Positions 1 through 40,794 of a stretch of DNA of 40,794 nucleotides are shown one piece after another. Origin of the DNA: Bacteroidota bacterium (GTDB taxonomy: Bacteria; Bacteroidota; Ignavibacteria; Kapaibacteriales; UBA2268); the NCBI GenBank assembly GCA_021824625.1, contig JAKAKE010000171.1, forward strand, positions 1-40,794, read 5' to 3'. Both the position numbers and the translations under genes were made by a program. Position 1 is the stretch's first letter, and each line of letters starts with the position of its first letter. The notes beneath the pieces are model-generated. The model made no database searches. It was not told the DNA's origin and worked only from the letters and a program-made list of their open reading frames with translations.

Positions 1-30
1 AAAACCTGCGATTCACATCGCAGGTTCTTT
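1..30 (-). terminator. Putative intrinsic terminator downstream of the S8 peptidase gene
   Basis: 9-bp perfect inverted repeat AACCTGCGA (3-11) / TCGCAGGTT (18-26), 6-nt loop, followed on the minus strand by TT; lies just 3' of the minus-strand CDS ending at 38. Confidence 0.7.
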
Positions 31-37
31 AAAATTT

Positions 38-3000
38 CTATTTTATAAAATTCAACAATCCTGTGAGCTTCTTCCCTTCAATATTCAGAGAATAAATGTA
101 TATCCCGCTCGATAAACCTTCGGCATTGAAATTGAACCTATGCAATCCTCCATCTAACTTTTGATTCGCAATAACCAATACTTCATTACCAAGAATATCC
201 ATAATAGCAAGTCCTACTGATTGCGGCTTATCAAGGTTCAGATAAAATGTAGTCGTTCCATTAAATGGATTTGGATAAACTTTAACTAATTTATCAGAAG
301 TAAATTTATCAACAGAAGTTGCATTTAGAAGAACTTTGAAAGTGTCCGATACTACATTATTACACTGATTCGATACAATGCAATAATAACGACCCTCATC
401 TTGCTTTGTAAAAGGAAATTTCCTAAATAATGAATCGTTGGCGCCAGGTACCAAAACATCATTTTTAAACCACCTAAAAGCGATAGGTGCTTCACCTGAA
501 GCATTAACAGAAAGCAACATCTCTCCCATGTCTTCAATTTTAATTTCCCTTAAAGGTGCTACTCTCTGAATTGTAACATTTACCTTTGACTTTAACTCAA
601 CTGTATCCGTGGATTGTTTAATATTACCGGGATTTGCTGTAACCATAGCATAATAGTTTCCTTCATCGTTCTTGATAATATTATTTACTACAAGAGTAGT
701 TGAATCCACACCGGCAATCCTGCTATCGCCTGTAAGTGGTTGCCCGTCCTTATACCATTTATATGTTAAAGTTTTTTCTCCTCCAACTGCATTGATTGAA
801 AATGCAGCATCCTGCCCTTGGCATAAAAACTGACTTGCCGGTTGTGATTTAATATAACTGCTTTGCCATCCCTGACGCCAATCCGAATATACAGCCGCAT
901 CATCATTATATTTAGTTTCGTCTTTCGTTGTTGCTCCATTCCCCTCCTGAAAACGCCAATAACCCGCCAGTCCAACCTCATTTCCATTTAGAACAGTATT
1001 CATATTTTGAATTAATTCCTGCTGAGTTCTAACTACACTCCACATTCTGATTTCATCAATTGTTCCATCAAAGGGACTTGAATTATAAGTATTATTTCCA
1101 AACAAAAGCGGAAACGTCGAATTATCCTTAATCAATCCCTTTGGTAAATTCTGAGTCTTGAAAATTGTATCAACTATTTGAATACCATTAACATAAAATT
1201 TAACAATACTGTCCCCATCATAAGTAACAGCAACATGCTGCCAATCTTTAAAATTAAATTTAAATTTGTCGGTAAACACATTTGAAACTTTGTCGCTGTC
1301 GTTGGTAAAAGTAAAACGAAGTGACCTGTCACCTGCTATATAAAACATGAAATTAGTTTTGTCGGCTATTCTTCCGAAATAGCTTCTTCCTCCGCTTCGG
1401 GCTTTTATCCATGCTTCGATTGTGAGCCTGTTAAATAAATTAATCGGTGGTGAAGCTTGTATTTCGGCATAACCATTCCTGTTATTAAAATCGAGAGCAC
1501 TCTCCCCGTCGAAAATATAAACTCTTCCGGTTGTGTCATAATTTTTATTTTCTCTTGTTATATTCATTTTCGCATCAAAAATTCCGGGAACATTATAAGT
1601 CCATTTTGGATTTTTATCGTTAGAACTTCCGCCCTGTTTATCACCAAAATCCCAGTTCCAGCTTTCAATCGGTTTAGTTGTTAAAGATTTATCCTGAAAA
1701 CTGACTTCCAGAGGAGCATGGCCCGTTATCGGCTGAGAAGTAAAAACGGGTATTGTGTAATCAATCGGAATACCTAAGAAATTCATTATTCGTGAAACAA
1801 GTTCATACCTTGTGCTTGGCTGTGCATGGTCATTCAATTCCGCAATAGGATATGCACTATAAAAAGTCTTTTGGTTATAAAAACCAATATTTTGCACAGA
1901 AACAGTTCCATATCCCGGCTGATAGAAAGAAGTGTATCCATCACCCGGAATTACAGTGTCAATCGAAAGGAATCTCGAAGCATGAGAACCGATGAATTCC
2001 ATATTTACTGTTAAAGCAGATGAATTACCCTCCAAAGTATCAAGTATCACGTTGTCTTCACCGTCATCACTGCTTCTTATTCCGAATAATTCAAGTAATT
2101 TAGAATTATTTCTCTGGTCCCACCCAAAAATTTCAGTTCCTTCAATGTAAACTTTGCCGCCATCCAACAAGTAATTCCTCACAACATCAGCCATCCAGTC
2201 ATCAAAGCTGGTAAGGCCCATACCGGCACCTGTTTCGGTATAGCCAATACTTCCAAAAGAAAGAAATACAGCATCATAACCGAATAAAGTGGCTGGAAAT
2301 TCATTCCCATAAGTAACTTTTACTCCCTGGCCTTTTAAGAAATCTCTGATGAATGAACCACTGAACCCCCTCATTGGTATTCCTTCCCAAACCAAAACTC
2401 CACCTGTTGTTATGGGGATTTCAAAATCCATAGTGTTCCCATAAACAATTTCCTCATTATCGGATGTTGTTTTCAATCTTAATTTTGCGAATCTTGCTTC
2501 TGCCGAAGAAGAAATTTTTATCTCAAACTCAGGTGGAATAATTGAATATCCGTCAGAATTAACACTTCCTGTATATGAGCCGTTGATTACTTCTATATCA
2601 GGGTCGAGTGTTTCCAATGTAAAATTAACAGAATTTGAACTCAACAAATGAGCATAATTTCTGATAACAAAACCAATATTAACAGTATCTCCCGGTTCCA
2701 AAGCCCCATCATTATCAGATAGTGAATCCTTTGTGATTACTTGGTAAAGTTCTAATCTTAATTTTTTTGGAATTGACGGATTTGTTTCAATTAGCGACCT
2801 GTATGGATTAACTCTACCGGCACCAAGTTTATCAATATAATTTGCATTCATCGAATCTATATTATCGGCTGTACCAAAAAATTGTTCTTCAATTTGTGCT
2901 ATTTGCCAATCAGGATGATAAGCCCTGAGAAGTCCAATACATCCTGCCGCTACCGGACTTGCCATTGATGTCCCCTGGTAACTACCGTAACCGTGATTCA

Positions 3001-4363
3001 AAAGAGTGCTTAAAATACCTCCGCCATTACCGTAATCGCCTCCGGGAGCGGCTATATCAACACCGATTCCGAAATTTGAATAATTTGCTTTTCTATCATC
3101 AACACCTACCGAAGCAACACTTATCACATTAGGATAATATGCGGGATAAAAATGTTCATCACTATTGCCGTTACCGGCTGCTATCACAAGAATTGCCCCA
3201 AGACTAGTTGCATAAGCTATTGACTCTGCCTCGGCGGCTGAGTATCCTCCTCCGCCCCAACTGCAGTTTATCACATCGGCACCATTTTCAGCAAGATAGA
3301 CTATCCCTTCATACCCCTTATCAATATTATTGAAGCCCGGGCATGAGTGTGATGTTGGTAAAAACTTAACATTCCAGCTTATCGAGGCAATTCCGGAATC
3401 ATTATTAGTTACTCCGGCAGCTATACCTGAAACATGTGTCCCATGGCTATTATAATCCCATGGATTATTACCTTCTCCATTACTTATAGTGTCAGTTAGA
3501 AAATCCCAGCCGATGATATCATCAACGTAACCGTTACCATCATCATCAATGTGATTTGTATCACCCGGGTCAAACACCCAAGTGCTGTCACTTTGTCTAA
3601 ACTCTATTACATGCCCGTCATGGTCGGCATCCTCACCTAAATTTTGTTTTATGTTATTAATTAAATCAGGATGGTCCCACTCTACACCGGTATCACTGAT
3701 ACCAATGATAATTTCCTGGATTCCGTTTTCTCCTTTGAATACATCCCATGCCGAATCAGCTTTTATTTGAGGTAAATGCTGCTGCCGGCTGTAAAGGGAA
3801 TCATTAGGAATTTCAAGCAGATAACGTATCGGCACAGGTTCTGCATACTCAACATTCGGGTCATCGGCAAACTCCTTTAAAACCATTCCCAAATTTTCCC
3901 CCTTTCCTAAAGTGGGATTCAAGGGGATTATTAATGTATAAATTCTCGAAAGGTCAGGTATTTCCTTCTTTGCAGATTGAATATAATCTTTATTCTTTTG
4001 TAGTAAATCTTTTCTTTGTTTGTATTTCTTATTAGTTTTTATACCAAACTTCTCAATTTTATCGTCAAGACTGCTAATACCAAATCTGTAATTTACAGTT
4101 CCCTGCAATTCATCCGAAGTTTTCAAAAAAGCTTTTGTATCTTTTTTAAGTTTTATGTATAATTTATCAAAATAATACAAGGGCCTTCCTTCCTTATCTC
4201 TTCCGTTAATCTGCCTTAAACATTCAGATAAAGTTCTTGGCTTTACCCCTTTATTAAAGTGGGATTCAGGGGAATTTCCTATATTATTTGTTGTCAGCGA
4301 AAATAAATTTACTGACGTTGAAATTATTATTATTGAAACGAATAATGAAAATAATTTTTTCAA
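38..4363 (-). CDS. Secreted subtilisin-like serine peptidase (S8) with PKD, LamG-like and Ig-like domains and T9SS C-terminal sorting domain
   Basis: Catalytic motifs GISDTGVEWDHPDL (Asp), NSHGTHVSGIAAG (His), YQGTSMASPVAAG (Ser); PKD-like 'SWNWDFGDKQGG...'; LamG-like 'LTIEAWIKAR...DGTIDEIRMWSVVRT'; Ig-like 'YKWYKDGQPL...NDEGNYYAMVTA'; C-terminal VYPNPFNGTTTFYLNL...GLSSGIYIYSL. Confidence 0.93.
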   Translation of the reverse strand: MKKLFSLFVSIIIISTSVNLFSLTTNNIGNSPESHFNKGVKPRTLSECLRQINGRDKEGRPLYYFDKLYIKLKKDTKAFLKTSDELQGTVNYRFGISSLDDKIEKFGIKTNKKYKQRKDLLQKNKDYIQSAKKEIPDLSRIYTLIIPLNPTLGKGENLGMVLKEFADDPNVEYAEPVPIRYLLEIPNDSLYSRQQHLPQIKADSAWDVFKGENGIQEIIIGISDTGVEWDHPDLINNIKQNLGEDADHDGHVIEFRQSDSTWVFDPGDTNHIDDDGNGYVDDIIGWDFLTDTISNGEGNNPWDYNSHGTHVSGIAAGVTNNDSGIASISWNVKFLPTSHSCPGFNNIDKGYEGIVYLAENGADVINCSWGGGGYSAAEAESIAYATSLGAILVIAAGNGNSDEHFYPAYYPNVISVASVGVDDRKANYSNFGIGVDIAAPGGDYGNGGGILSTLLNHGYGSYQGTSMASPVAAGCIGLLRAYHPDWQIAQIEEQFFGTADNIDSMNANYIDKLGAGRVNPYRSLIETNPSIPKKLRLELYQVITKDSLSDNDGALEPGDTVNIGFVIRNYAHLLSSNSVNFTLETLDPDIEVINGSYTGSVNSDGYSIIPPEFEIKISSSAEARFAKLRLKTTSDNEEIVYGNTMDFEIPITTGGVLVWEGIPMRGFSGSFIRDFLKGQGVKVTYGNEFPATLFGYDAVFLSFGSIGYTETGAGMGLTSFDDWMADVVRNYLLDGGKVYIEGTEIFGWDQRNNSKLLELFGIRSSDDGEDNVILDTLEGNSSALTVNMEFIGSHASRFLSIDTVIPGDGYTSFYQPGYGTVSVQNIGFYNQKTFYSAYPIAELNDHAQPSTRYELVSRIMNFLGIPIDYTIPVFTSQPITGHAPLEVSFQDKSLTTKPIESWNWDFGDKQGGSSNDKNPKWTYNVPGIFDAKMNITRENKNYDTTGRVYIFDGESALDFNNRNGYAEIQASPPINLFNRLTIEAWIKARSGGRSYFGRIADKTNFMFYIAGDRSLRFTFTNDSDKVSNVFTDKFKFNFKDWQHVAVTYDGDSIVKFYVNGIQIVDTIFKTQNLPKGLIKDNSTFPLLFGNNTYNSSPFDGTIDEIRMWSVVRTQQELIQNMNTVLNGNEVGLAGYWRFQEGNGATTKDETKYNDDAAVYSDWRQGWQSSYIKSQPASQFLCQGQDAAFSINAVGGEKTLTYKWYKDGQPLTGDSRIAGVDSTTLVVNNIIKNDEGNYYAMVTANPGNIKQSTDTVELKSKVNVTIQRVAPLREIKIEDMGEMLLSVNASGEAPIAFRWFKNDVLVPGANDSLFRKFPFTKQDEGRYYCIVSNQCNNVVSDTFKVLLNATSVDKFTSDKLVKVYPNPFNGTTTFYLNLDKPQSVGLAIMDILGNEVLVIANQKLDGGLHRFNFNAEGLSSGIYIYSLNIEGKKLTGLLNFIK

Positions 4364-4439
4364 TTTAACACTCCCAAGGATTTAAGAATAACTTTCTAAA
4401 ATACAAAAAAAAAATCAATTTCCATGTCCAATGCCGGTG

Positions 4440-4632
4440 ATTTAAACAGAATTTCCTTTTCCCACTTTATCAAAGAGCTTATCCTGAGCTTGTCGAAGGA
4501 TGAATTCAGGGGGATTTTCTCCTCTTTCCCCCTTTATAAAAGGGGGATTCAGGGGGATTTCTTCTTTCACAATTTATCACAGGGGATTCAGGGGGATTTC
4601 TTCTTTCACAATTTATCACAGTGGGGATTTTG
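4440..4632. repeat. Composite intergenic repeat: GGGGGATTCAGGGGGATTT-type copies, nested CCTGAGCTTGTCGAAGGAT-type copy, and a 2x39-bp tandem repeat
   Basis: Exact tandem 39-mer ggggattcagggggatttcttctttcacaatttatcaca at 4543-4581 and 4582-4620; related partial copies at about 4451-4475 + 4504-4516 and at 4528-4560; ttatcctgagcttgtcgaaggatga at about 4479-4503. Confidence 0.85.
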
Positions 4633-4635
4633 TTA

Positions 4636-5502
4636 TTAATTTCCTGACTTATAAAAATACCCTTTAATAAATCCTTTGAATATATACTTTAAATCGGAGA
4701 AACTTCTTGCACGAAAAATCCATAAAAATAAAATTATGAATGGGCGTATCAATCTCACAGACAAACTTCCGTGCAATACATTAACAGCTATCAGATTTCT
4801 TACAAAATAGAATTTTTTTGAAGGTTGAATTTTATTCAATGGGGATACTTCAAGTTTACGGTCTAGTCTTGCATCCCTGCATAGTTCAATTTTAATATTA
4901 AATTTTTTTACTCTCAGGAAATATTCAGTATCATCAGCAAAAATAAAAAATTTCTTTTCCGGTAATCCTATTCTTTCCACAACAGACCTGTGAAACAACG
5001 GACCTTCGAATGTGATGCCTTCGACCGTAACAAATTTATCTTTTAAATGGTTTTCAGTTATAATTCCCTGCCAGAATTTTTTTAATGGATTAGATAAATT
5101 ATAATGAATTACATCGTTCAAAAATGGCTCCCCGTCCGGTTTATGTCTTAAGGGAACCCGCACAAGATTCATATCGTCTTTTTCAAGTAATAATTCAAGA
5201 CATTTTAAATCCGGCACAACATCATCATCCATTGTCCAAATCCATTCGCCTCCTTTATCATAAGCAGCTTTTATTCCTGTAAATTGTCCTCCTGAACTAC
5301 CGACATTATCTTGCCTGATAATAATAATGTCCTGCTGTTCAACAAGCCATTCCGATGTACCGTCCGTACTCGAATTATCTACGACAATAATATTATTTGT
5401 CTTTTTAGTCTGATTTCGTATAGCATTTATGATTTCTTTTAAAAAGTCAAGTCTATTATAAGTTACAACAACAGCAGTTACATTTATATTTTCTGAAGGC
5501 AT
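4636..5502 (-). CDS. Glycosyltransferase family 2 (GlfT2/rhamnosyltransferase-like)
   Basis: VVTYNRLDFLKEIINAIRNQT...IIVVDNSSTDGTSEWL...GEWIWTMDDDVVP typical of GT2 GT-A fold. Confidence 0.85.
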   Translation of the reverse strand: MPSENINVTAVVVTYNRLDFLKEIINAIRNQTKKTNNIIVVDNSSTDGTSEWLVEQQDIIIIRQDNVGSSGGQFTGIKAAYDKGGEWIWTMDDDVVPDLKCLELLLEKDDMNLVRVPLRHKPDGEPFLNDVIHYNLSNPLKKFWQGIITENHLKDKFVTVEGITFEGPLFHRSVVERIGLPEKKFFIFADDTEYFLRVKKFNIKIELCRDARLDRKLEVSPLNKIQPSKKFYFVRNLIAVNVLHGSLSVRLIRPFIILFLWIFRARSFSDLKYIFKGFIKGYFYKSGN

Positions 5503-5511
5503 TATATATTC

Positions 5512-5982
5512 CTAAAATCCTTTAATTTCTAATAAACCTGTTGATTTTCCATTTATGATGTAATTGTGAAAAATAGTTGCACCTTCCTTATGTGTTCTCA
5601 GAAATAATCTTTTATAACATTCCTTATAGGTGAGCCATTCAAAAGCCTGATGTTCCTTAGATAATTTGACTTTTTGATTTTTATTAATTAATGCACCAAA
5701 AACCGGCGAAAGATTTATCAAATCCCTCTTAGCATCAAAAAAAGTAGTTATGTAAGGTAAAGTCCAAATTTTTTTTGGTTTAATATTAATCTCTTCAATT
5801 ATTTCTCTTACAGTAGTTGATAAAGCAGTCTCACCTTTCTTGATTTTCCCAGTTACAACCTGCCAGACATTAGGATATAACTTGCTTTGTTCTGTCCTTT
5901 GTAATGCGAGGTATTTCGGTTCATTATTTTTGTCTAAAACTGCGATGTGGACTTGAATTGTATTAGATACGATTTTCGGCAT
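5512..5982 (-). CDS. NUDIX hydrolase
   Basis: Nudix box-like GKIKKGETALSTTVREIIEEI following VWQVVT. Confidence 0.85.
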   Translation of the reverse strand: MPKIVSNTIQVHIAVLDKNNEPKYLALQRTEQSKLYPNVWQVVTGKIKKGETALSTTVREIIEEINIKPKKIWTLPYITTFFDAKRDLINLSPVFGALINKNQKVKLSKEHQAFEWLTYKECYKRLFLRTHKEGATIFHNYIINGKSTGLLEIKGF

Positions 5983-6032
5983 TACTTAATAATTCTATAT
6001 TTTAATTGTCAATCACTTTATTACATAAAAAC

Positions 6033-6989
6033 TTATGATTCCTGCCAAACTCCCATTTTTGCGAATTTTTCCCGCCTGTTTTTAACCAAATCATTAGTGC
6101 TCAATTTCAATAAATTACCCAGGTTCATATTTATACTTTCCTGCATAATAGAAAACATCATTTGCGGGTCATTGTGGGCACCTCCAACAGGCTCCTTGAT
6201 GATTTCATCAATTACACCAATCTTTTTCAAATCCTCGGCAGTTAATTGAAGGGCTTCTGCCGCTTGTTCTTTGAAATCCCAGCTTCGCCATAAGATACTT
6301 GAGCAAGACTCAGGAGATATGACTGAATACCATGAATTTTCAAGCATGAGAATTTTATCACCTACACCAATTCCGATGGCTCCCCCGGATGCTCCTTCAC
6401 CAATTATTACTATGATAATCGGTACTCTCAATTTAGACATCAACAACAAATTCCTTGCTATTGCTTCTGCCTGTCCTCTTTCTTCTGCCTCTATACCGGG
6501 ATAAGCTCCAGGAGTATCAAGAAAACAAATTATCGGATTATTAAATTTTTCTGCTAACTGAAACAAGCGATTTGCTTTTCTGTAACCTTCCGGATGAGGC
6601 ATCCCAAAATTTCTGTATAGATTTGACTTAGTATCTCTTCCTTTTTGATGACCCACAACCATAACCGGCCTGCCACTAATTTTTGCTATTCCTCCAACAA
6701 TAGAAGGGTCGTCTTTATAGTTCCTATCGCCGTGCAGTTCATAGAAATCTGTGAAAACATTTTGTAAATAGTCAAGTGTAAAGGGACGTTCAGGATGACG
6801 GGCTATCTGAACCCTCTGCCAGCGAGTTAAGTTTTGATAAATTTGAAGTCTTAAGTCATCCGCTTTTTTTTGCAGAAAATCAATTTCATTACTTATATCA
6901 AGTTCACTTGATAGAGATTTCATCTCCTCAATCTTCTTTTCAAGTTCAAGAATTGGTTTTTCAAAATCTAAAATTACTTTTTTTGCCAC
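6033..6989 (-). CDS. accA: Acetyl-CoA carboxylase carboxyltransferase subunit alpha
   Basis: Diagnostic stretches [111 protein letters not shown]. Confidence 0.97.
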
Positions 6990-6990
6990 T

Positions 6991-9006
6991 TTATTTCCTG
7001 AAAAAATGTTTTAATAATATATCAACATCAAGGGAAAAACTGTAATTTATTAAATAGTATTCGTTTAAATCCTTAATTATTTTTTTATTTAAACCTTCGG
7101 TTTTACTTACCTGTGCTAATCCGGTTAACCCGATTTTACCAATTTCAGGTTTAGCATTTCCCAAATCACTTAATCCAACCACAGAATTATCCCCTTTAAA
7201 CACCTTCCAAATCCCCTTTATCGCTTTGGATTTGTTTTCGGAAAGCAAATATAACAATGGTAATCCAATAGTCAAAAGAAAAAAGGAAGTCAGAATATCA
7301 AAAATCCTTTTCAATATTCTGAATCTGATTTTTAATATATTATATTTGAAAAATATTGATTCGGTTTTCGATACATCATTTACTATTCTGGAAGCCAACA
7401 AATCCTCATATTCCGTAACCAAATGAAATTTTACATTTAAATCTGATATACTGGAAATTAATTTTAGTAATTCGGTTTTATTCACATTCGGGTCTGCTAT
7501 TATTATCTCTTCTAATGCATATTGCTCAATTAGTTTTGGAAGATTATTCAAATTTCCAATAACAGGAATACCAAAGCATTTATTTGTGAATTGTGAATTG
7601 TTATTTGTTAACTTTGAATCATTAATTGTAAATTGTGAATTGTTAATTGATAATTGATTTGTTATCATACCAATTAGATTTACATTCCTTGCATCACCTG
7701 ATTTCAACTGGTTAATTATATTTTCGGATTGTTGATTAACACCAAGAATAGCTATTCTTCTGTCAGAATCCTTACCGGATAACCTATCGTATGCACTAAT
7801 TAAAAATCTAAACAAAGCTGTTAATATGGATGTGGTTCCAATTGAAAATAACAAAATTCCACGGCTAAAAGCATATTCGTTGAAGTAGTAAGTCATTGAT
7901 GATAATATGAAAAAGCTGAACATTAATCCAAAAATTGCTCTTCGAATCGTATTATTACCTTCAAAATATTCACCAACTGCAATCATTGAACTAAATAAAA
8001 TCAGAGATACAACAATAAATACTATTGGATAGGCATAGTCGGGTAAGTTGAAAAGACCTCCAAACTTATAATAAGTTCCTATTATTATTGAGGTATTTAT
8101 AACAGCCAAATCAAAAAGGATGATTGCAATTTGTCTTCTGAATCTATTAAAATATGCCAACACTGTCCTTATAGCAATTCCAAGATATAAAAAAAATAAA
8201 AAAAACTTAGATGATGCATAATGTTTTTTTGCAAATATTTGCATTGCCTGATAAAAATGCTTGAGTTCTAATGTTGTATTACGTTTTGTGCTTTCACCCT
8301 TATAATGAATAATGGATGTTTCATGGAAGTATGATACTTTTGAAGGTAATTTAGAGATTCTGTAACATAAATCAATATCTTCACCATACATAAAAAAATC
8401 TTCATCAAACCCCTTAATTTTTTCAAAAACATCTTTCCTAATGAACATATATGCTCCGCCAATTGCATCAATATCGTATGTTTCATCTATGCTTTTATAA
8501 GTTTGATTATATTTTGCAAAAACCTTTGATTTAGGAAATATTTTTTGAAAACCGAATAATTTAGTAAATGAAGCCCATGGTGTAGGAAAACCCCTTCTGC
8601 ATGATAATTGGAAACTTCCATCTGCATTTAGTACTTTGCAGCCGGCAGCTCCAACTTCTGGATGAGCTATCATAAACTGAATCATTTTCATCAGATTATT
8701 TTCTTCTACTACCGTATCAGGATTTAATATTAATATAAATTTTCCGTGAGAATTTCCGAAGGCAATATTATTTGCCTTTCCATACCCAAGATTTTCTTTA
8801 AGTTGTATAAATTTAACACTTGGGAAAAATGGTGATAAGTAGTTTATGGAATTATCTGTGGAATTGTTATCAATTACTATTATTTCAGTTGAATACCCAT
8901 ACTTACCAGAAACTTCAGAAGCCTTCTCTAATGATTTAAGGCATTGATAAAGAAAATCTTTAACATTATAATTTACTATAATAACAGATAAATCAATTCC
9001 TGGCAT
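6991..9006 (-). CDS. GT2 glycosyltransferase fused to a membrane/Rossmann region and a degenerate polyprenyl glycosylphosphotransferase-like C-terminus
   Basis: N-term [20 protein letters not shown]...[11 protein letters not shown]...[10 protein letters not shown] (WbbL-like GT2); middle TM helices plus [21 protein letters not shown]...[29 protein letters not shown]-term [26 protein letters not shown]...KGDNSVVG...[10 protein letters not shown]. Confidence 0.85.
7580..7662. repeat. AT-rich (AATTGTGAATTGTTAATT)-type short repeat lying in frame inside the GT2/PHPT fusion gene
   Basis: tttgtgaattgtgaattgttatttgttaactttgaatcattaattgtaaattgtgaattgttaattgataattg; encodes [26 protein letters not shown] on the minus strand. 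Confidence 0.8.
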
Positions 9007-9112
9007 CTAATTTTTATCAGATAAATTGTATAAGTAATTAATTTCAATGCAATAATGTCATGTTCTGAAATACAACGACAATTATTAATTGTTTATTATT
9101 AATTGTTAATTA

Positions 9113-9841
9113 TCAATGAGATATTTCTTTGTCAAGATGAGAATGAAATCCAAATCTTAACTTCCATACTAAAAATATCGCCTCCCAGATAATACTCTTA
9201 TTCATTTTTGAAACACCGCTTCTCCTGTCAATGAAAATAATAGGAATTTCTTTAATTTTAGCACCATGCTTCCATAACCTATAATTCATCTCAATCTGGA
9301 AGCCATAACCATTCGATTTTATTGTTGATAAATTAATATTTGACAATGCTTCTGCTTTGAAACATTTAAAACCACCGGTAGCATCTTTAATCGGCATACC
9401 GGTAATAAACCGAGTGTACATGTTAGCCCCATAACTTAAAATAAGTCTGCTTAGGGGCCAATTAACAACATTAACACCTGTTATATATCTCGAGCCGATA
9501 ACTAAGTCATTATTATTCAATTCATCAAGAAATTTGGGAATCATTGCCGGGTCATGTGAAAAATCAGCATCCATTTCAAATATCACATCAAAGTTGTTAT
9601 TGAGTGCATAAGCAAAACCTTCACAATAAGCTGTGCCTAATCCCATTTTAGCCTGTCTTAAAATTAAATGTATTCTGTCGTCGGTTTTTTGTAAAGATTT
9701 AATTTGTTCAGCAGTTCCATCAGGCGAATTATCGTCAACCACAAGAACATGAATAGAATCATTAACTTGATGAATCGAGTTAATAAGTTTCTCAATGTTC
9801 TCTATCTCATTATAAGTCGGTATAACTATAATTGTTTTCAT
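9113..9841 (-). CDS. Polyprenol monophosphomannose synthase-like GT2 (Dpm1-type)
   Basis: IVIPTYNEIENIEKLI...VDDNSPDGTAEQI...MDADFSHDPAMIPKFL...GSRYITGV...DATGGFKCFKAEAL...PIIFIDRRSGVSKM. Confidence 0.93.
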   Translation of the reverse strand: MKTIIVIPTYNEIENIEKLINSIHQVNDSIHVLVVDDNSPDGTAEQIKSLQKTDDRIHLILRQAKMGLGTAYCEGFAYALNNNFDVIFEMDADFSHDPAMIPKFLDELNNNDLVIGSRYITGVNVVNWPLSRLILSYGANMYTRFITGMPIKDATGGFKCFKAEALSNINLSTIKSNGYGFQIEMNYRLWKHGAKIKEIPIIFIDRRSGVSKMNKSIIWEAIFLVWKLRFGFHSHLDKEISH

Positions 9842-9849
9842 AAAACACC

Positions 9850-11343
9850 TTATGCTTGTCCGTGTCCCTTTATCATTAAAAATATCGTTCTAATTAATAT
9901 TTCAAAATCTAATCTAAGTGACATGTTTTCAATGTAATAAAAGTCATTTTTAAGACGATTCTCGATTTCCTCTTTTGATTCTTCATAAGTTGTATATTTA
10001 ATCTGCCACCATCCAGTAATGCCTGGTCTTACAACATGCCTTCGTTTATAATATGAAACAAGTTGGGAAAATTTTTGTACAAAAATAGGCCTTTCGGGTC
10101 TTGGCCCTACAATACTCATATTTCCCATTAAGACATTGATAAATTGAGGTATTTCATCAAGATGGGATTTTCTTAAAAATCTTCCGAATCCTGTTACTCT
10201 GGTATCATTTACTTTTGCCCATTGTGGTCCGTGTTTTTCTGCATCAGCTACCATAGATCTAAATTTATATATAAAAAAAGAAGCTTCGTTTTTTCCAGTT
10301 CTTTCTTGTTTATAGAAAATCGGACCTTTAGATTCAATTTTAATGATTAAAGCAATCAAACACCATAATGGCATTCCAATTAATAGTATAATACTACTAA
10401 ATATAAGATCAAATATTCTTTTTGTAACATATTGCCAGGGTTTTAGAATCTGTGTGCTAATATCAATTAATGGAATTCCATAAAGGTGTAAAGTCTTGGC
10501 TTGGCCAGTGAAAAAATCATATAAATCCGGAACTATTTTCATTGATATCTTTCTTTCGGCACATAATGAAGTTATTTTTAACAATAACTGATGTTCAGGA
10601 TTATCAACAGCGATCAGTACTTCCTTTGGATTTGTTTTCTTCAGGATTTCAGGTAAATTTTCAATCAATCCAAGGAATGGTGCTTTTTCTTTTTTATTGA
10701 TGTTAAAATCAATCCATTTGTTCACATCATCATTTCCTATCAGAACAACTCCAATAGGTTGGTACCCCCATGATTTCGCTTTTAATGTTTTATCATGTAA
10801 CTCATTAACTTCTTTATAAGTTCCTATAATAATTGCTGGAATAACTATTATTCTCTTTGCCCTTAATCTTTTTTGAAGATTCCTCGCTATAAATCTTCCT
10901 GTACCAACAAGTACGGATAATAATACAAAATAAATTAAAAATAATAATCTTGGTGATTGACTACTATCAATAAACCATAAGAAAAATATTATAAATGTGC
11001 CAATAAAAGCTGTTCTAATTACCGTAAATAATTCATCAAACGGTGAGCGGACATACCAATCCTTATATAATCCTGATAACCAAAAAAGTAAGAACCAAAA
11101 AATTAACAGAATGAAATCAATCTGCAAGAATAAAAATAAATCAGGTTTGTTGACTAAATTTATAACTCCCGATTGATATCGAAAGTAGTAATGAATAAAA
11201 CTACTAATTGTGATTGTAATAATATCAAAAATTAATTGTAAATATGAGGAAGATAATTTATTTCTAATATCAAATTTTTTTGATTTAGGTATAGAGTATT
11301 CCTGTTTCAAAAGTCCATCAATATTTAAACTATGACTATTCAA
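9850..11343 (-). CDS. Exopolysaccharide biosynthesis polyprenyl glycosylphosphotransferase (initiating sugar transferase, WbaP/WcaJ-like)
   Basis: N-terminal TM bundle, Rossmann-like middle, intact catalytic C-term: KRIFDLIFSSIILLIGMPLW...GPIFYKQERTGKNEASFFIYKFRSMVADAE...GRFLRKSHLDEIPQFINVLMGNMSIVGPRPE...RPGITGWWQI. Confidence 0.95.
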   Translation of the reverse strand: MNSHSLNIDGLLKQEYSIPKSKKFDIRNKLSSSYLQLIFDIITITISSFIHYYFRYQSGVINLVNKPDLFLFLQIDFILLIFWFLLFWLSGLYKDWYVRSPFDELFTVIRTAFIGTFIIFFLWFIDSSQSPRLLFLIYFVLLSVLVGTGRFIARNLQKRLRAKRIIVIPAIIIGTYKEVNELHDKTLKAKSWGYQPIGVVLIGNDDVNKWIDFNINKKEKAPFLGLIENLPEILKKTNPKEVLIAVDNPEHQLLLKITSLCAERKISMKIVPDLYDFFTGQAKTLHLYGIPLIDISTQILKPWQYVTKRIFDLIFSSIILLIGMPLWCLIALIIKIESKGPIFYKQERTGKNEASFFIYKFRSMVADAEKHGPQWAKVNDTRVTGFGRFLRKSHLDEIPQFINVLMGNMSIVGPRPERPIFVQKFSQLVSYYKRRHVVRPGITGWWQIKYTTYEESKEEIENRLKNDFYYIENMSLRLDFEILIRTIFLMIKGHGQA

Positions 11344-11392
11344 CTTATTTACTTATTTATAATTATCATATTAACTTAATAATAAATATTAA

Positions 11393-12556
11393 CTAATTAG
11401 CATCAACTCTATCCCATTTAGAATTTTGCCCTTGCTTCAAAAATCTAAATATTCCTAGCAAAAATCCAATATTCATAGAAATAAAAAAAACACTTATACG
11501 GAAAAGAAAAAATCTAATATTAATTTTTTCCAATAGATAACCTAACGTAGCTGTAATATATAAAAATAATTGTGCATAAACAAGCGGTTTAAATAGGAAT
11601 GAATCCTGATTCATCAACAACATTATCACAATAAAGGTTATTAGAAATAGAGGTGATAAGTATCTAATAAGTTTATGAGATATTAAGAAAAATGTAGTCC
11701 ATCCATAGTCAGGAAGTAATAATCTTTTCATTTTCCAGATAGTTGATAAACCACCTGCAACAAGTCTGACCCTCCTCTTAATTTCACCTTTTAACGACTT
11801 TTCCCTTATTTCTATAACCTCCAATAATTGATCAAAAAATACTCTTTTCTTATGTTTTGCTATACTAAGTATTGTAAAAAAGTCGTCACAAACCAAATCA
11901 TTTGGAAAATTAATAAAATATTGCTTCCTAATACCGTATAAAGTCCCTAAACTGTTTACATTAGAATTGATTAAACTTTCATAATGCCGTATTTTAGTTT
12001 CAAGTTTCTGGTAAAGAATTTCTCCAAATGTTCCTATATTGTTATTATTATTTTGTTGAATTATATTCAAAGAGCACATTACACATCCAATAGAAGAATT
12101 TGAAAATTTGTTTAAACAATCATCTAAAATGCCTTTATTTATTCTCAAATCAGCATCCATAAACATAATAATCTCAGTATCAGCTTTTAGCACTAATTGA
12201 TTTAAAACATAATTCTTACCAGAGCGTTCAAATTCATATAAAGATATACCATCATATTTATTTTGAAGTTCTTTAACAATCGTTGCAGTATTATCTGTTG
12301 AGCCATCGGACCCCACAATTATCCTAATTAAATTGCTTGGATAACCCGATGAAATTATTGATTCAATTGCTGCTTTAATATATTTTTCTTCATTATAAGC
12401 GGAAATTATAAAGGTTACTAGAGGCTTAAAATTAATATCTATTTTCAAAGGCTTTTTAAATATTTTAGAGAAAATCCATAAGAGAATAGGATACAAAATA
12501 AAAATATATAATAAAGCAAAAAATAAGGTTAATATTATAATCTCAGGAATACTCAT
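11393..12556 (-). CDS. Membrane-associated glycosyltransferase family 2
   Basis: FIISAYNEEKYIKAAIESIISSGYPSNLIRIIVGSDGSTDNTA...MFMDADLRINKG, with N- and C-terminal TM segments. Confidence 0.88.
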   Translation of the reverse strand: MSIPEIIILTLFFALLYIFILYPILLWIFSKIFKKPLKIDINFKPLVTFIISAYNEEKYIKAAIESIISSGYPSNLIRIIVGSDGSTDNTATIVKELQNKYDGISLYEFERSGKNYVLNQLVLKADTEIIMFMDADLRINKGILDDCLNKFSNSSIGCVMCSLNIIQQNNNNNIGTFGEILYQKLETKIRHYESLINSNVNSLGTLYGIRKQYFINFPNDLVCDDFFTILSIAKHKKRVFFDQLLEVIEIREKSLKGEIKRRVRLVAGGLSTIWKMKRLLLPDYGWTTFFLISHKLIRYLSPLFLITFIVIMLLMNQDSFLFKPLVYAQLFLYITATLGYLLEKINIRFFLFRISVFFISMNIGFLLGIFRFLKQGQNSKWDRVDAN

Positions 12557-12559
12557 AAA

Positions 12560-14203
12560 TTAAAAATCTTCATATCTCAATATAAATCTAACTGCATTTG
12601 TAGTAATATTATCAATTATTTTAATATGGTAAAGAATATGTATATTCATTCCCCTGAATAATTCATATCCTGCTTCGATTGTTCCATCAACGGTGTTAAT
12701 TCTCTTTCCATCGAGGAAGTATGCAGTTTCAGGATCTATACTATATCTATTAGTCTGAAACGGATTACCTCCTACATTTATTAATTTACCTGACGAATCA
12801 TAATAATTTTCACCATGTCTTTGATATGCAAGTTTCAGCTTTATTGGATACCTTTCTCCCCACCAGAAGTACAGGTTTAAAGATATTTCATCCGAATTTG
12901 GCAATAGATAAGAACCGTATAACATCCTGTCATTTGCCATTACGTTCAACGAATCGAAGTGTGAAAAAGTATATGGTTCAATCCGTGCATATTCAATTGC
13001 AATGTCGGCGGCAGGGAATAAAGATGCTATTATACCAATATTCCATGCTGATTTATTACTCCAATACCCGGTTCCAATCTTTTCAAAACGTACATCATCC
13101 AGTAAATAACTTCCTTTTATCTGAATGCCATCTAAAGGCCTGACAGTAGCATCCAATCCCATAATAGAGTTATCCCTGTCTCTCAATGCATGTTCTAAAG
13201 ATTTAAAAAAACTTAACGGATTGAGGTATGATAAATCAATACCTCTTCTTGAATAAATAACATTCTCCCAAAAACCAATTTCTCCCCACCCGGGTTTTAT
13301 GGCAAAACGATGGATGGCAACATATTTTGATGGTAAATTTGCTGCAATACCAACATTAGGACTTTCGACAGGGATTGATAATAAACTACCGTGTGTGTAA
13401 CTATATTCAAATCCTGTGAATTTAGCTCCGACACTTATAGCATCAAAAGGAGGAGCATTATCAGACAGGTAAAGACTGTGGTTAATTCCTGCTCCCTGCA
13501 ATCTTGTCTCCCTGCCGATTATAGCATAGAACCAATCCAATTGAAATCTTACATGAGATTCTGCAAAATCGAAATCGCTGTTCAAATCGGCAAACTTAAC
13601 GTTTTGCTGAAGTTTATGAACCTCCTGCAAAGCAAGGCTCCTGTCTCCGGCAATAATGGCTCCGTTTGTGGCTTGTAAGTAATAACCAAGTGTATTACTT
13701 AAAGAACCAAAAAACCTAACACCAAGATTACCGTAAGTAATGTTTTGAGTTTTGAGTTTTGAGTTTTGAATGCTTAGAATTGATTCCAAAGAGCCAAGTG
13801 GTACCACATTGACAGTGTTGGAAGAATCCTTATAATGGTAAAGAAACTTTTCGTCATTGCTGAAAAAACGGCTTGACAGCACCTCGGTTGTATCTGTCGA
13901 ACTAAAGAACAGAACAGCGTTTTGTCTGGTTATTATTTCAAATTCCGTTTCATAGAGTTTTAATGTTTTTAAATCGGAACTTCCAAGTTTGGTTTTATTT
14001 TTTTCAATTTGTTGTAAAGCATCAACTATTTCTTGTCTTGACAATGGCAATGACGATAATGAAAAATTTTCAAGAAGTCCTTTGGTCTCCAAATGGAGAA
14101 GAAAAGAATAAACGGGATGGGTTACAGGAACATGCTCAACCTGAGCAAAGGCGAAGGATAATAATTGAAAAAAAAGAAATGATAATATAATTACCTTTTT
14201 CAT
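12560..14203 (-). CDS. Capsule assembly Wzi-like outer-membrane protein
   Basis: Signal peptide; VYSFLLHLETKGLLENFSLSSLPLSRQEIVDAL N-terminal region followed by beta-rich sequence, GYYLQATNGAIIAGDRS, GREtRLQGAGINHSLYLSDNAPPFDAISVGAKF; located in the EPS cluster. Confidence 0.75.
   Translation of the reverse strand: MKKVIILSFLFFQLLSFAFAQVEHVPVTHPVYSFLLHLETKGLLENFSLSSLPLSRQEIVDALQQIEKNKTKLGSSDLKTLKLYETEFEIITRQNAVLFFSSTDTTEVLSSRFFSNDEKFLYHYKDSSNTVNVVPLGSLESILSIQNSKLKTQNITYGNLGVRFFGSLSNTLGYYLQATNGAIIAGDRSLALQEVHKLQQNVKFADLNSDFDFAESHVRFQLDWFYAIIGRETRLQGAGINHSLYLSDNAPPFDAISVGAKFTGFEYSYTHGSLLSIPVESPNVGIAANLPSKYVAIHRFAIKPGWGEIGFWENVIYSRRGIDLSYLNPLSFFKSLEHALRDRDNSIMGLDATVRPLDGIQIKGSYLLDDVRFEKIGTGYWSNKSAWNIGIIASLFPAADIAIEYARIEPYTFSHFDSLNVMANDRMLYGSYLLPNSDEISLNLYFWWGERYPIKLKLAYQRHGENYYDSSGKLINVGGNPFQTNRYSIDPETAYFLDGKRINTVDGTIEAGYELFRGMNIHILYHIKIIDNITTNAVRFILRYEDF
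13743..13770. repeat. Heptanucleotide tandem repeat (TTTTGAG)3 + TTTTGAA inside the Wzi-like gene
   Basis: Units at 13743-13749, 13750-13756, 13757-13763 exact; 13764-13770 TTTTGAA (6/7). Confidence 0.9.
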
Positions 14204-14211
14204 ACATCGAG

Positions 14212-15960
14212 TTATTTTTTAATGAAACCCCAAATGATGACATTTAATAAAGCAGCAGCAGCACCAAGAGAGCCTGCAATTAAACTCCAAGTTTGAAGTT
14301 CAGTGCCTGCCGGCAAATCGGGAGTCCTTGGAACATAAATTTCATCGCCGGCGAAAACCATAACATCATCTTCACCTTCAACCCAAACATTATTCTTTCC
14401 CCTGATAATTCGTGCTCTCCCCGGTTTTCCGCCTTCAGCAATTCCACCGGCATGTTCTATATACCACTCCATATTCTTTCCGTTTTCAAACTTTATATAC
14501 CCGGGTTTGTTGATTTGTCCATAAACAAAAACACTTCCTGGATTTGAAGGAATTACAATTAAATCTCCATCCCTTAATATTATATTATCCACAGAAGAAT
14601 TTCCATTATAAAGTGCATTTAAATCACATGATACGAGTGGAAGTTTCATATTTTGGTCTATATTAAAACGGATTGTATCCATAAGTGTAAGGTCACTATA
14701 CTGGAATTTTTCTTCTAAATCTTGTCTTGTATTGGTAGAATAAGACAAATTACTTCTTCGATAAACTTTAGCGAGCGGAAGATATGCCATATCATTGAAA
14801 CCACCTGCCAGTTCAATAGCTTCCTTTAATTTTGTCTTATTTTTTACAATTGGATATACACCGGGATTCTTCACATTGCCGGAAATTGCTACCATTCCGG
14901 CATCAGATGATTGTCCCGGCTGTTTTGTACCTACAAGAATCATACTGCCCGGCTCTAAATCAATATCCTGACTTTGTAATTTCATTGAATAATCAACATC
15001 CAGTTTTTCTTTTTCACTATTACCGGGTGAATATAAATATACATTATCCAAATCAGCATCATCATTAAAACCGCCGGCTATTTTTAAAAGTAGAGAAGCT
15101 TTATCCCCTTTCTTAAATGGAAGTGATGATGGATTCAAAATTGAACCGGATATTGAAATTCTCGGGTATTCATCAGGTTCGAATGGAACAATAATTTCAT
15201 CACCTTCTCTAATATATGGATCGTATGACGGGTCATTAAGAGAATAAGCCTTTAAAATATCTGCATTTTGAGAAGTACCATCATCATGTTTGACAAATAT
15301 ATTTCTCGAGCAAAATTGGTAATAATTAGGAGCACCGGTTCCTGCATTTAACTTAGCCAGTTTATGTCTGTTTTCTGTGAATTTTGAAAAAGCAATTGAT
15401 TCAGGAATTGAAGAACCTGTTGTTCTTGTTATTTTATTTGACAGCTTATAAACTGTTGAAATATTATAAGAAGCAGGTATTGTTAATACACCTTCTGAAA
15501 CAATATTGCCGCTAATTGTGGCTATTACCATTCTTGGTTTGAACAAAATTACTGAAGAAGCAGAATTAGGATTCCTTTCAGAAATCAAATTAAGTAATAA
15601 CTGCTTTGTGCCTGTCAGTGTTTTATCTTTTAAGGAAATCTCCCCAAATCTAGGAAGCTGAATGGAATTTTCAGGAGATATAATTACGTATTGTGAATTT
15701 GTCGAAGCAGACAGGTTTTGAATTGCCAAGATATCACCGGGTCCAACATAATAAAAATCAGGGTTAATTTTATTACCGGTAGGCATAATTTCTGATTTTT
15801 GAAGATTATTAGCATCCATATTTAACATTAAATCCTCTTTCATAAGGGATTCCATATCAAATTGGGATAAGCCTTTTAATTGAGAAAATGAATTATGTTT
15901 AAGAGAAAAAAATATTAGTAAAAAAATTAAAAGTAAAATGCAATTATATTTTTTAATCAT
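14212..15960 (-). CDS. Polysaccharide export protein with SLBB domains (Wza-like)
   Basis: FYYVGPGDILAIQ... N-terminal export domain; repeated SLBB-like segments ISGSILNPSSLPFKKGDKASLLLKIAGGF, ISGNVKNPGVYPIVKNKTKLKEAIELAGGF, VYGQINKPGYIKFENGKNMEWYIEHAGG. Confidence 0.92.
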   Translation of the reverse strand: MIKKYNCILLLIFLLIFFSLKHNSFSQLKGLSQFDMESLMKEDLMLNMDANNLQKSEIMPTGNKINPDFYYVGPGDILAIQNLSASTNSQYVIISPENSIQLPRFGEISLKDKTLTGTKQLLLNLISERNPNSASSVILFKPRMVIATISGNIVSEGVLTIPASYNISTVYKLSNKITRTTGSSIPESIAFSKFTENRHKLAKLNAGTGAPNYYQFCSRNIFVKHDDGTSQNADILKAYSLNDPSYDPYIREGDEIIVPFEPDEYPRISISGSILNPSSLPFKKGDKASLLLKIAGGFNDDADLDNVYLYSPGNSEKEKLDVDYSMKLQSQDIDLEPGSMILVGTKQPGQSSDAGMVAISGNVKNPGVYPIVKNKTKLKEAIELAGGFNDMAYLPLAKVYRRSNLSYSTNTRQDLEEKFQYSDLTLMDTIRFNIDQNMKLPLVSCDLNALYNGNSSVDNIILRDGDLIVIPSNPGSVFVYGQINKPGYIKFENGKNMEWYIEHAGGIAEGGKPGRARIIRGKNNVWVEGEDDVMVFAGDEIYVPRTPDLPAGTELQTWSLIAGSLGAAAALLNVIIWGFIKK

Positions 15961-16000
15961 ATCATTTTATTATTATTTGCAACAAAATATCTATAAGAGA

Positions 16001-16008
16001 CAAATGTA
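16001..16008 (-). promoter_or_regulatory. Possible Bacteroidetes-type -7 promoter element (TAnnTTTG) upstream of the SLBB gene
   Basis: Minus strand reads TACATTTG about 40 bp upstream of the start at 15960; no convincing -33 TTG was found at ideal spacing. Confidence 0.25.
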
Positions 16009-16032
16009 TTTAATATTTATTTTTTGATAAGG

Positions 16033-17139
16033 CTAATTAAAAAAAGAAACAATAATTTTTGCAATTCTAACAGAAGCTTTTCCATCCCATAATTCAGGTA
16101 TTGTACCAACCTTTCTTGGTTTGTGAATTATATCATTGACGGCTTGTATTATAGAATTTTCATCCGGCTGTACAAGGACATTAGTACCTTGCTCAATCGT
16201 TACAGGCCTTTCTGTTGTCGTCCTGAGGGTTAAACATGGTATCTTCAAATATGTGGTTTCTTCCTGTATGCCTCCTGAATCAGTCATAATGAAATCGGCA
16301 TCCAGCATCAATGAAATAAAATCAATATATCCGAGAGGTTCGAGAAGTATTAATCCGGATATTTCTTCAACCTTTTTTTCAAGGCTGAAATATTTTAAAT
16401 TCTTCCGGGTGCGGGGATGTACCGGAAATATTATTTTTCTGTATCGAGACAAATGCTTAAAAATTTTTAGGTACTCATAGAGTTTTTCGGGTTCATCAAC
16501 GTTTGTTGGCCTATGCAATGTTGCTAATACATATTCTTTCGGTTCTAAATTTAAAGTGTTACGTTTTTCAGAATTTTTTGCATGTTCAAGAGCAAAATAT
16601 AATGAATCAATCATTGTATTTCCAACAAAGAAAATCCCATTAGTATCAAAGCCTTCCCTATTTAAATTATCAACTCCGCTTTGTTCGGTAACAAAACAGT
16701 AATTACATATTGAATCTGTTACAATGCGGTTAATTTCTTCAGGCATGGTTCGGTCAAAGCTTCTGAGCCCGGCTTCAATATGAGCGACTTTTATTCCGAG
16801 TTTTACAGCAGTAACTGAACATGCGATAGTTGAATTGACATCACCTACAACTATAACCAAATCCGGTTTCAATTCTTTGCATACTTTCTCAAATTCAACC
16901 ATTATTTTTGCTGTTTGTTCGGCATGACTGCCTGAACCAACGCCAAGGAAATAGGATGGCTGAGGCATTTCGAGGTCTTTAAAAAAGGCATCGGACATGG
17001 AGAAGTCATAGTGCTGTCCTGTGTGGACCAGGATATGCTCAATTGTATCATTATATTTTTGGAATGCTCTGTGCAAAGGAGCCACTTTCATGAAATTGGG
17101 CCTTGCACCGACGACTGATATAATTTTCTTTCTATTCAA
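16033..17139 (-). CDS. wecB: UDP-N-acetylglucosamine 2-epimerase (non-hydrolysing)
   Basis: VVGARPNFMKVAPLHRAF, VHTGQHYDFSMSDAFF, VVGDVNSTIACSVTAVKLGIKVAHIEAGLRSFDRTMPEEINR, TDSGGIQEETTYLKIPCLTLRTTTERPVTIEQGTN. Confidence 0.95.
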   Translation of the reverse strand: MNRKKIISVVGARPNFMKVAPLHRAFQKYNDTIEHILVHTGQHYDFSMSDAFFKDLEMPQPSYFLGVGSGSHAEQTAKIMVEFEKVCKELKPDLVIVVGDVNSTIACSVTAVKLGIKVAHIEAGLRSFDRTMPEEINRIVTDSICNYCFVTEQSGVDNLNREGFDTNGIFFVGNTMIDSLYFALEHAKNSEKRNTLNLEPKEYVLATLHRPTNVDEPEKLYEYLKIFKHLSRYRKIIFPVHPRTRKNLKYFSLEKKVEEISGLILLEPLGYIDFISLMLDADFIMTDSGGIQEETTYLKIPCLTLRTTTERPVTIEQGTNVLVQPDENSIIQAVNDIIHKPRKVGTIPELWDGKASVRIAKIIVSFFN

Positions 17140-17151
17140 CTTTTACCTTAT

Positions 17152-18495
17152 CTATTTTCCATCTCCAAGAAGAATAATGTTATTTCTATTCTTTACATTT
17201 TTACATGCATTTCTTGTATCAATCACGACTTTGCTGTTTTTTGCTATCAATCCAAAATCAAATACCGAATGGTCTGTTGTTATGACAACAACATCAAATC
17301 TTTTCAGGAATTCTTGGTTAAGCTGTTTTTCGGATTTGTAAATTTTCGAGTTAACCTTTATCTCGGGAATATATGGGTCGTAATATGAGATTTTTCCAAT
17401 ATTCTCATTTTGAAGTAACTCGGCAACTTTTAGTGCAGGTGAATGTCTAAGGTCATCAACATCTTTTTTAAAAGCAAGTCCGAGAAGTAAAACCTTAGCC
17501 TTTTTGATATTAGTATCCTGTTTTGCAATTTCATTGATAATCATGTTACGGACATAGAAGGGCATGTACTCATTAATCTCGGCGGCTAAAGTGATGAAGT
17601 TTGTAACGAAATCATATTCACGAGCCATCCACGCAAGATAGTATGGGTCAATTAAAATGCAGTGACCTCCGATACCGGGGCCGGGATAGAAAGGCATAAA
17701 ACCGAATGGCTTTGTAGATGCGGCATCAATGACTTCCCATATATTAACACCAATTCTATCGCCTAACTGAGCGAGTTCATTGACGAGAGCAATATTGACA
17801 CTTCTGAAAATGTTTTCAAGGAGTTTTTCCATCTCGGCTATTGATGGTGAGCTAACTGGAACAACCTTGTTAATTGCAAGAGATGTTACAGCACAAGCCA
17901 GTTCAGTACATTTTTTTGTTACACCTCCGACCACAACCGGAGTGTTGGATGTATTCCATTTTTTATTGCCCGGGTCAATCCTTTCGGGAGAAAAAGCAAG
18001 ATAAAAGTCCTTCCCGGCTTTTAATCCCCGCTTTTCAAGAATAGGTTGAATATATTTCTCAGTTGTACCCGGAAATGTTGTGCTTTTTAAAATAATTATT
18101 TGTTCATTTTTTAAATATTTTGCAATTGAATTTGCCGAATTAATTACAAATGATATATCCGGTTCTTTGTTTGGTGTAAATGGTGTGGGTACACAAATAA
18201 AAACTACATTACATACTTTTAAAAGAGAAAAATCATCAGTGGCAGAAAGTAATTTTTCAGAAACACATCTTTTCACTTCCTTTGGATCCAAATCCTGGTT
18301 GTAGTTTTTCCCTCTGTTAAGATTATTGATTTTTGTTTTGTCAATGTCAAATCCTATAGTTCTGATGCCCCTTTTGGCGTATTCGAGAGCAAGCGGTAAA
18401 CCTACATAACCAATACCTATGACACCGATAGTAAAATTTTTTGATTTGATTTTTTTTAATAAAATATCATTATTATTTCCTGTTTTCATTTGCAT
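17152..18495 (-). CDS. Nucleotide sugar dehydrogenase (UDP-HexNAc 6-dehydrogenase, WbpA/WecC-like)
   Basis: GVIGIGYVGLPLALEYAKRGIRTIGFDID, FICVPTPFTPNKEPD, STTFPGTTE, GPGIGGHCILIDPYYLAW (catalytic Cys), LGLAFKKDVDDLRHSPALK. Confidence 0.95.
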   Translation of the reverse strand: MQMKTGNNNDILLKKIKSKNFTIGVIGIGYVGLPLALEYAKRGIRTIGFDIDKTKINNLNRGKNYNQDLDPKEVKRCVSEKLLSATDDFSLLKVCNVVFICVPTPFTPNKEPDISFVINSANSIAKYLKNEQIIILKSTTFPGTTEKYIQPILEKRGLKAGKDFYLAFSPERIDPGNKKWNTSNTPVVVGGVTKKCTELACAVTSLAINKVVPVSSPSIAEMEKLLENIFRSVNIALVNELAQLGDRIGVNIWEVIDAASTKPFGFMPFYPGPGIGGHCILIDPYYLAWMAREYDFVTNFITLAAEINEYMPFYVRNMIINEIAKQDTNIKKAKVLLLGLAFKKDVDDLRHSPALKVAELLQNENIGKISYYDPYIPEIKVNSKIYKSEKQLNQEFLKRFDVVVITTDHSVFDFGLIAKNSKVVIDTRNACKNVKNRNNIILLGDGK

Positions 18496-18528
18496 TCCTA
18501 AAATTCAGAAAATTTTCCATTTAATTAT

Positions 18529-18550
18529 AGGGTTGAAAATATTCAACCCC
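18529..18550. repeat. Imperfect palindrome GGGTTGAAAATATTCAACCC (hairpin; terminator or dispersed repeat)
   Basis: gggttgaa 18530-18537 pairs with ttcaaccc 18542-18549. Confidence 0.7.
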
Positions 18551-18554
18551 TACA

Positions 18555-18613
18555 ATTCAAATTACAATACTTAACACCTAACACTCAAAACTCAACATTC
18601 AACACTCTCAATT
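18555..18613. repeat. AT-rich intergenic short-unit repeat between rfbB and the dehydrogenase gene
   Basis: attcaaattacaatacttaacacctaacactcaaaactcaacattcaacactctcaatta; irregular 7-9 bp units. Confidence 0.55.
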
Positions 18614-18615
18614 AA

Positions 18616-19629
18616 TCACATTTCTCCATATTGCGATTTATAATAGTCCCTATACGCACCTGTTCTGACGTTATTGCACCAAAGCGGATTGTCAATATAC
18701 CATTGAATTGTTTCGCTGATGCCTTGTTCAAAATTAATTTTCGGAGACCAATTTAGCTTTGCTTTTATTTTTTCAATGTCCATTGCATATCTTCTATCAT
18801 GCCCGGGACGGTCTTTTACATATTTAATGAGTGAATCAGGCTTATTGAGTTGTTTAAGAATTGTTGTAATAACATCAATATTTGTCAACTCACAATTTCC
18901 ACCGAGATTATAAATTTGACCTTGCTCACCTTTCTTATAAACAGTCCAAATCGCATCGCAATGGTCCTGAACATGAATCCAGTCTCTGATGTTTAAACCG
19001 TCTCCATACACAGGCAGAGGATTATTATCAAGTGCATTCAAAATGATAAGAGGAATAAGCTTTTCAGGAAATTGATAAGGACCATAATTGTTCGAACATC
19101 TTGTAATAATTGCCGGAGTATTATAAGTATGTACAAATGCCAATACTAACTGGTCTGCGGCTGATTTTGATGCAGAATAAGGTGAATTTGGTGATAATGG
19201 TGTTGTTTCAATAAATTTGCCTGATTCTCCAAGTGAGCCATAGACCTCATCAGTCGAAACATGAACCAATAATTTTAATTTCAATTCATTGACAACTTCC
19301 AATAATATTAAAGTTCCCAAAACATTTGTATCTATAAAAGGATGGGCGTTCATTATTGAACGGTCAACGTGTGATTCTGCCGCAAAATTTATGATTGATG
19401 TTACTTTATGTTTTTCACAAACAGATTTGACTAATTCTGCATTTTGGATTGAGCCATGAACAATAGTATAGTTCGGATTTTTTTCAATTGATTTTAGGTT
19501 CTCAAGATTCCCGGCATAAGTCAATGCATCCAGGTTGACAATATTCACATCCTCAGCAGATAGAATATGTCTTATAAAACAGCTTCCTATGAAGCCTGCC
19601 CCACCTGTTACAAGAATAGATTCAATCAT
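18616..19629 (-). CDS. rfbB: dTDP-glucose 4,6-dehydratase
   Basis: ILVTGGAGFIGSCFIRHIL, NLDALTYAGNLENL, NFAAESHVDRSI, HVSTDEVYGSLGE, PYSASKSAADQLVLAFVHTY, TRCSNNYGPYQFPEKLIPLIILNAL, RDWIHVQDHCDAI, RPGHDRRYAMD. Confidence 0.97.
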   Translation of the reverse strand: MIESILVTGGAGFIGSCFIRHILSAEDVNIVNLDALTYAGNLENLKSIEKNPNYTIVHGSIQNAELVKSVCEKHKVTSIINFAAESHVDRSIMNAHPFIDTNVLGTLILLEVVNELKLKLLVHVSTDEVYGSLGESGKFIETTPLSPNSPYSASKSAADQLVLAFVHTYNTPAIITRCSNNYGPYQFPEKLIPLIILNALDNNPLPVYGDGLNIRDWIHVQDHCDAIWTVYKKGEQGQIYNLGGNCELTNIDVITTILKQLNKPDSLIKYVKDRPGHDRRYAMDIEKIKAKLNWSPKINFEQGISETIQWYIDNPLWCNNVRTGAYRDYYKSQYGEM

Positions 19630-19698
19630 TTCAATTTATCAGATTAAAATAAATTTAAAATTACGGAAACATTGAAGAAAATCAAAACCATTGAATAA

Positions 19699-19778
19699 GG
19701 GTATTGCTAATTTACTATACATCATTCGTCATTCTGAGCGAAGTTGAGAATGACATCTATACCAAATTAGCAATACCC
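19699..19778. mobile_element. MITE-like non-autonomous element: 15-bp perfect terminal inverted repeats, inner inverted repeat, flanking 7-bp direct repeat
   Basis: GGGTATTGCTAATTT (19699-19713) and its exact reverse complement AAATTAGCAATACCC (19764-19778); inner IR GTCATTCT (19728-19735)/AGAATGAC (19747-19754); GAATAAG at 19693-19699 and 19779-19785. Confidence 0.65.
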
Positions 19779-19822
19779 GAATAAGAAGAAATCAAAATAA
19801 AATAATCTATTGTTTTGAAAAA

Positions 19823-20476
19823 TTACTTAATATGGCAGGTAAGGCACAAAGCACTTCCATCATTTGATTTCCTCAATGATAAAGTCTTTGTCTGCATGGG
19901 ATGAATAGTATGACAACCGGTACATCCTGAATTATTTCTATGGACATGAACATCATGACATGAAATACATTCAAGTTTATTATTGACAAGCAAGTCCTGT
20001 GCTATCGTTCCACCCAAACCTGAAGATTGAGTCGCCGGGTCACGAAGCCCGCCATCAGCATTAGCAAGTGAAGTTGAATATTCAAATGAAATAGGATGTT
20101 GATTTCTCATGTCAGTACCAAAACTGCCGGTAGTCATAAATAGTGTACCGCTTGTCGTACCTCCATAACTGTCTATTGCAATTGTACCGTCATGGCAAGA
20201 CAAACAGAGCTTAGAGATTCCGCCAGGTTGTCCGACTGTAGCATTTAATGTACTGCTGGTATATGTCTGATAAGTTGATGTAGTGTTTTGATGATTCCAA
20301 AGTGTTCCATTAATAATGTCCTGGTTGGCATTGTGAGGAGTATGACAAGGAATACAAATTTCAAAATTTGCCCATGATGAACCGCTGAAATCATGGTGTG
20401 AATACCGAATACCTGCACTCAAATAAGTAAGCTGACAAAATAAAATTACTATAACTAAAACAATTAATAATCTCAT
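19823..20476 (-). CDS. Secreted multiheme (five CXXCH) cytochrome c family protein
   Basis: CIPCH, CLSCH, CISCH, CTGCH, CLTCH motifs after an N-terminal signal peptide; resembles doubled-CXXCH proteins. Confidence 0.9.
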   Translation of the reverse strand: MRLLIVLVIVILFCQLTYLSAGIRYSHHDFSGSSWANFEICIPCHTPHNANQDIINGTLWNHQNTTSTYQTYTSSTLNATVGQPGGISKLCLSCHDGTIAIDSYGGTTSGTLFMTTGSFGTDMRNQHPISFEYSTSLANADGGLRDPATQSSGLGGTIAQDLLVNNKLECISCHDVHVHRNNSGCTGCHTIHPMQTKTLSLRKSNDGSALCLTCHIK

Positions 20477-20693
20477 AATAAATATTCAATAATTAATAAT
20501 ATGCAAAATTAATAAAAATGCTAAAGAATAATTAATTTTAAATTTGATTTCTGCAGATTAACTCTCATCAACATTTATCGTTAAAAATAATTAACAATAA
20601 GCTCCCGGTTACAGAACAAAAATTTGAATTGAACATATTTTATTAATTTCCTAATTTTATATGATTTAAATAAATGTTATTCAAGTTGAAGTC

Positions 20694-22970
20694 GTGATAA
20701 ACAAAATTTTTCCATTTCTAAATTGGTTTAAGGATTACAGCAACGAGAAATTCAGGCATGATATTTTATCTGGTATAACCGTTTCTCTTGTAGTAATACC
20801 TCAGTCGATGGCATATGCACAATTAGCCGGCTTACCAATATATTATGGACTTTATGCTTCATTCCTTCCTACAATCTTTGCAGCGATGTTCGGTTCAAGC
20901 AATCATTTATCAACCGGGCCAACTGCAGTGGTATCATTATTAACTTCGGTTGCACTTGAACCACTCGCCACATCCGGAAGTGAGGCATATATTGCTTATG
21001 CTATTTTACTTTCACTCACAATCGGGATATTCAGACTATCTCTTGGAATTTTAAGACTTGGTCTGATTGTAAATTTTCTTTCATTGCCTGTTGTTAACAG
21101 CTACACAAGCGCTGCAGCAATCATTATTGCAACTTCACAGCTATCGAGAATGTTTGGGGTTTATGTAAATGAAGGTGCTTACCATTACCAAACTGTTGAA
21201 AACGTTATCAGTGCTGCTTTAATTTATACCCATTTACCAACTCTATTAATTGCATGTTCTTCTTTAACACTAATGTTTTTATTAAAAAAATATGTATCGA
21301 AAATTCCATTTATATTAGTTACTGTTGTCATATTCACATTTATCTCATGGGCAAGCGGTTTTGAACATGATGTAGCGGTAAATATTAAAAATATTAAATC
21401 TCCCGAAATTGTTAATATGATAAAACAATTTAATGTTGATATGCACCTGCTTGTTGACCATGCCTCGGAAAGAACTAAACTTAGAGATAAAATAGATGCT
21501 ATGAAATCAGCCGATTCGAACGCTTTCAGAGTAGTTGATGAGCAGTACTATGCAAGTCTGATAGGTATAAAAATCAAAAACGAAAAACATGAATCCCAAA
21601 TATTACGTGATGAACTCAACAATTTCATGCTTGAAGCAGGTAAGTCCAAAGACGGGAAATTGTTATTTTATAATTACGGTAAAATACCAAAAGGAATGGA
21701 AAAAGATGAAAGAATCTGGAGAGTTAAGGTCAGAAATTATCCAATTAATGAAAGTGCTGTACTCATAACCGGAGGCGGTTCAGTTGTTGGAAATATTCCT
21801 AAAGGTTTACCGGCTATTTCCATGCCTAATTTTGATTTAAATGTATTTCTACGTTTTTTGCCAATGGCATTAATCATCACGTTGCTGGGATTTATGGAGG
21901 CAATTTCAATCGGAAAAAGTATTGCCGTAAAATCTGGCCAGAAAATTGACCCCAACCAGGAACTTATCGGACAGGGATTAGCCAACATCATCGGTTCGTT
22001 CGGACAATCATATCCTGTTTCAGGTTCGTTTTCACGCTCTGCTATAAATTTTCATTCGGGGGCGTTTACCGGTATTGCAAACATTGTGTCGAGTCTTGTT
22101 ATAGTTCTTACTTTATACTTTTTTACAAATTTTCTTTATTTTCTACCTAAAGCCGTACTCGCCTCCGTGATAATAATGGCAGTTCTGAGCTTAATGAATA
22201 TTAAAGGGTTTATAAATGCTTGGAAAGCACATCGAATAGACGGAGCAATTTCAACAATTACTTTTATTGTTACATTGATTTTTGCTCCACATCTTGAATA
22301 TGGTATTTTAGCAGGTGTTACAATATCACTCATTGTATATTTATATAATAGCATGCGTCCAAGAATTGTCAGTTTATCAATGGCAGATGATTTTTCACTC
22401 AGGTCGGCAAAAAGGTACGGCTTAAAGGAATGTAATGTCATAACTGCACTCAGGTTTGACGGCTCTCTTTTCTTTGCTAATTCTACTTACCTCGATGATA
22501 CTATCGTAAAAATTATGGCTCAAAAACCAAAAATTAAACATTTTCTTATTGTTTGTAATGGTATCAACGACCTCGATTATTCCGGCGCCTGTGCTCTAAA
22601 GCTCGTTATCGAAAAAATCAGAGTTAGGGGATTAGGAATATCTTTTAGTGGAATAAATGAAAAGGTTATGAAAATACTTGAAAGAACAGGATTAATTGAC
22701 TTTATTGGAACAGAGCATATATTCCCGACACAGGTTGATGCTCTCGAAACACTTTATTTCCAGACTCATGAAGTAGGAAAGACAAACATTTTAGCATGTC
22801 CTTTGTTAAATTATATTCCAATTGAAACTACAAAAAAAGAAAATCAAAAAACACCTTTTTTCGTACGTCTTGAGAAAATTGAACCAGAACTTTTCATATT
22901 AACTCCTACAATTGGTACAGAGGATATTAGAAAAGAATTCGAAGAAAAGAAAAAAAAGAAGGATGTATAA
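20694..22970 (+). CDS. SulP family anion transporter with STAS domain, a large insert and a C-terminal extension
   Basis: GITVSLVVIPQSMAYAQLAGLPIYYGLYASFLPTIFAAMFGSSNHLSTGPTAVVSLL, VVGNIPKGLP, GFMEAISIGKSIAVKSGQKIDPNQELIGQGLANIIGSFGQSYPVSGSFSRSAIN, C-terminal STAS-like 'FLIVCNGINDLDYSGACAL'. GTG start. Confidence 0.93.
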   Translation: MINKIFPFLNWFKDYSNEKFRHDILSGITVSLVVIPQSMAYAQLAGLPIYYGLYASFLPTIFAAMFGSSNHLSTGPTAVVSLLTSVALEPLATSGSEAYIAYAILLSLTIGIFRLSLGILRLGLIVNFLSLPVVNSYTSAAAIIIATSQLSRMFGVYVNEGAYHYQTVENVISAALIYTHLPTLLIACSSLTLMFLLKKYVSKIPFILVTVVIFTFISWASGFEHDVAVNIKNIKSPEIVNMIKQFNVDMHLLVDHASERTKLRDKIDAMKSADSNAFRVVDEQYYASLIGIKIKNEKHESQILRDELNNFMLEAGKSKDGKLLFYNYGKIPKGMEKDERIWRVKVRNYPINESAVLITGGGSVVGNIPKGLPAISMPNFDLNVFLRFLPMALIITLLGFMEAISIGKSIAVKSGQKIDPNQELIGQGLANIIGSFGQSYPVSGSFSRSAINFHSGAFTGIANIVSSLVIVLTLYFFTNFLYFLPKAVLASVIIMAVLSLMNIKGFINAWKAHRIDGAISTITFIVTLIFAPHLEYGILAGVTISLIVYLYNSMRPRIVSLSMADDFSLRSAKRYGLKECNVITALRFDGSLFFANSTYLDDTIVKIMAQKPKIKHFLIVCNGINDLDYSGACALKLVIEKIRVRGLGISFSGINEKVMKILERTGLIDFIGTEHIFPTQVDALETLYFQTHEVGKTNILACPLLNYIPIETTKKENQKTPFFVRLEKIEPELFILTPTIGTEDIRKEFEEKKKKKDV

Positions 22971-22978
22971 TCTAATTC

Positions 22979-24529
22979 TCATTCGACATTCAAATGCATA
23001 CCGCTGAGTTTGACAATTGATGCGGCAATACTTGGCAATGAATCGGAATAAGTCAGAAGATATGTGTCGGCATTGATTACATCTTTCACATAAGGATTGC
23101 CAAATAGAACAGCGATTGTTTTCTTTCCTTCTGACAAATCTGTTACGATTTTCTTTATTTTATCTGTAATGTTAACAGTTCCTTTGTAAGCTTTGGCACG
23201 ATAGAAAAAGGCTAGAAGAAGAATATCTGCAAAAGCAATTCCTTCCTTAAAAGATTTCAGGTCTTCATCAGAAATTTCATCATTGATAAAGCCGAAATCG
23301 CAATCATTATCCAAAGCCTGGGCAAGCATCTTGAAGAATAAAGCTCCGGGTTGAATATCATCATCAAGTATGAATGCAAAACCTCCTATGGGTATTTTTT
23401 CCTGAATTGGAATTAGAGTTCCATTTCCGAAAATGGAGATAGATTTCATTGCTATTTTGAGTGCGAGTTTTCCATGCAATTCATCCGGCCCCGAAAGATT
23501 TAATTTAGTAGTTTGTTTGTCAGCACCGCACCAGTTCTTTGCTCCGAGTATTCTTTCAACACTTCTTTTAATTTGTTCAAATAATAATTTGTCATTTTTA
23601 ATTAAAGATTCAAGTGTTTCAATTGCTTTAAGGCAATTGGGAGGAATTAACGCAATATCAGCACCTGCTTTGAATAATAATTCTATTGCCTGAGAATTAG
23701 AATAATTGTTTGTAATCGAATTCATATCCAATGCATCTGTGATTATCAAACCATCAAAACCAAGTTCTTTCCTCAATAAATCTGATATTATTTTTAGGGA
23801 TAATGATGCAGGCAAACCTGAATCATCAACAGAAGGAACAGAAAGATGTCCAACCATTATAGAACGAACACCATTTTTAATGGCATTTATGAATGGCTTT
23901 AATTCGAGGTCATATAGTTCTTTTTTACTTTTCTTGAGTACAGGTAATGATAAATGAGAATCAACTGAAGTATCGCCATGACCGGGAAAATGCTTTGCAC
24001 ATGATAAAACATTGGCAGATTGTGTGCCTTGTAAATAAGCAAGGCTGTGCTTTTCTACTATGCCTGAATTTTCACCGAAAGAACGAATATTTATAATTGG
24101 ATTTTGAGGATTTGAATTAATATCACAAACAGGAGCAAGGTTCCAGTTAATACCGATTGCCTTAGCTTCTTCTGCGATGGCTTTTGCACATTGAAAAGTC
24201 AATTCCGAATCGTCAGCATATCCCATAGCCATAGCATGTGGGAAAGCAGTACCATCCTGCAATCTCATGGGTAAGCCGTGTTCAAAGTCTGCACAGAAAA
24301 AGAGGGGTATTTCAGCAAAGCTTTGAAGTTCATCGAGCATTTTTTTAGTATCAGCGGCTGTTCCTTTAAATACACAGAAGCCACCTATACCCGATTTGAC
24401 AAAGTTTTTAATATTTTCCTGATAATTAATGTCTTTATAATAATCATCGGAAGATAGCCGACCGATTATGCATTGGGCAGCAAGGTTATGAGGAGTTAAT
24501 TTGTTAATATTTAAAGAAGAATGTTGCAT
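22979..24529 (-). CDS. Glycoside hydrolase family 3, beta-N-acetylhexosaminidase (NagZ-like)
   Basis: FFCADFEHGLPMRLQDGTAFPHAMAMG, NWNLAPVCDINSNPQNPIINIRSFGE, CAKHFPGHGDTSVDSHLSLP, GLIITDALDMNSI. Confidence 0.92.
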   Translation of the reverse strand: MQHSSLNINKLTPHNLAAQCIIGRLSSDDYYKDINYQENIKNFVKSGIGGFCVFKGTAADTKKMLDELQSFAEIPLFFCADFEHGLPMRLQDGTAFPHAMAMGYADDSELTFQCAKAIAEEAKAIGINWNLAPVCDINSNPQNPIINIRSFGENSGIVEKHSLAYLQGTQSANVLSCAKHFPGHGDTSVDSHLSLPVLKKSKKELYDLELKPFINAIKNGVRSIMVGHLSVPSVDDSGLPASLSLKIISDLLRKELGFDGLIITDALDMNSITNNYSNSQAIELLFKAGADIALIPPNCLKAIETLESLIKNDKLLFEQIKRSVERILGAKNWCGADKQTTKLNLSGPDELHGKLALKIAMKSISIFGNGTLIPIQEKIPIGGFAFILDDDIQPGALFFKMLAQALDNDCDFGFINDEISDEDLKSFKEGIAFADILLLAFFYRAKAYKGTVNITDKIKKIVTDLSEGKKTIAVLFGNPYVKDVINADTYLLTYSDSLPSIAASIVKLSGMHLNVE

Positions 24530-24530
24530 T

Positions 24531-25010
24531 TTAGTCTATCAACCTAACACTTTCACCTTCATAATTTCTTACCAATTCACGAATTTCGTCGGATATTCTA
24601 TCGGGTTGTCTTGTTTTGAAGTTTATATTAACCAGAACAGCACTTGCTTTTGCGAGTAGCAGCCCGCTTTCAAGACGGATGATGTTTTCAAATCCGAAGG
24701 ATGAATTTTTTATGAAGGATATTCTTGTAAATACTTCATAAGCATCATCGAATCCTGCTGTATTGAAATAATCTATTTCGGCATGTGCCGACATAACAGG
24801 AAATTCAAATATTGATATTTTACCTGCTTCATTACCCAGGATATTACGGAGATATTCAATTCTCGCCCACTCCAGCCAATAGAAATATTGAAGATTGTGG
24901 ACAATGCTGTATGAATCAACCTCGTGGAATTTCACTCTTCCACAGACTTTGAATTTGAATTTACTGAGTGATTCTTCAATTAATTTTATTTTTTGCTCTA
25001 TATCATTCAT
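24531..25010 (-). CDS. Acyl-CoA thioesterase, 4-hydroxybenzoyl-CoA thioesterase (hotdog) family
   Basis: VKFHEVDSYSIVHNLQYFYWLEWARIEYLRN...EIDYFNTAGFDDAYEVFTRI. Confidence 0.82.
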   Translation of the reverse strand: MNDIEQKIKLIEESLSKFKFKVCGRVKFHEVDSYSIVHNLQYFYWLEWARIEYLRNILGNEAGKISIFEFPVMSAHAEIDYFNTAGFDDAYEVFTRISFIKNSSFGFENIIRLESGLLLAKASAVLVNINFKTRQPDRISDEIRELVRNYEGESVRLID

Positions 25011-25020
25011 AAGAATTAAC

Positions 25021-25545
25021 CTATTTATTTGGGGAATACAATTTTTCTACTGATTCTATTACAGTCTTATGGTAATCATTAAACTTATTATATTCATCAT
25101 CATTTTTTGTTTTCAAATAGAGCGATAATAGCTTGGTATCTTCTTTCATGAAAAAAAGAGTTTTAATAATATCTTTAATAAAATTATTATCATCTTTATT
25201 CAAAGTATGTGATTTGACAATATCACCTAATTTTTTTATTTCATCCCCGATAGTAAATGTAATTGAATGAACGACATCAGAATAGTTTGAAAACCGAGAT
25301 GTATCATTGTCTAATTCAATGTTTTGCTTAATTAAGGAAATGGAAGTCAAAGATAAATATATTGTGTTTGACGAAAATGATGCTATTGTTTTCAAATATT
25401 GTTCATCGTTACTCTCAACTTTTTCCTGTGCATAAGAAAAATTAAAAAAGATTGTGAATAAGATAAAGAGAAATATCCTTCGACTTCGGTCAGGATGACA
25501 TAGATATTGCATTATTATTTCTAAGCTTAGAAAATACTTTTTCAT
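25021..25545 (-). CDS. Hypothetical secreted protein whose N-terminal region contains a translated dispersed repeat
   Basis: ORF with hydrophobic N-terminus RRIFLFILFTIFFNFSYAQ; preceding CHPDRSRRI is encoded by tgtcatcctgaccgaagtcgaaggat. No family recognised. Confidence 0.55.
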   Translation of the reverse strand: MKKYFLSLEIIMQYLCHPDRSRRIFLFILFTIFFNFSYAQEKVESNDEQYLKTIASFSSNTIYLSLTSISLIKQNIELDNDTSRFSNYSDVVHSITFTIGDEIKKLGDIVKSHTLNKDDNNFIKDIIKTLFFMKEDTKLLSLYLKTKNDDEYNKFNDYHKTVIESVEKLYSPNK

Positions 25546-25552
25546 ATCTACC

Positions 25553-26716
25553 CTACTGCTTTCTTTTTCTTAATTTATTCAAAACATCTTTTATATTATC
25601 AACAGCAATTTTCACCTGTGGAGATTCAACCTGATAATGAAACACAACCCTGGCTGAATTATTTCCGAGATGTAGGAGAAGTAAACCTTTCTTTTTACAT
25701 TCTTCTTCAAATTTTGCCCCATTAATTTGAGAATCAATTATAAAATATACAATGTTTGTCTCTACCCTATCAATGTCGATTGTTATATATTCCGATTCTG
25801 AAACAAGTTTTGCAAAACTTTTTGCATTCTCGTGGTCATTTTTCAATAAATCAAGATTATTCTTTAAGGCATATAAACCCGCGGCGGCAATAATACCAGC
25901 CTGACGCATACCGCCGCCCATCAGCTTCCGCTTTCTTCTACCATCAGTTATCAATTCTTTTGAACCGACAAGAACTGAACCAATGGGCGCTCCAAGTGCT
26001 TTTGACAGACACACAGAAACTGTATCGAAAGGTTGAGCATATTCTTTCGGTGATATTCCTGTTGCTGCACAGGCATTCCATAGACGTGCTCCGTCACAAT
26101 GAAATGAGAGTTTGTACTCATCAACGATTTTCTTCACTTGTTTTATATAATCAAGAGGTATGACTACTCCTCCGTGACGATTATGTGTGTTTTCCATGCA
26201 AATAAGTGCTGTATGAGGAAAATGGTCATCGAGAACACGGATTGAATTTTTAATCTCATCGAGATGCATGATGCCTTTTTCAGTTTTAATTGGTCGAAGC
26301 TGTACACCGGAAATTACTGACGGTGCGGCGGCTTCATAATAATATAAATGTGCGTCAGCATCAACAATTACCTCGTCTGCTCTTTTTGTTTGAACTGCAA
26401 TAGCAATTTGGTTACTCATTGTTCCCGATGGGACATATAATGCCGCTTCTTTACCGAGCAGACCGGCAGTGTATTCCTGCAATTCGTTAACTGTGGGGTC
26501 ATCCCCAAATACATCATCACCAACTTTGGCGTTGACTATTGCATCGAGCATATCTTTTGTTGGAAGAGTAACTGTATCGCTTCTTAAATCAATCAATTTT
26601 TGAATCCCCCTGAATCCCCCTTTAGAAAAGTGGGAAATTTCGTTATAATAAATGAAAATATGATAAATGGAATAAATAAACGGAAACATATTCGCCAATC
26701 CACATAAGAACACCAA
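25553..26716 (-). CDS. Low-specificity L-threonine aldolase (true start probably near 26600, not 26716)
   Basis: [124 protein letters not shown]. The first ~35 codons overlap the neighbouring gene and a dispersed repeat. Confidence 0.93.
26601..26640. repeat. GGGGGATTCAGGGGGATT-type dispersed repeat at the 5' end of the threonine aldolase gene
   Basis: Minus strand: aaatttcccacttttctaaagggggattcagggggattca; same core as the 4440-4632 composite. Confidence 0.85.
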
Positions 26717-27305
26717 TGCATATAGGAATTGTTATATTGTCATCAACTTTAAACATTCTTGAAGCTGCTTCAACCATTCCTCCCATAAATGCTGATATAA
26801 AACCAAAAACAAAAAATGTCCACGGAGCCGATGTCATATAGCCGATAAATGAAACAATAAAAAATGCAATTATAATAAATGCTGATGTTCCTTCCCAGCT
26901 TTTATCAAATAGTGGAGTCTTTCCAAATTTTCGACCGAAAAGAGCTGCAGCAATGTCGGATAATATCAATATGGTAAATCCTGTTATAAATAAAATTTTA
27001 GGAAATATCAAAATTCCTATACAAGCCGATATTAATACCCATGATGCACCATTTAGAGTATATTCCTTTTCTACTTCATGGCGGCGAAGCATCCTGCCAA
27101 AAATGTGCCGGACGAAAAATTGAGCCTTATTTCTTTTTTTGCTAAGTACATCCATTACAATAAATAGGGTGGTTAGTGGTATAAGAATTGATAGACCTAT
27201 TCTTTGTGAAACAAAAGTATAAGAAATAGGAATAGATAAGGACAACAGATGGAAGCCTTTCCTGAGAACTTCCTGACTGTATGGGATTTCGTGAAATTCG
27301 TCCAT
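26643..27305 (-). CDS. Polyprenol/dolichol kinase or phosphatidate cytidylyltransferase-like membrane protein
   Basis: EVLRKGFHLLSLSIPISYTF..., GASWVLISACIGILIFPK, LILSDIAAALFGRKFGKTPLFDKSWEGTSAFIIIAF, multiple TM helices. Confidence 0.8.
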   Translation of the reverse strand: MDEFHEIPYSQEVLRKGFHLLSLSIPISYTFVSQRIGLSILIPLTTLFIVMDVLSKKRNKAQFFVRHIFGRMLRRHEVEKEYTLNGASWVLISACIGILIFPKILFITGFTILILSDIAAALFGRKFGKTPLFDKSWEGTSAFIIIAFFIVSFIGYMTSAPWTFFVFGFISAFMGGMVEAASRMFKVDDNITIPICIGVLMWIGEYVSVYLFHLSYFHLL

Positions 27306-27321
27306 TTATGTTTATTAAAAT

Positions 27322-28218
27322 ATGGATACAATAACTATAAAAGCATACGCAAAAATAAACTTAGGCCTTGAAATCCTCATTAAGAGGCAAGACGGCTATC
27401 ATAACATTAATTCTGCAATAACCCGCATAAGCCTTGCAGATACTCTGTCAATCCGCAAAAATAAGAAAATATTAGTTAATACTTCACCGCAGATTAACAT
27501 TCCGATGGAACAAAATCTTGTATATAGGGCAGCCAAACTAATAAAAGAATCTTTTAATGTTGAGAGCGGTGCAGAGATATTAATTGAAAAAAATATTCCA
27601 ATGGGAGCAGGACTCGGCGGTGGTAGTTCTGATGCGGCGGCAACCATCAAAGGATTGTTGAATCTTTGGGATATACAAGGAAAAAAGGGGAATGAGGATT
27701 GGGGATTAGGTGATATTGCATCGGCAGGAGACGCTCCTGATGCAGTTATGCAGTTATCAAGTTCCTTAGGTACTGATGTCCCGTATTTCTTAAAAGACGG
27801 AACTGCTATTGCTTCAGAACGGGGTGAAGTGCTGGACTATTTTAATTCTGGTTTGAATTTTTGGGTTTTAATCGTAATACCAGATATTTCAATCTCTACA
27901 AAATGGGCTTATGAACATCTCAATGAAAATCATTTTTCAAAAGTTAAAACAGATTTTAAATACACACTCGAAGAAGTCAAAACAAATAAAAGTATCTTAA
28001 AAGAGAAAGTTTTTAATAATTTTGAACTTTTAATTTTCGGACACTACCCGGGAATAGGTAAAATTAAGAATGAACTATATGATTGTGGTGCTGTGTTTGC
28101 ACTTATGAGCGGAAGCGGAGCAAGTGTTTATGGTTTGTTTGATACAAAAGAAGAAGCACAGATAGCGTCATTGAAATTTAGCAAGTATAAAAATTTTGTG
28201 TGCGAACTTATTCAGTGA
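27322..28218 (+). CDS. ispE: 4-diphosphocytidyl-2-C-methyl-D-erythritol kinase
   Basis: IKAYAKINLGLEIL, NIPMGAGLGGGSSDAAATIKGLL, LGTDVPYFLKDGTAIASERGE, LMSGSGASVYGLF. Confidence 0.95.
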   Translation: MDTITIKAYAKINLGLEILIKRQDGYHNINSAITRISLADTLSIRKNKKILVNTSPQINIPMEQNLVYRAAKLIKESFNVESGAEILIEKNIPMGAGLGGGSSDAAATIKGLLNLWDIQGKKGNEDWGLGDIASAGDAPDAVMQLSSSLGTDVPYFLKDGTAIASERGEVLDYFNSGLNFWVLIVIPDISISTKWAYEHLNENHFSKVKTDFKYTLEEVKTNKSILKEKVFNNFELLIFGHYPGIGKIKNELYDCGAVFALMSGSGASVYGLFDTKEEAQIASLKFSKYKNFVCELIQ

Positions 28219-28310
28219 AAAGTGAACAATGAATAGTGAAAAGTTATGGATATATAATAATATTAAAATTGAAAATTTTAACCTCAATTACTAATTATTA
28301 ATTAAATGAA

Positions 28311-29786
28311 ATGAAGATACTTCTAACAGCGGCTGAAATGGTTCCTTTTGCAAAGACAGGAGGGTTAGCAGACATTACTGCATCACTGCCGGTCGAATGG
28401 GAAAAGCAGGGACAGGAGACCATTGTCGTGATGCCGAAGTATGCTCATATTGATGTCTATGCTCATGGATTTAAACCGACCTTTATGGTTGTGTATGTAC
28501 CTATGAGTACATGGATGGAATTTGCTCATGTTTGGAAAGGTACCTTGCCCAATTCAAATGTTCCGGTTTACTTGCTTGAGAACAACGATTATTTTAATCG
28601 CAGGGGGATTTACGGAGACCCGCACGAATACCCTGATAATGACAGAAGATTTATTTTCCTGAGCAGGGCTGTTTTTGAAGTTGCTAAGATGATTGATTTT
28701 AAACCTGATGTTATTCATGCTCATGATTTTCATACTGCATTCACAATGGCATTTCTTAAATCCCAATACAGAAATGACCCGATGTTTTCTAAAACGGCAG
28801 GTGTATATACTATTCATAATCTTGCATATCAGGGATGGTTTAATCCTCAAAGGGCAATGGATTTTGCCGGATTTGGAATGAAGGAGTTTTATCCCGGCTG
28901 CTGGTTTGAACACAAATCACAAGTTAATGCCATGAAGACGGGAATTATGTTTGCAGATAAAATCACAACAGTCAGCCCTACTTATGCGAAAGAAATCCGG
29001 AATCCTTATTTCAGCGAAGGTTTGCAGGATGTGCTAAATTCAAAGGGAGGCGATATTGTCGGCATACTGAATGGGATTTATTATAATGAATGGGACCCTG
29101 AGAAGGATAATTACCTTCATTCAAAATATAATAGAGACTACTTAATGGGAAAACATATTAATAAAATAAATTTCCTGAAAGAAACCGGATTAAATGACAG
29201 CGACGACCTTGATTTACCACTCGTTGGAATGGTTTCGAGGATGACCGAGCAAAAAGGAATAGACCTGATTATTGACAAAATTGAATATTTCTTAGGAAAT
29301 AATTTATTCAGATTCGCAATTCTTGGTTCAGGTGAATCGAGGTATGAGGATTACTTCAGATACCTCGCATGGAAATATCCGAAGAGAGTGTATGTGAATA
29401 TAGGCTACAATAATACTTTATCGCACAGAATCATTGCGGGTTCGGATTACATGGTACTGCCCTCAAGGTTTGAGCCGTGCGGATTAACACAAATGTATGC
29501 ACTGAAGTATGGTACAATACCGATAGTCAGGCAAACCGGCGGATTAGCTGATACCATTGAGGAGTACAATCCCCAAAAACAAACCGGAAATGGATTTACA
29601 TTTTATAATTATAATGCCGATGATTTTGCATACTCCATAAACAGAGCGTTAAGTATTTACTCAAAAGAAACACATTGGGATAAAATCAGATTAAATGCAA
29701 TGATTTGTGAATTTTCATCCAGCCGTTCAGCACTCGAATACCTCAAGGTTTTCAAATGGGCAATAGATAAAGCAAAGCCTAAATAA
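28311..29786 (+). CDS. glgA: Glycogen synthase (ADP-glucose type, GT5)
   Basis: ILLTAAEMVPFAKTGGLADITASLP, DVIHAHDFHTAF, TIHNLAYQGWF, TTVSPTYAKEI, GILNGIYYNEWDPEKD, PLVGMVSRMTEQKGIDLI, VLPSRFEPCGLTQMYALKYGTIPIVRQTGGLADT. Confidence 0.97.
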   Translation: MKILLTAAEMVPFAKTGGLADITASLPVEWEKQGQETIVVMPKYAHIDVYAHGFKPTFMVVYVPMSTWMEFAHVWKGTLPNSNVPVYLLENNDYFNRRGIYGDPHEYPDNDRRFIFLSRAVFEVAKMIDFKPDVIHAHDFHTAFTMAFLKSQYRNDPMFSKTAGVYTIHNLAYQGWFNPQRAMDFAGFGMKEFYPGCWFEHKSQVNAMKTGIMFADKITTVSPTYAKEIRNPYFSEGLQDVLNSKGGDIVGILNGIYYNEWDPEKDNYLHSKYNRDYLMGKHINKINFLKETGLNDSDDLDLPLVGMVSRMTEQKGIDLIIDKIEYFLGNNLFRFAILGSGESRYEDYFRYLAWKYPKRVYVNIGYNNTLSHRIIAGSDYMVLPSRFEPCGLTQMYALKYGTIPIVRQTGGLADTIEEYNPQKQTGNGFTFYNYNADDFAYSINRALSIYSKETHWDKIRLNAMICEFSSSRSALEYLKVFKWAIDKAKPK

Positions 29787-29895
29787 ATTTTTGATTTAAA
29801 GGTAAAAGTATTATTTTGTTATTTAATAATTATATTTATTTTATAAAAAAAATTTTACCGATGAAATCAAATACTTATTTAAACGAGAACCAAAG

Positions 29896-31167
29896 ATGAT
29901 AATGAAAACGTTTATAATTTTTTACTCGGTTCTTTTAAGCATAAATCTTTTTGCACAGAACAATTTGGATTACTATATAGGTAAAGCAATAGAAAATAAT
30001 CCGTCGCTAATTGAATTAATAAATCAAATTCAGATAAATGACCTTCAAAAAGATTTGGATTTCGCTCAAAACTCAGCTTTACAAATTTCTTTATCAAGCA
30101 ATTATCTTTTTGTACCATACTTTAAAAATAACAATGGAATAATTACAACGAACCCTGATCCAAATGCAATTGGTTATGATATTGGAATAACAAACGGTGG
30201 CTTATATTCAACTCAATTAAATATTAATAAAAATATTTTTAATGGTGCTGTAAATGAAGCAATTGCTAATCAAAGAACCATTCAAAATGAATCAATCAGT
30301 AATAATATTGAGTTGTTAAAACGAGAGATAACAAAACAAGTAACCTACCAATATCTTCAATCATATTTATTCCTAAAACTATACGAAATGACAAACGAAC
30401 TCACTTCTTACTTAAAAGAGCAATTGATAATACTTGGAGAACTAGTAGAAAGCGGAATGGCAAAACAATCCGAATACCTTCTTTTATCTATAGAGAGTGA
30501 GAATCATAATATTGCAGCAAATGAATATTACTCGCAGTATAAAGTAAATTTGATTCTGCTTAACACCCTTTGCGGAATAAAAGATTCCAGCGTTATAGTG
30601 ATTGATACTGTTTCGCTTCAAATAAAAGAAGGATTTAAGGTATCGGAATTATTGAAGAAATTTACATTAGATAGTCTGGCTTTACAAAATCAACAGCAAA
30701 TTTTTGAAACTAAGTATCAGCCGCAAGTATCTCTATTTTTTAATACCGGATTGAATGCAATTGAGTTAAATAATATTCAAAGAAAATTTGGATTGAGTGC
30801 TGGAATAAATTTCTCTCTACAAATATTTGACGGGAATCAACGTTCGATAACAGAGCAGCAAAATAAGATAGCAATTAAGACGGTGCAAAGCTATAAAGAA
30901 AATTTTTCATTGCAACTATTTAACCAACGCAATAGTGATGCTGCACGATTAAGAACTCTCCGGAATATCCTTGACAATCTTTCAAAACAAATTGAGAAAT
31001 ATAACACCTTAATAAAAATTTCAGAAAGGGAATTGCAGCAAGGCCAGCTATCAATGATTGAATATTTAACAATTTTAAAAAATTACATAGAACTTAAGAA
31101 AAATAAAATTAATGCGGATGTTAATTACCAAATTGAAATGAATAATTATAATTATTGGAATTACTAA
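29896..31167 (+). CDS. TolC family outer membrane efflux protein
   Basis: Signal peptide, long amphipathic helical repeats, position as first gene of the MFP/RND operon; LSAGINFSLQIFDGNQRSITEQQNKIAI. Confidence 0.85.
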   Translation: MIMKTFIIFYSVLLSINLFAQNNLDYYIGKAIENNPSLIELINQIQINDLQKDLDFAQNSALQISLSSNYLFVPYFKNNNGIITTNPDPNAIGYDIGITNGGLYSTQLNINKNIFNGAVNEAIANQRTIQNESISNNIELLKREITKQVTYQYLQSYLFLKLYEMTNELTSYLKEQLIILGELVESGMAKQSEYLLLSIESENHNIAANEYYSQYKVNLILLNTLCGIKDSSVIVIDTVSLQIKEGFKVSELLKKFTLDSLALQNQQQIFETKYQPQVSLFFNTGLNAIELNNIQRKFGLSAGINFSLQIFDGNQRSITEQQNKIAIKTVQSYKENFSLQLFNQRNSDAARLRTLRNILDNLSKQIEKYNTLIKISERELQQGQLSMIEYLTILKNYIELKKNKINADVNYQIEMNNYNYWNY

Positions 31168-31168
31168 A

Positions 31169-32104
31169 ATGAGAAAAAAAAAATTAAACCAATCAAGTAG
31201 AGCCCGATACTTTATTCTGATCAGTATAACTGTGTTTATTGTATCATGCTCGAGTAATAAAAAGCAAGATACCGTTGTAACAAGCGGAACTCCGGTAAAA
31301 ATAGCTAATCCCTATATAACTACCTTAACAAATTATATGAGCTTTAATGCAAACACAATTTTTCTGAAAAAAGAAATTGTTCGCTCGACTTTTCAGGGAT
31401 TTATTCAAAAAGTTTATAAAAATATTGGCGATTATGTCAAAACCAGTGATGTGGTCTTCCAGATAATCACTAAAGAAGCTTATGCCACAGACAGTTTAAG
31501 AATAAAATTAAGCGATGAAACTTTTAGGGGAATGGTTTTATTAAAAGCAAAAACTAATGGGATATTAACCGAACTTAATTTTAATACCGGAGATTTCATT
31601 TCGGATGGCGAACAGTTGGCGGTAATTTCAAATCCTAGCTCTTTAGCTGTTTTACTTAATGTCCCATATCAGCACGCCTCTAAAATAAAAATTAATTCAA
31701 GTTGCATTTTGGTTTTGCCGGACGGAAAAATAACAAAAGGAATGATTTCAAAGGTATTGCCAAGTGTTGATCCTGTTTCACAAACACAAACTTTTTTAGT
31801 GAACTTCTATGATAAAATAAACTTACCCTCAGATCTAAATATTGAAATAAAAATTCCGTTTGGTGTTGAAAATAATGCAATTGTGCTTCCGAAAAGTGCA
31901 GTTCAAACAAACGAGACACTAGATGATTTCTGGATAATGAAATTAGTTAATGACACAACAGCAATTAAAATTCATATATCTAAAGGGATTGAAAATGACA
32001 GTTTAGTCCAGATACTTCAACCAAAATTGGAAATGGCAGATAGGATAATATCCGATGGCGCTTATGGATTACCCGATACAGCAAAAATAGCGATAAAAAG
32101 GTGA
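31169..32104 (+). CDS. RND efflux periplasmic adaptor (MFP) lipoprotein
   Basis: Lipobox-like FIVSCSS; STFQGFIQKVYKNIGDYVKTSDVVFQI, LKAKTNGILTELNFNTGDFISDGEQLAVI, ISKVLPSVDPVSQTQTFLVNF. Confidence 0.87.
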   Translation: MRKKKLNQSSRARYFILISITVFIVSCSSNKKQDTVVTSGTPVKIANPYITTLTNYMSFNANTIFLKKEIVRSTFQGFIQKVYKNIGDYVKTSDVVFQIITKEAYATDSLRIKLSDETFRGMVLLKAKTNGILTELNFNTGDFISDGEQLAVISNPSSLAVLLNVPYQHASKIKINSSCILVLPDGKITKGMISKVLPSVDPVSQTQTFLVNFYDKINLPSDLNIEIKIPFGVENNAIVLPKSAVQTNETLDDFWIMKLVNDTTAIKIHISKGIENDSLVQILQPKLEMADRIISDGAYGLPDTAKIAIKR

Positions 32105-35100
32105 CTACTATTATGAATATATTTTATACAAAATTTAAAAGCCCAATATTGGTAATTTTGTTAATTACTTTATTCGGCGGGATATTTACATTATCAAAAA
32201 TTCAATCAGGTCTATTCCCCGACATAACTTTCCCAAAAATCAAAATCATTGCTGAAAATGGGCAGCAACCTGTGGATAAAATGATGGTTACTGTTACAAT
32301 ACCATTAGAGAATGCAATCAAAAAAGTTCAAGACTTAAATTTAATTAGAAGCATAACCAGCCGTGGTAGCTGTGAGATATCTGCTTTTTTAAATTGGAAT
32401 TCAGATATTGACCTTGGCAAGCAAAGAATTGAAGCACTTATAAATGAAATCAAGCAAAATTTGCCTCACGATGTAAATATCACAGTTGAAAAAATGAATC
32501 CATCCATTCTTCCTATCATGGGTTTTTCTCTCGAAGGTGAAGGGAAGAGTCAAATTGAATTAAGACAGATTGCAGAATTTACTATCAAACCATTTCTTTC
32601 CCGTGTGAAGGGGATTTCTGATGTTGCAGTAATTGGCGGAAAAACAAAAGAGTATCATTTAATTATTGACCCTATTAAAATTAGTCAGCTTGGAATTACG
32701 CCGCAGACAATTGCAAATGTGCTTGCTCAATCAAATATTATTTCATCAACCGGTTACTTAAAAGATTACAATCGTTTGTATCTTTCCATTACGGATGCAG
32801 CCATTGATTCCAAAGAAGAACTTGAAAACACGATTATAAGCAATTCACCAAAACGAACTGTGAAGCTGAAAGATATTGCTTCAATAGAAATCGGTGAGTT
32901 AAAAGAGTATATCAAAATAAATGCAAATGGCAAAAACGTTCCTCTTGTTGCAATTATCAAGCAACCAAACTCAAATTTAATTGAAGTTGTTGATAGTGTA
33001 AAATCCCAACTTACTCAACTTGAAAAAATATTACCTAATGGGGTTATATTAAAGCCTTTTTATAATCAAGCTGATTTTGTTGGCGATTCCATCAGCAGCT
33101 TAAAAGATATTTTGTGGATCGGTCTTTTATTAGCAATAATTGTAACAATAATTTTTCTGCGCTCATTGAAAGCAAGTTCTGTAATTCTAATCACGATTCC
33201 CATTACATTAAGCTTAACGTTAGTAATTCTTTATTGGTTCGGTTACACCTTAAATATAATGACAATTGGTGCAATTGCTGCAGCTATAGGATTAATTATC
33301 GACGATGCCATTGTTATAGTCGAACAAATTCACCGGAATTATGAAGAAAATCCTAATGATAAAAGTTACAAATCTATTTTTAGAGCAATAAAATACCTTT
33401 TTCCGGCAATGGTTGGTTCATCGCTCAGTACAATTGTAATATTTCTTCCTTTTGTTTTAATGAGCGGAGTTGCCGGTGCTTATTTTAAGGTTCTCACAGA
33501 TACATTGATAATTACATTAATCTCTTCATTCTTTATAACGTGGCTTGGCCTTCCGGTAATTTATTTGTTGTTTTCAAAACAAAGACATTCTGTAAAAGAA
33601 ATTTCAAAAGAAATAAAACAACGTAATTGGATATATTTCTTTATCAAAAAACCAATCATTGCCTTTTGTTTTGTTGTTGTTCTTATCGTTATTTCAGTTA
33701 TTCTGCTGCCAATGCTTCCATCGGGATTTTTGCCCGAAATGGATGAAGGTTCTATCGTTCTCGATTATTCAAGCCCGCCCGGAAGTTCGCTTGAGGATAC
33801 CGACAAGATGCTCCAATTCGTTGACCAAGTATTAACACAAATACCCGAGGTAGAATCTTTTTCAAGAAGAACAGGTACACAGATGGGATTTTTTATCACT
33901 GAGCCGAATAAAGGAGATTACCTGATTCAGTTAAAGAAAAAGAGAAATAAAACAACTGATGATGTATCGAACGAAATAAGAAGCAGAATTGAATTGGCAC
34001 TTCCTTCTATGCGAATTGATTTTGGGCAAGTAATAACTGATATGCTTGGCGATTTAATGAGTTCAGTTCAACCAATCGAAGTAAAATTATTTGGTGATAA
34101 TAAAAATACTCTGTATAAATTGGCAGATGAAGTTACAAACCTCGTGCAAAATACCACAGGCACAGCTGATGTGTTTAATGGAATTACTATAGCCGGTCCT
34201 GAATTAACTTTTGAACCCAATATTTCCAAACTTAGTCAATATCAATTATCACCTCTTGATTTTCAATTTCAAATGCAAACAAAAATTGAGGGTACTGTCG
34301 TTGGTTCAATGTTAGAAAAAAATCGTTTGGTGGATATACGAATGATTGAAGGAAGAAAAAATCATTCAGTCAATGAATTAAAAAACACTTCTTTGGTTTT
34401 ACCAAACGGCAGATTGAAACCAATTGATGAGTTTGCTGATTTCAAATTAAATGCCGGTGTTGCCGAGATTGAAAGAGAAAATTTAAAACCAATGATTGCT
34501 GTAACTGCACGCTTGAACAATAGAGACCTTGGGAGTACGCTTTTAGATATTCAAAAAAATATTTCTGCAAATATAAATTTGCCTACTGGTTATCAAATTG
34601 TATATGGCGGTATGTATGCCGAACAGCAACAAGCATTCAAAGAATTATTGGTTATACTTTTACTGGCAGTATTACTTGTTTTTACAATTATCCTCTTCCT
34701 ATTTCGGAGAGTAAGGATTGGAATAGCAATAATATTTATTGCAGTTTTAGGTATAAGCGGAAGTGTGCTTGCTTTGTATTTAACGGGTACTCCTTTAAAT
34801 GTTGGAAGTTACACAGGGATGATTATGATTATTGGTATTATCGGGGAAAATTCTATTTTCACATATTTGCAATTTGTTGAATCGAAAAGAAATGGTTTAA
34901 AAAAAGATGATGCTATTTCATATTCTATTTCGGCAAGACTTCGGCCAAATCTTATGACAGCTTTCGGCGCTATTACTGCTTTGTTTCCTCTTGCATTAGG
35001 TATAGGAAGCGGGGCGCAATTGCACCAACCGTTAGCGATTGCAATAATTGGTGGTTTCATTCTAGCAATTCCACTACTCCTTATTGTTTTTCCAACTATT

Positions 35101-35118
35101 CTAAAAGTTATCGAATAA
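32101..35118 (+). CDS. RND family efflux transporter permease (AcrB/HAE1-like)
   Basis: SGLFPDITFPKIKIIAENGQQPVDKM, IMTIGAIAAAIGLIIDDAIVIVEQIHRNY, PSGFLPEMDEGSIVLDYSSPPGSSLEDTDKM, RPNLMTAFGAITALFPLALGIGSGAQLHQPLAIAIIGG; 4-bp overlap with the MFP gene. Confidence 0.95.
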   Translation: MTTIMNIFYTKFKSPILVILLITLFGGIFTLSKIQSGLFPDITFPKIKIIAENGQQPVDKMMVTVTIPLENAIKKVQDLNLIRSITSRGSCEISAFLNWNSDIDLGKQRIEALINEIKQNLPHDVNITVEKMNPSILPIMGFSLEGEGKSQIELRQIAEFTIKPFLSRVKGISDVAVIGGKTKEYHLIIDPIKISQLGITPQTIANVLAQSNIISSTGYLKDYNRLYLSITDAAIDSKEELENTIISNSPKRTVKLKDIASIEIGELKEYIKINANGKNVPLVAIIKQPNSNLIEVVDSVKSQLTQLEKILPNGVILKPFYNQADFVGDSISSLKDILWIGLLLAIIVTIIFLRSLKASSVILITIPITLSLTLVILYWFGYTLNIMTIGAIAAAIGLIIDDAIVIVEQIHRNYEENPNDKSYKSIFRAIKYLFPAMVGSSLSTIVIFLPFVLMSGVAGAYFKVLTDTLIITLISSFFITWLGLPVIYLLFSKQRHSVKEISKEIKQRNWIYFFIKKPIIAFCFVVVLIVISVILLPMLPSGFLPEMDEGSIVLDYSSPPGSSLEDTDKMLQFVDQVLTQIPEVESFSRRTGTQMGFFITEPNKGDYLIQLKKKRNKTTDDVSNEIRSRIELALPSMRIDFGQVITDMLGDLMSSVQPIEVKLFGDNKNTLYKLADEVTNLVQNTTGTADVFNGITIAGPELTFEPNISKLSQYQLSPLDFQFQMQTKIEGTVVGSMLEKNRLVDIRMIEGRKNHSVNELKNTSLVLPNGRLKPIDEFADFKLNAGVAEIERENLKPMIAVTARLNNRDLGSTLLDIQKNISANINLPTGYQIVYGGMYAEQQQAFKELLVILLLAVLLVFTIILFLFRRVRIGIAIIFIAVLGISGSVLALYLTGTPLNVGSYTGMIMIIGIIGENSIFTYLQFVESKRNGLKKDDAISYSISARLRPNLMTAFGAITALFPLALGIGSGAQLHQPLAIAIIGGFILAIPLLLIVFPTILKVIE

Positions 35119-35260
35119 TGTTTTAAATTTTACAGAATTAACTTAGTATTATATTAATTTTGCTTCTGTAAAAAAAAACAATTTTTTTATTAATTGTTGT
35201 AGGAATTCAATTAATACAAAAAATATTGAACCGCATTGTTACTTGTCTCATTGAATGATT

Positions 35261-35672
35261 GTGAGCAGAAATCAAATGTTCCGGATTCGGTGATGGATTC
35301 ATTTTCTAAAATTTATCCTAATGCAACTGAAATTAAATGGGCAAAAGAAAACAAAGACTTTGAAGCCGGTTTCAAACTTGCTGATAAAGACATGTTGTGA
35401 TATTCAATGAAGAGGCAAAGGTGCTAGAAATGGAAACTGCAATAGAAATTTCTCAACTTCCATTTGGAATTGTCAAATAATAACAGATGACTTTAAGGAT
35501 TACAAAATTACCGGAGCCGCAGAAATCATTAAGGCAAATGGACAAGACTTTTTTAAATTGAAATAATAAAGTAAATGTACCATATAGATTTATTTTTTGA
35601 TAGAAAAGGCACACCTAAAAAAAAGATATAGATGTTGTAATTGACATAGAAGACGAAGATAATGAGTACTAA
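35261..35672 (+). pseudogene. Frameshifted remnant of a PepSY-like (DUF2874-type) periplasmic/lipoprotein gene
   Basis: Three-frame reading gives CEQKSNVPDSVMDSFSKIYPNATEIKWAKENKDFEAGFKLADKD / VVIFNEEAKVLEMETAIEISQLPFGIVK / DDFKDYKITGAAEIIKANGQDFFKLK / YHIDLFFDRKGTPKKK / DIDVVIDIEDEDNEY*, a continuous PepSY-like protein broken by several frameshifts. Confidence 0.75.
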
Positions 35673-35791
35673 AATTCTATTAAGTTTATTCGAATTAAAT
35701 AATTTTTTTTATTCCAATAACTTCGGCTATTAATTTTAAACTGCAATAATACTAAATCCACAACGTTTTGCTAATATTAGCCAATTTAATT

Positions 35792-35826
35792 AAATTACAA
35801 ATTACGATTTACGAATTACGAATTAA
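35792..35826. repeat. AT-rich intergenic short-unit repeat (ATTACGAATTACGAATTA type)
   Basis: aaattacaaattacgatttacgaattacgaattaa. Confidence 0.7.
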
Positions 35827-35965
35827 TTGTTTTGAAAGTGGTTAATAATGGTATTTTTATAGTCAGGAGTAACTCACGACAGTGATAAATAGTGAAGGTT
35901 TGGATAGCTTATGAATAATAATTTACTGAATAATTATTATTAACATTGAAAATATTAAAAATAAA

Positions 35966-38101
35966 ATGTATAAATATTTAGCAGCAATCAGTTTGGGATT
36001 TCTTTTGCTTGGGAGCGGAGGCTGTAAGCAATATGATAATTTCACCACATACTTCAATACATATTATAATGCCGAAAGATTGATTAAAGAGACCGAAGAA
36101 GATTTCGAATACCAGGAAGAAAAAAAGAGAGTCAAACCGAGAATAATCGTTCCTGATAATAAGATGTATGTTCCTGCTATTCCGAAAACCGGACCACCGC
36201 CTTTCCTGACTGAATTTATTATTTCTCAGCAGAAGCTTCAACCGGTCAAAACTAAGCTTGACTCAATCATCATTAAAGGGTCAAAGATATTATCGAAGCA
36301 TCCTAAGAGTAATTATATAGAGGGAACACTCTATTTGATGGCAGTCTCATTCTTTTATCAGAACCAGTGGATAAATTCGCAAATCAAATGCAGTGAGCTG
36401 ATAGATAAATATCCTGATGGAGACTTCTCACCCGATGCACATTTGCTGATGGCAAAGGATTATCTGATACAAAGAAAATATTTGGCAGGGCAGGTATTAT
36501 TATCAAGAACTGTTGATATTGCATGGCAGAAGAAAAGATATGATATATTATCGGAAGCATTCAGATTAGAAGCTGAATTATCGCTTTTTCTGAATGACAC
36601 AGAAGGAGCATTGAGGCCTTATAAGCAGGCAATAGTTCAATGTGAAGATGACGAACAAAGGGCAAAATGGCAGTTAGATTTGGCATCACTTCAATATAGA
36701 ATCGGCAAGTTCGACAAGGCGGAAACAAGTTTTCGCAAAGTCCATGAGTACAGTCCTGATTATTTGGGTACATTCGAAGCATTGCTATATGAAGCGGCTT
36801 GCAAATCGCGGTTGGGAAATTATGAAGAAGCTGAAAAAATTCTCGACAAATTAGAATCAGACGGAAAATTCCAGGAATGGAGAGCTAATATACTTGCAGA
36901 GAGAATGAATATTTTAAGGCTTCAAAAGAAAGATACCCTGTTTAATAAAGTAATGGTTTATGCAGATTCAGCCTATCCCAATAATGATGCAATTTCGACC
37001 GTGTATTATGAAATTGCGATGGATAATTTCAACCAAAACAAATATGTATATGCGAGGAATTATTTTGCAAGGTCGAAATTAATCAAAACACCCGTATCGA
37101 ACTCGGCAGACAGGATGTATAAGCTGCTGAACAATTGGGAAAGCAAGAGAAATGTTACCGTACCATTAATGCAGAGATGGGCAGCAAAAGATACTTTGAA
37201 CGATTCGACACTGTCTGTATTTGCATTGAATCTTTTCGAGACGGGAAGAATACACGAACAGCTTGGTAACACTGATTCGGCAGAGTTTTATTACAAATTT
37301 GCAAAAGATGCCTCTCCCCCATCCGAAAAGGCTTCGGCAAGATATTTATATGTTTATGCAAGATATGTTGAAGACAATGAACCGGCAGTTGCAGATTCAA
37401 TTCTTGATTACATTGTTCAGGCATTTCCTGCAACCGAATATGGAATTGATGCACGTAAGAGATTAGGATATACTGAAGAATTCGTAATTGACACAGTTGC
37501 AGAATTATATAAATCCGGGGTTAGTTTAAGGAAAAATAAGGAATATCAATATGCTTTACAGCAGTTCCTTACAATCTATGACAAATACCCGCAAAATCAA
37601 TTTGCACCAAAATCCCTGTATTCAGTTGGGTGGACTTATGAAAATGACATTAAGAACAGGGATAGTGCAATTCATTATTATTTACTTTTATTGGAAAAAT
37701 ATCCGAACTCGGAATATGCAAGAGACATACGAGCTATGGTTGATTTTGCTAATGCTGTTAAGGCAGGCAAAATACCCGACTCTTTGAAATCCCGTACATT
37801 ATTAAAATTTGAAAAAAAGACACTGATAGATACTGTTGCAAGTCAGCCACCTGAAAAAGGTAAAAAGAACAAATCTTTATTCAATGACCCTATGGAGATA
37901 CTCGACAAGCCTGTTGAGTTTATAAAAACACTGACTGAGCCTTTTTCAAATCCTGAAAAGATGCTTGAAGATGCGACGAAGGATGTTACCGACCCGAAGA
38001 AAATACTGGAAAAGTTAACACCTGAAATTAAGATTGAAAATCCGTTTAAAGATTTGGAACCTGACTCGACAAAGGAAAAGAAAGTCGAACCGCCGAAATG
38101 A
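35966..38101 (+). CDS. TPR-repeat lipoprotein, possibly SprE/PorW-like T9SS-associated protein
   Basis: Lipobox-like LLLGSGGCKQ; YFNTYYNAERLIKETEEDFEYQEEK; many tetratricopeptide-like repeats such as FDKAETSFRKVHEYSPDYLGTFEALL, YQYALQQFLTIYDKYPQNQFAPKSLYSVGWTYE. Confidence 0.8.
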   Translation: MYKYLAAISLGFLLLGSGGCKQYDNFTTYFNTYYNAERLIKETEEDFEYQEEKKRVKPRIIVPDNKMYVPAIPKTGPPPFLTEFIISQQKLQPVKTKLDSIIIKGSKILSKHPKSNYIEGTLYLMAVSFFYQNQWINSQIKCSELIDKYPDGDFSPDAHLLMAKDYLIQRKYLAGQVLLSRTVDIAWQKKRYDILSEAFRLEAELSLFLNDTEGALRPYKQAIVQCEDDEQRAKWQLDLASLQYRIGKFDKAETSFRKVHEYSPDYLGTFEALLYEAACKSRLGNYEEAEKILDKLESDGKFQEWRANILAERMNILRLQKKDTLFNKVMVYADSAYPNNDAISTVYYEIAMDNFNQNKYVYARNYFARSKLIKTPVSNSADRMYKLLNNWESKRNVTVPLMQRWAAKDTLNDSTLSVFALNLFETGRIHEQLGNTDSAEFYYKFAKDASPPSEKASARYLYVYARYVEDNEPAVADSILDYIVQAFPATEYGIDARKRLGYTEEFVIDTVAELYKSGVSLRKNKEYQYALQQFLTIYDKYPQNQFAPKSLYSVGWTYENDIKNRDSAIHYYLLLLEKYPNSEYARDIRAMVDFANAVKAGKIPDSLKSRTLLKFEKKTLIDTVASQPPEKGKKNKSLFNDPMEILDKPVEFIKTLTEPFSNPEKMLEDATKDVTDPKKILEKLTPEIKIENPFKDLEPDSTKEKKVEPPK

Positions 38102-38171
38102 AAATTTTGAATTTTGAATAATAAATTTTGAATGATGGTAAACAAAAAATTGATTAATGGGTAATTACTGA

Positions 38172-39263
38172 GTGATTGATACAAAAAAGAAAAATGATAA
38201 TAAACAAACGAATATCGAGCAGCAGCTTGCCTGGTATAAGTCTTTCTTTGATAATTCAACCGATGCTGTGTTTATTATTCAACCCGAAACATGGGCAGTG
38301 CTTGATGCCAATATATGTGCATCCGATATAATGAATAACCCGAAAAGCGATTTAATCGGCTCCACCCTGCCCCAGTTCCGCAGAATTTTCAAGTTATTGA
38401 ATAAAAGCGAATCTCCAGTTGTACTCAGTGAATTGACCCTATTTAATTCAAATGACCTTGAAGTTATGATTGAGGTAAGCGCCCGGTTCATTGATTTCGA
38501 TGGACAGAGGCTCATCCAGGCGATTGCAAGGGATGTGAGCGAGCAGAGGATTTTAACCGACAAATTATTGCAGACTGATAAGCTTGTTTTACTCGGACAA
38601 CTTTCAGCAGGTATTTCTCATGAAATAAGAAATCCACTATCGGCAGTCAATTTGAATCTGCAAACACTGGAAAGGGAATTGCCCAAGGAATCTCATGAAC
38701 TTGAAAAAGTGAAAATTGCTTTACAAGGCGTTGAAAGGATTTCTAAAATTGTCGAGAAGACACTGAGTTTTTCCCGTACATCAATTCCCGAAATTAAGGG
38801 ATTAGACGTAAACGCACAGCTGCGTTCCACACTTGATTTATTATCTTCTCCTTTATCAAAGAAAAGAATTGAAATTGATTTTGAACTTGAAGATAATTTA
38901 CCTCAAATTGCGGCAGATACAAAGCAAATGCAGCAGGTGTTCATCAATTTAATAACAAATTCAATTGATGCAATTGACATAACAGGAAAAATCACAATAA
39001 AAACATTTGTTGAAAAAGCAGCGAGAGACACAGAACCCGACTATGTTGTTACAGCGATTTCAGATACGGGTGCGGGCATAAGTCCTGAGGATTTGCCGAA
39101 AGTGTTTAATCCTTTTTTCACAAGGAAGGCTGAAGGAACGGGGTTAGGACTGCCAATAACACAAAGGATAATATATAATCATAATGGGATTATTGATATT
39201 GAGAGTATTGTGGGGAAAGGAACGACGTTTTATATTAAGATTCCTGTTTTAATTGAGAATTGA
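38172..39263 (+). CDS. Soluble PAS-domain sensor histidine kinase (NtrB/AtoS-like)
   Basis: PAS region SFFDNSTDAVFIIQPETWAVLDAN; HisKA QLSAGISHEIRNPLSAVNLNLQTLERE; HATPase QVFINLITNSIDAID...ISDTGAGISPEDLPKVFNPFFTRKAEGTGLGLPITQRII. GTG start; no TM segment seen. Confidence 0.93.
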   Translation: MIDTKKKNDNKQTNIEQQLAWYKSFFDNSTDAVFIIQPETWAVLDANICASDIMNNPKSDLIGSTLPQFRRIFKLLNKSESPVVLSELTLFNSNDLEVMIEVSARFIDFDGQRLIQAIARDVSEQRILTDKLLQTDKLVLLGQLSAGISHEIRNPLSAVNLNLQTLERELPKESHELEKVKIALQGVERISKIVEKTLSFSRTSIPEIKGLDVNAQLRSTLDLLSSPLSKKRIEIDFELEDNLPQIAADTKQMQQVFINLITNSIDAIDITGKITIKTFVEKAARDTEPDYVVTAISDTGAGISPEDLPKVFNPFFTRKAEGTGLGLPITQRIIYNHNGIIDIESIVGKGTTFYIKIPVLIEN

Positions 39264-39330
39264 CAATAGATAATTGTGAATTAGGAATTTTGATGTAGAA
39301 TGAAAAATGCAAAATGTAGAATTATGGAAA

Positions 39331-39356
39331 TATAATAATAATAATAATAATAATAA
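39331..39356. repeat. (TAA/ATA)n trinucleotide microsatellite upstream of the NtrC-type gene
   Basis: tataataataataataataataataat, about 8-9 units. Confidence 0.9.
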
Positions 39357-39422
39357 AATTGAAAATTTTAACAGAAATTATTCATTATTCTTTATGAATT
39401 ATTCACTAAATATTGGAGTATA

Positions 39423-40794
39423 TGGAACAACAGAATTACACAATAGTTGTGATTGAGGATGACCCGCTGGTCAATTCAACCGTTAAAGAAATACTATCTA
39501 AGAATTATTCAAAGGTTATTACATATACCGATGCCCAGGTGGCTCAGGATGAATTTCACCTGATTAGCCCCGACTTAGTTTTATTGGATATATTTCTGGG
39601 ACATGCAAACGGATTGGACATACTTGAAATGCTGCGTAAACAGGGATACACTATGCCTGTAATAATGATGACTGCTTTTTCAGATATAAAAATGGCTGTC
39701 AGGGCAATGAAATTAGGGGCTGAGGATTTCATAGTCAAGCCTCTCGACTTGGAACAGCTTGAAGTTGCTGTTGAGAAGGCGTTAGAAAATTATGATTTGA
39801 GACGTCAGGTTGATTTACTTTCCGAAAAACTACGCGAAGAACAACCGAATGAAATTCTCGGAAATTATGAAGGCATGAACAAGGCAATCGAGACTGCGAA
39901 AATAATAGCATCTGCTGATACAACCGCAATATTACTCGGTGAATCCGGAACAGGCAAAGAATTAATTGCAAGATACATACACGACAATTCTAATAAAGCA
40001 AAAGGTCCTTTTGTAACAATAAACTGCGGTGCAATACCGAGAGAATTAGCTGAAAATGAATTGTTCGGTTACGAAAGAGGTGCTTTCACAGGTGCTACTG
40101 AAAAAATCAGGCCCGGTAAATTTGAACAAGCAAACAGGGGAACAATTCTACTTGATGAAATATCCGAACTGAGCATGGAATTACAAGTTAAACTTCTCCG
40201 GGTTCTTCAGGAAAGAAGCTTTTACAGGCTGGGCGGCACAAAAGAAATAAGTGTTGATGTCAGAGTTATTGCATCTACAAACCAGGAACTTGAAAAGTTG
40301 GTCGAAGATGGAAAATTCAGGGAGGATTTATTTTACAGGTTGAATGTTGCCAGAGTTTTTCTCCCTCCGCTTAAAGAAAGAGGTGCTGATATAATGCTCA
40401 TGGCAAAAGCTTTTGTTAAAGAGTTTAATAAAAAGTTCAATAAAAATGTAAAAGGATTTTCGCCGGATGCAATTGATATAATAAATAGCTACCAGTGGAA
40501 AGGAAATGTCCGTGAATTACGCAATGTAATTGAGAGAATCATTCTTCTCGAGAGCGGAGATTTAATTACGCGGGAAACTCTGAGTTTTCTTAAAACAAGT
40601 CCGGGGCAACCCGGTACCCCGGTCAAAGCCGCTGCAGAACTTAGCGACGGACAACATTACCTCCAGATAGCAAAGAATGGCGTTTCAATGGGTAATGTTT
40701 TACGTGATTTAATTATCCAGACTTTGAATATTACAAACGGTAATCAAATTAAAGCGGCTAAATTGTTGGGTATATCGAGGGCGAAATTAAGATA
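39423..40794 (+). CDS. Sigma-54-dependent response regulator (NtrC family), truncated by window end
   Basis: Manual translation: MEQQNYTIVVIEDDPLVNSTVKEIL...LVLLDIFLG...VIMMTAFSD...EDFIVKPL; AAA+ LLGESGTGKELIARYIH, ENELFGYERGAFTGATEK (GAFTGA), FREDLFYRLNVARVFLPPLKER; start of C-terminal HTH GNQIKAAKLLGISRAKLR. Absent from the ORF track because no stop codon falls in the window. Confidence 0.96.

Follow-up and report, generated by a model that had tools for sequence, protein, structure and literature searches.

A miniature element with IS1-type ends and a REP-like core palindrome between a cytochrome gene and rfbB in an uncultured Ignavibacteria genome

The short palindromic element located between two genes in the window (the whole stretch of DNA analyzed, 40,794 nucleotides) is very probably an IS1-type MITE, that is, a non-autonomous miniature transposon. 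With its relatives it makes up a well-supported new family of IS1-derived MITEs, in which the terminal sequences enclose a captured, apparently exchangeable REP-like core. An uncultured lineage gains in this way a well-bounded family of mobile elements for which the transposase family is identified, and REP-like palindromes lacking a dedicated transposase gain a possible and testable route of spread, inside miniature IS1 elements.

Results

Structure and boundaries of the element

The features of the region are collected in Table 1. A perfect 15-bp inverted repeat (GGGTATTGCTAATTT / AAATTAGCAATACCC, residues 19699-19713 and 19764-19778) spans 80 bp end to end, and continues imperfectly to form 24-nt arms (88%). 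No other perfect 15-bp inverted repeat of the window has a spacer of at most 120 bp; 100 dinucleotide-shuffled windows yielded five such repeats in total, or about 0.05 per window. GAATAAG is found on both sides (19693-19699 and 19779-19785), the last G of the left copy being shared with the inverted repeat. The interior hosts a second palindrome, with arms GTCATTCT...AGAATGAC. No ORF of 80 or more amino acids crosses the element, and no Rfam match was found within the window. Folding energies are -33.6 kcal/mol for the plus and -37.1 kcal/mol for the minus strand, z being about -8.

Much of this had been anticipated by the earlier note. The perfect 15-bp terminal repeats are as described there, while the length of 79 bp is to be replaced by 80 bp for the repeat span and, by comparison of copies, by 78 bp for the element itself. 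Similarly, the GAATAAG direct repeat does flank the element on both sides, and its width is 8 bp, with one base changed, rather than 7. The second inverted repeat within the core, the lack of an ORF and the location between the rfbB start and the cytochrome c gene (gene calls agree) were all recovered. Folding, suggested there as a check, is strong on both strands.

Table 1. Coordinates of the element, its parts and the neighboring genes in the window
Feature	Position	Strand	Remarks
IS1-type MITE (very probable), 78 bp, GGTATT...AATACC	19700..19777	.	13 copies in host genome; ends resemble IS1-family elements
Left 8-bp target site duplication copy TGAATAAG	19692..19699	+	7/8 identical; family-wide repeats exactly 8 bp
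Right 8-bp target site duplication copy CGAATAAG	19778..19785	+	
Left terminal inverted repeat GGTATTGCTAATTTACTATACATC	19700..19723	+	
Right terminal inverted repeat, minus strand reads GGTATTGCTAATTTGGTATAGATG	19754..19777	-	
Core palindrome GTCATTCTGAGCGAAGTTGAGAATGAC, short form of dispersed REP-like (CGTC-type-like) repeat	19728..19754	.	core also occurs without a shell and within another TIR shell
dTDP-glucose 4,6-dehydratase (rfbB), downstream neighbor	18616..19629	-	TIGR01181, 478 bits
Small multihaem c-type cytochrome (doubled CXXCH), upstream neighbor	19823..20476	-	TIGR01905

Copies in the host genome

Near-full matches to the element reside on several contigs of the host genome (3.58 Mb in 231 contigs), and partial matches are many. 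Thirteen dispersed copies, 78 to 257 bp in length, are recognizable with both ends read, a number taken from searches that may be low; they have the ends in common and differ in the interior. All of the 11 copies for which the gene context was checked are intergenic, two of these lying near a contig end. Related copies were also detected in G003, a species of the host's genus. One of the G003 contigs shares a stretch of 2,000 identical bases with a contig of Ignavibacteria bacterium RIFOXYC2_FULL_35_21, and the window is therefore assigned to the RIFOXYC2_FULL_35_21 genus of uncultured Ignavibacteria. An old family, rather than an active one, is suggested by the single mismatch in the duplication flanking the window copy and by the divergence of the copies from each other.

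Target site duplication

Duplications were monitored in 22 MITE copies and the host IS1 element (23 in total), with ends fixed by the shared terminal sequence GGTATT...AATACC and mispaired flanks serving as controls. The flanks agree at a width of 8 bp only (mean identity 0.848 vs. a background of 0.31), widths of 4-7 and 9-12 bp being at or near background. Perfect 8-bp repeats are found in 11 of 23 cases, as against 1 of 506 mispaired controls, and repeats with at least seven of eight identical residues in 17 of 23, as against 3 of 506. A duplication of 6 or 7 bp with GGGTATT ends, as read by eye, was discarded on this width test. The sequence duplicated varies between copies. Its width falls within the 8-9 bp of the IS1 family, and is 8 bp in the MITEs, in the host IS1 and in the Bacteroidia IS1 described below.

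Empty sites in sister species

Both neighboring genes lie on the minus strand, which places the element between the end of the cytochrome gene and the start of rfbB. In two sister species (G001 and G002) the two genes are adjacent, at 74-77% nucleotide identity, and the element is absent. Between the aligned stretches the window has 160 and 125 unaligned bp, vs. 47 and 11 bp in G001 and G002, respectively. In G002 the intergenic sequence is similar to that of the window to the left and to the right of the insertion point, and lacks the element. For G003, the rfbB side aligns at 84% identity as far as the insertion region, beyond which a different sequence follows. The right-hand gene next to the copy of host contig C12 is likewise free of the element in all three sister species, the left-hand side being unaligned.

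These data bear on the alternative that the palindrome is a structural hairpin, a terminator or a regulatory RNA, kept by selection between the cytochrome gene and rfbB. The strong predicted fold and the position between two co-directional genes are what such a hairpin would display. Yet no terminator-like site (GC-rich stem followed by a T-run) is present at the element, Rfam provided no match, two sister species lack the sequence at this site, and the element recurs at many unrelated loci. A selected hairpin is accordingly extremely unlikely, and the region is best read as a MITE insertion. The element may incidentally influence transcription, and the expression of rfbB or neighboring genes might be altered.

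Relationship to the IS1 family

A scan of genome contigs for the end sequence retrieved MITEs and elements with an IS1-like zinc-ribbon ORF. The sole IS1-family element found in the host, on contig C191, is 770 bp long and encodes a frameshifted transposase, with InsA and InsB' in overlapping frames and an A8 run. It matches PF03400 with 62.8 bits (cut-off 24.1) and, in its second part, NCBIfam transpos_IS1 with 104.9 bits (cut-off 100), and is flanked by a perfect 8-bp duplication (ATATCCTA). Its ends are identical to the MITE consensus at 20/24 and 19/24 positions. Scores of 19 or more were reached by 22 of 156,006 24-mers in the first 55 loci, the MITE ends themselves included. Closer ends were found elsewhere in the phylum: an IS1 element of 750 bp in a Bacteroidia genome (G434), with an 8/8 duplication (GATAGTAT), is identical to the MITE at 22/24 and 20/24 end positions, and one end read in a Bacteroidales IS1 (G435) at 23/24. 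MITEs and autonomous IS1-family elements have their ends in common. For ISCaa4, an IS1-family element of Bacteroidota, a length of 732 bp is published, together with 22-bp ends, 8-bp repeats and a -1 frameshift (PMC3196728). With the ends of the host and G434 IS1 elements close to those of the MITE, and with ISCaa4 similar in size, end length, frameshift and 8-bp repeats, the MITE ends are, by sequence comparison, firmly assigned to the IS1 family.

At 4-5 of the 24 end positions, among them position 8 with G for C, the C191 element departs from the MITE consensus, and for this reason it may not be the actual mobilizer; a closer-matching IS1 may have been lost, or be missing from the assembly in 231 contigs. 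A search of 396 genomes of the phylum with an end pattern matched in the host only; the pattern had been fitted to the MITE and the host IS1, and the IS1 match is in part circular. Matches to the end pattern in viral contigs (L116-L166) were rejected as elements, most of them being one conserved coding sequence matched by chance. End patterns of 18 bases alone are insufficient for calling an element.

The core palindrome

At E ≤0.01, and with both strands counted, the core (GTCATTCTGAGCGAAG...GAATGAC) is matched 63 times in the host, often in the form of an inverted pair of about 79 bp. Many of these places lack the shell, 11 being classified as bare by a loose automatic sorting; at 4 mismatches the sorting is too loose for single ends, and only the two-ended and bare classes were used. 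The window copy carries a short, 27-bp form, perhaps an internal deletion of a longer core. The core is not derived from an IS, and is a separately dispersed REP-like repeat, of which no description was found in the literature. Its CGTC/TGTC tag, stem ends, dispersal and inverted dimers, the features compared, are reminiscent of CGTC-type REPs, to which it may belong. No dedicated transposase was found for CGTC-type REPs by Di Nocera et al. 2013 (PMC3733652).

The same core is held by a second TIR element, 169-170 bp long (ATACCAAATTGATAAC...GTTATC..TTGGTAT), found on host contigs C197, C59, C115 and C185 (L244, L246, L251 and L228/L269) and in G003 (L205). This second shell is unrelated to the MITE shell, and has TTA flanks on both sides. 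In the 257-bp copy of contig C12 (L012, positions 1275-1531) part of the second TIR element is apparently merged into the interior of the MITE.

One could hold that the palindrome is itself the spreading unit, a REP-like repeat and nothing else, the outer inverted repeat being accidental or a palindrome present at the target. Many sites do show the core without a shell, a second TIR shell that is unrelated to the first contains it as well, and REP dimers are known within longer palindromes (Di Nocera et al. 2013, PMC3733652). Against this, the outer ends are common to all copies and IS1-like, the 8-bp duplications lie outside the TIRs, and a coreless shell exists; from these three observations it follows that the shell moves as a unit. 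A repeat spreading by itself accounts for the core, not for the element, and as an explanation of the latter is very unlikely and already largely refuted.

Shells in other Bacteroidota

An IS1-type MITE with a captured core is the reading into which related shells from other genomes can be fitted. In the Bacteroidia genome NC_groundwater_1710 (G060), one copy of this shell type is empty: it measures 53 bp, and its two halves (100% identical to query residues 1-30 and 98-121) abut. At the same point the shell is also filled, by a CGTCATTGCGAGC-type pair in one case and by a third sequence in another. At four G060 loci (L214, L209, L210 and L213) empty and filled shells display the identical junction TTTTTAGA^CTCTATA. 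In another Bacteroidota genome (G061) the shell contains a different repeat, with 15 matches in that genome. A shell plus an exchangeable captured palindrome apparently fits the host, G060 and G061, which are few genomes. Tentatively, IS1-type MITE shells might be general vehicles for CGTC-like REP palindromes, their center being an exchangeable slot, a rather doubtful generalization put forward because the G060 shells are empty or differently filled, and the Ignavibacteria and G061 shells contain repeats that are numerous in the respective genome.

At least two further groups of elements, 100-111 bp in length and with IS1-like ends (GGTATTGTTAATTTAGTATAG, GGCATTGCTAATTAAGTATAG), were observed in Bacteroidales Cc175_bin60 (G436, L291-L317). 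Several are near contig ends, and clear 8-bp repeats are seen in few.

Discussion

A plausible course of events can be outlined from these sequences. A DDE transposase of the IS1 family, acting in trans, would recognize the ends of about 24 bp (consensus GGTATTGCTAATTTANTATANAT) and move the element into AT-rich intergenic DNA, insertion leaving an 8-bp target duplication. The transposase would come from the C191 IS1 or from a closer, unassembled IS1. The middle of the element would be a captured REP-like palindrome, of the kind that occurs independently elsewhere in the genome. The earlier note had proposed a non-autonomous transposable element carrying, or built from, a dispersed palindrome, and had suggested looking for multiple copies with different flanking duplications, an IS with matching termini and empty sites. 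The proposal is borne out by 13 host copies with 8-bp duplications varying between them, by a host IS1-family element with related ends (19-20/24), by two sister species in which the flanking genes are retained and the element is absent, and by cores found in the genome without the shell. Transposition of the MITE is thus probable.

Comparison with known systems

The element resembles members of the IS1 family (ISCaa4 of Amoebophilus asiaticus, E. coli IS1) in the ends of about 22-24 bp starting with GGT, in the 8-bp duplications and in the autonomous partner of 730-770 bp with two overlapping frames; unlike them, it lacks a transposase gene and measures only 78 bp. TIRs, target duplication, lack of an ORF, intergenic location and stable fold are features in common with the Correia/NEMIS, Nezha, Chunjie and MITEAba12 MITEs, from which it differs in having IS1-type ends and an interior made up almost entirely by a separately dispersed palindrome. 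The core is similar to CGTC-tagged REPs (Di Nocera et al. 2013, PMC3733652) in the T/CGTC tag, the AT-first stem, the pairs in opposite orientation and the occasional residence within longer palindromes. In contrast, the core stem (GTCATTCTGAGCGAAGCGAAGAAT) has a tandem G-A mismatch. QMITE2 of Coxiella burnetii, a MITE with a GTAG REP inside (review PMC10969869), likewise holds a REP palindrome within a MITE, but here the REP is CGTC-like, and the core varies between lineages and occurs outside any shell and within a second one as well. The interior of the MITE is unusual, yet, as QMITE2 of Coxiella indicates, precedented.
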